NCBI RefSeq assembly: GCF_020804225.1 | Contig: NZ_WJBI01000001.1 | Coordinates: 112,942 to 176,941 of the forward strand | Length of the DNA stretch: 64,000 nt | Reading direction: 5' to 3' | DNA from: Methanosarcina sp. DH2 | GTDB lineage: Archaea > Halobacteriota > Methanosarcinia > Methanosarcinales > Methanosarcinaceae | Shown: positions 1 through 64,000 of the stretch, piece by piece | How positions within the stretch are numbered: the stretch's first letter is position 1 | Layout: every line of letters starts with the position of its first letter | Program-made: the position numbers and the translations under genes | The notes under the pieces: model-generated | The model's database searches: none | What the model saw: only the letters and a program-made list of their open reading frames with translations | Told to the model about the DNA's origin: nothing

Positions 1-672
1 TTTGCGGCTGCCGAGGGCGCAGATATTATAGTTACCATGGATTCGGACGGGCAACACAACCCTTCGGATATCCCCAGGCTCGTTGCCCCTATCCTCAGAG
101 GCGAAGCTGACATGGTTAACGGGAGCCGTTACCTGAATGGTCACGCCACGGACACACCTGCATACCGGCGCATAGGCCAGACTATCCTTGACAGAGTTAC
201 GGTCATGAACTCAGGAGTCAAAATTACAGACTCACAGAGCGGGTTCCGTGCTTTTGTAGCCTCCACAAAAGATATCTTCCGCTTCAGCGCGCAGGGAATG
301 GCAATAGAAAGTGAAATGCTTGCAGACGCAGGAAGGGCCGGGTTAAGAGTAAAAGAAGTGGAGATCCAGGTAAGGTACGATGTAGATTGCTCAACCGAAA
401 ACCCGATAAGGCATGGTCTGGTTGTTTTGTTAACAGTTTTTAAGGATATGGAATTTAATAAGCCTCTGTACTACTTTACCCTGCCAGGCCTCATCCTCGG
501 AGCAGGCGGGTTATACATGGGCTTTGGTTTTTTGCGCACTTTTTATCTTGGCGGGGGCCTGGAATTCGGACCGACCATATTGATGATCCTGCTCACTCTT
601 GTCGGAACTTTCATGGGTTTCACCGGGATCATGCTGCATTCTATATCCGGGCTGAGCACGCATCTAAAATAA
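1..672 (+). CDS. GT2 glycosyltransferase (DPM1-like), 5' end cut by window
   Basis: The reading frame is open from base 1, so this is the C-terminal 223 residues of a family 2 glycosyltransferase. The metal-binding motif DSDGQHNP is near residue 14 of the visible part, followed by the NGSRYLNG and DSQSGFRAF motifs typical of polyprenyl-phosphate sugar synthases. Two C-terminal membrane segments follow a LYYFTLPG stretch. It is a near copy of the full gene at 7688-8602: base 1 corresponds to base 7931 there and the first 42 bases are identical. By family it moves a sugar from a nucleotide donor to a polyprenyl phosphate at the inner face of the membrane. The exact sugar cannot be told. Confidence 0.9.
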   Translation, partial: FAAAEGADIIVTMDSDGQHNPSDIPRLVAPILRGEADMVNGSRYLNGHATDTPAYRRIGQTILDRVTVMNSGVKITDSQSGFRAFVASTKDIFRFSAQGMAIESEMLADAGRAGLRVKEVEIQVRYDVDCSTENPIRHGLVVLLTVFKDMEFNKPLYYFTLPGLILGAGGLYMGFGFLRTFYLGGGLEFGPTILMILLTLVGTFMGFTGIMLHSISGLSTHLK

Positions 673-865
673 CTGAAGCAGGAATCCGCGTTTATGCAAA
701 TTAACCTCCTGCAGGTAGTTACCGAGCAAAAGTCGAAATTAAGTTCAATGCTTTTAAAAATCTGAGTTCAGCTTTTCAGGCTCATAAGTCTCTCATTTTC
801 GTAGCATAAGGAAAAGCCTTGCAAAGGTTTGATCCAGAGATTCCATCCTGTTCCCCTCAGATCCA

Positions 866-1180
866 ACGATCAACATTTTGATTCTCGCCTTCTGCCGTCC
901 AGCCAATATTTTTCATAACCAGGAGCTGTACAATTTTAAGAGTCCTTCACCCTTTCCTTAGAAGCCATTCAAATCCGAATTATAATTATAATTATAATTC
1001 TTCCAGATTTTTTCGATTAGTATCAGAATTATAGTTATTATTGAGAGAATAATTAAATTTGACATTGCAGGCGGCACATTATTGAGGAACATTGAAACTG
1101 GTTTTTGTATGAAAAATAGGCTCAAAAAATGAATGTAGTAAGCTGTAAAACAGATCTTGTCTATAGTCTCTAATTTGTCT
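866..1180 (-). pseudogene. 3' fragment of the DUF1624-type acyltransferase gene
   Basis: Bases 866-1180 match the 3' part of the acyltransferase gene at 6047-7207 (there about 6060-6383) along their whole length, with small indels such as an expanded ATTATA run near 981-1000. The match stops sharply after TCTAATTTGTCT. Upstream coding sequence is missing, so this is a broken remnant. A second remnant at 1720-1940 stops at the equivalent base. Confidence 0.8.
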
Positions 1181-1185
1181 AGCTT

Positions 1186-1292
1186 TGAGGATTTGGAGGA
1201 GGGAGTTTGTTGAGATTCTTGTCCGGCTGCGCCGGAGAAATTTGTGGTGGGTGCCGGAACTGAATAAATATCAAATTTAGGTTTTTAATAAA
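1186..1292. repeat. Dispersed repeat R1, copy 1
   Basis: This stretch follows the acyltransferase fragment and resembles 1985-2077, 3315-3372, 8768-8830 and the tail at about 4228-4257. Shared features are a GGAGTTTG-like start, GAGGTGCCGGAACTG-like middle and a tail close to AAATCAAGTTTT. Read on the minus strand the copies give similar short peptides ending in PPAQP or PPKRP, but none has a proper start, so they are treated as a nucleotide repeat. Confidence 0.6.
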
Positions 1293-1411
1293 GGCAGTCT
1301 GACCAAAAATTTTTAATTTTAGTGCGATTTTTGCTTTTAAACCTTTCGAATTCATTTTAAATATTTTGGGCACGTTGTCAGTTTAAACAATTTATTCTAA
1401 GGTGGTTATTC

Positions 1412-1567
1412 ATGAAATATATAAAAAAAATTTGCCCAATTTGCAACCATGAATTCTTTGTTTTAAAAGCTGTGGAAGATAAAGCCTTCTATTGCACCCT
1501 TGAGTGCCTTATAAAGGCTCAGGAGGACTCTGAAATGCAGGAAAGCTCTTTACAATTTTTGTCGTGA
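1412..1567 (+). CDS. Small zinc-finger protein, TRASH-like (51 aa)
   Basis: A 51-residue frame starts at ATG 1412, seven bases after a good ribosome site (AAGGTGG at 1399-1405). Four cysteines are arranged as CPIC (residues 8-11) and CTLEC (28-32), a CxxC-x16-CxxxC pattern with aromatic residues before the second pair. This resembles the metal-binding TRASH/YHS-type small domains. The protein has no membrane segment. It may sense or carry a metal, or act as a small regulator; this is inference. It stands alone between two acyltransferase fragments. Confidence 0.6.
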   Translation: MKYIKKICPICNHEFFVLKAVEDKAFYCTLECLIKAQEDSEMQESSLQFLS

Positions 1568-1719
1568 TTTTTGTCGTGATTTCTGGCTGGGTTCCATCTG
1601 GGTTTCTATTTTCTCCCCTTTAACTTTAGGAAAAGTCCTGTGACCAAATCACGATTTTAATCCATAATAATCCGCTTGAGGGAAGCGCAGGTTTATAAAA
1701 CTTACTTAGTCCATATCGA

Positions 1720-1940
1720 TTTGCCTGAAATGCAAACTTCTGATCACTCTCACAGCCGTCTACAATTCCATCATACCCGGCGGTCAGTATTTTAATGCTC
1801 ATCTTTTTGATGCTCACCTTTTCGGTGCTCACTTTCTGCCGTCCAGCCAATATTTTTCTAAACAGAATATATTAAAACGGCTCAAAAAATGAATGTAATA
1901 AGCTGTAAAACAGATCTTGCCTGTGTCCTCTAATTTATCT
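1720..1940 (-). pseudogene. Second fragment of the acyltransferase gene, with internal deletion
   Basis: This is similar to the 3' end of 6047-7207 and to the bases just past its stop. It keeps the C-terminal GEHQ-type tail and the KICFTAYYIHF stretch but has lost roughly 190 bases between them (junction near 1852-1880). It ends after TCTAATTTATCT, the same break as the fragment at 866-1180. It is not a functional gene. Confidence 0.75.
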
Positions 1941-1944
1941 GACG

Positions 1945-2140
1945 AGGGCCTGGGAGTTTTCCGGTGGGGGTTTTGAGAGGTCGGAGAGGGTGGTTTGCTG
2001 AAATTCTGGTAAGGTTGCGCCGGGGGAGTTTGGGAAGGGGGCCGGGACTGGGGAAATATACAAATCAAGTTTTTAAAATTGTAGTCCTCTTGAGCGCAGC
2101 GAAACGGACCGCGTGCTCCCGAAGCGCAATTCGGGTGGCG
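1945..2140. repeat. R1 copy 2 joined to a two-hairpin repeat
   Basis: Bases 1985-2077 are an R1 copy. They run into a hairpin repeat at about 2085-2135: a GTCC...GGAC stem, then CCCGAA (2118-2123), loop GCGCAA, TTCGGG (2130-2135). The second stem is perfect. The element sits at the 3' end of hepT, between it and the acyltransferase fragment. Confidence 0.65.
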
Positions 2141-2163
2141 CAACTCGGCTGACACTACCATAA

Positions 2164-2586
2164 TTAGTCGTATTTGGAAATCAGGTACTTTGCAATGTAT
2201 TCAGCAAAAAGTTCCAGATCGTCAATGTCATTTTGGAGGTGGGAATAAAGCTTTTCCAGATCAATATCTGCATACATATGAACGAGCACATTTCTAAAAC
2301 CGGCAGCAGGTGCCAGCTTCTTGGCAAACTTCTCCGGGAGGATATCGTGCTGGCCAAGTACCAGGATAACTTCTCTATAGGTGTCCGGACGCCTCAGTTT
2401 CTCAACGGAAATGATCATCTCGCAGATATCAATCATGCAGGCAAGGGAGATTTCCATATACCTTTCAACCGCTCCCCTCAAAGTACGGTTGTTCCTTATC
2501 TCCTCAATATCATACTGTTGATATTCTCTGAGGGCACTGACATACTCCCCAAGCTGCTCGAGCTTGAAGTTGATCTCTTTTATCAT
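2164..2586 (-). CDS. hepT: HepT-like HEPN toxin (DUF86)
   Basis: This 140-residue all-helical protein matches the HepT/DUF86 family in length and pattern. The HEPN catalytic motif is visible as RNVLVH followed by MY (near residues 97-104), i.e. R-x4-H with the tyrosine region that MntA modifies in characterised pairs. By family it is an RNase toxin of a type VII toxin-antitoxin pair. Its ATG overlaps the stop of mntA (ATGA, 2583-2586), so the two are translated together. The pair lies between two R1 repeat copies, which suggests an acquired cassette. Confidence 0.9.
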   Translation of the reverse strand: MIKEINFKLEQLGEYVSALREYQQYDIEEIRNNRTLRGAVERYMEISLACMIDICEMIISVEKLRRPDTYREVILVLGQHDILPEKFAKKLAPAAGFRNVLVHMYADIDLEKLYSHLQNDIDDLELFAEYIAKYLISKYD

Positions 2587-3026
2587 TGAAACCCGCTCTT
2601 TGCTATCCTTTTCAGGTTCTCTTTTGCATGCCTTTCGATGTGATACCGCTCGTCCAGATATCTGGACATAATTTTTGTCTCAAACTTTACCCTTGAAGGT
2701 TCATCGGACTTTAAAATGATCCCGTCACGTATAACATTATACGTCAGAAGGAGAGGAGAATTGTTGAGTATGACAAGGTCTACGTTGTTCGTTTCAAGAA
2801 GAACTGTAAGTTCGCCTATTAATTCCAGCTCAAGGTCAAAAGCTTTCTTTTGTAAAAGCGTATCATCAAAAAGCACAGCGATATCTATGTCGCTCAGGCA
2901 GTTGGCTTCTCCCCTGACAGTTGATCCGAAAAGATAGGCTACCTTAACGCCTTCAACTCTGGAGAAAAATTCCCTTAGCTTCTGTTCAAGCTGTTCAAGA
3001 TCTGATTGTGGCATAGCGGGCTGCAT
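2583..3026 (-). CDS. mntA: MntA-like nucleotidyltransferase antitoxin
   Basis: This is a minimal nucleotidyltransferase of 147 residues. The motif GSTVRGE...SDIDIAV gives the GSx10DxD signature, and VDLVIL supplies the third acidic residue. In studied systems MntA adds AMP to a HepT tyrosine and so silences the toxin. A GTG lies at 3038 in frame, but ATG 3026 is preferred because AGTGATC, complementary to the 16S rRNA end, lies just upstream. The ATGA overlap with hepT marks a two-gene operon. The 79-codon frame immediately upstream (3039-3278) is not convincing. Confidence 0.88.
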   Translation of the reverse strand: MQPAMPQSDLEQLEQKLREFFSRVEGVKVAYLFGSTVRGEANCLSDIDIAVLFDDTLLQKKAFDLELELIGELTVLLETNNVDLVILNNSPLLLTYNVIRDGIILKSDEPSRVKFETKIMSRYLDERYHIERHAKENLKRIAKSGFQ

Positions 3027-3314
3027 ACAGTTGATCACTTATGACTTTATGCTACCTCTGTTTATAATTTGTGCAAGCTTCACAATTTTCCTGGTCTGCT
3101 CCTTCATTGACTGCAAAAAATTGAGATGCGAACTTTGCTGGCTTAACTCTGTCAGAAAATAGTTAATTATTGTGGTCTTCAAGCTTTTTTTCTTTGATTT
3201 CCAGGTGTCGGAGCTCTCACCGGCAGATGGAGGCGGCCGACCTTTCCAAAAAATTGCTGCGTGGAAGCTGTAATGCAAACCCAGGGCTCTTCTTTTTTCA
3301 CGTATTTTTTATTA

Positions 3315-3372
3315 AGGTTGCTTCGGGGGAGTTTGCAGAGGTGCCTGAGACTGACGAAAAGTAAAATTGAGT
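3315..3372. repeat. Dispersed repeat R1, copy 3
   Basis: GCTTCGGGGGAGTTTGCAGA and the following bases match 8768-8830 closely, including the preceding CACGTATTTTTTATT. The copy lies between the MntA-HepT pair and the RHH/RelE cassette. Confidence 0.65.
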
Positions 3373-3453
3373 TGTAATTCTCGGTTATTAAGCACGCCGT
3401 GGGTATGTTTTAAATATATGCAATTGCACACATATATGTAAAAGAGGAAAATT

Positions 3454-3609
3454 ATGAAAAGATTCACGATTTCTGTTCCCGATGACCTGAAAAAAGAGCT
3501 TGATTCAATGGCTGATATTAACTGGGCAGAGGTAGCCAGGAAAGGGATTGAGGACAAAATTAAAAACCTTGAAAAGTTTGAAGCCCTTGAAAAAAGAGGT
3601 GATTTATGA
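3454..3609 (+). CDS. Ribbon-helix-helix antitoxin-like protein (51 aa)
   Basis: ATG 3454 follows AGAGGAAA at a good distance. The product begins with a short beta strand (RFTISVP) then a helix, turn and helix (NWAEVARKGIEDKI), the ribbon-helix-helix DNA-binding fold found in VapB/RelB-type antitoxins. At 51 residues there is almost nothing beyond the DNA-binding part. The next gene is a longer paralogue (ITIPLTDDL, KWSEVARHSIRKR) and their ends overlap by three bases (ATG 3606, TGA 3607-3609). It may be a duplicated antitoxin that regulates the cassette without neutralising the toxin; this is inference. Confidence 0.75.
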   Translation: MKRFTISVPDDLKKELDSMADINWAEVARKGIEDKIKNLEKFEALEKRGDL

Positions 3610-3896
3610 TGGCAACGATTACAATACCTCTTACAGATGACCTTTACAGGAGGATGGAGCATTTTTCCTGGGTGAAATGGTCTGAGGTTGCAAGGCACTC
3701 CATCCGGAAAAGGGAAATATTTGAGAATTATTTAAGGTCTGGAGAACTATCTGACGAAGACGCTGATTTCTGCGATAAAATTGACTGGCACCCTGTAGAT
3801 GAAATATCTTTAAAAAAGGATTTTGCGCAAAAATTAGATAATTCGAAAAAAGAAACCTCTATGGAGGTTAAAGACATCTCTGATATCTTTGAGTGA
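3606..3896 (+). CDS. Ribbon-helix-helix antitoxin
   Basis: This 96-residue protein has an N-terminal ribbon-helix-helix (ITIPLTDDLYRR, then VKWSEVARHSIRKRE). It has an acidic C-terminal tail of about 50 residues (SDEDADFCDKIDW...), the usual toxin-binding part of such antitoxins. Its stop overlaps the next frame (GTGA at 3893-3896), so antitoxin and toxin are coupled. It is expected to bind its own promoter together with the RelE-like partner. A second ATG at 3609 is possible. Confidence 0.8.
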   Translation: MMATITIPLTDDLYRRMEHFSWVKWSEVARHSIRKREIFENYLRSGELSDEDADFCDKIDWHPVDEISLKKDFAQKLDNSKKETSMEVKDISDIFE

Positions 3897-3901
3897 TCGG
3901 A

Positions 3902-4171
3902 ATGTCATACGCCCTTTTCATAGTTCCATCCTGTAAAAAAGAGATTAACAAAGCATGTAAGAATAATGCGCAACTGAAACACTCTTTGACCAAAAAAATA
4001 CAGGAGATCCGTGAAAATCCCACTCACTATAAACCTTTAAGAAACGATCTTTGTGGTCTGCGCAGAGTGCATGTTCTTAAAAGCTTTGTCCTTATCTTCA
4101 ACGTAGACGAGAGCGAAAATTCCGTAACCCTTATCAGTTTTTCACATCACGATGCTGCTTATTCACGTTAA
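3902..4171 (+). CDS. relE: RelE/ParE-superfamily toxin
   Basis: This 89-residue protein (92 if GTG 3893 is used) has the RelE-fold pattern: YALFIVPSCKKEINK at the start, a central PLRNDLCGLRRVHV stretch and a VLIFNVDE...SFSHHDAAY end. Relatives cut mRNA on the ribosome or poison gyrase; which applies here is unclear. ATG 3902 was chosen because the mature domain begins with MSYAL, although AGTGATC lies only a few bases upstream. It is the third gene of a cassette with two ribbon-helix-helix proteins. Confidence 0.82.
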   Translation: MSYALFIVPSCKKEINKACKNNAQLKHSLTKKIQEIRENPTHYKPLRNDLCGLRRVHVLKSFVLIFNVDESENSVTLISFSHHDAAYSR

Positions 4172-4199
4172 TCGAGAATTTTTTTCACAAAACCTTCGA

Positions 4200-4590
4200 G
4201 ACTTCAGAAATGGTTTTCTGGAACTCGGGCAGCAAAAAATAAAAATCAAGTTTTAAAAATCTGTATTTCTACAAATTAGACTTCTCCTTCTCTTTATTAT
4301 AGTCCTCCCGAGTAAAATGATTCTAAGCCATAAGTTAGTCCACTTGAGCAAAGTTCACTGTTAAAACCCCTAAATTACTCCTCTTGAGCGAAGCGAAAAG
4401 AGCCGCGTACTCCCTATACGCAATTCGGGCGAGGCGTAATTCGGGCGAGTCGCAATTTGGAAGGTAAAAGCTGTGGTTTTATAAGTTAGTCCTCTTGAGC
4501 GTAGCGAAAAGGACCTCGTGCTGTTGCACTTGCAGTGCAACTCCCAGAAAATCTTCGATTTCCTGTGATCCCGAAGCGAAACTCGGGTGC
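4200..4590. repeat. R1 tail plus three two-hairpin repeat copies
   Basis: This gene-free stretch opens with an R1 tail (about 4228-4257), then three degenerate copies of a hairpin unit near 4304, 4374 and 4489. The last has GTCCT (4489-4493) pairing with AGGAC (4510-4514) and CCCGA (4570-4574) with TCGGG (4583-4587). It also carries an extra insert with GTTGCAC (4523-4529) pairing with GTGCAAC (4535-4541). The order of parts parallels 8800-9125, including the phrase ATAAGTTAGTC, so the two are paralogous. Confidence 0.7.
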
Positions 4591-4672
4591 CAAAACAAAT
4601 ATATGATACGCAATAAATAGTATGATTCAGGCAACTCCAGTATAGAACTTTTTTAACTGGCAGGATAAGTGT

Positions 4673-4882
4673 ATGAAAATCAAAATACCAGCGATGGGGT
4701 CCTTATTAAAAGATATGGATATCGTAGACTCCGAATTTGGGCCGAATAGTATAAATGAAGAAAAAGTAAGTAAATTTTTACCCTTCAGCAGGGGTAGCGT
4801 AAGAATTTCCAGTGACAGGTACTATACGGCTTCCAGATATGAAGCAAGGAAGAAAAAGGTCTACGGTACAAAATTGCCCTGA
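4673..4882 (+). CDS. Small hypothetical protein (69 aa)
   Basis: ATG 4673 opens a 69-residue basic protein with no membrane segment. The second half has SVRISSDRYY and RYEARKKKVYG. I do not recognise the family. The ribosome site (AGGATAAGTGT) is weak. It lies 65 bases upstream of a HEPN-like membrane protein gene in the same direction and could be its partner. Composition resembles neighbouring coding sequence. Confidence 0.45.
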   Translation: MKIKIPAMGSLLKDMDIVDSEFGPNSINEEKVSKFLPFSRGSVRISSDRYYTASRYEARKKKVYGTKLP

Positions 4883-4947
4883 TATTTCGTATTTTTCTTT
4901 GAAACTTTTTTTGAAACAAACTTTTTGAAACAAACTTTTTGATTGCT

Positions 4948-5631
4948 ATGTCTTCCATTTCATTTGACTCCGGGGAAGCTGAACAGATTCAAGAAATGCT
5001 TGATGTCTATTTCTTTGTCAAAGAATTGCTCCTCTATAACGAAGTAATAGATCCGGAAGGGTATACGTCTCCACAAATTTTAAATGAGCTGAGAAATGCC
5101 TATGACCATATCAATAGAGCCCTGAGGAAAAAACTTAATCCGGACAACCCGGGCAGCAACATAAAAACTGATGACGAATACGTATCCCAGAATCTGGATA
5201 AAGCAATAGGTCATGTTTACCGGGCCTGTTACGATACTCTTGATTGGCTGAGTTTAAACGTAAGGGAAGAGATCCAGGAAAGCCTTGCTCCCTACTCGCA
5301 TGAAACAATCAACACTGTTATACCTAACTATTATTCCGGACTGAGAAAAGAAATCATAAATTATGAAGAAAAAATATCTCAGTTGAGGGCAAGTAAGGAT
5401 ATAGCTTCCTTAGACCAGAATTCCCTGGTAGAATACACTGAGATTGTTAAAAATTTGCAGAGCATTAGAAAACAAGTCAATGACAGTATGGAAAGTCTTT
5501 CGGAATATGAAGAAAAAAGGAACAATGAAATGCTTAAGATGAATCGTATCATCACGACGCGGGATGTTGGAGTCGCACTTTTTACCCTTTTTCTTGGAGC
5601 AATAATAAATTACTTTTTTAACATTGTATAA
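4948..5631 (+). CDS. HEPN-like protein with coiled coil and C-terminal membrane anchor
   Basis: This 227-residue helical protein has RNAYDH near residue 49, which fits an R-x4-H HEPN motif, followed by IGHVYRACYDTLDWL. Residues about 125-195 (KEIINYEEKISQLR...ESLSEYEEKR) are likely coiled coil. The last 22 residues (VGVALFTLFLGAIINYFFNI) form one membrane segment, so the protein is tail-anchored with its bulk inside the cell. TTG 4939 would add three residues; ATG 4948 is chosen. There is no clear ribosome site, and a direct repeat TTTGAAACAAACTT lies just upstream. Function is unknown; toxin or defence roles are possible but unproven. Confidence 0.6.
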   Translation: MSSISFDSGEAEQIQEMLDVYFFVKELLLYNEVIDPEGYTSPQILNELRNAYDHINRALRKKLNPDNPGSNIKTDDEYVSQNLDKAIGHVYRACYDTLDWLSLNVREEIQESLAPYSHETINTVIPNYYSGLRKEIINYEEKISQLRASKDIASLDQNSLVEYTEIVKNLQSIRKQVNDSMESLSEYEEKRNNEMLKMNRIITTRDVGVALFTLFLGAIINYFFNIV

Positions 5632-5756
5632 CTTAAACCTTTCCAGATCTTCGCTTTTCAGCTTCTTCCCTAATTTAAATGCCAGTATCATCAATTTAAC
5701 TGGTTAAGCTGGATTTTCTGCAATCATTTTTTAATTTCTTTTTTATATCCTTTTAC

Positions 5757-5909
5757 ATGGTAAGTTATAGACGCAGGACCCCTGCAGGAAGAAAATCAGC
5801 TTCTTGCAGTTCTACCGTGGATCCAGAGCCTCTTAGCTTAGTGGAGAAAGAAGCTATAAAAGAGTCTCTCGAAGACATAAAACATGGCCGGGTTTACACT
5901 TTAGAGTAA
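5757..5909 (+). pseudogene. Likely antitoxin remnant (50 codons)
   Basis: ATG 5757 to TAA 5907-5909 ends with AIKESLEDIKHGRVYTLE, the typical C-terminus of small antitoxins, which usually continue E-V-K-K-E. Here TAA is directly followed in frame by codons for VKKE, so the frame looks cut by a nonsense change. There is no toxin gene next to it. Confidence 0.4.
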
Positions 5910-6046
5910 GTTAAGAAAGAGCCTGGTTTTTAATGGGATATTCATACTGTTTTTAAAAGGGAAGCTGCAATCTTACTGGTTTTCCAATCTTACTGGTTTT
6001 CACCTGAATGCAAACTCTGATCACTCTCACAGCCGTCTACAATCCA

Positions 6047-7207
6047 TCATACCCGGCGGTCAATGTTTTGGTGCTCACCTTTTTGATGCTCTCCTTCTGC
6101 AGTCCAGCCGATGTTTTTCATAACCAGAACCCTGTACAATTTTAAGAGTCCTTCAGTTCCTTTCCTTAGAAGCCATTCAAATCCGAATTTATAATTGTAA
6201 TTCTTCCAGATTTTTTCGGTTTGTATTAGAATTACAGTTATTACTGAAAGAATAACTAAATTTGATATCGCAGACGGCACATTATTAAGGAACATTGAAA
6301 CTGGTTTTTGTATGAAAAATAGGCTCAAAAAATGAATATAATAAGCTGTAAAACAGATCTTACCTATGTTCTCTAATTTGTCTAAGAAACTAAAATGAAG
6401 TTTTTTATGGTCTATGTATATAACAAGTACGGAGAATATAAAATAGTGAAGGCTGCATAAAAACAAAAATACTGGGAACTGGCCTCTTGCAACTGATGGC
6501 AAATCTGTGTTGAATGTAGCGTATATCAATGAACTTGCAATTAGAAAGATGGCTGAAAAAATCAACAGAGCCTTATCATTTTTCAATTGTTTGTTTTGAT
6601 ACAATTCATAGGCTACGCGTCCGTACAAAAAGTATCCTATCCAGGGGAACAGAGGAAAAATACCGGTTATTAAAAAATTAAGAGATTCGTGAAAATAATT
6701 GCTGATTATGTAAGTTATGATAAATGCCGAAATTGTGGCGAGAATTTTTGATTTGAAATTGTTGGGCACAAGCAGCCCCAGAATATATCCGGCTCCAATA
6801 ACCTGGAATATTCCCCAGTGGAAAAGATCTATCTTATAAGTATGCCCTGTTACGGAAGAAAAAAGAGAACTGAAAAAGAGGCCTACAATTATGTAGGGTA
6901 TTAATGGGATTATATAAATGAGGAATCCTCTGAAGAATGATTCCGGAAAGATGTACTTTTTAGACGAATTTTTTAACCTGGATGACAAAAACAGATCATA
7001 ACTGAAGCCAGAAATAATCAAGAAAAACGGACCTGCCAGAATGAATGACCAGTTAGATATCCAGCCCAGAGGTTGAGAGATATGGGCTTCAATCATAAAT
7101 AATAACGCAAGCCCTCTGCAAATATCTACGGCATGTAGTCTGGAGTTTGATCTGTGATTCGAACCGGGTGTATCAAAAGACATCTTAACCGACATTTTAA
7201 CCCACAT
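6047..7207 (-). CDS. Multi-pass membrane acyltransferase (DUF1624/HGSNAT-like)
   Basis: This 386-residue membrane protein has about ten hydrophobic segments. The first carries AVDICRGLALLFMIEAH, the D-x-x-R-G...H pattern of heparan-alpha-glucosaminide N-acetyltransferase-like proteins. Such enzymes pass acetyl groups across a membrane to sugars, which fits a polysaccharide locus; the substrate is unknown. In-frame starts exist at residues 1, 5 and 9. The C-terminal tail repeats GEHQ and looks like added sequence. It is transcribed divergently from the GT2 gene at 7688. Broken copies of its 3' half lie at 866-1180 and 1720-1940. Confidence 0.75.
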   Translation of the reverse strand: MWVKMSVKMSFDTPGSNHRSNSRLHAVDICRGLALLFMIEAHISQPLGWISNWSFILAGPFFLIISGFSYDLFLSSRLKNSSKKYIFPESFFRGFLIYIIPLIPYIIVGLFFSSLFSSVTGHTYKIDLFHWGIFQVIGAGYILGLLVPNNFKSKILATISAFIITYIISNYFHESLNFLITGIFPLFPWIGYFLYGRVAYELYQNKQLKNDKALLIFSAIFLIASSLIYATFNTDLPSVARGQFPVFLFLCSLHYFIFSVLVIYIDHKKLHFSFLDKLENIGKICFTAYYIHFLSLFFIQKPVSMFLNNVPSAISNLVILSVITVILIQTEKIWKNYNYKFGFEWLLRKGTEGLLKLYRVLVMKNIGWTAEGEHQKGEHQNIDRRV

Positions 7208-7687
7208 CAGTTACTATTTTGGGATCACTACCTTAAAAAAAGTTTAACTTGTTAATATAGGGCTAATTTATCTTTTCTTTAGCCTCTGGATCTGAATAAT
7301 TGCAATCCTCATCTTTTTACATTTCCTTATTGAAAAATATTCTCTCAACTAATTAATTTTTAGTGAATTACACACTGCAGTTATTTAAGTTATTTGATTT
7401 GTATTTATCACGTCTCAGCCTTACTTTTTCCAACCTGTTTCTCGCAATTATATATTATTTTTATTCGCACCGGTTCATTTAGATGAGTTTTTATATCTGG
7501 AAACTGCTTCCTTTTTAAGAATTGGTCCTGCAGTGTCAATTTGTAAGGGCTTTTTCAAATCTGGATAATGGTGTTGCGTTTTATCATAAGACTCAAAATA
7601 TAATTCAAATTAGAGGTTTATTCTTCCAGCAAGGGGTGGATTAAAACGGGTGCAAAACTGACGGCTGAAAATGGTTTTCAATCCCCG
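7208..7687. promoter_or_regulatory. Divergent intergenic region between acyltransferase and GT2 genes
   Basis: This 480-base AT-rich stretch has no convincing gene. It should hold both promoters. TATA-like AATTATATATTATT (about 7446-7459) and TTTTTATATCTGG (about 7488-7500) are candidates for the plus-strand GT2 gene. I see no strong palindrome. Confidence 0.4.
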
Positions 7688-8602
7688 ATGCCGCATGAAA
7701 TTTTAAAAGAAAGGCAAATTACTTCTCAAAATATAACCGTGATTCTTCCCGCTTATAATGAAGAGGTGTCCATAGGAAGCATTGTCCTGCTCTCGAAACA
7801 GTATGTTGACAGGGTTATCGTTATCGATGACGGCAGTTCTGACAGGACTGCTGAGGTTGCTGCACGCGCAGGTGCTGAGGTAATAGTGCACTCTCCTAAC
7901 AAAGGAAAGGGCATGGCTTTCAAGACAGGATTTGCGGCTGCCGAGGGCGCAGATATTATAGTTACCATGGACTCTGACGGGCAGCACAACCCTTCGGATA
8001 TCCCCCGGCTCGTTGCCCCCATCTTAAGAGGCGAAGCTGACATGGTTAACGGGAGCCGTTACCTGAATGGTCACGTCACGGATACTCCTGCGTACCGGCG
8101 CATAGGCCAGACTATCCTGGACAAAGCCACAGTCATGAACTCAGGGGTCAAAATTACAGACTCACAGAGCGGGTTCCGTGCCTTTTCGGCTTCTGCAACG
8201 AGTATCTTCCGCTTCAATGCTCAGGGCATGGCAATAGAGAGTGAAATGCTTGCTGACGCAGGCAGGTACGGATTAAGGGTAAAAGAGGTGCCCATAGGGG
8301 TAAGGTACGACGTCGACTGCTCAACCGAAAATCCCATAAAACACGGGCTGATGGTCCTGTTAAAAATCTTCAAGGACATGGAGTATAATAAGCCCCTGTA
8401 CTACTTTACCCTGCCAGGCCTTATCCTTGGGACATGTGGGTTATACATGGGCCTCGGTTTTTTACGGGCCTTTTATATTGGCGAAAGCCTGGAATTCGGG
8501 CCTACCATGCTGATGATCCTGCTCACTCTTGTAGGTGTCTTTATGATTTTTACCGGAATTCTGCTGCATTCGATATCCGGGCTGATCATGCATTTAAAAT
8601 AA
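7688..8602 (+). CDS. GT2 glycosyltransferase, polyprenyl-phosphate type (DPM1-like)
   Basis: This complete 304-residue enzyme has a cytoplasmic GT-A domain and a C-terminal membrane hairpin. Visible motifs are ILPAYNEE (about 19), VIDDGSSDRT (about 46), DSDGQHNP (about 95), NGSRYLNG and SQSGFRAF. The two membrane segments are near residues 238-262 and 270-297. Family members load a sugar onto polyprenyl phosphate. It is the intact twin of the cut gene at 1-672, with very high nucleotide identity in the GT core and less in the membrane part. The start is ATG 7688. A dispersed repeat block follows it. Confidence 0.9.
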   Translation: MPHEILKERQITSQNITVILPAYNEEVSIGSIVLLSKQYVDRVIVIDDGSSDRTAEVAARAGAEVIVHSPNKGKGMAFKTGFAAAEGADIIVTMDSDGQHNPSDIPRLVAPILRGEADMVNGSRYLNGHVTDTPAYRRIGQTILDKATVMNSGVKITDSQSGFRAFSASATSIFRFNAQGMAIESEMLADAGRYGLRVKEVPIGVRYDVDCSTENPIKHGLMVLLKIFKDMEYNKPLYYFTLPGLILGTCGLYMGLGFLRAFYIGESLEFGPTMLMILLTLVGVFMIFTGILLHSISGLIMHLK

Positions 8603-8759
8603 GCTGGTCGTAAAATGAGCTATTTGTGAGATTCTGGCCTATAGGATGTTTTTTGCCGTTTTGGTCTTTTCCGTTTGAGGCTGTTTTACTTTAACTTTAA
8701 CTTTAACTTTAAAGCGGGAAGTCTCTTTCCTCAGAAGATCCGGTTTTTTTTTCACGTAT

Positions 8760-9125
8760 TTTTTATTCAGGCCGCTTCGGGTGAATTTGCAGAGGTGCCC
8801 GGAACTGGATAAAATAAAAATCAAGTTTTGAAGACCGTTTATCTCCAGGCTAAATTGCTTCTTTTCTTTCTCAGTCCTCTTGAGTAAAGCATATCTCTAC
8901 GCCATAAGTTAGTCCTCTTGAGCGCAGCGAAAAGGACCGCGTACTCCCGAGGCGCAATTCGGGCGAGACGCAATTCGGGCGAGACGCAATTCGGGCGAGG
9001 CGCATTTTGGAAGATAAAAGCTGCAATTTTATAAGTTAGTCTGCTTGAGCGAGCGAAGCGAGTGAAACAGACCTCGTGCTCCCGAAGTGAAACTCGGGCA
9101 GCGAAACTCGGGCAGCGAAACCCGG
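8760..9125. repeat. R1 copy plus long hairpin-repeat block
   Basis: R1 lies at 8768-8830. It is followed by hairpin units: GTCCT (8912-8916) with AGGAC (8933-8937), and GTCTG (9039-9043) with CAGAC (9068-9072). Between them are four 16-base tandem units (GAGRCGCAATTCGGGC type) at 8949-9010. At the end are repeated CGAAACTCGGGCAG units. The changed but still paired stem at 9039-9072 suggests the hairpin is under selection. The whole block parallels 4228-4590. Confidence 0.7.
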
Positions 9126-9165
9126 GATAACAAAGTTTATCTCCTGTTAAGAAAATAGGTTTCAT

Positions 9166-9825
9166 ATGGAGAAACGTGCCGAGATCAAAGTATATGGTCG
9201 AGTCCAAAAAGCAGGTTTCAGAGATTTCATTGATGAGATTGCTTTTAATCTGAATCTTAATGGATATGTTAAAAATCTTGATGACGGGACAGTCCAGGTT
9301 GTTTGCGAGGGTGATGAAGACACCATCAGCGAATTAATCAAAAAGATTAATATCACTCAATACCCCATCCGTGTAGAAAATATTGAAGTGACCTACAAAA
9401 AGCCAACAGGTGAGTATACAGAATTTGAACTTATCAGAGATGAGGATCTGACCACTGCAACTTATGAAAGAATGGATGCTGCTGCAAGATACATTCGGGA
9501 AATGAATTCAAACCTTGGCCAGAAAGTGGATTCTCTTGGCGGGAAGATTGACGTTCTCGGTGGGAAGATGGATTCTCTTGGCGGGAAAATCGATGTCCTC
9601 GGTGGAAAAATGGATTCCCTGGGTGGAAAAATCGATTTCCTTGGTGGAAAAATGGACTCTCTCGGCGGGAAGATTGATGTGCTGGGTAATAAAATCGATC
9701 ATGCCAGGGTGGAAATAACATCCGAAATCCGCTTAAGCCGGGATAATTTCAAGTCTCACCTTGACGAAAGAGTTTCAAGTATAGAACGCGAGTTGGCTCT
9801 TATTAAAGCAAAAGTCATCTCCTGA
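9166..9825 (+). CDS. Acylphosphatase domain fused to a heptad-repeat coiled coil
   Basis: Residues 1-90 are an acylphosphatase domain: VYGRVQKAGFRDF holds the phosphate loop and catalytic Arg, and GYVKNLDDGTVQVV holds the catalytic Asn, so hydrolysis of acyl phosphates is plausible. After an YERMDAAARYIREMNS linker come about eight tandem seven-residue repeats (KIDSLGG type, residues about 123-180) encoded by 21-base repeats. A charged helix (SSIERELALIKAKV) ends the 219-residue protein. Ordinary acylphosphatases are about 90-100 residues, so the tail is an addition likely to make it oligomeric. ATG 9166 matches the domain start. Confidence 0.85.
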   Translation: MEKRAEIKVYGRVQKAGFRDFIDEIAFNLNLNGYVKNLDDGTVQVVCEGDEDTISELIKKINITQYPIRVENIEVTYKKPTGEYTEFELIRDEDLTTATYERMDAAARYIREMNSNLGQKVDSLGGKIDVLGGKMDSLGGKIDVLGGKMDSLGGKIDFLGGKMDSLGGKIDVLGNKIDHARVEITSEIRLSRDNFKSHLDERVSSIERELALIKAKVIS

Positions 9826-10396
9826 ATACCATTATCAAAAATATCCGGCACACTAATTTGATTTTTTTCAATTTTGCATAGCTTAAGCCTTTCTGTATTT
9901 TCTGTTTTCATCTCTCTTTCTGTTCCGAAACTATTCAGCCTCCAGGGCACAGGCCTCCCTGTAAAAATCCAGGTGAAAACCAGGGCTTCCTGAGGGTGCG
10001 CCTGAAAAATTGAGGTTGTGAAATAACTGCACGTGCTTAGGATATTTTTGATATATTTTTGATATATTTTTGATATATTTTTTAGGGTTTTGCGAGAAAT
10101 CCTTTAAAACCTGTTAAGCACTCTCCTGGCAAGTCCCTGAAGCTTACAGTCTTATAATACTGGAAAATAATTAATACTGGAAAATAATTAAAAATTAAAA
10201 ATAATTAAAACTTTAAAATTAAATGTAAAAAATAAACTTTAAAATTTAAAAACTGCAGACACCCGGTTAGATGGCTCCTTATTTTCTTCCACAGCTCTCT
10301 CAGGTCCCGGGTTTTCCTCTGCAGTTTTTCAGGTTTTTCCGATTTCAGTGTGTTTTAGTGCGTTTCAGTGTGTGTTTTAGTGCGTTTTAGTGCGTT
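9826..10396. other. Convergent intergenic region with short tandem repeats
   Basis: No gene is seen. Bases about 10045-10086 hold four units of TTTTTGATATA (11-base period). Bases about 10350-10396 hold units of GTTTTAGTGC running into the 3' end of the next gene. A/T-rich AATAATTAAAA runs lie between. The region separates two genes that end towards each other. Confidence 0.6.
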
Positions 10397-11848
10397 TTAG
10401 TGCCTTCTCTTCAATATTACAATTCCTATCATGAGCGTCCCCAGAAAGCCTATGAAGAATGAAGCCAGTTTAGGGGGATTTTTTATGACACCTGCCTCGA
10501 GAATGTTTCCTCTCATCTGAGGTTCGAGATCTTCGAGTCCGAGTGAACTTGAGGTATCAAGGATTGACTGCTCGGTTTCCAGTGTGGGAGATGTTTTATC
10601 ATTTATCGAAACGCTGGTAGATTCTGAGCTGCCTTTTTGTTTTTTGTCTGACCCGTTTGATTTTTCGACTTCGCGTATTGTCAGCTCTGTCTGGGCTATT
10701 CCTGTAAGGCCTTTGCCTTTTTCATAGGCACCTGCAAAGAGGAGGTAGTCTCCTGGAGGAAGGTCGAAAGTTGTCAGAGAAAGTGTGCTCTGGTTCTCAT
10801 CTCCTATGCTTAGTGTGCCATTGCCTTCTCCGATCATGGTTTGAATTTCGGTTGTGAGCTCATCTCTGTTGAACTTGGACTCGTAGTTTGTAGAGTTAAT
10901 GCCGAATTCATTGATGATATCGATTCCGTTAACGAAGATCTCGGTCCCGGCTCTCGTCCCGTTGGAGCTGAAATTTATTTCTGCGCGGTAGGCGTCCTCC
11001 CTTATCAATAAGGCTCCGTATGTATAACTCCCCTGAGCCGGAGCTTTCTTCAGGTCCAGGCTGACTTCAAGGTCATCACATTCTTTGAGGTTGTTCGGGG
11101 ATTTTACTTTGAGTTCGTATTCCAGAACCTCAAAACATGTTGCTGAAAGAACCTTCCTTTCCGACTCGGATTTTTTATTCTCATTGCCTTCCAGCATTAT
11201 GAGTACCCCGTAACTGCCAGCCGGAAGGGGGTCAAGAGTCAGGGTGGCTGGAAGGTCTCCGTTTTCGTCCAGAGTTGCGGCGGTTATAAGGGTCGTGGAA
11301 TCAATGCTGTTGTCGAAGATCTCCTTAAGGCTCCTGGTGTTCTCTTGCCTGACATCCGTAAATGCCTCCTTAAGGAAACTGAGATTAAGTCCCTCGACCA
11401 GATACACATTAACTTTTTGCTGCTCGAAGGCTGCAGGACCGTTGAAATCAACTCTCACTTTCTCTTTTTCAGTGTAAAAGGGATGTGTGGAACACGGATA
11501 TGTAATAACTATCTCAGTATCGTCTCCGGAATCTGCCCCTGATTTCAGTTCAAGGGTCGCTCCCTCACTTTTCAGGTTGTCCGCCCCGTTGTATGTGAAA
11601 TTAAGAGGATGAGGGAGCCGAATTTCGTTTCCTCCGCTGAGGAGAATCCAGCCGCCTTCAGTCAGGCTCTCATTGTGGTCTGCAAAATAAACACTGTTTT
11701 CGTTTTTCTCTATAACTGCAATCCAGGGCTCTTCTTCAGAAAATGCCGCTGATGTTGAACTAAGTAACAAAATAAGAGTCAGAACTGTCAGGGCTAACCT
11801 GAATGTTCCAATATAAACTTCATTATTTATTCCTGCTCTTTTCTTCAA
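10397..11848 (-). CDS. Secreted, membrane-anchored surface protein
   Basis: This 483-residue protein has a signal peptide (LALTVLTLILLLSSTSAAFS), a large extracellular beta-rich part with several N-x-S/T sites, and an acidic/serine-rich stalk near residues 395-445. A C-terminal membrane segment (FFIGFLGTLMIGIVIL) precedes KRRH. The layout resembles a family of Methanosarcina surface proteins of unknown function (possibly the TIGR04279 group; recalled, not checked). The start is TTG 11848, seven bases after GGGGTG. It lies downstream of another surface-protein gene in the same direction. Confidence 0.7.
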   Translation of the reverse strand: MKKRAGINNEVYIGTFRLALTVLTLILLLSSTSAAFSEEEPWIAVIEKNENSVYFADHNESLTEGGWILLSGGNEIRLPHPLNFTYNGADNLKSEGATLELKSGADSGDDTEIVITYPCSTHPFYTEKEKVRVDFNGPAAFEQQKVNVYLVEGLNLSFLKEAFTDVRQENTRSLKEIFDNSIDSTTLITAATLDENGDLPATLTLDPLPAGSYGVLIMLEGNENKKSESERKVLSATCFEVLEYELKVKSPNNLKECDDLEVSLDLKKAPAQGSYTYGALLIREDAYRAEINFSSNGTRAGTEIFVNGIDIINEFGINSTNYESKFNRDELTTEIQTMIGEGNGTLSIGDENQSTLSLTTFDLPPGDYLLFAGAYEKGKGLTGIAQTELTIREVEKSNGSDKKQKGSSESTSVSINDKTSPTLETEQSILDTSSSLGLEDLEPQMRGNILEAGVIKNPPKLASFFIGFLGTLMIGIVILKRRH

Positions 11849-12108
11849 CTAATGCACCCCTTAAATACTATTTTCCTGCCTGATCCCGAGTTTTTTGCTC
11901 CTTTTCAGGTTTTAGCTGTTAATCTTTTCTTATTTTAGTATTATTCAACATTCATATATTTAAAATGCCTATTTGCCGTTAAAGAGATTTGCAAGAGATT
12001 CCGGGATTTTTAAGGGTCTAAATACTTTTTTTGTCTTCTAAAAAGTCTTTTTACCTTCTAAAAGTTCCTTCTACTTTCTAACACATCTCATAACCTTATC
12101 TCATAACT

Positions 12109-12894
12109 TTAACGCTTTTTAATTCTTGAATAAATCAAGAGTAATATCACTCCGGTTAAGATCCCTTCAATCCATATATTCCAGGCTTTCCAGGCTTTCC
12201 AGTCCCGGGAAAATTCTTCTTTTCGGTCCTCTTTTTCTTCCGATGAAGGTGCCGTATCTGAAAGCAGGTTCTCTGCCGGCTGCAGGGTAACCTGTTTTGT
12301 AACGTTCCCTGCCTTTATTTCAAAAATGCCTGCAGGTATCGATTTAGTATCGTACTTATAACTGAAATTCCCTGAGTCTACTTTGACCTGCTGGAGCCCC
12401 GTAATTCTGAGCTCGACATTAGAGGCGTTTGATTTCCCGTCAATCCTTATCCGATAGTTTCCTGGAGGGACTCCTGACTGGGAGACTGTGGCGCTCCCTG
12501 TTTTTGCTTTTGCAGTTCTGGTTATCCACAGTATCATCTTTACCCTCACGTTCAGGTCCTCGGCTCCTTTTGCCTGTACGCTAAAACGGTTACTGAACCC
12601 TGGCGAGATTTTCACGTCCTCAAGCAGATACTCGTATTTGCCGTCTAACACCTGAACATCCTTTTCAAAAGAAACCAGCACCTCTGCTGTCTCTCCCGTA
12701 AAATTGGCCCCTCTTATCTCTATCGTGTCCCCAACTACCGGATTTTCAGGGATAAGTTCCCAGTCGTTAGCGGCAGCAGTTCCGGGGACGGCAAGCAGAT
12801 ATATAACTGCAGAAAGCTAAAACAGGAGTCTCAGTTTTTGTCGATTCCTCTGGTTCTGGATGAAAGCGGAAGCGAGTTTCACAAAAAGTTTCAC
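12109..12894 (-). CDS. Surface protein with in-frame amber codon in its signal peptide
   Basis: A frame from GTG 12681 gives a 190-residue extracellular Ig-like protein with a C-terminal anchor (IEGILTGVILLLIYS before RIKKR). The same frame stays open upstream and encodes LSAVIYLLAVPGTAAANDWE, an obvious signal-peptide core and cleavage region with no usable start codon. It is preceded by a single TAG (12817-12819) and then by RQKLRLLF, a positively charged n-region, back to GTG 12894, which follows AAGGGGATT. Either the TAG is read as pyrrolysine, as Methanosarcina can do, giving 261 residues, or the gene is broken. Function of the mature protein is unknown. Confidence 0.6.
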
Positions 12895-12986
12895 GAAAAT
12901 AATCCCCTTAAAAAGCAAAATCCTGAATTTTTTTCGATACGGTTTGTATTTGAATCGCATAACTTCAGGTAATAAGCCGATAGTAT

Positions 12987-13066
12987 TCAAATAACATGCA
13001 AACAATACGCAAATTACACGTAAATAATATGCAAATAACACGCTAACAATACGGAGATACACGCAG
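12987..13066. repeat. Degenerate 11-12 base tandem repeat
   Basis: There are about six or seven units close to CAAATAACACGC, with drift between copies, upstream of the amber-containing surface protein gene. Confidence 0.6.
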
Positions 13067-13891
13067 ATAAATAAGCACATTTATGTGCCTTTCCCATCAA
13101 TATTCCGGTTTTTGGTGGTAAAGAGTTTCAATACAGACTGGCTTTTATAACGATATCTCTCAAGAACGTCTATTTATATTTTATGTTGTCGTTTATATGG
13201 CTTTCTGCTGAATATGAATTTTGTTATCATTAGGAATAGTATGGCTATCAGTAATTCTCATCAGGCATTGTATATAGTGCTCTGTTCTTACCATGTATCC
13301 TATTGATTATAGTCCATCGTTACAGGTTCTGCTTATAGTATGAAACTGCAGCAGCCTTCGACTTTTGATGGAATTTTTTATATTAAGATCTCTTTTTATT
13401 TGCAGGCTATTTTTTGATTTACTAAATATGTGAGGATGGTTGCAGTTTTATCAGGGGTAGGATCAGGCTTACTGAAGGGACTTCATTCTTCTTTTGCAGG
13501 ACTGATCTGCCGGTTTTATTTTTCACTGGATTTATGATTTCAGCCTGCTTACGAACATTGAGTTTTTCAAAGCTACTGCTCTTTACCGTATCTATTCCAT
13601 TCCTTCTTCACCGGGTACAATGGTTATTTTACCCGTCCCTCCAGTTCCTGCTCTGTTTTTCGTTACCTGCCTGGAAAAAGTCTTTCAACCAGTTGTAAGA
13701 GTTTGAAGGGCCGTCTCCGAAAATCTGTAGATTAACCGGGTTGATATGTTCATCAGCCAGTGTTTGCTTACTGCTCTGGAGCAGGTGTGATTCTTCCAGG
13801 GTTCCTGTTTTTGAGACGCCAGCTGAAGAATTCTTACGCTTTTTATGCTTTCTTATTCTTTTCACGCTTTTTTACGCTTTTTTTACGCTTT
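13067..13891. other. Intergenic region, no convincing gene
   Basis: This AT-rich stretch lies between a surface-protein gene and the flippase. A 78-codon minus-strand frame at 13629-13865 (start MKRIRKHKKRK) has no recognisable domain and runs through TACGCTTTT repeats, so I do not call it a gene. Confidence 0.5.
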
Positions 13892-15400
13892 TTACGTTTT
13901 TCCCGGAGATTTGAATTCATATATAATTTCTTTTATCTGTTTATCTGTTTTCAGTATATAAAGATAATAAATACAGATAATTAAACCGGAGATTACAACA
14001 AGAAGGGCCTGATTTACGCCTGCGATTTTGAGAGCTGTAATGACTGCTCCTGCAGGGATAAAAAGGACAAAGTTTGAGAATACTATTTTAAGGGCTTTTG
14101 AGTTCGTTACCCCTGAGTAGTACATCATTTTCAGGCAAAGGTACCCGTAAACCACGATGCCTGATATTGAGAAAAGCATCAGGGCTATACGAGCACTTCC
14201 CAGCAGGCCTCCGATTGTGAGGGATAGAAAACGGGTTGTCAGATTGAAGAAATTGTAGTTAAAGCCAAAATGGTGTTCTTCTACTACAAGATATATCGTG
14301 CTTAAAGGGGATGAAATAAACCATATAAACGCCCAGAGGCTCAGGATCTGGGCGTAGACTCCTGCTTCTGTCCAGGCCCTTCCGAAAATCACGGTAAAAA
14401 CATCGCCTCCGACAATTGTGAGAATCAATATCGGAAACATGCCTATGAGCACGAGCATTCTGAAAACATTTTCAACAAGAATATTAAGGGTACCTTCGGA
14501 TACTGCCCTTGATGCCCTCTGGTAAAATACCTGTGAGATTGAACCTCCAATAAAGCTCATGGGTAACTGGAGCAGGCGGAACCCAAGGGAATAAAAGCCG
14601 ACTACCGCAGGAGCAAAAAAAGCTGAAAGGATAAAAGCCGGTAGCTGCCAGGAAATTGAGTTCATAAGGGCAGACCAGCTGTCTATAAACGGAAGGTTGC
14701 GGTGCCGTACAGAGCCTTCATATATCTTTTTCCAGCTCATGCTCTTTGTTATTAGCTTTCTGTCATCCCTCCAGATCTGTCCTCCAAGTACGAATGTAGC
14801 TACAGACTGGCCTGCAAGGCTGCCGCCGATTAAGCCGGCCGCAGTCGGGGGATGTTCCGCAAGCCCGAGGGTGATCTGGGTTGCAGTGGTCGAAACCGAA
14901 CTGGAAACCCTTGAGAAGGAGAGTCTCTTGAAGAGTTTTGTTCTTGAGTTCCAGTGGTTGAGTGCGAGAAAAACTCCGTTTACAAATACGAACGGGGGCA
15001 CAAGCCAGAGATAGTTTCCTATCTGCGGGGCATTTAGAAGATCAACTATCGGGGCTTTGAAGTACCAGACAAATGGTACGGTCAAACCGGTTACAGCCAG
15101 AACCGCGAGGATGCTCAGACCTAAAAGATTTACCGCTTCCTCGTCTGATTCAGGCAGCATTATAGAATATTCGTACCTCAGGCATGAAATCACGCTTAGA
15201 ATGCTGGTGATAGAAATATACAGAGCCCATACTCCAAAATCCTCCGGTCCGTAAAGGCGAGTCAGAACAGGAGCTGCCAGAATCGTAAGGATCTGAGCAA
15301 AAGTTGTTCCGCCTGCAAGTGTCAATACATCTGATACAAAACTTGCCTTCTTTTCGTTTTTAGATGGCTTTTCTTCTGTTTCTGCTGTCTTTTCATCCAT
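13892..15400 (-). CDS. Wzx-type polysaccharide flippase (1 of 3)
   Basis: This 502-residue integral membrane protein of the polysaccharide-transport family has about 14 segments. The typical start is FVSDVLTLAGGTTFAQILT, followed by LTRLYGPEDFGVWALY and later a VVGFYSLGFRLLQLPMSFIG motif. It would flip lipid-linked oligosaccharide across the membrane. In-frame codons reach 15496, but ATG 15400 (MDEKTAETEEK) is chosen because AAGGT lies upstream and the charged N-terminus precedes the first segment directly. It is most similar inside the window to 49771-51228. It ends the minus-strand block that starts at 21776. Confidence 0.9.
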   Translation of the reverse strand: MDEKTAETEEKPSKNEKKASFVSDVLTLAGGTTFAQILTILAAPVLTRLYGPEDFGVWALYISITSILSVISCLRYEYSIMLPESDEEAVNLLGLSILAVLAVTGLTVPFVWYFKAPIVDLLNAPQIGNYLWLVPPFVFVNGVFLALNHWNSRTKLFKRLSFSRVSSSVSTTATQITLGLAEHPPTAAGLIGGSLAGQSVATFVLGGQIWRDDRKLITKSMSWKKIYEGSVRHRNLPFIDSWSALMNSISWQLPAFILSAFFAPAVVGFYSLGFRLLQLPMSFIGGSISQVFYQRASRAVSEGTLNILVENVFRMLVLIGMFPILILTIVGGDVFTVIFGRAWTEAGVYAQILSLWAFIWFISSPLSTIYLVVEEHHFGFNYNFFNLTTRFLSLTIGGLLGSARIALMLFSISGIVVYGYLCLKMMYYSGVTNSKALKIVFSNFVLFIPAGAVITALKIAGVNQALLVVISGLIICIYYLYILKTDKQIKEIIYEFKSPGKT

Positions 15401-16346
15401 AGCCAGTACCTTAAAGCAAAGGAAGTCGTTTTTAAGATCAGGCGACTGGAAGTTTTTAAATCTCTGAAGTGAACATTTAAACTCCTGCGGTAACATTTGC
15501 CCTTTAAGAATTTCAACTCTTCAGAATTTCAGTACCCTGACCTTTCCTTACTTTTTTATCCTATGCCTTTTTTCTTCCCTTCCCAATTTCCTATACACAA
15601 ATTATCCTTTATAAACTCATCCGACCAACAGCACCTTTTTCCCATTAGTGATAACCTGCATTATAAAAGTATTAAATTACGGAACTTTTGCAGGCATGAT
15701 TAAGCTTTAAGAAAATCTGAATCTTTTTCCTGAGATGTGTAAAGTTAATGAAGCCATGCTGCACAATAAAACATATGGGAAATCTTCCTTTTCTGTAAAT
15801 ATAAATGAATAAAATCTTTTCTGGGAGGCTTTATAATCTGGAAGGCTTTATAGTCTGGAAGGCTTCATAGTTACTGGTTCCTATTAGTTCCTTTATCCAG
15901 ATGGTACTCTCAATGATATCTCCAGATGGTTACTTCTTGTTCCCGTTACCGGAGGACTATAATTTCTGATCAAATAATCTCTAATCACATAGTCTCTAAT
16001 CAAAAATAGTCTCTTACTCTACGGATAAAATAATTCTTGAACCTTTAACAGAAAGTCACTGTTAACTTTCTAATAGCCAGGATTCCTCAGGTCAACATCA
16101 ATCAGGTTAATCCTCTTGAGGCAGCCATATATCTGGCAAAAAAGAATTCTCTTTGAGCTGCCGATTGATGTCATTTTATTATTTTTGTAAATTAAGGTCA
16201 ATTTCGTCTTTTAACTGGTCTTTACTTTTAACTGATCTTTACTTTTAACGATTTTCACTTTTAATGATCTTTACTTTTTAGTGATCTTTATATTCTCGTA
16301 ATTTACTTAGCAACTATGATTTATTTCGCAACATAGCAATGTCTTT
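15401..16346. other. Long intergenic region with short tandem repeats
   Basis: I see no gene. Two tandem arrays stand out: about 15828-15870 (17-base units CTTTATARTCTGGAAGG) and about 16205-16290 (units near AACTGATCTTTACTTTT). A run of CTCTAATCA-like copies lies at about 15970-16015. It may contain the flippase promoter and the end of the upstream operon. Confidence 0.55.
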
Positions 16347-17393
16347 TTAGATCCCGGGTTCAATCTGACTGGTCCACCAGTTATAAATTTCCTCTCCGCT
16401 GGTAATCCAGGCGTTTTTACCGGCACAGTACTCAAGGACTTTCTCGTAATATTTAAGATTCTCTCCTTCAATGCATGTATTATTATGCCAGAGGACAGTA
16501 ATCACGCCGTTATACTTCTCAACAGTATTGATAAGATGCTTCGTACATTCCCAGGCTTTTTTGACATCAAGGCGCATGTAGTCTCTCAGAAGGGAACGGT
16601 CCATAATCGTCAGTGGAATCTCCATGATGTCTATCGGACGCCCCTCATTCAAATTGAAAGGCCTGAAAGGATGGCACATCCCGTTTCTAAAGCCTGCGCA
16701 GTCCGCATACCCGAGTGTGGTATCGTATTTGAACCCGGCTTTGCTCAACAATTCCCATGTATCCGGGACGCTAAACCTTAAAAAATGGTTCCTGTACCCT
16801 ATAATTCTTTTACCCAGGGCTTCCTCGAGCCGACTCTTTTTTTCTTTGATATCTTCAAGGCTGTTGTAAGAGTCATGCCCGCCGTGCAGGCCAACTTCCC
16901 ATCCGCTGTCGGATATAAAGCCGAGTTCGGACTCCAGGTCTTTAATATTATAATTAAAGTCCATTTCTTCAGGCTTCAGGGCAAGAAAATAAAAACTGGA
17001 TTTTGCATCATATTTTGCTTCCAGCTTCACTATTTCCCTGAAATTCCAGCATGGATTCCATTTCCTGTTAACTCTGGAAAAAGGAGTTTTCATAGCTTCG
17101 GTCAGGTTCCCTCTGGCAAGGGCTTTAATGGACCCGATAAGTGGGTATAGTTTTTCCGGGTAAACACCGTCGATGTCATGTGTGAGGCATACCGCAAACT
17201 TCTTTCCGTCTGGATACTGCGGTCTCAGCCCGTTTTCTAACAAAAATCTGGAAACTCTCGGCTCAAAAATATTCCTGTGGCTGCTCAGGTAGTACGGAAA
17301 CCTCTCATACCTGTCGCGAAAGGCAAGATCGTACTCTTCTTTTCTTGTAAAGAGGTCCCAGAGTTCCTCGTTTTCCTTCAGTTTTTTAAACAT
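16347..17393 (-). CDS. Polysaccharide deacetylase-like protein (1 of 3)
   Basis: This 348-residue protein has a NodB-like pattern. CLTHDID (about 69-75) stands for motif 1, and GLHGGHDSYN (about 168) for the metal-binding motif 2. Then come YRNHFLRF, a CHPFRPFN stretch and VLWHNN near the end. Such enzymes remove N-acetyl groups from sugars or peptidoglycan-like chains. No signal peptide is seen, so it should act in the cytoplasm on a precursor or lipid-linked sugar. It is the last gene of a five-gene operon with WbpA/B/E/D-like enzymes, 63 bases or so after the dehydrogenase. Paralogues are at 45114-46154 and 53494-54531. Confidence 0.8.
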   Translation of the reverse strand: MFKKLKENEELWDLFTRKEEYDLAFRDRYERFPYYLSSHRNIFEPRVSRFLLENGLRPQYPDGKKFAVCLTHDIDGVYPEKLYPLIGSIKALARGNLTEAMKTPFSRVNRKWNPCWNFREIVKLEAKYDAKSSFYFLALKPEEMDFNYNIKDLESELGFISDSGWEVGLHGGHDSYNSLEDIKEKKSRLEEALGKRIIGYRNHFLRFSVPDTWELLSKAGFKYDTTLGYADCAGFRNGMCHPFRPFNLNEGRPIDIMEIPLTIMDRSLLRDYMRLDVKKAWECTKHLINTVEKYNGVITVLWHNNTCIEGENLKYYEKVLEYCAGKNAWITSGEEIYNWWTSQIEPGI

Positions 17394-17456
17394 AGTTCTC
17401 GTCCTATTTTCCGGATATAAAAGACAAATTCGTCTTAAAAAGGGGAATTTTCCCCT

Positions 17457-18884
17457 TCATATTATCTCATGTGAGTTCTTGTCTCCCCTCCCAATCCCCT
17501 TATATACAAACCCTTTTTCAATAAATTCGTCCGGCTTAACTACATTTCTCCCGTCAATAATTGCCGGATTAGTTTTCCCTGTTACTTTTTTTACCCAATC
17601 GGCTTTAACATCAGAGTATGCACTGTGCCCTGCAAGCACGATTACAGCATCTGCACCTTTTACAACCTCTTCCAGGTTATCCGAAATCTCAACATCCGGA
17701 TAATTGACAACGTACGGGTCGTGCACCGTAACACTGGCTCCGGCTTTCAGGCAGAGGTCCCTGTACGGTTCCGAAGGTGTGTTCCTGGCATCGTCCGAGT
17801 CTCTGATAAATGCCCAGCCAAGCATTGCAACTTTTGAGCCTTTCATTTCCTTTCCAAGCCTCTCAAGAGCTGCAACAGTCAGGTTGTACATGTGCGCAGG
17901 CATGAAGTCATTGACTTTTCTGGCAAGCACATAGATCGAATCCGCACCTTCTGGATAGTCCAGCTGTCCCTTTCCTATCTTGACTCCTCTTTCCAGGTGG
18001 TACGTGTCTTTGGTCAGGCAATGGCCTCCAACCCCGGCTCCTGGCCAGAGGACAGCTCTTGTGATACCCTCACCTTTTAAACTGTCAACCCCGGTCCTGA
18101 CATCATAGACATTTATGCCCATAGCTTCACAGTAAAGGGCAAGCTGGTTGATTGCTGCAATCTGGAGGTCGCGGAAAGTGTTCTCTGCAGTTTTTGTAAC
18201 CTCTGCCGCAGTTGCACTCATCGGAATAACCTTTCCGACAGTGAGCACGGGTGAGTACAGCTCAACAGCCCTTTTCGTGCTTGCCTCGTCAATTCCGCCC
18301 ACGATCCTGTCGTGTTCCCTGATGTTTTTCAAAAGCCTACCTACCATTACCCTTTCAGGGGCATGGGCAAGGGCAAAATCTTCTCCTGCTTTCAGACCGG
18401 ACTCTTCCTCAAGGATCTGTTTTGCCATCCCTTCGGTTGTTCCGGGAGTGATTGTGGATTCGAGGACTACAAGCATGCCCGGCCTCAGGTATTTTCCTGC
18501 GTTTCTGATCCCTTCTATGAGAGCACTGAAATCGGGTTCCAGGTCTCTGGGGTTTGCAAAAGGAGTCTGAATTGCAAGTGTAACTGCATCAAGTTCGGAA
18601 ATCCTGGAGAAATCAGGTGTACACTCGAACTTGCCTGCTTTTACAACTTTTCCGATAAGTTCTTCAAGGCCCGGTTCTTCTCCTTTAAGTGGGCTTTCTC
18701 CCCTGTTAAGCATATCAATCTTGTAGCCTGAGCTTTTTGAATCCCGCTGGAAGCCCAGTACTTTGTCAAAACAGGGAGCATCTGCGAACAGGACGGCTGC
18801 AGGGATTCCTACATAACCCATGCCAAGTACTCCTATTTTTCTTATAGGGCCACGTTCATTAAGAAGTTTTTCCAATTTGCTCAT
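17457..18884 (-). CDS. UDP-N-acetylhexosamine 6-dehydrogenase (WbpA/WecC-like)
   Basis: This nucleotide-sugar dehydrogenase of about 475 residues has an NAD site VLGMGYVG, a PERVMVGR motif, and the catalytic Cys in VGGHCLTKD (about residue 285). It differs from the UDP-glucose enzyme at 41647-42930, which has GGSCFPKD, and VGGHC is the pattern seen in UDP-GlcNAc/UDP-ManNAc dehydrogenases. It oxidises C6 to a uronic acid with two NAD. ATG 18884 is chosen over GTG 18893, since AAAGTGAT lies just before it. With the next three genes upstream it makes a WbpA/B/E/D set. Confidence 0.85.
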   Translation of the reverse strand: MSKLEKLLNERGPIRKIGVLGMGYVGIPAAVLFADAPCFDKVLGFQRDSKSSGYKIDMLNRGESPLKGEEPGLEELIGKVVKAGKFECTPDFSRISELDAVTLAIQTPFANPRDLEPDFSALIEGIRNAGKYLRPGMLVVLESTITPGTTEGMAKQILEEESGLKAGEDFALAHAPERVMVGRLLKNIREHDRIVGGIDEASTKRAVELYSPVLTVGKVIPMSATAAEVTKTAENTFRDLQIAAINQLALYCEAMGINVYDVRTGVDSLKGEGITRAVLWPGAGVGGHCLTKDTYHLERGVKIGKGQLDYPEGADSIYVLARKVNDFMPAHMYNLTVAALERLGKEMKGSKVAMLGWAFIRDSDDARNTPSEPYRDLCLKAGASVTVHDPYVVNYPDVEISDNLEEVVKGADAVIVLAGHSAYSDVKADWVKKVTGKTNPAIIDGRNVVKPDEFIEKGFVYKGIGRGDKNSHEII

Positions 18885-18977
18885 GCTTATCACTTTCCAA
18901 TATTGTTTTTAATTTATTCCTATATTTCCCTGAAGCTTCAGGACTTTATTTCTGCCACCATTTATCTTTTATGCTGT

Positions 18978-19916
18978 TTACTGTCCTACTTCAATCAATC
19001 TTTCTTCCTCGTAGGACCTGATGGCTGCCATTGCTACTTCTAGAGCGTGTTTTCCGTCTTCGCCACAGGGGTTAGGTTCTGTGCCTGCCTGAACGCAATC
19101 TATGAAATAAACAAGTTCGTTTTTCAGAGGCTCGCTTGGCTCTACTTTGGCTTTTCTTATCCAACCGTTGTCATGCAGTTCGACTGTCTGGTCAATGTAG
19201 TCCAGATAGGCTACTCCTTTGACCCCGATTGCTGTCAGCTGCCTTACCTTATGAGGGGTCAGCCAGTTTGTTTCTACAACGCCTGCGAAATTATGGTCCA
19301 TACGCAGGATAATTGAGGCATGGTCTTCAAAAGAGTGGATGTCTGCACCGGCAATAGCATAAACACCCTTTATCTTCTTGCCATAAAGGTATGAGATGAC
19401 GTCTATATCGTGAACGCCGATATCCATAATAACGCCAACGTCCCTTATCCTCGGGTTATAGGGACCTACCCTTCTGGTAGAGATAGAAACTATCTTACCC
19501 AAAATACCTGAATTTATAATTTCTTTAAGCCTTATGACTGCAGGGTTGAAACGCTCTATATGCCCTACCATGAGTACCTTTCCTGCTTCTTTTGCAGCTT
19601 CGATCATCAGGTTCGCGTTTTCAACCGTATCGGCAATCGGTTTTTCTACAAGGACATGAACGCCTGCTTCCAGGGCATCAAGGACTACCTGTTTATGCAG
19701 TTTTGTGGGCACAACAACGCTTACTGCATCAAGTCCTTCGGCAAACATTTTTTTGTAATCTGTAAAGGCTTTCGTTTTAAACTGAGCAGCCATGGCCTCG
19801 ACTCTGTCCTTGTCTACATCCGATATTCCGGCAAGTTCCACGCCCTCCATCTCGCTGTAGATCCTGACGTGGTTCTGGCCCATGGCGCCTGTGCCTATTA
19901 CTCCTACTTTGATCAA
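18978..19916 (-). CDS. Gfo/Idh/MocA sugar oxidoreductase, WbpB-like (1 of 2)
   Basis: This 312-residue protein has an N-terminal Rossmann fold (GVIGTGAMGQNH), the EKPIA motif (about 92), and MDIGVHDIDV with the conserved histidine. In WbpB-type enzymes the C3 hydroxyl of UDP-GlcNAcA is oxidised to a ketone for the partner aminotransferase. The start is TTG 19916. It sits directly between the dehydrogenase and the aminotransferase, which supports this role. A close paralogue without the other pathway genes is at 54643-55578. Confidence 0.85.
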   Translation of the reverse strand: MIKVGVIGTGAMGQNHVRIYSEMEGVELAGISDVDKDRVEAMAAQFKTKAFTDYKKMFAEGLDAVSVVVPTKLHKQVVLDALEAGVHVLVEKPIADTVENANLMIEAAKEAGKVLMVGHIERFNPAVIRLKEIINSGILGKIVSISTRRVGPYNPRIRDVGVIMDIGVHDIDVISYLYGKKIKGVYAIAGADIHSFEDHASIILRMDHNFAGVVETNWLTPHKVRQLTAIGVKGVAYLDYIDQTVELHDNGWIRKAKVEPSEPLKNELVYFIDCVQAGTEPNPCGEDGKHALEVAMAAIRSYEEERLIEVGQ

Positions 19917-19960
19917 GGTTTCACTTCCTGTTCAAGAATGCGGTTACTGCCTGGGAATAC

Positions 19961-21043
19961 TCAAGCGTTTGCATAAAATCCTTTGATTTCCTTAATTATT
20001 TTCTGTACATCATCTCCGGATAAAGCCGGATGTACCGGAAGGGAGAGGACCTCTTCTGCTGCTTTTTCCGAGATGGGCAGGGAATCTCTGTATCCGAGTT
20101 CCATATAATAGGGCTGTTTGTGGATGGGTATCGGGTAGTGCACTCCTGTGCCTATTCCTTTTTCTTTCAGGAAATCTGCCAGCTCGTCTCTCTTTTTAGC
20201 TCTAATGGTGTACTGGTGGAAAACGTGAGTGTAGCCAGGTTTTGTTACTGCAGGCACAATCCCTGAAGTGCCTTTAAGCCCGGCTGAGAGCATGGCTGCG
20301 TTTTTCTGCCTGGCATCGGTAAACTCTCCCAGTTTTTCTAGCTGTACAAGCCCGATCGCAGCTGCAATGTCTGTCATGCGAAGGTTAAATCCCAGCATTT
20401 CGTGCAGGTAGCGGACTTTTGATCCGTGAGCCCTGATCATCTTTGCTTTTTCTGCGATTTCCTTTTCATTTGTTGTAATCATCCCGCCTTCGCTTGTTGT
20501 CATGTTTTTGGTGGGATAGAAGCTGAACGCTCCGGCTCCGAAATTACCTGCCTTTTTGCCCAGGCATTCTGCGCCATGGGACTGGCAGGCATCTTCAATC
20601 ACGACAAGTTTACGATCTTCAGCGATTTCCATTATGGCTTTCATATCTGCCGAGTGTCCGTAAAGGTGGACAGGCATAATTGCTTTCGTTTTTGAAGTGA
20701 TCTTTTCCTGGATCTTTTCGGGATCTATATTATATGTATCCGGCTCGATATCTGCAAAAACGGGCTTTGCTCCTGTGTAAAGGATACTGTTTGCAGTGGC
20801 AATAAAGGTGAAAGGACTTGTAATTACTTCGTCTTCTTTTCCAATACCGTGGGCAAGAAGTGCTATGTGCAGGGCTGCAGTGCCGGAGTTTACAGCAGCT
20901 GCATATTCACAGCCGATGTACTCAGAAAAAGCAAGCTCGAACTCTTCTACTTTTGGTCCCTGTGCAATCATACCTGAACTCAGGACCTTCGTTACTGCAT
21001 CAATCTCTTCCTTGCCCAGCAGGGGCTTGGCGATTGGGATCAT
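19961..21043 (-). CDS. DegT/DnrJ/EryC1/StrS sugar aminotransferase, WbpE-like
   Basis: This 360-residue PLP enzyme has [24 protein letters not shown], the DACQSHGAE segment and the PLP-binding Lys in SFYPTKNMT (Lys about 179). By family it transfers an amino group from glutamate to a keto sugar. Together with the WbpB-like neighbour it would make the 3-amino sugar of a diacetamido uronic acid. The ribosome site is GAGGTCC, six bases before ATG. It is separated by 44 bases from the WbpB-like gene and 64 from the acetyltransferase. Confidence 0.88.
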
Positions 21044-21107
21044 TTTAGGACCTCTTATAGTAATCTCAATAAAACTTTATCTTACTTAACTTTGGTTTTT
21101 GATAGGT

Positions 21108-21776
21108 TTATATTCGGTTCAACTCTTTAAGATCTTCAGGAAGCTCCTGTATTCTAGCAGGTACACCGACAGCCAGCTTCCACGGAGGCACATCTTTTGT
21201 CACAAGGGCTCCTCCGGCAACCATCGCTCCCTCCCCTATTTCCACGCCCGGAAGCAGGGTTGCATTAGCGCCTATAGATGCTCCTTTTCTCAAAACAGGG
21301 CCTTTAAGTTCGTATTTTTTACGGATGGGATATTTATCGTTGGCAAGAACAGCACACGGTCCAATAAATACATTGTCTTCGATAACCACATTCGTTGGAA
21401 TATACACATTTCCCTGGATACTTACATTGTTTCCTATCTTCACGTTCCCGTCTACGATAACGTTCGTTCCGATAAGTACATTGTCCCCGATTTGTGTATT
21501 TTCTCTGATCATTACATTATGTCCGGTTTTGAAGTTCTTCCCGGTCTTTACATTGGAAAAAATTGTGGAACCTGCTCTTATAATCGAATTTGGGCCTATA
21601 ATGCAGCCTGGAAAATCAAAGTCCTCTATCTCAATATCCTGTCTGAGGATCTCCATAAGGACTCTGTGCTCCGGATATCCAAGTATTACATTCTCCAGAA
21701 CCACTGTATCCTTTCCGATTAAAGAGGTGCCATAAACCTTAGAAGAACCGTGTATTTTGAATTCTTTTGAGTTCAT
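21108..21776 (-). CDS. Left-handed beta-helix N-acetyltransferase, WbpD-like
   Basis: This 222-residue protein is built of hexapeptide repeats (IGDNVLIGTNVIVDGNVKIG type) from about residue 70 to 205. A conserved HNVMIREN segment and a VGVPARI end are typical of WbpD/PglD-type acetyltransferases. It would acetylate the 3-amino group made by the WbpE-like enzyme. It is the first gene of the operon; GGGGGAATGAT precedes the ATG. A perfect palindrome lies about 46-65 bases upstream. The first 65 residues, lacking repeats, are longer than in minimal members. Confidence 0.82.
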   Translation of the reverse strand: MNSKEFKIHGSSKVYGTSLIGKDTVVLENVILGYPEHRVLMEILRQDIEIEDFDFPGCIIGPNSIIRAGSTIFSNVKTGKNFKTGHNVMIRENTQIGDNVLIGTNVIVDGNVKIGNNVSIQGNVYIPTNVVIEDNVFIGPCAVLANDKYPIRKKYELKGPVLRKGASIGANATLLPGVEIGEGAMVAGGALVTKDVPPWKLAVGVPARIQELPEDLKELNRI

Positions 21777-21821
21777 ATCATTCCCCCGTTTTTTTCATAT
21801 ACCTTACAATTCATTCGAAAC

Positions 21822-21841
21822 GTTTTGAATCGAATCAAAAC
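21822..21841. promoter_or_regulatory. Palindrome upstream of the WbpD/E/B/A operon
   Basis: GTTTTGA (21822-21828), six bases, TCAAAAC (21835-21841) form a perfect inverted repeat 46 bases upstream of the first operon gene. It may be an operator; no regulator gene lies nearby. Confidence 0.4.
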
Positions 21842-22736
21842 ATACTTAATATTTTTTAAACATGTTTGAATCATATGTATTTTGTTTTTCCTGCTCCCGG
21901 ATAATCTGGCTATCTATGTTCCTGACTAACCCGGGAACTATTGGAATTTCCCTGTTACCTGTACTCACTCCCTGTAATTTCATAACTATGTGAATTTTTT
22001 AGTTGAATACACTTTATAATTATTTAACTGATTTGGTTTATCTATCTATCTACTGTTTTCCTGACTTTTTTAATGAGTATCTTCAATTTATTAACCTTAT
22101 TTCGCATAAATTACATTCGGAGACATTCGAAACCCCACATTCTTATCTTTCAATATGATAACTTCAATACTGTTATCTTCGTCCTTTTTACAATACTATT
22201 ATTCTGATATCCCGATTCCGACTACTTTAATTTTATATGTAAGTTCATCCATTTAACAATTTTCAGTGCTTTCCCTTTAAATTCAGCGCTTTTCTTTAAA
22301 ACCTGTTTTTATTATACTCCTCAGGGATAAGATGCGTATTCGTTCTATCCTGGAGATTTACAGGTCCACACAGGTCTGATAAGGATCTCCCAGGGATCTC
22401 CCGGTTTTGCAGGAAAACTGGTTATTCGGTTATTTTCCAAGTTTAAGTTCATACGTGAAAGTTATAGAACTGATCTGCCCTGTCTTCATAAACAATATGT
22501 AATTGATTTCTTCTTCTACTTGCTGCACCGGGACTCTCAGGACTTTTCAGGGCCCTTCGCCCTCTTTTCCTTTACTCTCTTCGGGTCATCTAGCTTGAAT
22601 TCTGAACATTAAAAGGAGGAGGGTTTTTATATCAGATTGCACATCTGTTTTTCTTATACGTGAATCAACTAAAGGAGTTCTGACTACGCTTACAAGTTTA
22701 ATTTCATCAACTTCCGCTTCTTCGGGCGTACTCGAA
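21842..22736. other. Long AT-rich intergenic region
   Basis: No gene is supported over about 830 bases. It separates the minus-strand sugar operon from a small plus-strand membrane protein. A strong ribosome-site-like AAAGGAG lies at 22671-22677, and the frame of the next gene is open from there, so its true start may be a CTG at 22680. Confidence 0.5.
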
Positions 22737-22934
22737 ATGATGACCACACCAGGGGTCCCTGAAGGTGCATCAGTAGCCGTAGTGGCTTTGCTTTTACTGT
22801 TACTTCTAAGAGATTTCCTTCCTCTGTCAAAACACTGGGGAGATTCTGTGCAAACTTCTCTGAATATGGGAATTCTCCCACTTTTGTTTTCATTCGGTGC
22901 GGTTATCCTTTACAAGCTTGTAGCTCTCTTTTAA
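22737..22934 (+). CDS. Small membrane protein, two segments (paralogue at 43172)
   Basis: This 65-residue protein has two hydrophobic segments (SVAVVALLLLLLLRDFL and MGILPLLFSFGAVILYKLV). The frame is open upstream to AAAGGAG at 22671, where a non-standard CTG start would add 19 residues. The pattern of segment, charged loop, N/D-MGI-PLL, second segment matches 43172-43462, so this is a small family in this locus. The function is unknown. Confidence 0.65.
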   Translation: MMTTPGVPEGASVAVVALLLLLLLRDFLPLSKHWGDSVQTSLNMGILPLLFSFGAVILYKLVALF

Positions 22935-23211
22935 GATATGGAGGGCTCTTTTAAGCCTTGAATGCATATGCATCGAAAGAAAAAATTCTTTTTAAAAACA
23001 TTATAAACTAAATTTTCCCCAATTTTTTTAAAAAAAGTCTTCCGGCTTTCTTTTCTGCCCATCCACTTTCACATATTCCTCTCCTTCCTTTTTCTCTCCG
23101 TACCTTTTTTTCTCCCCGTACCTTTTATTCTTTTCAGGCAGCATCTTACATACAGGATATGAATGAATTAGAGAGGATGAGCTGGGAAACGAACATTTTT
23201 AAAAAATAAAT

Positions 23212-24078
23212 TTAGAGTAGATGGGGAATCACCCCAAAGAGAAATACATTTATGAAGCCGTGGATCATTGTGACCAGAGGGAGGCTTCGGGTTCTGTAGA
23301 ACATATATCCTATGATAAGACCCACTGCGAAGGTGTAGAATATTTCACTTATATTTCCATACCCGGAATGCATTAATCCGAACAGGACGCTTGTGATAAC
23401 CAGGCCTCCCCGGCTACCGAGAAGCATTTCGAGCCTGTTCTGCAAAATTGACCTGAAGATGATCTCTTCAATAAGACCTACTAAAAAAACCATAATAAGG
23501 GTGAGTATCAGAAGGGTGGGGATTGAAAGGTCGGGGATAAGGTAGTTTGTCTCTATTATGAAGTATTCCCCTGCTCCAAGCAGGAGACCCATAATTATCG
23601 AGAGTGGGATATAGATACCTATCCTTTTGAAGGTTATTCCAAGCTGTTCCCGGGTAAACCCCTGATGGGTAAGTGCAATGGTTACTGGAATTGAAAGGAG
23701 TCCGTAGATAAAGACAAACGAGTAAAGGGTTATATCATAAAATGCTGGCATTGAGAGATTTACAAGCCGCAGGATCGGTAGCAGGATAAGGGCCTGGTAA
23801 GTTTTCTGGATGTCCTCGTCTTTTATATAGAGCATGGAAAGAGAAAGCCCAAAAAGGAGGGTTGCATGTACTTCCATGGCTCCTATAATCCTGCCAGAAT
23901 ATATCATAAATTCCGCAAAAGCGATAGCTAAAACCGGGATAACCAAATAAAGCCCTTTGTTTCTTAATGCAGGCTTCTGTGTCGCCCTATTTTCACGCAC
24001 ATGTATTCCCAGGTATTCAGGGGTTTGTATTTCTCCATTTTCAGGTATTTGCATCTCCTGATTTTCATATGTTTCCAT
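23212..24078 (-). CDS. CPBP intramembrane protease
   Basis: This 288-residue membrane protein has about eight segments and both CPBP/Rce1 motifs: GLIEEIIFR (EExxxR, about 200) and GLMHSGYGN (HxxxN, about 236). Members are membrane glutamic-type proteases. The first 35 residues are polar with repeated NGEIQTPE-like units. It starts three bases after the stop of the DUF1616 gene, with GAGGAGG as ribosome site inside that gene's end, so the two are translated as a unit. The target may be a surface protein; this is inference. Confidence 0.85.
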   Translation of the reverse strand: METYENQEMQIPENGEIQTPEYLGIHVRENRATQKPALRNKGLYLVIPVLAIAFAEFMIYSGRIIGAMEVHATLLFGLSLSMLYIKDEDIQKTYQALILLPILRLVNLSMPAFYDITLYSFVFIYGLLSIPVTIALTHQGFTREQLGITFKRIGIYIPLSIIMGLLLGAGEYFIIETNYLIPDLSIPTLLILTLIMVFLVGLIEEIIFRSILQNRLEMLLGSRGGLVITSVLFGLMHSGYGNISEIFYTFAVGLIIGYMFYRTRSLPLVTMIHGFINVFLFGVIPHLL

Positions 24079-24080
24079 TT

Positions 24081-24968
24081 TCAGGCCTCCTCTGTAACGT
24101 TTATCCAGAGGCGCAGATCCCTGTAAGGCACTTCCTTTTCAGTCTCATTGAAAAGCAGAAACTGAAGCTCCATATTCTTTCCTTCAACAGAAGGGGTTAT
24201 CTCAAGCGGTTCTTCCAGGGTCGTATTGTCTTCAAGCTGTATATACTGCAGGTTCTCAGGCAGGGGCAGGGATTTATTTTCGAGCCTGACATCCATTGTA
24301 TAGTTTACTGCTCTGTGCTCATGGTTTGCGACCCCTATGATGACTGTTCCGCTTTCTCCCTGCACGTATTCCGTAGTATAATTATCAGCTGTTCCCTCAG
24401 GCCCCAGGATATAAAACTCTGTAAACGGGCTCTGTTCATGGGGAACCAGGGCTAAATAAGCTCCACTTCCTGCCAGGGCCAAGATGGAAATTGCCAGAAA
24501 AGTCCTGAGTATCTTTTCCGTTGGTGACTCTGGTTTTCCCAGAACCTCTGCTAAGAGGGAACGGGTAGAAGCCTTGAAAGAGACCTCAAAGGCTTTGTCT
24601 TCTGGAAATTGCCTCCTGCGGAAATATGCTACTGCGCATGCAAGGATAATGAATACAGAGAGGCTTGCAAGAAGGGGTACTTCCCTAATCCCCAGTGGTG
24701 TATTATTAAGTACAAGTCCTATAAGTGGTACCACTGCGACACTGATCCCAACAGAAAGTGCTGCCCTCTCAATTCCCTCAATTCCGGTTTTTGTTGGAAA
24801 TAGCACGGCTATAAGGGCGTATCCCGGTAAGAATAATATCATTGGCAGGCCAAGGGCTGTGCGAATAAAACTCTCACTGAGTACAGGAATGAGTACGAAA
24901 ATATCCGTAAGAACTGCAAGGCCTGCCACAAACAGCAGGTCAGATGGAAACTTCTGGTTTCCGGCCAT
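24081..24968 (-). CDS. DUF1616 membrane protein
   Basis: This protein of about 295 residues has four N-terminal membrane segments (LLFVAGLAVLTDIFVLIPV, then GLPMILFLPGYALIAVLFP) as in DUF1616. A further segment (FLAISILALAGSGAYLALV) is followed by an extracellular beta domain with VQGESGTVIIGVANHE and several N-x-T sites. DUF1616 proteins often sit beside archaeal surface-processing genes. ATG 24968 follows GAGGAG closely and is preferred to ATG 24980. It is the first gene of a pair with the CPBP protease. Confidence 0.8.
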   Translation of the reverse strand: MAGNQKFPSDLLFVAGLAVLTDIFVLIPVLSESFIRTALGLPMILFLPGYALIAVLFPTKTGIEGIERAALSVGISVAVVPLIGLVLNNTPLGIREVPLLASLSVFIILACAVAYFRRRQFPEDKAFEVSFKASTRSLLAEVLGKPESPTEKILRTFLAISILALAGSGAYLALVPHEQSPFTEFYILGPEGTADNYTTEYVQGESGTVIIGVANHEHRAVNYTMDVRLENKSLPLPENLQYIQLEDNTTLEEPLEITPSVEGKNMELQFLLFNETEKEVPYRDLRLWINVTEEA

Positions 24969-25761
24969 ATGACTCCTCATAAAACGGTTTTATGTTTTTC
25001 TGGTTTCCCAGTTTTATTTTTCTTGTATCCAGGCTAATCTGCCTATTTCACTATCTCTCTGGCGGATTTTCAGAAAACCTTTCCGGCTGTTTTTCCGGCC
25101 GGCCTGCTATAGTCTTCTATTGTGAAGAATTGAGAACCGGAAGGTTGGAGATTGGCCCTATTTTTAATTCAGGAGCTACCTTTCAGATTTTGTAAAACGT
25201 TTGTTCCTGAATGGTTTATGTCTTTTCAATAATGGTTTTAACTCGATCTACTCAAATTACTTTTTTGTATAAAATATCTTTCCCTTTTCCTGCCTGTTAT
25301 TATAAAAATCTATTTCTTCTTTATTACCTTGTTGGGGAATTTTATGTCTCAGATTAAGTCTTATACTTTTTTTGAAAGGGTTTCCCGATCCAGTCTGCTT
25401 TTTTTACTTATGTTAACCTCTAGCACAAAAAAACCTCTTAATTCTCATATCTGTATAAAATTTTCTATCCGTCTGATGATAAGTATTATTTATGTCGAAG
25501 ATTTTTAAGCTTCTTTTCAGGCTAACGAGCTTTTTAAGCAGGCTTAATTATTTTTCGTTATCGGGAAACTGCTAAACTATTTTTTGTGCCTAAATGCTTA
25601 TATAGCTCATATATTAAAACAAATACACGTCTTATTCAAAACCATAACTTACTTGCAGGGCATCTCTCCTTTCCCTAAAAGGAGCACAAAAATCCCCCAA
25701 ATGATGCGCTGCGTATCTGGTTGTAGATAATCCTTAGAAACTCTTTAAAATTTGTGGAGCG
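24969..25761. other. Divergent intergenic region
   Basis: No gene is supported over about 790 bases. A 54-codon plus-strand frame at 25344-25508 has no domain. A good TATA box lies at 25596-25605 and should drive the GT2 genes downstream. Confidence 0.5.
25596..25605 (+). promoter_or_regulatory. TATA box for the GT2 operon at 25873
   Basis: GCTTATATAG matches the archaeal TATA consensus. It lies about 265 bases before the coding start, so a long leader containing a short frame (25762-25866) is implied. Confidence 0.4.
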
Positions 25762-25866
25762 ATGACTCTGAAAAATGTATTCACTGTATTTGAAATTCTT
25801 GCCGCTTTCTTTCAAGAAAGGCGCTTTATTGAGACTCCAGGGTCTTTTTATCAAAGAGGTAGATGA
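25762..25866 (+). CDS. Possible leader peptide (34 aa)
   Basis: ATG 25762 follows GTGGAGC and opens 34 codons ending at TGA 25864-25866, directly before the TTG alternative start of the GT2 gene. Its end overlaps the GT2 ribosome site (AGAGGT). No domain is seen. It could couple or tune translation, or be chance. Confidence 0.25.
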   Translation: MTLKNVFTVFEILAAFFQERRFIETPGSFYQRGR

Positions 25867-25872
25867 TTGCAC

Positions 25873-26772
25873 ATGACCATTACTATTGCAGCCATGCCTG
25901 CCTATAACGAAGCCCATTCCATTGCAGAGGTTATCAAGGGCTGCAGAAACTATGTTGACAGGGTGGTGGTTGTGGACGATGGGAGTACGGATAATACTGT
26001 AAATATCGCGGAATCCCTTGGTGCCTACGTAATCCGCCACGAAGTTAACAAAGGATACGGAGCAGCTCTAAGAAATTGTTTTGAAACCGCCCGTAACCTT
26101 GGCGCAGGTGCTATGGTCATAATCGATTCCGATGGCCAGCACGACCCTTCCGAAATTCCCAAACTTCTTGAGCCCTTAAAACAGGGATTTGACCTTGTAA
26201 TTGGCTCAAGATTCGTAAACGGCAACGGTAAAAATGTACCTATTTACCGTAAGTTCGGAATGAAAGTCCTTGACATTGCAACTTACATAGCAGGTGGTCT
26301 TAATGTCACCGATTCCCAGAGTGGTTTCCGGGCATACGGCAGAAAAGCTATTGAGAATATAAACCTGAATGGCACTGATATGTCTGCAGGTTCCGAGATC
26401 CTTATTCAGGCAAGAGATCACAAACTTAAATTTACTGAAGTAGAGATACACTGCAGATACGATATTGAAGACTGCTCCACTGAGCATCCTTTTATACATG
26501 GTCCTCGGGTGCTGTTCCAGATCCTTAAGGATATGGAGTACAGGCGGCCCCTATACTACTTTGCTATCCCGGGTTTGACAATGGCATCTACGGGTGTTCT
26601 TATGGGGCTGAAATTTCTGCAGGATTATTATCTTGGAGGATCTCTACGTTTCGGACCCACGCTCCTTATGGTAATGTTGACAATTATAGGAGCGTTTATG
26701 ATATTTACCGGGATTATACTGCATGCAATTTCAAGAATGATATTTCTGAATGAACAGATTAGAAGACAATAA
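25873..26772 (+). CDS. GT2 glycosyltransferase, polyprenyl-phosphate type
   Basis: This enzyme of 299 residues has motifs AMPAYNEAHSI, VVVDDGSTDNT, IDSDGQHDPSEIP, GSRFVNGN and DSQSGFRAYG. Two C-terminal membrane segments (LYYFAIPGLTMASTGVLMG and MVMLTIIGAFMIFTGIIL) complete it. It belongs to the same group as 1-672 and 7688-8602 but is clearly more distant. ATG 25873 is used; TTG 25867 is closer to the AGAGGT site and is an alternative. It is followed 21 bases later by another GT2 gene. Confidence 0.9.
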   Translation: MTITIAAMPAYNEAHSIAEVIKGCRNYVDRVVVVDDGSTDNTVNIAESLGAYVIRHEVNKGYGAALRNCFETARNLGAGAMVIIDSDGQHDPSEIPKLLEPLKQGFDLVIGSRFVNGNGKNVPIYRKFGMKVLDIATYIAGGLNVTDSQSGFRAYGRKAIENINLNGTDMSAGSEILIQARDHKLKFTEVEIHCRYDIEDCSTEHPFIHGPRVLFQILKDMEYRRPLYYFAIPGLTMASTGVLMGLKFLQDYYLGGSLRFGPTLLMVMLTIIGAFMIFTGIILHAISRMIFLNEQIRRQ

Positions 26773-26793
26773 CGGTTAAAACGGGGTCATTTT

Positions 26794-27807
26794 ATGGAGT
26801 ATCCTTTTGTTTCAGTTGTAGCAGGTATTCGTAACGAAGAAAAATTCATTGAAGAATGCATTGAGTCTCTCCTTCGCCTGGATTACCCTGAAGAGTCTTA
26901 TGAGATTATTATCGTCGACGGGATGTCCACTGATAAAACCCGGGACCTCGTACAGAAGTATCCTGTCAGGCTCATTCTTAATGAAAAAAAGAATGTTGCG
27001 GCAGCAAGAAATCTTGGTGTGGAACACTCCCATGGGGATTTCGTCGCATTCACTGACGGGGACTGCAAGGTGGATCCCCTTTGGTTAAAAACTCTTGTCA
27101 ATGAAATGAAAAACGCCCCTGATGATGTAGCATGCGTCGGTGGGCCGAACTTAATATTTGATACTGATCCTGTTTTTGGCAGGGTAGTAGGGCATGCCCA
27201 GGAAACGTTTCTGGGTTCTGGAGGCTCTGCTCAGTCTAATAATTCCACAAGGAAACATTATGTCGGCTCCCTTCCTAACTGCAACGCGATGTATAAAAAA
27301 AACATCATTAAGGAAGCAGGGTATTTTGACGAGCGGTTTGTAGTAGGCCAGGACGGAGACCTTAATTACAGAATAAACAAAATAGGTTACAAATTCCTGT
27401 ATATTCCGGAAGCAAAAGTGCTTCACCACAGAAGGGGGACCCTCAAGTCTTTTTCCGTACGAATGTTCAAGTATGGTATGTGGATGGCTGAGCTTTTTAA
27501 AAAGCACGGTGAATTCGTCCGCTGGTATGCTTTTTTACCCTCGATTGCAATAGTATTTGCAGTCTTTTCGCTTATTGTCTCTCCTGTATATCCAGCGCCG
27601 ATATTAGTTCTGCTAGCACTGACGACCTTATATTTCATTCTGGTCTTTGTTACCTCGATTCAGGTAATATATAAAATGAAATCAAAGTATGGCCTTTTTG
27701 CTCTTCTTGTGATCCCCGTGCAGCACGTTACTTATGGACTGGGTTTTTTGTACAGCTTTGCAAATTCCCTTTTCCTTTCGAAAGACAAATCTATTTCGGA
27801 TGTTTAA
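26794..27807 (+). CDS. GT2 glycosyltransferase, ExoM/WcaA-like
   Basis: This 337-residue enzyme begins SVVAGIRNEEKFIEECI. Acidic motifs IIVDGMSTDKT and FTDGDCKVDP bind the nucleotide sugar and metal, and FDERFVVGQDGDLNYRI is the acceptor-side ED-like motif. Two C-terminal membrane segments (about 240-300) anchor it. It would add a sugar to a lipid-linked chain on the cytoplasmic face. GGGGTCA provides a ribosome site. It lies in an operon with the preceding GT2. Confidence 0.88.
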   Translation: MEYPFVSVVAGIRNEEKFIEECIESLLRLDYPEESYEIIIVDGMSTDKTRDLVQKYPVRLILNEKKNVAAARNLGVEHSHGDFVAFTDGDCKVDPLWLKTLVNEMKNAPDDVACVGGPNLIFDTDPVFGRVVGHAQETFLGSGGSAQSNNSTRKHYVGSLPNCNAMYKKNIIKEAGYFDERFVVGQDGDLNYRINKIGYKFLYIPEAKVLHHRRGTLKSFSVRMFKYGMWMAELFKKHGEFVRWYAFLPSIAIVFAVFSLIVSPVYPAPILVLLALTTLYFILVFVTSIQVIYKMKSKYGLFALLVIPVQHVTYGLGFLYSFANSLFLSKDKSISDV

Positions 27808-28135
27808 TGTTTAAGAATTCTTCCGGTTACGTGAGCACAGTTTTCCGGTGGCATTTTTCCTATAATATTTCCCTCTAATATTTCCCTCTAATATTTCTCT
27901 ATGATGCAAATGTAATAATTGGCTGGATAAATTAAACCTGGTCTGAAGTACATCGGAGCAAAAAATTCTTAACCAATATAGACCTCACTGTAAATCCTAT
28001 TGGTTTCGAACAAAAAATCCGAATCTTTGTTTCAGGTTCGATCCTGAATGCCTGTTCGGATTATCTGAATTCTTTATTTCAAACTCAACACATGAAGTTA
28101 TGATCGCTTAAGGTATGGATTAAGATGGAGATAGT
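27808..28135. other. Intergenic region with short repeats
   Basis: No gene. TAATATTTCCCTC units repeat three times near 27860-27900, and TTCGGAT/ATCCGAA copies occur near 28015-28065. A promoter for the following membrane protein is likely but no clear TATA box stands out. Confidence 0.45.
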
Positions 28136-30157
28136 ATGTTCGGATTGAGTGAAGAGACGGGACTCAAACACGTGGATAATAACCGTTTAATGAAGGTAAT
28201 TTCCTTCCTGTTCCCATTAGCAATAATTTTCGCAGTTACATTCACTTTCGTATGGATGTTTGCAACCGGAAAGCCAGGTTATGTACTCCGTGGATTGTTT
28301 ACTGGAATTCCTGCAATACTTTCCTGTCTTTTTATATTATACATTTACAGAAAAGATGTCAGTCTGCATGATATAGACAGCTTTCCTTCGATAAATATAA
28401 AGTCCCTTACCTACGTGTTCAGTATATTTTATATTGGCTCAATAGTTGTGCTTCTGCTATCTCAGGGAGAGAGACCCTGGTACTATTTCATATTCATTCT
28501 GGTAATGTACCTCTCGGTTTTTCTGCAAATTTTCTCTAAAGAGGTAAAGCCGTCTCTTGTCCTTCTGGAATCTTTTTTGATCATGGTAAACCTTACCTAC
28601 AGCGTTACCTTCAATTATGATTTCTACTTCGGGACCACTGACATTCTTCCTCACATTTTTCTTTCGGAATTCACTGCAGTATCAGGACAGACCATTTCCA
28701 CTTCCTTAAGTGACTATGCATTTTTCCCCCTGTATCACATACTCGTTGCCGAGACCTCAGTAATTTTGAACATCAGTGCCAAATCCTCACTTTTCCTGAT
28801 AACAGCACCGATTTATGCAGTAGTAGTAATTTTCCTCTACTATCTTTTTAATCACATCACACACAACAGACAAATCTCCCTGCTCTCCTGCCTGCTTTAC
28901 TCCGCAAGCTATATTGTACTATATTACGGCGCAAACGTGATTACACGCACAATGTCATTCGTAGCGTTTATTATACTGCTATACCTGGTCTACAGTGTCA
29001 ACTTTAAAGAGGATAAATTTTCTTTTAAAACTCTTTCAGTAATAGTTCTGATTTTTTTGACTCTGGTACATAACGTTTCCATACTCCAGTTCGTTTTACT
29101 GCTCGTTATCCTCTTTGCTTCGGAGTATCTAATAAAGGCTGGCGACTATCTAAGTAAGCCTTTCTTTTTACTATTAAACGTCACTTATACTGCTTACTGG
29201 TTCTTTGTAGCTTATCTGTTCATGCAGAGAAGCCTGACTCCCCGTTTACAGAGCCATTTCTGGGACTCTGTAGTTTTAACTGCCGGAGGCTCCGATGTAC
29301 TTGAGGAAAGCTTTATCGGTCTGGTGGGGCTTCTGGATAAATCAGTCTTCTTATTTTTTGCCCTTATTGGAATAGGCTTTCTTCTAAAAAACTACAGGAA
29401 AAATTATGCTGCGGTTTTTGGGTTATTTGCTCTCTTGACACTTATTTTTTATATCCCAAATCCCCTCAACACTATCTGGCAGTTTAAGGTTTTGTTTAGA
29501 GTCGACAGGTTTATGCTTTTCGTCAGCCCCTTTATGGCTTTCGTAATGGGATATGGAATTTATGTATTCTGGAACTATATGGATAAATATAGCCCTAAAA
29601 AGTTCAATACAGTGTTCTTTGTGTTCGTGCTGTTCTCCATTTTTGTTTTCATTTCTTCAGTCTTCAGCATTTCGGACGCGGATATGCTTGGCCAGAGTTC
29701 AAAGCATGAATATTTCACTGCTAATGAACTGAGTGGTTTCGAACATGTTTATAAGTACATTCCTGAGGGTTCTGCCGTTTATTCCGATTACTATACTACA
29801 AGGTACTTTTATCTCCCCTCGATTCCTGAGGACTCTTCGGGCATGAACATCTCAATTTACGACAACTACCGGATAGATAATGTAAGCGAATTATCCAGCT
29901 ACAGAGGCTATGTAGTATTCAGGACTCACGAGTTTCTCAGGAGCGGTTTATACTTTGGCAGCGATGAAAGCAGCACTAAAGAAACTACCAATTACTTTTA
30001 CAGGAATACTCCTGCAAACGTAATTGATCTTGAGACCAATCTTACTAAAGCAAATAAAATATATTCAAACCCGGCAACGGACATTTTTGCTCCCGGGCCG
30101 GCATTAAGCAAACCTCTCAGAAACTCTAACCTTAACAACACTCTTATAGGCATTTAA
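28136..30157 (+). CDS. GT-C/Wzy-like multi-pass membrane protein (1 of 2)
   Basis: This 673-residue protein has about 12-13 membrane segments and a C-terminal outside domain of about 160 residues. A first-loop motif TTDILPH followed by FFPLYHIL resembles the Asp/His arrangement of GT-C enzymes, and the paralogue at 51321-53258 has YDAYFHAG and YYPLAHIF at the same place. It would transfer or polymerise sugars from a lipid donor on the outer face. It could be a polymerase, a ligase or an oligosaccharyltransferase-like enzyme. GGAGATAGT precedes ATG. Confidence 0.7.
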   Translation: MFGLSEETGLKHVDNNRLMKVISFLFPLAIIFAVTFTFVWMFATGKPGYVLRGLFTGIPAILSCLFILYIYRKDVSLHDIDSFPSINIKSLTYVFSIFYIGSIVVLLLSQGERPWYYFIFILVMYLSVFLQIFSKEVKPSLVLLESFLIMVNLTYSVTFNYDFYFGTTDILPHIFLSEFTAVSGQTISTSLSDYAFFPLYHILVAETSVILNISAKSSLFLITAPIYAVVVIFLYYLFNHITHNRQISLLSCLLYSASYIVLYYGANVITRTMSFVAFIILLYLVYSVNFKEDKFSFKTLSVIVLIFLTLVHNVSILQFVLLLVILFASEYLIKAGDYLSKPFFLLLNVTYTAYWFFVAYLFMQRSLTPRLQSHFWDSVVLTAGGSDVLEESFIGLVGLLDKSVFLFFALIGIGFLLKNYRKNYAAVFGLFALLTLIFYIPNPLNTIWQFKVLFRVDRFMLFVSPFMAFVMGYGIYVFWNYMDKYSPKKFNTVFFVFVLFSIFVFISSVFSISDADMLGQSSKHEYFTANELSGFEHVYKYIPEGSAVYSDYYTTRYFYLPSIPEDSSGMNISIYDNYRIDNVSELSSYRGYVVFRTHEFLRSGLYFGSDESSTKETTNYFYRNTPANVIDLETNLTKANKIYSNPATDIFAPGPALSKPLRNSNLNNTLIGI

Positions 30158-30283
30158 ACGCCTGTACTTTCTAATTTTTATGGAAAACAAGAAAGCTCTA
30201 AACTATCTTAAAAACCTATCAAAAACCTCTCTAAGATCGTAAAAGCAATCTGAGATCTTCGGGTGATCAAGCTAAAATAGCTA

Positions 30284-30339
30284 GGCGTAATATCCGGGGC
30301 GCAATATCCGGGGCGCAATATCCGGGGCGCAATATCCGG
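30284..30339. repeat. 14-base tandem repeat, four units
   Basis: Four units of GGCGYAATATCCGG run head to tail between the convergent ends of the GT-C and GT4 genes. The unit resembles the CGCAATTCGGG part of the repeat block near 8950-9010. Confidence 0.8.
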
Positions 30340-30414
30340 GCGTAATTCAGGCGGATTAGAGAGAATAAATGGGTCAAATAGTATAGGTTGGTCAAAAAAG
30401 CATCAGAGTCTTTC

Positions 30415-30486
30415 TTAGCTGTAAAAAGGAAATTAGCTGTAAAAAGGAAATTAGCTGTAAAAAGGAAATTAGCTGTAAAAAGGAAA
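30415..30486. repeat. 18-base tandem repeat, four perfect units
   Basis: TTAGCTGTAAAAAGGAAA occurs four times without change, ending about 40 bases before the 3' end of the minus-strand GT4 gene. A plus-strand frame through it (30388-30717) encodes only repeated VKRKLA and antisense sequence and is rejected. Confidence 0.9.
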
Positions 30487-30524
30487 AAAGTCTGGAGTAA
30501 AGCAGAATTTATCCTTTTTCCGGT

Positions 30525-31730
30525 TCACTTTGAGGAATTCGATAAAAGTCCTGAGTATATATCTACAGTCTTCTTTGCATGGGCTTCCCATGTAAGCCCC
30601 CTCTGGATTATGCTTTTGCGCCCGAACTTTCCCATCCTCTCCCTTCTACTTTCATCTTCAAGAAGCTTATTTATCTTCTCTGACAGTTCAGCAGGATCTT
30701 TTACAGGAACCAGATAGCCTGTTTCGCCCTCAACCATCAGCTCCGGAATCCCGCCAACATCACTTGCCACAACAGGTACTTCGCAGGAAAGAGCTTCAAG
30801 CACGACGTTTGGCCTCCCTTCTGAGAGAGAAGGCAGTACCAGCATATCTGATGCTGAAATCCAGAGGGGGATGTCTTCGTGGTTTACAGGTCCGGTGAAT
30901 TTGATAGAGCCGGCAATTTTGAGTTCTTCTGCCCTTTTCTCCAGGCTCTTTCTAAGTCCGTCGTCCCTGCCTACCATATAGAGATCCGTGTCCGTATCCA
31001 CAAAATTTTTTGCAGCTTCTACAAGGTAATCCACGCCTTTTATTTTTCTCAGGGCCCCTATGAACAGGACAATCTTTTTTTCCTGAGGCAAGTTTAGAAT
31101 GCTTCTTGCATGTTCTTTTCCTGCAGGCTTGAATATCTCCGTATCAACGCCATTGGAGACCACATGTACCTTACTTTCATCTATCCCGAGATTAACTATG
31201 TGAACCTTGAGGTCTTCACTAACAGAAAGGATTTTATCGGCAAAATTCATGGCTTCTATAATCTGCCTTGAAGTATAGGATCCTTCATAAGCAACCTTTC
31301 TTTCTATCGTGCCAAGAGCACTTATCACCAGAGGAACTTTCCATTTCTTTGCAAGCCCCATCATCCCGTATCCATCAGGGTATGAAAAATGTGCATGAAT
31401 CAGGTCCGGTTCCGGCTTTATATTTTTTATGGCGTAGGCGGAAACGAAACGAGCATATGAAATGCCGCTTATAGGATAGAAATACTTTTTGGGAATAGCA
31501 TAAAGGTAACGCGGATAATGCAGGTCGTATTTTTCTGTGTGCTCAATCCTGGGCAATTTAGAGAAATTATGGTATGGAAATGCAGAAAAAGGAAGCACGA
31601 AAGCTTTTGGAGAAATAACTGTTACGTCCACTCCCTGGTCTGCAATTGAATCTATGCTCTGCTTTATAAACGTTCCAAGTTGAGGGTAATACCTGTTAGG
31701 AAACTCCTGACATACTTCCAGTGCTTTCAT
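30525..31730 (-). CDS. GT4 glycosyltransferase (1 of 3)
   Basis: This 401-residue enzyme of the GT-B fold has an N-terminal half with PQLGTFIKQSI and a DLIHAHFSYPDG motif. The C-terminal half has SNGVDTEIF, LFIGALRKIKG and the EGRPNVVLE E-x7-E motif that binds the donor. It is soluble or peripheral. ATG 31730 (MKALEV) is chosen over the frame start at 31772 because AAAGGAAAAAATT precedes it and relatives begin there. The donor sugar is unknown. It faces away from 31931-33115, so the two share a promoter region. Confidence 0.88.
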   Translation of the reverse strand: MKALEVCQEFPNRYYPQLGTFIKQSIDSIADQGVDVTVISPKAFVLPFSAFPYHNFSKLPRIEHTEKYDLHYPRYLYAIPKKYFYPISGISYARFVSAYAIKNIKPEPDLIHAHFSYPDGYGMMGLAKKWKVPLVISALGTIERKVAYEGSYTSRQIIEAMNFADKILSVSEDLKVHIVNLGIDESKVHVVSNGVDTEIFKPAGKEHARSILNLPQEKKIVLFIGALRKIKGVDYLVEAAKNFVDTDTDLYMVGRDDGLRKSLEKRAEELKIAGSIKFTGPVNHEDIPLWISASDMLVLPSLSEGRPNVVLEALSCEVPVVASDVGGIPELMVEGETGYLVPVKDPAELSEKINKLLEDESRRERMGKFGRKSIIQRGLTWEAHAKKTVDIYSGLLSNSSK

Positions 31731-31930
31731 AATTTTTTCCTTTTTCGATTCGGATGCCTCACAAGCACACAAAGGAGATAATTTCTCCTATAAATATTTC
31801 TCTGTAAAATGCATAAATTTGTTTTCCTGTACTTAAATCCCGAACTGACTCTTCCAGACCTGTGGAAATTAATACATGAAAAGATGGGATAAACTAATTA
31901 ACTACTTTTACTATTCAGGTAACGGCAATC

Positions 31931-33115
31931 ATGTTTAAAAAAGTAAGTAATATTTTCCTGGTCTATTATAGCTTTTTCAGTACAAAATCAGGTTCGAATA
32001 TACACATACTCGAACTTTTAAGAAATCTGAAAAAATACACGGATGTAGTTTTGTTCGCTCCAGGTCAAAAAGGTGTAGAGCACGGCTTCTCCGGAATAAA
32101 GTATGTGCCTGTGATAGATAATAAGTATCTTGTACAGCCTTTTTATGAGTTTATGCTATCCTTTTATCTGCTTTACTCATGCATAACAAACAGGCCGGAT
32201 GTACTTTATCTCCGCCAGAACTCTTTTCCGTTCTTCCCCATTGCTCTGTGCAAGCTTTTAAAGATTCCCACGATAGTAGAGGTTAACGGACTGGTTATGG
32301 ATGAACTCAAGGTAAGCCCGGACTCAAAGTCCTTTGCATACAGGGTTTTTTCCTGTCTGGCACTCCGTTCTGAGAGATTTAATTACAGGCACTGTGACAG
32401 GATAGTTTCCGTGACTGATAAGCTAAAAGCCGAACTTGTGAGATTATACTCGGTGCCTGCAGAAAAAGTTCTTGTAATTAACAACGGAGCAAATACCGAG
32501 ATTTTCAAGCCCATGGACCAGAAGAATTCAAGGGACTGTCTCGGGCTTGATGGTTCGAAAAAGTATGTATGCTTTGTAGGGCACCTTGCAGCCTGGCAAG
32601 GTGTTGAGTTTCTTATCTATTCCTCTCCCCTTATTCTGGAAAAATGCCCTGATGTTCGCTTCCTTGTAGTGGGGGACGGGGTAATGAGGGACAAACTGCT
32701 GGAAATTGCCTCAGAGATGGGGCTCTCGGACAAATTTACTTTCACTGGAAGAGTTCCTTATGAGGACGTTCCTTTATATATTAATGCAGCTGATATCTGC
32801 GTTGCTCCCTTTATAAAGGAAAGAAATTCAAAAATAGGGCTCTCTGCACTGAAAACATACGAATATCTTGCATGCGGAAAACCTATTGTAGCGAGCAGTA
32901 TATCAGGCGTTAAGGATCTGATCGATCTTTCCGGAGGTGGAATTTCAGTAACTCCTGAGGACCCCGGAGAACTCGCTAATGCTGTGGTAAAGCTAATTTC
33001 CGATCAAAAGACAAGGAGCATGATGGGAGAGCAGGGCCGTAAATATGTAGTTGAGAATCACAGCTGGGATGGAGTCGCAAGAAAAATTCTAGATATATGT
33101 GACGATATTGTTTGA
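31931..33115 (+). CDS. GT4 glycosyltransferase (2 of 3)
   Basis: This 394-residue GT-B enzyme has SGSNIHILELLRNL near the start, NNGANTEIFKP, CFVGHLAAWQGVEFL, VVGDGVM and KTYEYLACGKPIVAS. It is a close relative of 47116-48330 (CFVGNLAPWQGVEYL). Most likely it adds a hexose or N-acetylhexosamine to the growing chain. The last codons (DDIV) lie inside the first unit of a 22-base tandem repeat that extends past the stop. Confidence 0.88.
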   Translation: MFKKVSNIFLVYYSFFSTKSGSNIHILELLRNLKKYTDVVLFAPGQKGVEHGFSGIKYVPVIDNKYLVQPFYEFMLSFYLLYSCITNRPDVLYLRQNSFPFFPIALCKLLKIPTIVEVNGLVMDELKVSPDSKSFAYRVFSCLALRSERFNYRHCDRIVSVTDKLKAELVRLYSVPAEKVLVINNGANTEIFKPMDQKNSRDCLGLDGSKKYVCFVGHLAAWQGVEFLIYSSPLILEKCPDVRFLVVGDGVMRDKLLEIASEMGLSDKFTFTGRVPYEDVPLYINAADICVAPFIKERNSKIGLSALKTYEYLACGKPIVASSISGVKDLIDLSGGGISVTPEDPGELANAVVKLISDQKTRSMMGEQGRKYVVENHSWDGVARKILDICDDIV

Positions 33116-33190
33116 TAGTGCTTTTGATATTGTTTGATAGTGCTTTTGATATTGTTTGATAGTGCTTTTGATATTGTTTGATAGCGCTTT
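33104..33190. repeat. 22-base tandem repeat spanning a gene end
   Basis: There are three perfect units of GATATTGTTTGATAGTGCTTTT plus a fourth nearly complete one. The first unit contains the last codons and stop of the GT4 gene, so the array has grown outward from the coding end. Confidence 0.9.
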
Positions 33191-34047
33191 CTGGATTTCA
33201 CAGGATTTTCCTGTGATTTCACTATATTTCACTATATAATTGATTTTTCTTCTCTATTCGTTATTTGATTCAGTCAAGATTTAGCTCTCATTCCACTATT
33301 ACTTTCTTATGGTTGTATTGCTGGTTTTTACCGGTAGTTTATTGTTTTTTTATTTTTGATTTATGGCTTCTATCATTGATTTTTCATTTCAATTTCTTAT
33401 TTATTTTTATGGCTGTTGCATCTGTTCTTCTCGCGGCAAAGAATATATGTTTGAGTTGCTTTCTCTGGACATTCTTCAAAAATTGCTCTGCCTGTAGCGC
33501 CACAAATTTTGCTAATAGGCATTCTTTTTTTTCATAACTTTTAATAATAAGTTTCTACTTGTCGATTAATCTTATATAATAAATTTAATCTGTTTATTCC
33601 ATTTGTCTATAAATCCCTAAAGAAATTTAGAAACTTCGCGCAAATACTTTTATAATATAATGAACTAATTTACAATGCCGACTATAGAAATTTAATTATG
33701 ATATTGGAACTAATTTATTTCTACTGTCAGCACGGGGGGGAATTATGTATATTGGAGATATGTTGCCTCAAAATCGAGGGTATTAATTCCAAATCCAATG
33801 TTCATCTCATCTAACAGGGTTCAATAGCCTCAGAAATGAAATTTTCCAGGGCTGATTTTAGAGTCTTAAAAATTTAGGTAGTGGATACTATTTGCAAAAT
33901 CCTGCCAGATGGTTTTGAAAACAGGATAATTAAATTTACCTTAAAATGTGGGAAAACTTAGAAATTTATTAAAAAGAAATTCTAAGCGAACTTCTACCTG
34001 ATAGACATCATAAATAATTATATTATGACCAACCCCAGGTGATAGCT
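33191..34047. other. Long AT-rich intergenic region before the large disaggregatase-like gene
   Basis: No real gene. A hydrophobic 90-codon frame (33265-33537) is compositional. A 13-codon frame (33745-33786) follows GGGGGG closely but has no known match. The promoter of the next gene probably lies near AATAATTATATTAT (about 34012-34025), though that is close to the start. Confidence 0.45.
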
Positions 34048-36987
34048 ATGTTAAAGCGAGAATTAGGAGTCCTCTTCCTTGTAGGGTGCTTTATACTTTC
34101 AAGTATTCCTGCGGCTTCATGCCGGACTCCTGCACCTATGATCTATGTTGCGGGAGATGGGAGCGGGGACTTTAACTGTGATGGAAAAGACGATCACGTA
34201 CAGATAAATCAGGCCCTTAAATTCGTGGCAGAAAATTCTGCTTATACAACTGTCCACCTCAAGGGGCCTTTTACATACGTTGTTGACGATACCCTTCTGA
34301 TTGGAAGTAATACTATTCTCGAAGGGGATTCAAATGCTGTGATCAAGCTGACCAATAGTGCAGGCTGGATTACTATGAAACCCCTTATGCAACAGATGAG
34401 CAGTTCAGGGAATAACAATATTACAATAAGAGGTTTTGAAGTTGATGTAAATCACGATGGTAATTCTGAACTTGCCAAGGGTAAAGGCTACTATAACGTG
34501 ATTTATTTCATGTACACTAGCAATGTAACAGTCAATGATATGTATATGCATGATGGACACGGTGACGGTCTCAGGATAAAATACGGTAGTAATATCCAGT
34601 TTTATAATAACACGATCTATAAACTAGGACATGACGGCCTTTTTGCAATTGAATGTACGAATGTAGAGGCCTGGAACAATACAATAACCTGCAGAACTAA
34701 CAGTGCTCTGAGGGTATGGAACACAAATAACGTGAAGTTCCATGACAACTTCATCGATTCTTTTTATCACTGGAGTGCAGGAGGTCCGGGTATTCAGGTT
34801 GAGAGATCCAAAGGTGACATGACCAATATCGAGATCTATGATAATGTAATTACAAACACCTACGGACCTGGCATCTGGCTTATCGGGACCGCTGGAGCAT
34901 ATGATAAAAGCTTATCAAGTGTATATATCCACCATAATATCTTCTATGATTCCGGTACCAATCCAAGTATCGAATGGGTTGGTGGGGTTTTAGGCAGTGG
35001 ATTCCATAATGTCCTGATTGAAAATAACGTCTTTGACGGAGTTCATAACGCGGCAGTTGTAAATATGTATTCGACTGACACCAATGCCGGACCTTCAGGA
35101 ACAGGATTCACGACCACTGTCCGTAATAACATCATGGTAAACACCGTACCGCGCACAACAAACGCTGCAGGAACAGGATACGGTGTGATTAATCGCCTTA
35201 CCAGTTCCCACACCATTGTACTGGAAAATAACTGTCTCTACAACAATACTCTGGGGAACTACAAAAATGTCAAATCTACAACAGATATCTATGTAAACCC
35301 TCTCTTTGCAGGCCAGAGTTCACATGACTATCACCTCAAATCGGTAGCTGGTCGCTGGAACGGGAATACATGGGTTACAGACAGCGTCAGTTCTCAATGT
35401 ATTGATGCAGGGTTCGCTTCTTCTGATTACTCAAATGAGCCGGAAGACAACGGAAACAGGATTAACATAGGGGCATTCGGGAATACAAAGTATGCTTCTA
35501 AATCCGGAACCCTACCAATAATTAATAATCCTCCTGTGATGAATTCCATCCCGGACGTTACTGTTGAGGCTGGCAAAAGCCTTACCTTTACAGTAAGCGC
35601 TTCGGATGTAGACGGAAACACCCTTGCATACTCTGCTTCAGGTATTCCCTCAGGTGCGGTCTTTGACAGCAAGTCAGGGATCTTCAGCTGGACTACGGCT
35701 GCCGGACAGGAAGGAACATACAGCATAACTTTTGAAGTAAGTGATGGAAAACTGAAGGATTCGGCTACAGCAAGTATAAGTGTCGTCAAGCAGGAAAGTC
35801 CTTCGCCCGTAGCGGGGAAGGTCTGCGATAACCGTCTGCGTGAAGCTTCTCCTGAGGTAGTCTATCAGGACAGCTCCTTTATTGATGTAGGTGGAATGAG
35901 CAGTGGCAAGTACAGAGATGTAGTATGGTTTGACCTGAGCGAGTACAACGTTTCTGCTGAAATTAGTAGTGCAAATCTTTCTTTCCGCTGGTATTATCCT
36001 GCAGGAAGTTCAAGGCCTCAGGACACTGTAATTGAAGTTTACAGGCCTGCTTCTACCTGGAATCCAAGTTATGTGAGCTGGAATAAAAGGGACAAAGGCA
36101 TTGCATGGAAAAATGCAGGAGGGGACTGGTACGATAAAAATGGTGTTTCTCAGGGGAGTACTCCATACGCTACAATAACCTTGAAAGGCAGTACTCTTCC
36201 TGATAACAGGTATTACGAGCTGAATGTAACCGATCTCGTTAAAGAGTACACCAGTGGAAAGTATGAAAATACCGGTTTTCTGATGAAAGCCCGTACAGAG
36301 AGCAATAACTATATTGCATTCTACAGCAGTGACTGCGGAAATGAAAGTCAGAAGCCAAAGCTCAGTGTGGCAAAAAAAACGCCTACAATGACTGTACCTT
36401 TAGTCACTGTAAATGTGACTGTTACTGGTTCAAAGAATAATCGCCTGCGCGAAGCTTCTCCTTATGCAGTCTACGAGAACTCATCCTTTATTGATGTAGG
36501 TGGAATGAGCAGTGGCAGATACAGAGATGTAATGCTGTTTAACCTGAGCGAGTACACAGGTTCTACCGATGTTAATAATGCAACCCTTTCTCTCTACTGG
36601 TATTACCCAGCAGGAGGCTCAAGACCTGAAGATACTATAATTGAAGTTTACAGACCTGCTTCCGCCTGGAACCCAAGCTATGTGAGCTGGAATAACAGGA
36701 TCAGTGGTGTTTCATGGAAGAATCCCGGAGGGGACTGGTATGACAAAAATGGCGTCTTGCAGGGAAACACTCCCTATGCTACAATGACCCTGAAAGGCAG
36801 TACTCTTCCTGATAACAGGTATTACGAGCTGAATGTAACCGATCTTGTAAAAGAGTACACCAGTGGGAAGTATGAAAATACCGGTTTTATGATAAAAGCC
36901 CGTACAGAAAGCAATAACTACATCGCTTTCTACAGCAGTGCCGGGAGCATAAGTCAGGTGCCAAAACTTCAATTAGTATACACCTGA
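34048..36987 (+). CDS. Large secreted disaggregatase-like beta-helix protein
   Basis: This 979-residue exported protein begins with a signal peptide (LGVLFLVGCFILSSIPAASC). Residues about 30-480 form a parallel beta-helix rich in NITIRG, NVEAWNNTITCRTNS and HHNIFYD rungs, with the DAGF...EPEDNG end of the disaggregatase-associated region. About 491-585 is a He_PIG/cadherin-like domain (DVTVEAGKSLTFTVSASDVDG). Two DNRLREASP disaggregatase-repeat domains follow (from about 593 and about 797). Disaggregatase of Methanosarcina mazei splits the matrix polysaccharide so cells separate. ATG 34048 follows AGGTGATA. It may bind or cut the polymer made here. Confidence 0.85.
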   Translation: MLKRELGVLFLVGCFILSSIPAASCRTPAPMIYVAGDGSGDFNCDGKDDHVQINQALKFVAENSAYTTVHLKGPFTYVVDDTLLIGSNTILEGDSNAVIKLTNSAGWITMKPLMQQMSSSGNNNITIRGFEVDVNHDGNSELAKGKGYYNVIYFMYTSNVTVNDMYMHDGHGDGLRIKYGSNIQFYNNTIYKLGHDGLFAIECTNVEAWNNTITCRTNSALRVWNTNNVKFHDNFIDSFYHWSAGGPGIQVERSKGDMTNIEIYDNVITNTYGPGIWLIGTAGAYDKSLSSVYIHHNIFYDSGTNPSIEWVGGVLGSGFHNVLIENNVFDGVHNAAVVNMYSTDTNAGPSGTGFTTTVRNNIMVNTVPRTTNAAGTGYGVINRLTSSHTIVLENNCLYNNTLGNYKNVKSTTDIYVNPLFAGQSSHDYHLKSVAGRWNGNTWVTDSVSSQCIDAGFASSDYSNEPEDNGNRINIGAFGNTKYASKSGTLPIINNPPVMNSIPDVTVEAGKSLTFTVSASDVDGNTLAYSASGIPSGAVFDSKSGIFSWTTAAGQEGTYSITFEVSDGKLKDSATASISVVKQESPSPVAGKVCDNRLREASPEVVYQDSSFIDVGGMSSGKYRDVVWFDLSEYNVSAEISSANLSFRWYYPAGSSRPQDTVIEVYRPASTWNPSYVSWNKRDKGIAWKNAGGDWYDKNGVSQGSTPYATITLKGSTLPDNRYYELNVTDLVKEYTSGKYENTGFLMKARTESNNYIAFYSSDCGNESQKPKLSVAKKTPTMTVPLVTVNVTVTGSKNNRLREASPYAVYENSSFIDVGGMSSGRYRDVMLFNLSEYTGSTDVNNATLSLYWYYPAGGSRPEDTIIEVYRPASAWNPSYVSWNNRISGVSWKNPGGDWYDKNGVLQGNTPYATMTLKGSTLPDNRYYELNVTDLVKEYTSGKYENTGFMIKARTESNNYIAFYSSAGSISQVPKLQLVYT

Positions 36988-37519
36988 AAGCTCAAAGGCC
37001 CTTAAGGCAGCACTCCGAAATTCTGGACTGCAGGAAACGTTAATTTCTCAAGTCTGCTTTTCGGAAAACTTCCTTTTTTCAGATTCTTTTATTTTTCTGG
37101 TTTAAAGTTCTACTTATTAACCTATTTTCTTATGCCACACCCTGTTTTTCGGTATATGTTTATTTATTTTCACTCTATCACTTTTATACCTACTAAAAAT
37201 CCTTTTTTTGAAAGCCCTATTTATCTACATAATAAACTATTCTAAAAATTTATTTACACACAAAGGCTTTTATCCTTTGTAGAAATCTCTTATTGGGTGA
37301 GAAGGAGCCTGATTTCCTCAAAAGAAAACGCTGTTCAAATAGACTAAAAGTTAACGGCGAGAACTTCTCTGGACCTTCCGTTCTCGAATTCTGGATTACT
37401 TCCTATCAAAGGTATTCCGATGAATCAAATTTAATATGTCCTCTATTATAAGAATAAAGTTAACGCTGAGAATAAATTTAAGACTTTTATACTCTCTCTT
37501 ACAATTAAAGGTGTCTTTG
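36988..37519. other. Intergenic region
   Basis: About 530 AT-rich bases without a supported gene. Likely terminator of the disaggregatase-like gene (TTTTTTCAGATTCTTTTATTTTTC-type T runs near 37074-37100, in pieces) and promoter of the small gene that follows. Confidence 0.4.
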
Positions 37520-37681
37520 ATGATAATAAATCAACTCGTTCCGGTTATAGAGAAACAATCAACATACAGAATAAAACCTGAACCGGATTATGAATATTGT
37601 TCAAAAGGATTTATATATCAAGCATTAATTAATGATCTGGACCATGCTACGAAAGGAATTTTCGCGCGACTATTTTCATAA
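37520..37681 (+). CDS. Small hypothetical protein (53 aa)
   Basis: ATG 37520 follows AAAGGTG at good spacing. The product (MIINQLVPVIEKQSTY...) is soluble, mixed in charge, and of no family I recognise. The frame is open upstream to 37436 but the ribosome site favours this start. It lies 50 bases before the flippase gene and may be cotranscribed with it. Confidence 0.45.
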   Translation: MIINQLVPVIEKQSTYRIKPEPDYEYCSKGFIYQALINDLDHATKGIFARLFS

Positions 37682-37731
37682 TTTTCTTTAAATAAAAACG
37701 AAAAAGAGGCAGTTCTTTTTAAGGTGATATG

Positions 37732-39201
37732 ATGTCATATCAAAAATTTGCAAGGGATGTTGGCTTTATTGGGACGGTTCAGATACTTACAAGCCTGAGC
37801 ACCTTCTTTTTATTGCCCATTATCACAAAAACCCTTGGAGCATACGATTACGGACTCTGGGCACAGATCAATATTACAGTATCTTTAATTTCCTCTCTTG
37901 CACTTATGGGGCTTTCAATGAGTTTCGTTAGATTCTTATCTTCCGAGACCGATACGAAAAAAATAAGGGAAGCCGTGTACTCAATCCTTTTCTTTGTTAC
38001 AGTATCGGGTTTTCTAGCTTCATTCATGTTATACTTGTTTGCAGAACCACTTGCAACTTTCGGTTTTAAGGACCCTGGAGCAACTTATTTCGTACAGGCA
38101 GGCTCCCTTTTAATTCTTCTGAATGTAATTGAGTCTGTATCCCTTTTTTATTTCAGGGTTTTCAGGCAAATTCAGAAATTCTCTTACTTTACTCTTTTTG
38201 AGACCTTTGGAAAACTGTTATTTATACTGATCTTCCTTAAAATGGGGTACGGACTTCTTGGAGTAATAACTGCCACTCTAATGATTCAGGGTCTGATTTT
38301 TTTAATCTCCCTTATTACCATAGTTTCACAGATAGGGTTTGTTATCCCCCGGTTTACTTACATCAGAGAGTACCTGCAGTTTTCTCTGCCGTTAACTCCG
38401 AATGCACTTATTAGATGGGTTACGGAATCAAGCGACAGATACATGGTTACTTATTTTCTTGGTCTCGGCAGTGTGGGTGTCTACTCTGCAGCGTGTTCAA
38501 TCGGAAACCTTATCCAGCTTTTTGTAAGCCCTCTCCAGCTTATTCTTCTTCCCGAACTCTCAAAGTTATTTGATGAGAATAAGCTGGACGAGGTAAGAAT
38601 CTACATGTCTCATTCTCTGAGGTACTTCCTTATTATCGCCATCCCCGCAGTCTTCGGGCTTTCAGCCCTTGCAAAACCGTTGCTTGGGGTTCTTACCACT
38701 CAGGACTTCATTTCTGGCTGGTTTGTGATCCCTATTATTGCTTTTGCCGGGCTTCTTGCAGGAATATTCCAGATTTTTGTCAATACAATGTTCCTTATAA
38801 AAGAGACGAGGTCTGCTACCTATATTAACATCATTGCCGCAGTTTCAAACGTGCTGATCAATCTTATTCTCATACCATCAGTCGGCATTATCGGTGCTGC
38901 TCTTTCAACTCTCGTCTCTTACTTTTTGATGGCTGTGTTTTGTATTCACATGTCTCTGAAGCATTTTAAACTTGATTTTTATTTTCTGGACATTGCAAAA
39001 AGTATTCTGTCATCAATATCTATGTACTTCTTTATCTCCAGCTTTGCTATCTCAGGCATACTTGAGCTTTTCGAAGCAATAGGGGCAGGCACGTTTATTT
39101 ATCTGGTTGTGATGCTTCTTGTGGGCGGCTTTACAGACCATGAAATGTCTTTAATAAAAAGGTATTTATTCAGGTCAAAGGTGAACCCGAGCAGCAAATA
39201 A
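37732..39201 (+). CDS. Wzx-type polysaccharide flippase (2 of 3)
   Basis: This 489-residue membrane protein has about 14 segments. The start KFARDVGFIGTVQILTSLST, the motif KTLGAYDYGLWAQI and the GSVGVYSAACSIGNL segment fit the polysaccharide-transport flippases. It differs in sequence from the other two (13892-15400 and 49771-51228), so it may carry a different lipid-linked unit. Two ATGs are in tandem; the second (37732) is better spaced from AAGGTG. It is preceded by a small gene and faces the epimerase gene end to end. Confidence 0.9.
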   Translation: MSYQKFARDVGFIGTVQILTSLSTFFLLPIITKTLGAYDYGLWAQINITVSLISSLALMGLSMSFVRFLSSETDTKKIREAVYSILFFVTVSGFLASFMLYLFAEPLATFGFKDPGATYFVQAGSLLILLNVIESVSLFYFRVFRQIQKFSYFTLFETFGKLLFILIFLKMGYGLLGVITATLMIQGLIFLISLITIVSQIGFVIPRFTYIREYLQFSLPLTPNALIRWVTESSDRYMVTYFLGLGSVGVYSAACSIGNLIQLFVSPLQLILLPELSKLFDENKLDEVRIYMSHSLRYFLIIAIPAVFGLSALAKPLLGVLTTQDFISGWFVIPIIAFAGLLAGIFQIFVNTMFLIKETRSATYINIIAAVSNVLINLILIPSVGIIGAALSTLVSYFLMAVFCIHMSLKHFKLDFYFLDIAKSILSSISMYFFISSFAISGILELFEAIGAGTFIYLVVMLLVGGFTDHEMSLIKRYLFRSKVNPSSK

Positions 39202-39488
39202 TCAGTCCTGTGTTCTCTGCAGTGGGTAGTATAAATTAGCGCTATTTTCGGCTTTTGAATAAATCATCGGTCTGTTATTCCCAGTGCTTGCAGACCTTTT
39301 AATCGCTCCTCTTTCTACATTCATGTTGTTTTTTTCACTTTACGAAGCAAGTTCTCTGGAATTTTAAAAAGGATCATTTCTCTACTTATTTTCTGTATAT
39401 CTCCTGGATATTTATATAAAAAAATTGAGTTAAGGGGAGTTGAACCGGATATTATTCTCGAAAATGCTATTGTCTTCGGATACAAATC

Positions 39489-40439
39489 TTATTTTCCGGC
39501 AATCAGTACCCTTGCTGTATCTCTTATGCTTTTCTCTGAGGTATAAGCAGTTCTCCATCCCATAGATTTTAATTTTTCAATATCTAGTCTCATCCTTGGC
39601 ACATCCCCTTTCCATCCCCTGCTCCCGCCGGTATATGCGAACTCTACTTCAGAAAGCCCCATCTCTTCCGTGACGACTTTTCCTATCCCTGTAGCACTGA
39701 TAGTGTCTTCGGACCCGATATTGAATATATTTACTTCTTCTTTGCTTTCCTCTATTGCAAAAATGATTGCATCAACACATTCCGATACGTGAAGGTATGA
39801 TTTTTCCTGCTTTCCGTCCCCTAGAATCTCGAGCTTGCAGGGATCTTCTTTCAGCTTCTTTATGAAATCAACGGTAATTCCATGCGTGCTGCGGGGCCCG
39901 ACAATATTTGCAAACCGGAAAATCCACGCCTGCATGTCGAAGGTATGTGAGTATGAAGTGATGAGAGCTTCACAGGCAAGCTTTGAGGCACCATAGAGAG
40001 ATATAGGGATAAGAGGCCCGTAACCCTCAGGAGTGGGCATAACGCTTGCTTCCCCGTAGACCGTAGACGTGGAGGTAAATGCAATTCTTTTTGCACTGCC
40101 TTTTCTCATAGCTTCGAGGAGGTTGTAGGTTGCCAGGATGTTCTGGTCAAAATGAACTCTCGTATCCGAAGCTCCAAGTTTGACGTCAGGGTTTGCGGCT
40201 ACATGGTATACCATGTCAACATCCTTACAGACACTTTCTATAGCTTCAGGATCAAGAAGGTCTCCTTTTACAAGAAAGAAATCCGGGTTTTTAAGATGGT
40301 GTTCTATAAATTCCATCTTACCGGAACTCAGGTTGTCGAAAACAAGGACTCTGTTTCCTCTTTCCATCAGATGGTCGACAAGATGACTCCCGATGAAACC
40401 GGCCCCTCCGGTTACAAGTATTCTGTTCTTTGCAGGCAT
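39489..40439 (-). CDS. UDP-sugar 4-epimerase-like (NAD-dependent epimerase)
   Basis: This 316-residue extended short-chain reductase has NAD site LVTGGAGFIGSH, the TSTSTVYGE segment and the catalytic YGASK (Tyr about 148). A FRFANIVGPRSTHG stretch is seen in UDP-glucose/UDP-GlcNAc 4-epimerases. It may make UDP-galactose or UDP-GalNAc; substrate cannot be told from sequence. ATG 40439 (MPAKNR) follows GAGGATC and is preferred to TTG 40451. It is divergent from galU (195 bases between starts), so the precursor genes may share control. Confidence 0.83.
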   Translation of the reverse strand: MPAKNRILVTGGAGFIGSHLVDHLMERGNRVLVFDNLSSGKMEFIEHHLKNPDFFLVKGDLLDPEAIESVCKDVDMVYHVAANPDVKLGASDTRVHFDQNILATYNLLEAMRKGSAKRIAFTSTSTVYGEASVMPTPEGYGPLIPISLYGASKLACEALITSYSHTFDMQAWIFRFANIVGPRSTHGITVDFIKKLKEDPCKLEILGDGKQEKSYLHVSECVDAIIFAIEESKEEVNIFNIGSEDTISATGIGKVVTEEMGLSEVEFAYTGGSRGWKGDVPRMRLDIEKLKSMGWRTAYTSEKSIRDTARVLIAGK

Positions 40440-40633
40440 AAAGATCCTCAAATAATCTTCCTCTCCCTATTAATATTTTGCACTGTTTTCGGAAAATACT
40501 ATGACTCCTTTCCTCTGCTCTATTGGTCTCTATACAGGAATAAAGGGAAAAATTAAAGAAATAGGGTGAAGAGTATTTTAACTCAGAAGAACATATCTTT
40601 ACAGAATTTTTTCCATTCTTCGGAGTGTCTATC

Positions 40634-41542
40634 TTGAAAGTAAAAAAAGCAGTTATCCCTGCAGCAGGTCTAGGAACCCGGTTTCTTCCTGCCACCAAAT
40701 CCATGCCAAAGGAAATGCTTCCGATCATTGACACACCTGTGATCCAGTATGTTGTAGAGGAAGCTATTGCTTCGGGAATCGAAGACATTATAATTATTAC
40801 AGGCAGAGGCAAGAGAGCAATTGAGGATTACTTCGACGATTCTCCTGAACTTGAGATGCACCTTGCAAAAAAGCACAATGCGGAACTTCTTAAACTAGTT
40901 CGGGACGTTTCCTCTCTTGTTGATATCCATTATATTCGCCAGAAAGAGCCTAATGGGCTTGGAGACGCAGTTCTCAGGGCAGAGAACCATATCGGAGATG
41001 AGCCTTTTGCAGTCCTTCTCGGAGATGATATTATCGTCAATAATAAACCCTGCACTGCCCAGCTCATTGAGAATTTTGAGAAATATGGAAGGTCAACAAT
41101 AGCAGTTGAAGAGGTGCCTTACGAAAAGCTGAGCAGCTACGGAATTATAAAGGGTAAGCCTCTTGATGATTCTCTATACGTGCTTGAAGACATAGTGGAA
41201 AAACCAGCACCTGAAGATGCTCCTTCCAATATAGGGGCAATCGGACGCTATGTCTTCACTCCGGAAATTTTTGATTGTATAAAGAAAGCCGGAACAGGTG
41301 TTGGAAGTGAGATACAGCTCACAGATGGTATCAGACTCCTGAATAAATCCCAGATGATCTACGCCTGCAGGTTTAAAGGAAAAAGGTTCGACACCGGAGA
41401 CAGGCTTGGATACGTAAAGTGCATAGTGGATTTTGCCATTCAAAATGAAAACCTTAGAGATGATATATTTGAGTACCTGCGGGAAATCCTGGCAGTTGAA
41501 AAGGTTCCTGCAAAAAAGATTCCGGCAGAATTGAAAGAGTGA
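40634..41542 (+). CDS. galU: UTP-glucose-1-phosphate uridylyltransferase
   Basis: This 302-residue nucleotidyltransferase starts VKKAVIPAAGLGTRFLPATK with the SMPKEMLP motif, all hallmarks of GalU. LLGDDIIV holds the metal-binding aspartates and VEKPAPEDAPSNIGAIGRY is the sugar-binding loop. It makes UDP-glucose, the substrate of the ugd product encoded next door. TTG 40634 is chosen since CGGAGTG lies eight bases before; GTG 40625 is an alternative. It is convergent with ugd. Confidence 0.93.
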   Translation: MKVKKAVIPAAGLGTRFLPATKSMPKEMLPIIDTPVIQYVVEEAIASGIEDIIIITGRGKRAIEDYFDDSPELEMHLAKKHNAELLKLVRDVSSLVDIHYIRQKEPNGLGDAVLRAENHIGDEPFAVLLGDDIIVNNKPCTAQLIENFEKYGRSTIAVEEVPYEKLSSYGIIKGKPLDDSLYVLEDIVEKPAPEDAPSNIGAIGRYVFTPEIFDCIKKAGTGVGSEIQLTDGIRLLNKSQMIYACRFKGKRFDTGDRLGYVKCIVDFAIQNENLRDDIFEYLREILAVEKVPAKKIPAELKE

Positions 41543-41646
41543 AGAATAAAAGAACCGGATAACAGAAGAAGCATCAGGTAAGGTCAGTTAAAGAAGAGAT
41601 AATCCTAAGAATATGTGAAAAATGGGGGCAGTAAGCCTGCCGGTTT

Positions 41647-42930
41647 TCACCAGCAGAGTCCCTCATAGTCCACATCTTTCGCTTTAATTACCCGCCTTCC
41701 GTCAATGACAATTTTTCTTTTCATGCCCTTGAACTCGGAGTCGAGATTCCTGAATTCGTCCCATTCCGTCATCACAAGACAGGCTTCTGCATCTTTAAGC
41801 GCATCTGAGGCCTTATCAAAATATTCGATTGCAGGAAAGACCCGTTTCATGTTTTCTGCTGCCATGGGGTCATAAACCGAAACTCGGGCCCCAAGCCTGA
41901 GAAGTTCAGCAATGACAGGGATTGACCTTGATTCTCTTATATCGTCCGTTTCGTTTTTAAAGGCAAGGCCAAGGACTGCAATCTTTCTGCCCTCAGGGTT
42001 TCCTATTTTCTTCTGCAGAATTTCAGTCATAAAAAGGGGTTGCCTTTCATTTACGGCTATTACGGACTCAAGGAGCACAGGAGAGTATCCTATTGCTTTT
42101 GCTTTTCCTATAAGCGCTTTTACATCTTTGGGGAAACAGGATCCTCCAAAGCCTGCCCCTGAGTTCAGGAACTTCGGGGAAATCCTGAAATCCTTCCCTA
42201 CAGCTTCCATAACCTCATAAGTATCGATCCCCAGCTTTTTGCAAATATTTCCTATTTCATTGGCGAAGGAGATCTTGGTTGCAAGCAGGGAGTTATTTGC
42301 GTATTTTATCATCTCTGCAGTTGCCGGACCTGTACGTGTGACCTCACATTCAAAGGTCCGGTAGAGTTCCGAAACGAGGTCTCCAGATCGCCTGTCAATT
42401 GCCCCGATTACTATTTTATCAGGATTCATGAAGTCCTGGACTGCTTTTCCTTCCCTCAAGAATTCCGGGTTCATTGCGACACCGAAATCTCTTCCGGCTT
42501 TCTTTCCTGATGCTTCCTCAAGGATCGGGAGGACAAATTTTTCTGTTGTTTCAGGAACTACAGTGCTTTTTACTACCACTACATGGTAGCCTTCTTTATT
42601 TGCCAGGACTGAGCCGATACTTGCTGCTGCCGCCCGGACAATTGAAAGGTCTATAGTCCCATCTTCTGCCGAAGGTGTTCCTACACAGATAAATGAAATA
42701 TCGGTTTCATTGACTGCAAATTCATAATCAGTAGTCGCTATGAGCCTTTTTCCTGCATATTTTCGCAAAAGCTCTTCAAGTCCTTCTTCATAAATCGGGG
42801 GAATGCCTGCGTTTATCTGCTCCGTTTTTTTACTGTCAATATCTACACAGATGACTTCGTGTCCTACTTCTGCAAAGCAGGCTGCAGTAACTGAACCCAC
42901 ATATCCTGAACCTATAACAGAAACTTTCAT
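41647..42930 (-). CDS. ugd: UDP-glucose 6-dehydrogenase
   Basis: This 427-residue enzyme has NAD motif VIGSGYVGSVTAACFAEVGH, the SFICVGTPS loop, KYANNSLLATKISFANE and the catalytic Cys in GFGGSCFPKD (about 262), the standard UDP-glucose dehydrogenase set. It turns UDP-glucose into UDP-glucuronic acid with two NAD. UDP-GlcA is the uronic acid donor needed for chondroitin-like polymers. A TATA box lies about 120 bases upstream (43046-43056 on the minus strand). It is convergent with galU. Confidence 0.93.
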   Translation of the reverse strand: MKVSVIGSGYVGSVTAACFAEVGHEVICVDIDSKKTEQINAGIPPIYEEGLEELLRKYAGKRLIATTDYEFAVNETDISFICVGTPSAEDGTIDLSIVRAAAASIGSVLANKEGYHVVVVKSTVVPETTEKFVLPILEEASGKKAGRDFGVAMNPEFLREGKAVQDFMNPDKIVIGAIDRRSGDLVSELYRTFECEVTRTGPATAEMIKYANNSLLATKISFANEIGNICKKLGIDTYEVMEAVGKDFRISPKFLNSGAGFGGSCFPKDVKALIGKAKAIGYSPVLLESVIAVNERQPLFMTEILQKKIGNPEGRKIAVLGLAFKNETDDIRESRSIPVIAELLRLGARVSVYDPMAAENMKRVFPAIEYFDKASDALKDAEACLVMTEWDEFRNLDSEFKGMKRKIVIDGRRVIKAKDVDYEGLCW

Positions 42931-43045
42931 AGTTTAATCCTCCTTCTCGGAAATTGAACAGGTAATCGATTCCAATTCTTATTTATTTTTTGATAGACTG
43001 TTTCTCTTTACAATTCCTGGTCTCTAAAAGTCCCCACTTTCAGGC

Positions 43046-43056
43046 TTTTATATACT
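43046..43056 (-). promoter_or_regulatory. TATA box upstream of ugd
   Basis: Read on the minus strand this is GTATATAAAAG, a canonical archaeal TATA box, about 115 bases before the ugd ATG. Confidence 0.5.
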
Positions 43057-43079
43057 TCTCCTTTTCGTGTCGGTTTGAA

Positions 43080-43089
43080 TATTTATATA
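43080..43089 (+). promoter_or_regulatory. TATA box upstream of the small membrane protein
   Basis: TATTTATATAG lies about 85 bases before the GTG start at 43172, back to back with the ugd box. Confidence 0.45.
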
Positions 43090-43171
43090 GTTTGACAGTT
43101 TATAGGTTTCTATAGTTATAATTTAGTACATGTTCTAACAATACCTTTACCGATAAGTTGGGGGATTTGTA

Positions 43172-43462
43172 GTGCTTTCAATGCTGCTCCTGGGTACAGA
43201 AGAGCTTACTCTGGGAACTAGTTTTCCCGGTTCAGGCATATGTTTTGTTTACACGGACTTTGGAATTCCTGGATATTACCGGATAACTGTTCTGGGATTA
43301 ATTGTTCTTCTGGGGATGAAGGAAATGCTTCTGGTTTCCAGAAAAGAAGATCATTTTTCAATCGATTCTATTGATATGGGGATATACCCACTGTTGATAT
43401 GTTTTGTTGCGAATTTCCTCTTTGCAGGCCTGGAAATTATTTTTACAGGGTTAACCCCCTAA
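43172..43462 (+). CDS. Small membrane protein (paralogue of 22737-22934)
   Basis: This 96-residue protein has two membrane segments (YRITVLGLIVLLGMKEMLL and MGIYPLLICFVANFLFAGL) joined by a charged loop. The second half matches the family signature seen at 22737 (N/D-MGI-PLL). GTG 43172 follows TTGGGGGAT. Unknown function; both paralogues sit at edges of sugar-gene blocks. Confidence 0.65.
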   Translation: MLSMLLLGTEELTLGTSFPGSGICFVYTDFGIPGYYRITVLGLIVLLGMKEMLLVSRKEDHFSIDSIDMGIYPLLICFVANFLFAGLEIIFTGLTP

Positions 43463-43730
43463 ACTCTTTAATTTTTTACTTTTTAGCTATTTTCTTTCGC
43501 TCTTCCAGAACAGGTTTTCCTGCTGAAATATTACGGAGTAATAACAGGTATTTATTTGTTTGTGAAGCTGAAATAATTGGAATTACCTGAATTTTTATTT
43601 TGTTACATACTTTAGTTCAGAATCTTAGTTTCCAAAACTATTTATTTACAAACTATTTATCTTCTAAGCATAATAGTATTTGTTAGTAATCCTATCAGAA
43701 TCAAAAATTTAAGTTTAAGGAGGCGCTGTA

Positions 43731-43881
43731 ATGGGGTGGGGCCATAGCCGAGGGGGTCGGAGCCGCCGTCATCCTGTTGTCAGCTCAGGGGACATTTAAG
43801 GATATTAAATCTAACAGTAGGGTTCGGAAAAAGGGACTTAGGAAGAACCAGGGTCCAGCTGACTGCTTCTCTGATATATGA
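43731..43881 (+). other. GC-rich structured or frameshifted element
   Basis: A perfect ribosome site AAGGAGG (43717-43723) precedes ATG 43731. That frame gives only 22 residues. The next frame, with one G fewer in the GGGG run, would read MGGAIAEGVGAAVILLSA, a good membrane helix, and continue to TGA 43879. The DNA can also fold: GTCAGCT (43779-43785) with AGCTGAC (43857-43863) enclosing GGTTC (43821-43825) with GAACC (43845-43849). It is much more GC-rich than its flanks. It may be a decayed small gene or an RNA. Confidence 0.35.
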
Positions 43882-44047
43882 AGTAGAAGACTCCCTGATT
43901 CTCGAAAATATCTTGCCTTATCTGTTTGAGGATTTGGCATTTAAATTCGTTTCTTACCTTCCTTTCTACCGTTTTCCCATAAGAAGAGCTGTTATTTTTT
44001 CCCTGGGTGTAGCATTTATAAGTGGGAATCAGTTAGGAGTGAAAATC

Positions 44048-45121
44048 TTGAGGGTCATTGTTGATATAGGGCATCCAGCCCACGTTCATTTTTTTAAAAA
44101 TACTATATGGAGTCTTGAAAAAAAAGGACACCAGGTTATGGTTGTCTCAAGGGATAAAGATGTTGTAATAAAATTATTAGATGCCTATAAAATCCCGCAT
44201 ACAGTGTTAAGTACGGTTAAACAGGGCAAGGTCCACCTTTTTGAAGAACTGTTCATAAGAGAGTGTAAACTTTATAATATCGCCCGCCAGTTTAATCCAG
44301 ATCTCATTATGGGCATTCTTTCTCCTCCTGTTGCTCATGTTGCCTGGGCACTGGGTAAAAAGTCCATAATTTTTAATGACACTGAACATGCAGAAATAGC
44401 TCAGAAAGCGACCTATCCGTTTTGTGACATTATCTGTACGCCTACATCCTTTAAAAATGATGCCGGAAAAAAGCAGATCAAGTACAGCGGTTATCATGAA
44501 CTGGCATATCTTCATCCCGCCTATTTCTCTCCGAATCCTGAGGTCTTGCGGGAACTCGGTGTGGAGGTTGGCGAACCTTTCGTAATCCTGCGCTTTATTT
44601 CATGGGGAGCACACCATGATGTAGGACAGCATGGGATTAATAATAAGATTGCACTTATTCAGGAACTTGAAAAATTCGGGAAGGTCTTCATTTCTTCCGA
44701 AGGAAAACTGGCAGAAGAATTTGACCGGTATAGAATCCGAGTTCCCCCAGAAAAAATCCATAGCCTACTTTATTATGCTACACTATGTGTCGGTGAGGGA
44801 GCAACTATGGCTGTCGAAAGCGCAATCCTTGGAACCCCCTCTATATATGTCTCCTCTCTTGCGGGAACCATGGGAAACTTTTTGGAACTCGAGCAGAAAT
44901 ATAGTCTGCTTTTCAATTACAGCGATTCGGAAGCTGCCCTGATAAAGGCTGTAGAACTTCTCAAGGATCCTGGGCTTAAGAATACCTGGAGCTTCAAGAG
45001 AGATGTCCTTCTCAGGGATAAAATCAACGTAACAGAATTCATGGTAAGCCTCATAGAGGGGCTTCCTGGAAAAAAATCCGGGATTTCCGTATCCACGGTT
45101 TCGGATGAGAGCTATGCATGA
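44048..45121 (+). CDS. DUF354 GT-B-like protein
   Basis: This 357-residue protein has the DUF354 start RVIVDIGHPAHVHFFKN and the late motif GEGATMAVESAILGTPSIY of MurG/UDP-GlcNAc 2-epimerase-fold enzymes. It probably binds a UDP-amino sugar and acts as a transferase or epimerase; the family is poorly characterised. TTG 44048 is chosen because AGGAGTGA lies seven bases before and relatives begin there; GTG 44039 is an alternative. The frame is open back to 43913 but that part is not conserved-looking. First gene of a five-gene operon; it overlaps the next gene. Confidence 0.8.
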   Translation: MRVIVDIGHPAHVHFFKNTIWSLEKKGHQVMVVSRDKDVVIKLLDAYKIPHTVLSTVKQGKVHLFEELFIRECKLYNIARQFNPDLIMGILSPPVAHVAWALGKKSIIFNDTEHAEIAQKATYPFCDIICTPTSFKNDAGKKQIKYSGYHELAYLHPAYFSPNPEVLRELGVEVGEPFVILRFISWGAHHDVGQHGINNKIALIQELEKFGKVFISSEGKLAEEFDRYRIRVPPEKIHSLLYYATLCVGEGATMAVESAILGTPSIYVSSLAGTMGNFLELEQKYSLLFNYSDSEAALIKAVELLKDPGLKNTWSFKRDVLLRDKINVTEFMVSLIEGLPGKKSGISVSTVSDESYA

Positions 45122-46154
45122 TTTACTGAAGCAAAAAGCGGAAGTATGGGATCTTTTTTCCCGAAAAGAAGAGTATTCGTCCGAAAAGCTCGATGACCAC
45201 GGGCGCTTCCTTTTCGCTGAGAAAGATCTCAGAAATGCCTCTGAGCCTGAGGTCTCCAGATACCTGATAGAACAGGGGATGGAAGTTGAATTCCCGGAAA
45301 ACAAAACTTTTGCTGTATGTTTAACCCATGATATGGATGATATTTATCCTCCTCTTTCCCACAGCCTTCTGTCCTCAGCCTGCTGCCTGAAAAGTATGGA
45401 TTTCCGGGGTTCGGTAGCTCAGTTTCTCTGGAAGTTTCGGGGACCTGAGCACTCGCCTTACCTTAATTTTTCCGAAATCATGGATCTTGAGGCAGGTTTT
45501 GGAGCAAAGTCTTCTTTTTACTTCATTGCCAGCAGAGAAGACCCTAAAAGGTTCAGATATGACATAGAGGATGTAGAAAGCTATGTGGGGGAAGTTTCTG
45601 ATAGAGGGTGGGAAGCTGGTCTGCATGGCGGTTACTATTCATATGACAACCCTGAAGCGTTAAAAAATGAGAAAGAAAGGCTCGAAAAAGTCCTGGGTAA
45701 AAAAGTCCTGGGTTTTCGCAACCATTACCTCAGGTTCAAAACTCCGGAAACCTGGGAACTGCTGGCAGATGCGGGTTTCGGCTACGATTCAACTTTTGGA
45801 TACAGTGATTCCGTTGGCTTCAGAAACGGCATGTGCCACCCTTTCAGACCATATAACCTGAACAAAAACCGGGAGATAAACATCCTGGAAATTCCACTTA
45901 CTGTAATGGATGTCGCTCTTTTCAAAGTTTCCAGGTCTTTTGAGGAATCCTGGAGATGCACAAAGGATCTGATAGATACAACAGCAAGGTTCAATGGAGT
46001 TATTACCCTGCTGTGGCATAATTTCGTTTTCGGGTGCAGCTTCCGAAAAGACTGGATTAAACTCTACGAAAAAGCATTGCAGTACTGTTCCGATAAAGGT
46101 GCATGGATGACAAGCGGAGAAGAGATTTACAGGTGGTGGGAGAATAAATTCTGA
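45114..46154 (+). CDS. Polysaccharide deacetylase-like protein (2 of 3), altered metal site
   Basis: This 346-residue paralogue of 16347-17393 and 53494-54531 has CLTHDMDD, YRNHFLRF-like FRNHYLRF, CHPFRPYN and LLWHNF. The motif 2 reads LHGGYYSYD, so the second metal-binding-type histidine of LHGGH is tyrosine here. It may be inactive or use another ligand. ATG 45114 aligns with the paralogue starts (twelve residues before WDLF) and overlaps the DUF354 gene by eight bases. Its stop abuts a GT2 gene with no standard start codon. Confidence 0.8.
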   Translation: MHDLLKQKAEVWDLFSRKEEYSSEKLDDHGRFLFAEKDLRNASEPEVSRYLIEQGMEVEFPENKTFAVCLTHDMDDIYPPLSHSLLSSACCLKSMDFRGSVAQFLWKFRGPEHSPYLNFSEIMDLEAGFGAKSSFYFIASREDPKRFRYDIEDVESYVGEVSDRGWEAGLHGGYYSYDNPEALKNEKERLEKVLGKKVLGFRNHYLRFKTPETWELLADAGFGYDSTFGYSDSVGFRNGMCHPFRPYNLNKNREINILEIPLTVMDVALFKVSRSFEESWRCTKDLIDTTARFNGVITLLWHNFVFGCSFRKDWIKLYEKALQYCSDKGAWMTSGEEIYRWWENKF

Positions 46155-46170
46155 TCCTAAAAGGAATTAT

Positions 46171-47070
46171 CTGCTGATTACACCTGCAAGGAATGAAGAA
46201 GAAAACCTGCCTGATGTTTCCAAATCTGTAATAGGGCAGGAAGTAATACCTGCACTATGGATTATAGTGGACGATGGAAGTACGGATGAGACACCTCGCA
46301 TTCTCGAAGAGCTGAAGGCAAAATACTCCTGGATTCGCAGCATAAGGCTCCCTCCAAGACCAAGGGATATAACCTTTCACTATAGCTATGTCTGCAAACA
46401 GGGATTTGATCATGCACTGGAATACTGCAGTGAAAATGGCATTGAATACGAATACATAGGCCTTCTTGATGCCGATACCGTACTGGAGGGAAACTATTTT
46501 GGAAAATTAATAGGTGAATTCGAAAAAGATTCCTCTGTAGGGATTGCAAGCGGAGGAGTTTACTATGATGTTGGCGGTAAGCTTTCACGAGAAGTGTCAG
46601 ATAAAAATCTGCCCCGAGGTACAGGAAGGCTCTGGAGAAAATCCTGTTTCTTCGAGACTGAAGGCTATCAAGTGGAACCTTCCCCTGATTCCATCTCCAA
46701 TACTAAAGCCCTCCTTCGGGGCTGGCAGCTAAGGCAGTATGCAGACGTGATTGAAGTCCAGAAACGAAAAACGAGCGCAGGAGAGGGGCTCTGGAAGGGA
46801 TATGTCAAAAACGGCTGGATGGCTTATTACGTGGACAAAAACCTGCCTATGGTACTGTTTAATACGCTTTATCATTCCCTGAAGTCTCCACATTACACAG
46901 GAATTGCATATCTCTACGGATATCTCAATTCGGCCATTAAAAGGGAGAAAAAAATTAAGGATAAGGAAATAAAAGCTTATTACAAAAACCAGAATATGGG
47001 GCTGCTATTTTCCAGAGTTTCGGGAGTTTTAAGCCGCAACTCTACAGATACCAGGCAGGAAGAAGAATGA
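46171..47070 (+). CDS. GT2 glycosyltransferase with non-standard start
   Basis: The family 2 start LLITPARNEEENLP and VDDGSTDET are in one open frame from 46111, but it has no ATG, GTG or TTG before 46267. That GTG would remove the nucleotide-binding first strand. AAAGGA (46160-46165) is well spaced to CTG 46171 or 46174, so CTG may be the start, or a frameshift or sequence error has removed it. LLDADTVLEGNYF holds the DxD. About 300 residues, no clear membrane segment. It begins 17 bases after the deacetylase stop. Confidence 0.7.
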   Translation: MLITPARNEEENLPDVSKSVIGQEVIPALWIIVDDGSTDETPRILEELKAKYSWIRSIRLPPRPRDITFHYSYVCKQGFDHALEYCSENGIEYEYIGLLDADTVLEGNYFGKLIGEFEKDSSVGIASGGVYYDVGGKLSREVSDKNLPRGTGRLWRKSCFFETEGYQVEPSPDSISNTKALLRGWQLRQYADVIEVQKRKTSAGEGLWKGYVKNGWMAYYVDKNLPMVLFNTLYHSLKSPHYTGIAYLYGYLNSAIKREKKIKDKEIKAYYKNQNMGLLFSRVSGVLSRNSTDTRQEEE

Positions 47071-47115
47071 ATACTCTAAAATATTTTATGAGAGTTATGT
47101 ATTATAGGTGACGTT

Positions 47116-48330
47116 ATGAAGGTTCTCTTTCTGGACATAGTGTGGCCTCTTTACCTGGCTGATGGTTCGCTTATCCACAGGCATGAGCTTGTAAGCAACC
47201 TGGCAGGGCTAGACAACGAAATCCATATCTTCACTACTGATATCTCCACACTTTCGCACATGGACAATATCCGCTGCCATTATATACGCCCTGGAAGCCT
47301 GCTTACCCTCACAATCAATTATTTCCGGAGCTCTGCACGTCTGGTCGGTTCCGAAACTTTTGATGTGCTCTATACAAGAAATCCTAATTTCGGTTTCCTT
47401 GCCGGGCTTTTCTGCAGAGGCAGGTGCAAAGCGCTGGTTTATGAATTAAATGGAATCCCTGAGGATGAAAGCAGCCTTATCAAATCCAGATTCAGTAAAG
47501 AGAACTCTTTGCAGGGGGGAAAAATGATAAATTTATTCCGGTATTTTTCTTCTGCAAAAGCCAGGTTAAAGGTTTCGGTTCTGAAAAAAGCTCTTGGTCT
47601 TTCGGATAAGATAATCGCAGTAACGCCTGGGATAAAAGCGAATATCGAGAGTGCTTACAACATTCCTGGAAAAAAAATAACCGTGGTATCCAACGGAGCA
47701 AATACCTCCCTGTTCAAACCTCTCGGGCAGGGTGAATGCAGAAATGATCTTGGGCTTGACCCGGAAACTCCTTATATCTGTTTTGTGGGAAACCTTGCTC
47801 CCTGGCAGGGAGTCGAATATCTGGTAAAGGCAGCTCCCTCAATACTTTCCGGATTCCCTGAGTGCCGTTTCCTTATTGTCGGCGACGGGGTTATGAAAAA
47901 TGAGCTGCTTAACCTTTCAAGAGAACTAGGGGTTGCAGACAGATTTATTTTTACAGGCGTGGTTGCCTACGATCGCGTGCCTGCGTACATCAATGCAAGC
48001 GATATCTGTGCTGCTCCCTTTATCCTTGCAAGAAACGCAAAAATCGGACTCTCCCCTCTGAAATTATATGAGTATATGGCCTGCGGAAAGCCAGTTGTTG
48101 CAAGTGCGATCAGCGGGGTTGCCGATGTACTCGAGGCTTCGGAAGGAGGAATTCCTGTCTCTCCGGAAAACCCGGAGACCCTTGCAGAAGCTATCTCAAA
48201 ACTGCTTGAAAATCAGGAATTGAGAGCGAAAATGGGCTCAAAAGGTTTAAGTTATGTTACTGAAAATTACAGCTGGCACAGTGTTGCTAAACAGGTAGAC
48301 GGGGTCTGTAAATCAGGACTCAAGGGCTGA
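47116..48330 (+). CDS. GT4 glycosyltransferase (3 of 3)
   Basis: This 404-residue GT-B enzyme has DGSLIHRHELVSNLAG, SNGANTSLFKPL, CFVGNLAPWQGVEYL, VGDGVM and KLYEYMACGKPVVAS. It is a close paralogue of 31931-33115. GGTGA precedes the ATG. It would add a sugar to the lipid-linked chain at the inner membrane face. Fourth gene of the 44.0-49.4 kb operon. Confidence 0.88.
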   Translation: MKVLFLDIVWPLYLADGSLIHRHELVSNLAGLDNEIHIFTTDISTLSHMDNIRCHYIRPGSLLTLTINYFRSSARLVGSETFDVLYTRNPNFGFLAGLFCRGRCKALVYELNGIPEDESSLIKSRFSKENSLQGGKMINLFRYFSSAKARLKVSVLKKALGLSDKIIAVTPGIKANIESAYNIPGKKITVVSNGANTSLFKPLGQGECRNDLGLDPETPYICFVGNLAPWQGVEYLVKAAPSILSGFPECRFLIVGDGVMKNELLNLSRELGVADRFIFTGVVAYDRVPAYINASDICAAPFILARNAKIGLSPLKLYEYMACGKPVVASAISGVADVLEASEGGIPVSPENPETLAEAISKLLENQELRAKMGSKGLSYVTENYSWHSVAKQVDGVCKSGLKG

Positions 48331-48407
48331 ATGCCCGGAACCTGTCTTTCTACTACTACTATAATTTATCAAAGCTACGAATTAGTGTCTGTCAAACGGG
48401 GCTTAAA

Positions 48408-49415
48408 ATGGACGAAATTGAAGTCAGAGAATTATTGCCATCTGAATACAAAGAATGGGATCTGCTTGTGGAAAAAGCTCAACCCGGTACGCTCTTTCAC
48501 ACAAGTGACTGGCTGGAAATCTGCAGGGACGTCCTTTCCAGAGACTTAAAGATTTATGGTTGTTTCAGAAACGGTGAGCTTGTGGGCGGATGCCCCATTT
48601 TCATTAAGAACATTAAAGGCATGCTGAAAATAGCATCTTCGACCTGCAATATGACTGACTATTGCGGCCCCCTTATAAAAGAGGGAGCCAGCTCTAAAGC
48701 CAGCAAACGTATGCAGGACACGCATGAGATTCTAGGGGCTCTCAGGGAATTCCTCTGCAAGCAGGGATTCGATAGCATTCATCTAACACTCGCCCCAGGG
48801 CTCGAGGATGTAAGACCTTTTACCTGGAAAGGGTGGGATTCGAGTGTGCGCTATACCCACCACCTGAAACTTAACGAAAACGTAGACAGTAACCTCTCAA
48901 GGAAAATCCGGAGAGAACTTAAGAGCGCAGAAGAGGCAGGGCTTAAAACGAAAGTCTCGAACGATCCTGAAACCTACCACCGCCTGCTTTCCCTTGTCTA
49001 TGAGAAACAAAATCTGGAACCCCCTCTTCCAAAAGAATTCTTTGAAAGGGTATTTAAGTTAATCCAGGAGAAAGATGTTGGTTACATGTTTGTCTCAGAA
49101 ACTCCTGAAGGAGAAGCAGTTGCAGCCCACCTTAACCTGTACGGTAAGAAATGCGCAATTACCTGGTCCTCAGCCCTGAACCCTGAATTTGGCAGAATGG
49201 GTCCCAATGCACTTCTGTATTATAATGAGTTCCTTGGCCTGAAGTCCAGAAATTTCGAATATATGAACGTAATGGCAGCAAACATCCCAAGATTTACGGA
49301 CTTTATCATGGGTTTTTCCCCGGAGCTTGTCCCTTATTATACAGTAACCCTGCGCAGCAAGAAGTATTCCCTCGCCAGGACATTATACCAGATTACACAT
49401 GAAGAGACTGAATGA
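48408..49415 (+). CDS. FemAB/GNAT-like acyltransferase (Acetyltransf_6 type)
   Basis: This 335-residue protein has the FemAB-like start PGTLFHTSDWLEI with YGCFRNGELVGGCPIF, a central RKIRRELKSAEEAG, and a second half with VAAHLNLYGKK and SSALNPEF. Family members transfer acyl or aminoacyl groups to sugars or cell-wall units. It may modify an amino sugar of the polymer. GGGGCTTAAA precedes the ATG. It ends the plus-strand operon. Confidence 0.8.
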   Translation: MDEIEVRELLPSEYKEWDLLVEKAQPGTLFHTSDWLEICRDVLSRDLKIYGCFRNGELVGGCPIFIKNIKGMLKIASSTCNMTDYCGPLIKEGASSKASKRMQDTHEILGALREFLCKQGFDSIHLTLAPGLEDVRPFTWKGWDSSVRYTHHLKLNENVDSNLSRKIRRELKSAEEAGLKTKVSNDPETYHRLLSLVYEKQNLEPPLPKEFFERVFKLIQEKDVGYMFVSETPEGEAVAAHLNLYGKKCAITWSSALNPEFGRMGPNALLYYNEFLGLKSRNFEYMNVMAANIPRFTDFIMGFSPELVPYYTVTLRSKKYSLARTLYQITHEETE

Positions 49416-49558
49416 TTGGAAAACAGGGAGCTTACTTACAGAAAGCCGGGTTAATTAAAAAGATTTAAAAAAACCGAAATCGGGATCTTTTCCGAAATCG
49501 GAATTTAATTATTTCTTGTGTAAAGGCCTGTATTGTGTTTCCACAAGCTTATGAAAAT

Positions 49559-49690
49559 TATTCTTTTTCCCACACTTTCTTTTTTCTCAGGTCTCTTTTT
49601 CTCAAACTTCTTTTTTTCAGATTTCTTTTTCTCAAACTTCTTTTTTTCAGATTTCTTTTCTTAAGTCTCTTTTTTTCAGGTCTTTCTTTC
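49559..49690 (+). terminator. T-rich convergent terminator region with tandem units
   Basis: Repeated CTTTTTCTCAAACTTC and TTTTTTTCAGATTTC units give many T runs on the plus strand after the acyltransferase gene. Archaeal termination often occurs at such runs. The region is convergent with the flippase gene. Confidence 0.5.
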
Positions 49691-49770
49691 TTAAAGGTTT
49701 CGTAGAGGTTCTTAAGGCGGTTAACTTATACTTGATTCTATTTTCTGAGAAGGAGATTTATTTTTCCTTT

Positions 49771-51228
49771 TCAGCTTCTATTTTTTACGTTTATAATAAA
49801 GGCTGAGAACATTTTTCTGAACATAGGATCGTCGTGAAGGGTTATTGCGTAATATATGCCTGTTAAGACCACGGCTGCAAATAGTATTATGTAAAAGTTT
49901 GAAAAAATCATTTCTATAATAATTAATGGAGCTGAAACGACGAGGCCTATTGTCGCATATCTTACAAGAGTCCCAATGCTTTCTTTCTTGCTAATTCCTG
50001 CAAGACCCAGCAGGTATGCATTGTTCCAGAGCCAGAACACGATTCCTGTAAAACTGTACAGGGCAAGAGCGAACTCAGGGCCTCCATAAGTTCCCCCTAT
50101 GAGCAGTGCTACTACTCTTGAGACAAGGAGAACTATACTGAAGATGAGCCAGACTGTCTGTTTTTCAAATACATTGTAGAGAGTTGAGATCGGTGAAGAA
50201 AGAAAGACAAGGAATATCCAGGGTACAAGGATCCTTACATATGTACCCGAAATACCCCACTCTTCCCCGAAAGCAAATGTGAAGATCTGTTCCCCGAGAA
50301 TTATCAGGAGTATCATAGGGAAGAGTCCTATTGAAATAAGCTTTTTATAAACCTCTCCAACTATAACCTTCATATCTCCTTCTCCATTCCCGTTCTTAAC
50401 TTCGCTTACTTTCTGGAAAAAGACCTGTCCTATAGCACTACCGACAATTCCCATTGGCAGGTTTACAACCTGGTTTGCAAGTGAAAAATGCCCTACAACC
50501 GATGTACTATAGAAATATGCGAGCAAAAAGGCAGGAACCTGTGGAGAAATAGTATTTGCGATCGATGACCAGGAACTGAATAACGGAAATTTTTTGTATT
50601 GAATAGCTACCTCTTTCATTCTTTTTATTGAGACCTTTTTGAAAATCTGAATATCTTTTTTTATGCCTTTGAGCATGAAAAGGTCTGCAAATAAATATCC
50701 TGCAATGAAGCCTCCTATCAGGCCTAATGGGGTAATACTCCATTTCCCAAACCCTATTTGAAATGCCTTTGACGTTAAGGTATTCGAAACTCTGGATCCT
50801 GCAATGACTCCGAACCGGGTTTTTCTTGAAAGCCAGTAGTTTTGCACAAAAAACATTCCGTTAAGGAATATTATCAGTGGAAGGAGAGGTAAGTATTTTG
50901 AAACTCCAGGAGTGTTAAAAATATTAATATCTTCCGGAATAAATAAGATTGCGATGCCTGTCAGTAAGGATACAACAGTTACCAGTACTGTGCATACAGA
51001 GGCAACATTTGCAGCGTCCTCCTCTGTTTTTGGCAGCATGATCGCAAATTGATACGAAAAAGTAGAAACTATCACAAGTATACCTGAAATTGACATGAAT
51101 ATCTGAAAAATCCCAAAATCAGATGGATTATAAATTCTTGTGACTATGGGTATGAGAAGTATGCCCAGAATCTGTGCAGTAACACTTCCTGATACAAGCT
51201 TTAGTACATTCGTTATAAAGTTCGACAT
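49771..51228 (-). CDS. Wzx-type polysaccharide flippase (3 of 3)
   Basis: This 485-residue membrane protein is related to 13892-15400: VTRIYNPSDFGIFQIF and YQFAIMLPKTEEDAANV match LTRLYGPEDFGVWALY and YEYSIMLPESDEEAVNL. About 14 segments. It should flip a lipid-linked unit. It is 93 bases from a GT-C/Wzy-like gene in the same direction and the two could work as a flippase/polymerase pair. Confidence 0.9.
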   Translation of the reverse strand: MSNFITNVLKLVSGSVTAQILGILLIPIVTRIYNPSDFGIFQIFMSISGILVIVSTFSYQFAIMLPKTEEDAANVASVCTVLVTVVSLLTGIAILFIPEDINIFNTPGVSKYLPLLPLIIFLNGMFFVQNYWLSRKTRFGVIAGSRVSNTLTSKAFQIGFGKWSITPLGLIGGFIAGYLFADLFMLKGIKKDIQIFKKVSIKRMKEVAIQYKKFPLFSSWSSIANTISPQVPAFLLAYFYSTSVVGHFSLANQVVNLPMGIVGSAIGQVFFQKVSEVKNGNGEGDMKVIVGEVYKKLISIGLFPMILLIILGEQIFTFAFGEEWGISGTYVRILVPWIFLVFLSSPISTLYNVFEKQTVWLIFSIVLLVSRVVALLIGGTYGGPEFALALYSFTGIVFWLWNNAYLLGLAGISKKESIGTLVRYATIGLVVSAPLIIIEMIFSNFYIILFAAVVLTGIYYAITLHDDPMFRKMFSAFIINVKNRS

Positions 51229-51320
51229 GGGGTTTCCAACTTTGAAATATATTAATTCAGTTTTAGTCGTGGATAGGGGTTTTCACTCAGGCGATTTATA
51301 TAATAGTTTCCAATGAATTT

Positions 51321-53258
51321 TTATCTTTGCACTTCTTTACTTTCTTTAAGATAAGCAAGTACCTCTGAATTATCATATACCAGTGAATATTCCGGAGCTT
51401 CAAAGCTTTTGAAGAAATCTGCCGGTAATGGCTGGATTGTGTTTACCCCATATCTATTCGGGTCATTTATGGATATTGGTTCCGTAAGGGCGGATCTTCT
51501 CAGCAATATCATACTATCGCCGTTGATTTCTCTCGACTCAATCTGGTGTGTATCGAAATATGTTGCGTTATTTGCATCGTATCCCGAATCCCTGTAAAAA
51601 AGACAGCTGTCATAGGGAGAATCCATCAGGATATTTCCTGAATACACTCCAGATAATGTTTTCACAGCCTGGATTTCAATGTTTTTGAACTGGTTTCTTA
51701 CGGTTGTCTCTTTTCCTACAAGAGGGTTGTCTTTATTAATTCCTGGAGTGGTCACCATTACAAATGAAAAAAGCAGCAGTATAATGAAGACCGCAGGAAT
51801 TTTCGCTTTTTTAGAGTTGAACAGGCTTACCAGTTTTAATATATATGAGGCAGCTACCAGTACCAGAAATACTGCTATTAGTGGGAACCACCTGCTTGTA
51901 AGAAAATTTCTCATGCCCAGTAAAGGAATCCCGTAGGCAAGGCTATACAAAATTACAACAACCAGGGCAATTGAGAACTTATCTATTTTTTCGGCGTCCC
52001 TGCGGGAAAACCATGTCAGAACCCCTCCTATTGCAAAGAAAGGCAGGGCAAGATAGCTTATATGAAGTATCAGTGTTTCCAGTGAGTCCTGATTGGTTAC
52101 AGTCCCCACAATAAGCTCATCACTCGAGTAGCTGGACCCCGCCTGAAGTACGTCTATAAGAGGTTTGAAAATCATTTCAAAAAAGGAGGTATCCGGAGTG
52201 ACATATGTGAACATCCAATAGGTCTGCAGACTAATCACAAAAAAGAGGATATAGTTAAAACTGGCTACTGCAGTGGGTGAACTTCCATAAAGCAGCTTAT
52301 GCAGGTATTTTCCTGCAAAGATTGAAACTAAAGCCAGAAAAACCACAAAAGTTGTCAACTGGTGGGTCAATATCATTAGAATTGTAGCAATGAGAAGAAG
52401 TCCTGCATGCACCAGGCCCGGCTTCTCGCTGAAGATCGCATAGAGGATAATTATAAAGTAGCAGAGAACAAGGGAACCCGGGGTTATGTTTGTAATTCCA
52501 GTGACGATATTATGATTATTCAGGTTTATTAATAAAGCAGCAAGCAAGCCCATCTGGGGGCCTTCAAGTTTCTTCCCGATGAGGTAAATCCCAGCCGTGC
52601 TAAAAATATTGGCAAACCCTATAGAGTAGAAGAAGCCGTCCTTGATATCCAGGCCGCCCATGAGCTGGGTCATAGAGACAAAAATGTGGGCAAGCGGATA
52701 ATAAAAATATTTGCTGCTGATCTCAATTGGAGGAACGATCCCTGTATCAGTAATTAGTTTTGCCATACCGGCATGAAAATAAGCGTCATAGCCCATGAGG
52801 CTTGGAAAATTATAATAGATTCCGGCTCTTATCAGGATTGAGAGCAGAAATATCTGCAGCAGAATTGGAGCTACCCTATCTCCTTTTCTTATGTACAGGA
52901 TCTCCGAGGCTATAATCCCTGCAAGTACACATATCAGTATAAAATAAGATATGGGTCTATAATACAGGTTTACGCTATATATGAATATACTTATAAGGAA
53001 TATGAGATAGAAGGAAAGGCTGAGTACATTTTTTAACCTGTCTTTTCCTGGAGATATCGGTGCCTCGCTCTTAAATTTTTTTCTGAACACAATATATATC
53101 AAACAGGCAGAAAGGACAGCAATTCCAATATCCTGCTGGTTCAAGTTGATCAGGTAATATAAAGAAACAATAAGTACACCTAAATTGAATCCCATGACAC
53201 TGAGAATCACGTCAAGGTTTCCGGTAAACTTCTCTTTACACTTTTTTATGATTTCCAT
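51321..53258 (-). CDS. GT-C/Wzy-like multi-pass membrane protein (2 of 2)
   Basis: This 645-residue protein has about 14 membrane segments. YDAYFHAG in the first outer loop gives a GT-C-like Asp/His motif, and KYFYYPLAHIF follows. A C-terminal outside region (about 530-645) has DSPYDSC and SLVYDNSEV. Paralogue of 28136-30157. It may polymerise or ligate the exported oligosaccharide. ATG 53258 (MEIIKK) is chosen since the extra 22 residues up to 53324 lack a ribosome site; either is possible. Confidence 0.7.
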   Translation of the reverse strand: MEIIKKCKEKFTGNLDVILSVMGFNLGVLIVSLYYLINLNQQDIGIAVLSACLIYIVFRKKFKSEAPISPGKDRLKNVLSLSFYLIFLISIFIYSVNLYYRPISYFILICVLAGIIASEILYIRKGDRVAPILLQIFLLSILIRAGIYYNFPSLMGYDAYFHAGMAKLITDTGIVPPIEISSKYFYYPLAHIFVSMTQLMGGLDIKDGFFYSIGFANIFSTAGIYLIGKKLEGPQMGLLAALLINLNNHNIVTGITNITPGSLVLCYFIIILYAIFSEKPGLVHAGLLLIATILMILTHQLTTFVVFLALVSIFAGKYLHKLLYGSSPTAVASFNYILFFVISLQTYWMFTYVTPDTSFFEMIFKPLIDVLQAGSSYSSDELIVGTVTNQDSLETLILHISYLALPFFAIGGVLTWFSRRDAEKIDKFSIALVVVILYSLAYGIPLLGMRNFLTSRWFPLIAVFLVLVAASYILKLVSLFNSKKAKIPAVFIILLLFSFVMVTTPGINKDNPLVGKETTVRNQFKNIEIQAVKTLSGVYSGNILMDSPYDSCLFYRDSGYDANNATYFDTHQIESREINGDSMILLRRSALTEPISINDPNRYGVNTIQPLPADFFKSFEAPEYSLVYDNSEVLAYLKESKEVQR

Positions 53259-53493
53259 ATGACCAACAACATAATAACTTTCTTTAGGATTATATAGTTT
53301 CCCGATGAAGCATTTTTCTTTCACACATTTAAACTATCCTTTTTATCGGACTGCGGTTTTTTACCTTTCATTTTAAAGCCCTGGTCATCTGTTTTTCTCT
53401 TCTTTATCTTCCAATCATTCCTCTTCTTTTTTGATTGAAGTCTTTTGGCTTTCTAAGTTCCAGAAAGTTTCAGAATAATCCCTACAAATATCC

Positions 53494-54531
53494 CTAAAGA
53501 TTGTATTCTTTATTCCACCAGTCGCAGATCTGAGCTCCCGGGGCCATCCATGCATCTTTCTCGGAGCAGTACTGCAGAAGCTTTTTATAAAATTCCAGGT
53601 ATTCGCCCTGCATATAAGTATTATGCCAGAGAACCGTAAGCACTCCTCTATAGCGTTCAACAGTAAGGATTAACTGTTCCGTAAGAGACCATGCCTGCTT
53701 GAAATCCAGACGCATCTGACTGTGAAAGAGAGTGGTGTCCATTATGGTCAGCGGGAGCTCCAGGATTTCTATTTCTTTTCCGGTTTTAAGGTTATATGGT
53801 CTGAAAGGGTGGCACATGCCGTTTCTGAAGCCTGCGCAATCATGATATCCAAAAGTTGAATCGTAGCCGAAACCAGCATCTGCCAGCAGTTCCCAGGTTT
53901 CCGGAGTTTTGAACCTGAGATAATGGTTTCTGTATCCCATCACTTCTTTCCTGAGGACCCTTTCCAGTTTTCGTTTTTTATTTTTTATTTCAGCCGGGTT
54001 ATTATAGGCTTCATGCCCTCCGTGGAGTCCCACTTCCCATCCTTCGTCCGAAATACGGCTAAGTTCTCCTTCAAGTTCTTCAATGCTGAAGGTAAAATCT
54101 TCATTTTCCGGATCAAGGGTGAGAAAATAGAATGTAGATTTTGCCCCGTACTTTTCTTCAAGCTCCATTATCCGCCTGAAATTCCATAAAGGGCTCCATG
54201 TTTTATTTATTCTTGAAAACGGGAGCATGGAGGCTTCTGCAAACTGGCCTCTTTTAAGAGCTTTTACAGTTCTTGCTGCAGTGTTCAACATGCCAGTACA
54301 TACAAAATCAATATCGTGAGTAAGACATATCGCAAATTTTTTCCCTTCCGGGTATTCCGGGCTCAACCCGCTCTTCAGCAAAAACTCCGAAACCTCAGGC
54401 TCAAAAACATTTCTTTGCCTGCTCAGGTAGTAAGGAAACCTTCCGTACTTATCCAGCAGAGCAGGATCATATTCCTCTTTTTTTGTAAATAAATCCCATA
54501 AATCTTTATTTTGCTCTACTTTCTTAAGCAC
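53494..54531 (-). CDS. Polysaccharide deacetylase-like protein (3 of 3)
   Basis: This 345-residue paralogue of 16347-17393 carries CLTHDIDF, LHGGHEAYNN, YRNHYLRF, CHPFRPYN and VLWHNT, so it keeps both motif 2 histidines. No signal peptide, so it acts inside. It ends in TAG (53494-53496) like few genes here; the length matches the paralogues, so it is read as a stop. It is the first or second gene of the right-hand minus-strand block with a WbpB-like partner. Confidence 0.82.
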   Translation of the reverse strand: MLKKVEQNKDLWDLFTKKEEYDPALLDKYGRFPYYLSRQRNVFEPEVSEFLLKSGLSPEYPEGKKFAICLTHDIDFVCTGMLNTAARTVKALKRGQFAEASMLPFSRINKTWSPLWNFRRIMELEEKYGAKSTFYFLTLDPENEDFTFSIEELEGELSRISDEGWEVGLHGGHEAYNNPAEIKNKKRKLERVLRKEVMGYRNHYLRFKTPETWELLADAGFGYDSTFGYHDCAGFRNGMCHPFRPYNLKTGKEIEILELPLTIMDTTLFHSQMRLDFKQAWSLTEQLILTVERYRGVLTVLWHNTYMQGEYLEFYKKLLQYCSEKDAWMAPGAQICDWWNKEYNL

Positions 54532-54642
54532 TTCATCAGCCTCACAGTTGTTGTTTGCCTCTTTCTTTTATCTGCGTAGTTGCTTTTGCAAACAAAGGCA
54601 GTTTCATTGCTGATTCCTGGATGACTTCATCTGGCTGCAATT

Positions 54643-55578
54643 TCATATCTCAACCATTTTTTCTTCCTTGTATGATTTGATTGCAGCTAAAGCCACTTCC
54701 AGAGCATGCTTCCCTTCTTCTCCTGAAGGCATCGGGCAGGTCCCGCTCCTGGCACAGAAGATAAAATGAGATAGCTCTTTCTGCAAGGGTTCGGCTTTTT
54801 CTACCCTGGCTTTCTGGACCCATCCATTATCGTGAAGTTCCACACTCTGGTCAAGATAGTCCAGATATGCAACACCTTTCAAACCAACAGCTGTAAGTTT
54901 CCGTATTTTATGAGGGGTTAGCCAGTTTGTTTCCACAAGCCCTGAGTATGCATGGTTCAAGCGCAGGTGAATGGTTGCGTGATCTTCAAAAGAATGAATA
55001 TCCGAGCCTGCTACGGCATAAACCTGGTTTATCTTCATTCCGTAGATGCAGGAGATTATATCTATGTCATGGACTCCAATATCCAGAATTACCCCAACAT
55101 CCCTTATTCTTGGATTGTAGGGGCCAACTCTTCTGGTTGAGACAGAAACGATTTTTCCCAGAGCTCCTGAGTCAACGATCTCTTTTAATTTCAGGACCGC
55201 AGGGTTAAATCTCTCTATATGCCCTACCATCAGATGCCTGTCCGTCTCTTCAGCAGATTCTATCATTGCAGTTGCATTTTCCACACTGTCTGCAATAGGT
55301 TTTTCGACAAGCACATCTACCCCTGCTTCAAGAGCATCAAGCACTATGGGGCAATGAAGGGTAGTAGGAGCTGCAATACTGATTGCGTCAAGTTTTGTTT
55401 TCTCGAACATTTTTTTATGGTCTGCAAAAGGCAGCGTATTGTATCTTGCTGCAATCTCTTTAATCCTTGAAATATTGGGATCCGAAATTCCTGCAAGTTT
55501 TACATCTTCCATTTCACTATAGATCCTGACATGGTTCTCCCCCATGTAACCGGTTCCAACCACTCCTACGCGTATCAA
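54643..55578 (-). CDS. Gfo/Idh/MocA sugar oxidoreductase, WbpB-like (2 of 2)
   Basis: This 311-residue paralogue of 18978-19916 shares GVVGTGYMGENHVRIYSEME, the EKPIA motif and LDIGVHDIDI. It starts at TTG 55578, eight bases after GGGGGT. It lacks the dehydrogenase, aminotransferase and acetyltransferase next to it, so it depends on the left operon for substrate or has another target. It is the most upstream gene of the right-hand minus-strand block. Confidence 0.83.
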   Translation of the reverse strand: MIRVGVVGTGYMGENHVRIYSEMEDVKLAGISDPNISRIKEIAARYNTLPFADHKKMFEKTKLDAISIAAPTTLHCPIVLDALEAGVDVLVEKPIADSVENATAMIESAEETDRHLMVGHIERFNPAVLKLKEIVDSGALGKIVSVSTRRVGPYNPRIRDVGVILDIGVHDIDIISCIYGMKINQVYAVAGSDIHSFEDHATIHLRLNHAYSGLVETNWLTPHKIRKLTAVGLKGVAYLDYLDQSVELHDNGWVQKARVEKAEPLQKELSHFIFCARSGTCPMPSGEEGKHALEVALAAIKSYKEEKMVEI

Positions 55579-56859
55579 TTCTTTTACCCCCGCAATAATC
55601 TATCAGACGTTTCCCCTTAATTTGTCTGATATCCTGCAAAAACAGGACACGTTAACATAGGTAGTATACTATCAATAAATTGAAGGCTCATCTCGCAAAG
55701 GAAGGCCTTAAGTTTTTATTGCTTTTTCAGATCGGCCCCAATTCCGTTTTCCATATTTTTCCTTTCATTTTATGGAAGCCTTCCAGAACACAGATAAGTT
55801 AAAGCCTCAAATTCCTCTTTCCCCAATTGACAGTTTATGGTTTCACCATTATGTCGTTTCCCTTTAAATGAATAAATATCCTTAGAATATAAGTTTTAGC
55901 CTTGCATCAATATCTTTTGTCAGTAAACTCTGATTACGTGCATATACTGAACTCGTCTGTTTCATTTTTTATAGCCGATTGACATTTTTCATATTTTGCT
56001 TGAATCCTTCTGAACTGGAGAAGTTCCTTACTGATTTATACGCTCTCAGGACAGGGCTAACAGGTGCGCTTTTTTACTACTATACTCAATGTCCTCTTAG
56101 CTCTATATTTTTATTATACCCGAATGGATAAATAAGCACCCTGTGAATACACTATTTTCTTAATGGATACTTCATTAGACCCAGAAGCTTTTTTTAAAGT
56201 ACTTACTTTCCCCTTTTTCCTTCCACCAGCAGCTATACCATTTTTTATAATTGATCATTGCCTGTATGGTGCTTTTCTCTTGCTCACTTGCTCAGACCGG
56301 TTAAATCCCTCCTGTACTGGTCCCTGAGAGCTATGCTGGGCAGGTAACTGCAGGTAACTGAGTCAGGGCGTATAACTGTGATTTACGACCTTATACTTTA
56401 TACCAATCTTTATATAGTTTCTCTCCAGGCTGCTTTATCTTTAGAGAAATTGACTTCAAATCAACATTTCTTTATTTTTACAGAATTGGCGCATTTTTTA
56501 CATTTGCTGTTAAGATGTAAACTATAATGGATTAACTCGCTCTTATCGCTAATCTGCCTATTAAAAAAGCTTTTTTTTTAAATATTTAGAAAATATGCCC
56601 TGGTTTTCTAATATTCTCGAGATCCAAAAACCGGAATAAAGAAAATTATAATTCTTGCTTATATATCAGTAACTCTCTATTTAATAAGGAAGCATTCTCG
56701 TAAGTTATCAATATTTCAACAAATTTTTTTCAGTCATATGTTAACTCTATATATATCTTCTTCCAATTATCTTTTAAATGATAGCCTTTAATATTTTTGC
56801 ATTTATACACATACAGGGGGTTATAGTATAATGCATATTCATAGGGGGGTGGAGAGGGT
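55579..56859. other. 1.28 kb non-coding region between divergent genes
   Basis: No gene of any length is supported. The DNA is AT-rich with several TATA-like sites (about 56655-56666 and 56747-56757). It is the longest empty stretch in the window. It may hold two promoters and a long leader. Confidence 0.55.
56747..56757 (+). promoter_or_regulatory. TATA box for the double GT2 gene
   Basis: CTATATATATC lies about 105 bases before the TTG start at 56860. A TATA-like GCTTATATATC lies a further 90 bases upstream. Confidence 0.4.
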
Positions 56860-58455
56860 TTGTATTCAGCCCTTACACTTTGTCTTAATTCTCTAATTTC
56901 CGATCCTATCAGTATAGTCTCATCGCAATCTCAACTTTCCGATAGACCTCTAAGACACGAGTTTACGGTCTTGATTCCAGCTCAAAACGAGGAGGCTTCC
57001 ATCGGGAGTAAGGTCCTGCTTGCGGCAAGTTACGCAGACCGGGTACTTGTGCTTGACAAAGGTTCTACTGACCGAACTATGGAAGTGGCAGCTCTGGGAG
57101 GGGCAAGAGTAGTCCCTCTGGCGGGAGGAGAAGAGGCATTGCTCAAAATCCTTTACAGGGCATCTCTTGATTCAGAGCTTGTGGTTCTTATATATCCTGA
57201 ATGTATGCAGGATATAGATCTGCTTTCTCATGTTCTCGAACCGCTAAGGCAGGGATTTGACATGTCTGTAGGTTCCTGGCCCTGCCGCGTTTCCTGTGAA
57301 CAGGAGACGGTTATGCTTCTGAACGGGAAAAACACTTTCAAAGAAAAAATAGGCTTTCTTGCCGTAACCTCAAGGTCACTTCAGAATATTAGCTCAGGCA
57401 AAGAGCATCTATCTTTAAAATCTTTGCTCTCTGCCGCGAAAACCGAAAACCTTAAAGTTAATTATCTGAGCTTTGACGTTGATCCTGCTTTTCGGAAGCT
57501 TGAAAGCACCCGTATAGGAGTTGTAATACCTGCCTATAACGAAGAATTGCTTATCGGTGAGACTCTTCGTGGGATTCCTGAGTATGTAGATAGGATCTAT
57601 GTGATCGATGATGGTAGTACTGACCGGACTGGAGAAATCATAAAAAAATTCGGAGATCCGAGAATCGTCTATCTGCGCCACGAAGTGAATAAAGGTGTCG
57701 GGGCAGGGATAATTAACGGGTACAAGCTTGCTTTAAAAGACGAAATGGATATCATAGCAGTTATGGCTGGGGATAACCAGATGGACCCTGCCCAGCTTCC
57801 CAGGTTAATCTTTCCGATTATCGAGGGGTCGGCTGACTATACAAAGGGTAACAGGCTTCTCTCCGATAATTTTATGACCGGGATGAGCAGGTGGAGATCT
57901 TTTGGAAATCTTCTGCTGAGCTTTTTGACTAAAATAGGGAGTGGATACTGGCATATCATGGATCCCCAGAACGGGTATACAGCTATTTCCAGGCAGGCCC
58001 TCGAGGTTATCGACCTGGATTCAGTTTATCCTTATTATGGTTATTGTAATGACCTGCTGATCAAGCTCAATGCTTTTGGAATGAGGGTTATGGATGTAGT
58101 AATCCCTGCCCGTTACGGCAGAGAGAAGTCGTCCATAAGATATAGCAAATACATCCGGAAGGTCTCACCCATGCTTTTCAGAGGTTTCCTCTGGAGGCTA
58201 AGAATCAAATATACGGTTCTGGATTTCCATCCCCTGGTTCTGTTCTACTTCCTTGGGATGCTTGCCCTACCTGTGAGTCTTCTCCTTGGTCTCTGGGGTT
58301 TCTTGCAGGTACTGCTTCAAAACCCGCTTCCGTCCTATTACCCACTCCTTGGTTTCCTGGTACTGGGTACTGGACTTCAAATGCTCCTGTTCGGAATGCT
58401 CTTTGATATGCAGGTTGAAAAGAAAAGGAATGAAAGAGTAGGACTTGCTCGTTAA
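56860..58455 (+). CDS. Double GT2 protein with degenerate first domain
   Basis: This 531-residue protein has two GT2 units. Residues about 35-205 look like a GT2 fold (LIPAQNEEASIGSK, LEPLRQGFDM), but LDKGSTDRT replaces the usual DDGSTDRT and IYPECMQD replaces SDGQHDP, so the metal site is lost. Residues about 216-450 are complete (VIPAYNEELLIGE, VIDDGSTDRT, MAGDNQMDP, MDPQNGYTAI). Two membrane segments end it. TTG 56860 follows GGAGAGGGT. The first unit may be structural or regulatory. The second is probably a polyprenyl-phosphate sugar transferase. Confidence 0.85.
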   Translation: MYSALTLCLNSLISDPISIVSSQSQLSDRPLRHEFTVLIPAQNEEASIGSKVLLAASYADRVLVLDKGSTDRTMEVAALGGARVVPLAGGEEALLKILYRASLDSELVVLIYPECMQDIDLLSHVLEPLRQGFDMSVGSWPCRVSCEQETVMLLNGKNTFKEKIGFLAVTSRSLQNISSGKEHLSLKSLLSAAKTENLKVNYLSFDVDPAFRKLESTRIGVVIPAYNEELLIGETLRGIPEYVDRIYVIDDGSTDRTGEIIKKFGDPRIVYLRHEVNKGVGAGIINGYKLALKDEMDIIAVMAGDNQMDPAQLPRLIFPIIEGSADYTKGNRLLSDNFMTGMSRWRSFGNLLLSFLTKIGSGYWHIMDPQNGYTAISRQALEVIDLDSVYPYYGYCNDLLIKLNAFGMRVMDVVIPARYGREKSSIRYSKYIRKVSPMLFRGFLWRLRIKYTVLDFHPLVLFYFLGMLALPVSLLLGLWGFLQVLLQNPLPSYYPLLGFLVLGTGLQMLLFGMLFDMQVEKKRNERVGLAR

Positions 58456-58586
58456 GATTAGGAAGTTTTCCTCTGGATCTTTTCTTATATTTTTTACTTA
58501 CAAAACTAGATGAATCACTGTTGATTCGGCCTCTTTTAGTCTTGTTCTTTAGTCTTATCTTTAATCCGACTCTTTTAGTCCGATTT

Positions 58587-58664
58587 TTTAACTCAACTCT
58601 TTTTCAATCAGGACTTTCTAGTCCGTTTAACTCAACTCTTTTTCAATCAGGATTTTCTAGTCCG
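58587..58664. repeat. 39-base tandem duplication covering a stop codon
   Basis: Two almost identical 39-base units (58587-58625, 58626-58664; one base differs). The second contains the TAG stop (58657-58659) and last codons of the minus-strand YdjM-like gene. Confidence 0.85.
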
Positions 58665-59190
58665 GGCTATTTTTATTCATTTTCTTTTTTATCCAGACGC
58701 CGGCAAAAATCACAATTATCCCCATTCCCATAACTTCTGCAATGAAGATTTGGGATAGTTCGGGCTTGAATGAGCTTTCCAGCATTTTTATTAAATATTC
58801 AAGACCTGTGTAATCAATAGAATCCCTTGGGAAACTCCATCCAAGCAGAGGCCATAAGAAAGTTTGGGGTCGTCCCCATACCTGGTCTTCAAGGAGGTGG
58901 AAAAAAGAGCCAGAAGCAAGGGCAAATACCCTGGCATCCTTTCTCTTTTGATACAGGTAAATACCAGCAAGAGCGAGAAGGCAGCTGAACAACAGAGTAT
59001 GACCTATCATGCGTCCATTTGCAAAAGTCGATGCGAATATTACTTTTCCTATTGGTTTATCTATCAGGTCAGGTAGAAGGGCTCCAATAGCAAGATACCT
59101 TAAATCTATTACGGATTTCAAACGAGGAATGAATATTCCGAGTCCGATAAATATCCCCAGCGTTATTCCCAGATGTCCGAAGAGAAGCAT
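58657..59190 (-). CDS. YdjM/LexA-binding-like membrane hydrolase
   Basis: This 177-residue protein has four or five membrane segments and the conserved histidine/acid set of the YdjM family: GHLGIT near the start, LLPDLIDK, GHTLLF and HLLEDQVWG. Family members are putative metal-dependent hydrolases of unknown substrate. It ends with TAG; reading through would add nine codons. Its 3' end lies in a 39-base tandem repeat. It is convergent with the double GT2 gene. Confidence 0.85.
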   Translation of the reverse strand: MLLFGHLGITLGIFIGLGIFIPRLKSVIDLRYLAIGALLPDLIDKPIGKVIFASTFANGRMIGHTLLFSCLLALAGIYLYQKRKDARVFALASGSFFHLLEDQVWGRPQTFLWPLLGWSFPRDSIDYTGLEYLIKMLESSFKPELSQIFIAEVMGMGIIVIFAGVWIKKKMNKNSPD

Positions 59191-59280
59191 CGAAGGTTAT
59201 AGAGGTCCTTCATTTATATCTAAATATTGTCTGTTATTTATATTTTCTTCATTATAAGTTTTGCTGATTCTCTGATTATA

Positions 59281-61377
59281 TCATTCACCTGTATACTCTA
59301 TAGTAAGTTTGGGTCTCTGGTTTTTATCTTGCCATTCCGAACTGTAGAAAGCAATATAGTTTCTGTTTTCTACTTTGGCTTTTATCAGAAAACCGGTATT
59401 TTCATACTTTCCACTGGTATACTCTTTAACGAGATCGGTTACGTCCAGTTCATAATACCTCTCGTCGGGAAGGGTACTGCCCTTAATAGTTATTGTCGCG
59501 TATGGAGTGCTCCCCTGAGAAACACCATTTTTATCGTACCAGTCTCCCCCGGGGTTCTGCCAGAGAGTGCCTGTTTCTCTTGCTTCCCATGTAACATGTT
59601 CCTCACACCATTTTTCCGGTCTGTACACTTCCAGAATAGTATCTTTCGGCCTGGCTTCGTCAGGGTAATACCAGAAAAGAGAAAGGGTTGCTTTTTCAAT
59701 ATTGTTCGTTCCACCCAGCTGGTTCAGTTCAAACAATATCACATCCCTGTACTTTCCGCCTTCTGACCTCTCTCCCAAATCCATGTATTCGGTTTCCCTG
59801 AATGTCGTGTTAGGAGACTCTTCTTTCAGCCTGTTGTCTGAGACAACTGACGGTAAGGCAGTTTTAAGGTTTTCATTATCCGATTCTCCCGAAGTGAAAC
59901 TCAAAAAGATATTTTTCACAAACCTTATTATTTTTGAAATCATCCTTTCAATACCTGATTCAGGACCTTCTTCCTGTCCCGCATCCGTGTCATGCTCATC
60001 TATCTCATAAGGCAACTCTTGAGGCCCTGCTTGTAAAGCCTCTGTACAGGGCAGGTTCTCTGCTGAAGATCCTTTTTTATCCAGCTGTTCTACAAGTGCA
60101 GGGTCGGCTTGCATATCCGACTCAGAGCTAGCATACATATAGTTCCCACCTGCATTATTTAAGAGACAGTTATTTTGAAGGATAAAAGAATGAGTGTTTT
60201 CCAATTTGTTATAAAAAGCGTAACCTTCTCCGGCTGTAGAACTCGATTGAGTATTAATTATTATATTATTTCGTGCAATGGTTGTATATCCTGACCCTGT
60301 AGAGGAAAACTCGTTGTCCACCTCTTTATGGGCAATTGCCGCCCCATAGCATCCGTCGAATATGTTGTTTTCTATGAGGGTATCGTAAAAACCGTTGAGG
60401 ACTACACCCCCCGACCAGTCTGCACCAGGGTTAATACCGGTTTTGTAAAATTTATTATTGTGAATATAAACATCTTTTGCAGAGTCTTTTGAATACACGG
60501 ACCCATAGCCCGTAATCCAGATTCCCGCTGCATTTGTTTCATATAACAGGTTGTTGTAGATTTCGATATCATTCATTACTGTTGAAGAACCTGCTTTCTG
60601 GATTTCAATCCCGGCTCCCCCTTCCCCTTCGGAATTGATAACGTTGTTATAGAATTTGACGTGATTTCCATTATATATCCTGAGCCCACTGTTTGTTCTG
60701 CATGTTATTTTGTTGTTCCATGCTTCCACATTTGAGGAATATATAACATAAAGAGCGTCATGCCCGAGTTTATATATGGTGTTATTATAAAACTGAATAT
60801 TGGAACCTTTGACTACTTTCAGCCCATCCCCGTGGTTGTCATGCATATACATGTCATGAACCTGAATATTTTTGCAGTTAAGGAAATGGATCAGGTTGTA
60901 ATACCCTTTTCCCCTGCCTTTTTCTTTATTTCCGTCATGATTCCCGTCAATTTCGAAACCTTTTACAGTAATATTCTGGCTTTCCGAGCTATCTATCTGG
61001 GTAATGAGTGGTTTTTCCAATGGCCAGTCTGCTTTGTCCTCAAGTTTTATCACAGCTGTGGAATCCCCTTCCAGCACCGTATCGCTCCCGATAAAAATGC
61101 TGCCCGAGATAACGTATGTTTTAGGGCCTTTCAAATGAACGGTTGTGAACTCCGGATTTTCTGCAACGTATGCGAGGGCTTTATTGATCTCTACCTGGTC
61201 GTCGGTCCCATCGCAGTTAAAGTCCCCACTCCCGTCGGTATTTACATAAACAGTCATTTCAGGAGAGGCAGATGAGAGGGTAACGGCTATACTTGAGATC
61301 AGAATAATAAGAATTAAGATCAGGATTCCTTTTTTCTTTTTTTCTCCCATCTTATGTATCCATTGATTTTCGTTCAT
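59281..61377 (-). CDS. Secreted disaggregatase-like protein with one C-terminal repeat
   Basis: This 698-residue exported protein starts with a signal segment (GILILILIILISSIAVTLSS) and continues with a beta-helix (NVEAWNNKITCRTNSGLR, HNNKFYKTG). The usual EPEDNG end of the helix is missing. In its place is an acidic linker (EIDEHDTDAGQEEGPESG) and a short hydrophobic stretch, then one disaggregatase repeat (DNRLKEESP, about 511-698). ATG 61377 follows GGGGGT. It resembles 61745-63355 in the first 250 residues, so the two are tandem duplicates with different tails. Confidence 0.83.
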   Translation of the reverse strand: MNENQWIHKMGEKKKKGILILILIILISSIAVTLSSASPEMTVYVNTDGSGDFNCDGTDDQVEINKALAYVAENPEFTTVHLKGPKTYVISGSIFIGSDTVLEGDSTAVIKLEDKADWPLEKPLITQIDSSESQNITVKGFEIDGNHDGNKEKGRGKGYYNLIHFLNCKNIQVHDMYMHDNHGDGLKVVKGSNIQFYNNTIYKLGHDALYVIYSSNVEAWNNKITCRTNSGLRIYNGNHVKFYNNVINSEGEGGAGIEIQKAGSSTVMNDIEIYNNLLYETNAAGIWITGYGSVYSKDSAKDVYIHNNKFYKTGINPGADWSGGVVLNGFYDTLIENNIFDGCYGAAIAHKEVDNEFSSTGSGYTTIARNNIIINTQSSSTAGEGYAFYNKLENTHSFILQNNCLLNNAGGNYMYASSESDMQADPALVEQLDKKGSSAENLPCTEALQAGPQELPYEIDEHDTDAGQEEGPESGIERMISKIIRFVKNIFLSFTSGESDNENLKTALPSVVSDNRLKEESPNTTFRETEYMDLGERSEGGKYRDVILFELNQLGGTNNIEKATLSLFWYYPDEARPKDTILEVYRPEKWCEEHVTWEARETGTLWQNPGGDWYDKNGVSQGSTPYATITIKGSTLPDERYYELDVTDLVKEYTSGKYENTGFLIKAKVENRNYIAFYSSEWQDKNQRPKLTIEYTGE

Positions 61378-61744
61378 TTTGTACCCCCAATACACTCTAC
61401 TATAACTCTCTAAGCTTAAAAAAAGTTATCTGTTAATATATGTAAAAAAATTTTATATGACTATTCTGGATTTTTCTCAGGGCCTTATGTCCAAAGAGCC
61501 TGATTCTTAAATAAGTTTGATCTTAATTCAACTTAAAATTTGTTAAAAATATGGAGTGATAAAAATATAAAGATATAAAATTATAAACGTTTTAAAAAAG
61601 GTTTAAGTTAGACTGATACGGATCTGGAGCAGTTTTAATTGTAAAAGTTAAAAGCAAACCCCGCAAGTCTAACTCTAAGTTGGAAGCCTTCTTTCCGTGG
61701 CTGTAAAAATTAAAGTTTTTAATTAAGGGTGTACTGAGAAAATA
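61378..61744. other. Intergenic region between tandem disaggregatase-like genes
   Basis: No gene. Several A/T-only stretches (near 61540-61610) could hold the promoter of 59281-61377; on the minus strand AATATAAAGATATAAAATTAT is cut from this area and is TATA-like only loosely. Confidence 0.35.
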
Positions 61745-63355
61745 TTAAATTTGAATTTTAAAGCAGAATAGAAGAAAAACTCTCAGGAATATCCTGAATA
61801 TCCTCCACTCCGGCGAAAATATCTGGTTCCACCAGGCCACATATCCGGGCATCACTCCTGACTTTGATGCTTCTTCAGTGTTTCCGTACCTCCCTATATT
61901 GATCCTCTGTCCGTTGTCTTCAGGCTCATTTGAGTAATCAGAGGAAGGATACCCTGCATCAATGCACTGAGAGCTTCTAATGTCCTTAACCCACATTTTC
62001 CCGTTCCATCTACCACCTGATGATCTGAGATGATAATCATTTTCTTTCTGATCTGCGAAAAGAGGGTTTACATAAATATCGCTAGTAGATATTGCGTTTC
62101 TATAATCTCCTGCTACATTCTTGTAAAAGCAGTTGTTTTCCAGTAAAAAGCTATGGGTTTCAGGGAGATAATTGACAACACCATATCCTGTCCCGCTCGA
62201 CTCGCTCTTGCGACGTTCAGTATTTGTAATGATGTTATTACGGACAATGGTCGTGTACCCCGTACCTTTTGGTGAAAGATCTGTAGAGTAACCTGTCGGG
62301 TACATTAGTGCGATAGCAGTATGATATGTGCCGTCAAACACGTTATTCTCAATCAGGGTATTGTTAAACCCACTTGTTACAATACCTCCTACCCAGTCAA
62401 TACTGGGGTTCGTGCCTGTGCTATAGAATGTGTTGTGATGAATATGTACATTCTGCGCTTCTTCTACAGGGTAGTTACCATATGCCAGTAGCCAGATGCC
62501 AGGTCCGTAAGTGTCGTGGATGGTATTGTTATATACTTCTATATCATCCATGATCCCTGAGGATTTCTGGATCTGAATTCCGGGTCCGCCCGCGCTCCAA
62601 TGATAAAAGGAATCAATAGTATTGTCATGGAATTTTACATGATTACAGTCCCATACTCTAAGCCCACTGTTAGTTCTGCAGGTTATCGTATTATTCCATG
62701 CTTCCATATATTGAGACTGGATTCCGTAAAAGCCGTCGTGACCTAGCTTATACACTTTATTGTCGTAAAACTGAATGTTGGAACTGTTTTCAACTTTCAA
62801 TCCGTCTCCATGACTGTCATGCATATACATATCATGAACCTGGATATTTGTTGAGTTTATGAGATGGATTAAATTATAGTATCCATCGCCTTTCTTTTTA
62901 TCTGTATTTCCGTCATGATTTCCATCCATCTCAAAACCTTTTACAGTAATATTTTGCTCTCCAGAGCTATTTATCTGTGTAATCAGGGGCTTGATCGCTG
63001 GCCAGTTTGCTCTATCTTCAAGTTTTATCACAGCCGTGGAATCCCCTTCCAGAACTGTATTGCTTCCGATAAGGATGCTGTCTGAAATAACGTACGTATT
63101 AGGGCCTTTCAAATGAACGGTTGTAAACTCAGGGTGTTCAGCGACGTATGCGAGGGCTTTATTGATCTCTACCTGGTCATCAGTCCCATCACAGTTAAAG
63201 TTCCCTCTCCCGTCTCCAGACACATAAACCGTCGTGCCTGATGGCGTGATAGAAAGGGTGGTCGTTGCCATTACAATCAGGAACATAAAGAATGCAATGT
63301 AAACTCCCGCTTTTTTTCTGTTTTCCAATCTTTTTAGAAGATCTTTTCCGTTCAT
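61745..63355 (-). CDS. Secreted disaggregatase-like beta-helix protein without repeats
   Basis: This 536-residue exported protein has a signal segment (YIAFFMFLIVMATTTLSI) and a full beta-helix that is close to 34048-36987 up to SSQCIDAGYPSSDYSNEPED. It ends in a short hydrophobic tail (FRIFLRVFLLFCFKIQI) instead of DNRLREASP repeats. It may be membrane-held or truncated. GGGATAAAAA precedes the ATG. It is the upstream member of a tandem pair. Confidence 0.83.
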   Translation of the reverse strand: MNGKDLLKRLENRKKAGVYIAFFMFLIVMATTTLSITPSGTTVYVSGDGRGNFNCDGTDDQVEINKALAYVAEHPEFTTVHLKGPNTYVISDSILIGSNTVLEGDSTAVIKLEDRANWPAIKPLITQINSSGEQNITVKGFEMDGNHDGNTDKKKGDGYYNLIHLINSTNIQVHDMYMHDSHGDGLKVENSSNIQFYDNKVYKLGHDGFYGIQSQYMEAWNNTITCRTNSGLRVWDCNHVKFHDNTIDSFYHWSAGGPGIQIQKSSGIMDDIEVYNNTIHDTYGPGIWLLAYGNYPVEEAQNVHIHHNTFYSTGTNPSIDWVGGIVTSGFNNTLIENNVFDGTYHTAIALMYPTGYSTDLSPKGTGYTTIVRNNIITNTERRKSESSGTGYGVVNYLPETHSFLLENNCFYKNVAGDYRNAISTSDIYVNPLFADQKENDYHLRSSGGRWNGKMWVKDIRSSQCIDAGYPSSDYSNEPEDNGQRINIGRYGNTEEASKSGVMPGYVAWWNQIFSPEWRIFRIFLRVFLLFCFKIQI

Positions 63356-64000
63356 TTTTTATCCCTGCACCCTGAGATATGTGCCTCCAAACTTGAAAAA
63401 AGTTTATTGCTGGAAGGTATTATCACTGGAATTTTAAAAAGCCTGATATCCTCAGCGATCTCACAGGTTTAGTCTTATATAACAGTCTATACAGGTTTAA
63501 CAGTTACAACAGTTCAAAACAATTCTGTACAAGCTTTCAGCTTTTTCTTGAATGCATACGAATTCCAACATTAAGATACTAACTACTGATTACGGCAGTG
63601 TACAAAAAGCTTATGTGCTTGAATTTATTCAACTTGTATGGAGGGTGTGTATTGAAGAAATGATGTCCTCAGAATCGTAATAGGCTAATTTTATTAAATC
63701 CTATTTTAACTAATTTTTATATACAGTTAGCTGATTTAAGTTTTTAACAGTAATATTTGAGCACTTCTGGAAATATATCCACTACTGAATTATTTATTTG
63801 CTCTTAACTGAGTTAATATTTCCTATAAACTTTTATTCTGATTTCTGCATAATATTGTCCACTAAAATTTCCTTTACCTTCATACGTTCTGTAATGTCTC
63901 GATTAACGTCACATAAAAAGAAAAAAGTAAATTCAGATATGTTTTATGCTAAGTTTTGCTCAGGAAAGGTTCCTTCACGTTGGTATACTTTCAAAAACTC
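63356..64000. other. Terminal intergenic region
   Basis: About 645 AT-rich bases to the window edge with no supported gene. It should contain the promoter of the 61745-63355 gene. GGAGGGTGTGT near 63640 precedes only a very short frame. Confidence 0.45.

What the first reader, a model, noticed from the sequence alone, without database searches (positions are those of the whole stretch)
12109..12894. In-frame amber codon inside a signal peptide: possible pyrrolysine read-through
The frame from 12894 to 12109 is uninterrupted except for one TAG (12817-12819). Just before it is RQKLRLLF and just after it LSAVIYLLAVPGTAAA, together a classic signal peptide; neither half has a start codon of its own that would work. 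Methanosarcina inserts pyrrolysine at UAG. So either a pyrrolysine sits in a membrane-targeting segment, where it would be cleaved off, or export is switched by read-through, or the gene is freshly broken.
Basis: partly seen in the sequence, partly recalled or inferred. Interest (0 to 1): 0.65.

Follow-up and report, generated by a model that had tools for sequence, protein, structure and literature searches.

The report
Conserved amber codon in signal peptide
A Methanosarcina surface-protein gene carries a "stop" codon (TAG) inside its export signal that related species have kept at the same place, so it is almost certainly read through as the 22nd amino acid, pyrrolysine, and then cut off with the signal, rather than being a broken gene.

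Summary
In detail: the minus-strand frame 12894-12109 is open except for TAG at 12819-12817, inside a signal peptide. The "freshly broken" option is rejected. Among 31 Methanosarcina genomes, syntenic orthologues in three more species (G007, G009, G027; 67-71% identical) have TAG at the homologous codon. Other orthologues have Trp, Cys, Tyr, Leu or Met there. Downstream of the TAG, TAG-TAG species pairs have dN/dS 0.17-0.26 at dS 0.8-1.1, the same as sense-codon pairs, so the protein has been made across the TAG for a long time. The genome has a complete pylTSBCD cluster, and TAG ends only 4.4% of its long ORFs. No start codon between the TAG and the mature chain is shared. In a sister genus (G037, G038) the syntenic orthologue has its own TAG at codon 11 of the signal peptide, a second, independent origin. 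Best reading: a real pyrrolysine codon in a cleaved signal peptide of a membrane-anchored surface protein, probably acquired and kept by drift in a tolerant segment, with partial termination expected. A pyrrolysine-dependent export switch is possible but has no positive evidence beyond recurrence and the early position. Read-through was not shown experimentally.

The parts
12817..12819 (-). In-frame amber codon (TAG), at the n/h boundary of the signal peptide; predicted pyrrolysine 17 residues before the predicted cleavage site
   Evidence: same TAG in L009, L010, L011
12109..12894 (-). Coding frame from GTG 12894 (AAGGGG at 12909-12904) to TAA; 261 residues with the TAG read as a residue
   Evidence: orthologues
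12895..12918 (-). Possible longer N-terminus from TTG 12918, in frame in eight of nine aligned orthologues and ATG in G014 (a frameshift breaks it in G027)
   Evidence: DNA alignment; translations
12769..12894 (-). Signal peptide: charged n-region, TAG, hydrophobic LSAVIYLLAV, PGTAAA cleavage motif (cleavage site inferred from sequence)
   Evidence: protein alignment
12112..12768 (-). Mature chain NDWE...: beta-strand-rich (two beta-sandwich-like regions in the model), then a low-confidence linker
   Evidence: AlphaFold model; no significant PDB fold match
12112..12177 (-). C-terminal membrane helix IWIEGILTGVILLLIYSRIKKR with basic tail (membrane anchor)
10397..11848 (-). Adjacent TIGR04279-domain protein with its own signal peptide and C-terminal anchor; sits beside this family in many genomes
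   Evidence: E 3e-118; synteny
13892..15496 (-). Polysaccharide-flippase-like gene upstream (assignment by sequence look); conserved neighbour, not part of the read-through feature
   Evidence: synteny

Best explanation
The TAG is a sense codon. Ribosomes carrying Pyl-tRNA(CUA) insert pyrrolysine at the n/h boundary of the signal peptide and go on to make a surface protein that is exported and held by a C-terminal membrane helix. Signal peptidase then removes the pyrrolysine with the signal peptide, so the mature chain contains none. Shown here: the TAG is conserved in four species, the downstream protein is under purifying selection, the pyl machinery is present, and no later start codon is shared. 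Inferred: actual pyrrolysine insertion, export and cleavage. Most likely origin: drift. In a pyl organism UAG is nearly a sense codon, and signal peptides tolerate bulky uncharged residues (Trp, Cys, Tyr, Leu or Met elsewhere). Some ribosomes probably stop at the TAG, lowering the yield and leaving a short peptide.
For: Same TAG in syntenic orthologues of G007, G009 and G027 at 67-71% identity. Species tree: G007/G009 and G000 lie on opposite sides of a clade that also holds G001, G010, G011, G008 and G023. dN/dS downstream for TAG-TAG pairs is 0.165-0.258 at dS 0.78-1.14, against 0.19-0.23 for close sense-sense pairs. pylT (CUA anticodon), PylS, PylB, PylC and PylD sit in one cluster in the same genome. 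TAG ends 26 of 590 ORFs of at least 200 aa. First in-frame start after the TAG is 46 codons on. No unusual RNA structure follows the TAG (z about -1), and none is needed (PMC9499178). [quoted passage not shown] acetivorans (PMC2933860). Independent second case in G037/G038, TAG at codon 11, ATG start, dN/dS about 0.3.
Against: No peptide or reporter data. Pyrrolysine would be absent from the mature chain, so ordinary proteomics cannot show it directly. G025, grouped with G009 in the gene tree, has TGG, so pyrrolysine itself is not required. PylS was not found over the cut-off in G027, a 60% complete MAG.
Confidence: 0.8

Rival explanations
1. Pyrrolysine-dependent export switch: the early UAG makes synthesis of this surface protein depend on Pyl-tRNA supply (methylamine growth, or competition with the release factor), so surface composition follows methylamine availability. 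Termination costs only a peptide of about 25-33 residues.
For: Independent amber codons arose in the signal peptide of the same syntenic gene in two genera. Both sit early in the gene and would be lost from the mature chain. The TAG is one of only three codons identical in all four TAG species over -11 to +5. In the bacterium Acetohalobium, UAG meaning depends on growth on trimethylamine (PMC8211752).
Against: G025, G011, G008, G023 and others have a sense codon at the site, so a switch is not required. No downstream structure was found. By rough hand estimate, retention of the TAG is not clearly beyond neutral expectation. No methylamine genes seen among the conserved neighbours.
Confidence: 0.18
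2. Plain nonsense mutation or pseudogene.
For: The TAG interrupts the frame in this strain. An orthologue was not recovered in some species (G001, G010).
Against: The same TAG is shared by four species, dN/dS is 0.17-0.26 downstream with no other stop or frameshift there, and among stops only TAG, never TAA or TGA, occurs at this site in the orthologues.
Confidence: 0.02
3. Translation starts after the TAG, which merely ends an upstream peptide.
For: G007 has ATG at +5 and G027 GTG at +3 after the TAG. A different paralogue (L112-L114) does look like this, with a possible start after its TAG.
Against: In the window's genome the first start is 46 codons past the TAG, inside the mature domain. 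G009 has only a TTG 7 codons on that would leave almost no hydrophobic core. No position is shared.
Confidence: 0.05

Closest known systems
M. acetivorans Thg1 (tRNA-His guanylyltransferase) with a neutral pyrrolysine
   Same: An in-frame amber codon in a non-methyltransferase gene whose relatives carry ordinary residues; pyrrolysine not essential (PMC2933860; PMC8211752)
   Different: Thg1 amber is reported in M. acetivorans only and stays in the enzyme; here it is shared by four species and lies in a removable signal peptide
Methylamine methyltransferases MtmB, MtbB, MttB
   Same: Conserved in-frame UAG in pyl methanogens
   Different: There pyrrolysine is in the active site and kept in each class; here the site varies and should be cut off
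Amber-containing TetR regulator and transposases of Methanosarcina
   Same: Predicted from conservation of an interrupted ORF (PMC1914089, PMC3639795)
   Different: Not exported proteins; this gene is not among the clusters named in the main text of those papers that I read
TIGR04279-associated Methanosarcinaceae surface proteins
   Same: Same gene family, order and anchor; paralogues in this genome (L002-L004)
   Different: Those paralogues have no in-frame stop in the matched region

Membership tests
Pyrrolysine-encoding (UAG-sense) gene of a pyl archaeon | Host has tRNA-Pyl(CUA), PylS and PylBCD | tested here: met
Pyrrolysine-encoding (UAG-sense) gene of a pyl archaeon | Amber codon conserved, or aligned with sense codons, across species | tested here: met
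Pyrrolysine-encoding (UAG-sense) gene of a pyl archaeon | Purifying selection on protein downstream of the amber codon | tested here: met
   second case
Pyrrolysine-encoding (UAG-sense) gene of a pyl archaeon | Pyrrolysine seen in the product | not testable with these tools
   Needs mass spectrometry or genetics; the residue would be in the cleaved peptide
Secretory signal peptide | Charged n-region, hydrophobic core, small residues at -3 and -1 | tested here: met
   By reading the aligned orthologues; no dedicated predictor was run
Regulated read-through switch | Product level changes with Pyl-tRNA supply | not testable with these tools
   No expression data
Regulated read-through switch | Amber codon strictly kept | tested here: not met
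   Sense codon in G025 and in the G011/G008/G023 group
Pseudogene | Relaxed selection or further lesions downstream | tested here: not met

The most novel reading that the evidence does not exclude
Amber codons in signal peptides act as pyrrolysine-dependent gates on export: surface-protein output follows Pyl-tRNA supply, and the unusual residue is discarded with the signal peptide. This arose twice in the same gene.
Probability: 0.17. Interest if true: 0.78.

Novelty: new member of a known kind. Interest (0 to 1): 0.52.

Why it matters
Few pyrrolysine genes outside methylamine metabolism are known. One that is conserved across species, lies in a segment that is removed, and arose twice in the same gene, offers a clean natural test of whether UAG codons persist by drift or are used for regulation. 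It also shows that gene callers will truncate or miss such proteins in pyl archaea.

Tried and rejected
Pfam and PDB sequence searches gave no confident family. The fold search of the AlphaFold model had no match at E <= 0.001, so beta-sandwich is descriptive only. A downstream insertion structure was looked for and not found. TAGs of L112-L114 (G036, G039, G037) were rejected as evidence because the sequence upstream changes frame between species and a possible start follows the TAG. TAG in G006 (L115) lies in the mature part in one species only. Screens of 1.2 Mb of this genome for other amber-interrupted genes or signal peptides found no second convincing signal-peptide case; the coding-score screen is insensitive to signal peptides. 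The codon-wise protein alignment misplaces the G027 TAG by three columns because of a three-codon insertion; re-anchors it.

Full report
OBSERVATION. The minus-strand frame from 12894 to 12109 is open except for one TAG at 12819-12817. Around it the translation reads MKLFVKLASAFIQNQRNRQKLRLLF-TAG-LSAVIYLLAVPGTAAA|NDWE..., with the layout of a secretory signal peptide; the mature part ends in a membrane helix with a basic tail. The claim that neither half has a start needs correction: GTG 12894 has AAGGGG upstream, and a TTG at 12918 lies in frame in eight of the nine aligned orthologues and is ATG at the equivalent place in G014. After the TAG there is no start for 46 codons. A one-stop frame alone is common by chance, so comparison was needed.

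COMPARISON. A search of 31 Methanosarcina genomes gave orthologues in the same gene order (acylphosphatase-like gene, TIGR04279 protein, this gene, flippase, deacetylase). G007, G009 and G027 carry TAG at the same place; G027 has a three-codon insertion further into the signal peptide and small indels before it. Others carry TGG (G025, G002), TGC (G011, G008), TAC (G023) or ATG (G014) at this site; Leu occurs in more distant homologues. All are bulky or hydrophobic residues.

TREES. In the rpoB tree G007 and G009 are on one side of a clade and G000 with G010, G011, G008 and G023 on the other (G025 and G027 lacked the marker). In the gene tree made without the TAG column G000, G027, G007, G025 and G009 group with support 87/88, and G025 (TGG) is sister to G009. 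The AU test rejects a clade of the four TAG rows alone (p about 1e-4). So one gain followed by one TAG to TGG change is simplest on the gene tree; on the species tree there is either an older gain with losses or more than one gain.

SELECTION. Downstream of the TAG, pairs of TAG species have dN/dS 0.165-0.258 at dS 0.78-1.14, equal to sense-codon pairs. A gene ended by its TAG could not keep this. Within the signal peptide the TAG, the CTG two codons before and the CTT after it are the only codons identical in all four species over the compared stretch; 49 of 214 mature codons are identical (in which the G027 signal peptide is misaligned but the mature part is not). By rough hand estimate, retention of the TAG is not clearly beyond what drift with rejection of charged residues and true stops would give; this was not tested formally.

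MACHINERY. The same genome has tRNA-Pyl (CUA), PylS (464 aa), PylB, PylC and PylD in a cluster. The PylS model passes its cut-off in 27 of 31 genus genomes; the exceptions include the 60% complete G027. TAG ends 26 of 590 ORFs of at least 200 aa. Folding of the 120 nt from or near the TAG gave z-scores about -1 or weaker.

A SECOND CASE. A family-wide search (112 genomes) and follow-up showed that in genus g5 the syntenic orthologue of G037 and G038, next to the TIGR04279 gene, starts at an ATG with a G-rich ribosome site and has TAG at codon 11: MKYILFSYRN-TAG-KIVKTLIFLF and MKFTFFNCRN-TAG-ERVKTLIVLL. The position is not homologous to the one in the window (28 residues before the shared DWE motif against 17), so it is a separate origin. 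dN/dS between the two is 0.38 over the downstream part and 0.29 in the mature domain. PylS is present in both genomes.

FUNCTION. The protein is a small anchored surface protein; the model is beta-rich with moderate confidence (mean pLDDT 73) and no significant solved relative. Family members often sit beside TIGR04279 proteins, including paralogous pairs in G022, G024, G010, G036 and G012 (compare with 69), suggesting a two-protein surface module. This gene was lacking at the flippase locus of G010, whose 1.5 kb flanks show no match.

MECHANISM. Most likely UAG is read as pyrrolysine, the precursor is exported, and the pyrrolysine leaves with the signal peptide. Steps shown: conserved codon, selection downstream, machinery, no shared alternative start. 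Steps inferred: insertion, export, cleavage, partial termination. Drift is favoured because sense codons replace the TAG in close relatives and because signal peptides are tolerant. A switch is the interesting alternative; recurrence in the same gene and the early, discarded position are suggestive but were noticed after the fact. No second convincing signal-peptide case was found in 1.2 Mb of this genome.

NOVELTY. Non-methyltransferase amber genes are known (Thg1, TetR, transposases). In the papers I could search I found no pyrrolysine codon reported in a signal peptide; supplementary lists were not readable, so this is not proof of absence. I file it as a new member of a known kind.

Noticed in passing
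L110 and L111 (G037:C49, G038:C7): Orthologue in a sister genus has an independent amber codon at codon 11 of its signal peptide, with ATG start and ribosome site.
   Followed up: yes
L112, L113, L114 (G036, G039, G037): Paralogue with a conserved TAG just upstream of a possible signal-peptide start; probably a leader-peptide stop rather than pyrrolysine.
   Followed up: partly
L115 (G006:C1:2857000-2862000): Family member with PKD-like repeats has TAG where relatives have Gln in the mature domain (ITASQ-TAG-VKVDS), in one species only; possible neutral pyrrolysine.
   Followed up: no
G000:C25:714337-714876, minus strand: Membrane-like frame MALWAVLLAGLA-TAG-IIGYIGYGYRINSVLAIANQ with no early later start; possible further amber gene, conservation not checked.
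   Followed up: no
G000:C26:44988-45524, minus strand: Frame with coding signal on both sides of one TAG, possibly a decaying or amber-read gene.
   Followed up: no
window 9166-9825, plus strand: Acylphosphatase-like protein followed by repeated GGKIDVLGGKMDSL units, unusual C-terminal repeat.
   Followed up: no
L044 (G027) and L046 (G011): Neighbouring flippase (G027) and deacetylase (G011) match in two overlapping frames, suggesting assembly or sequencing errors or real frameshifts; the indels before the TAG in G027 may be of this kind.
   Followed up: no
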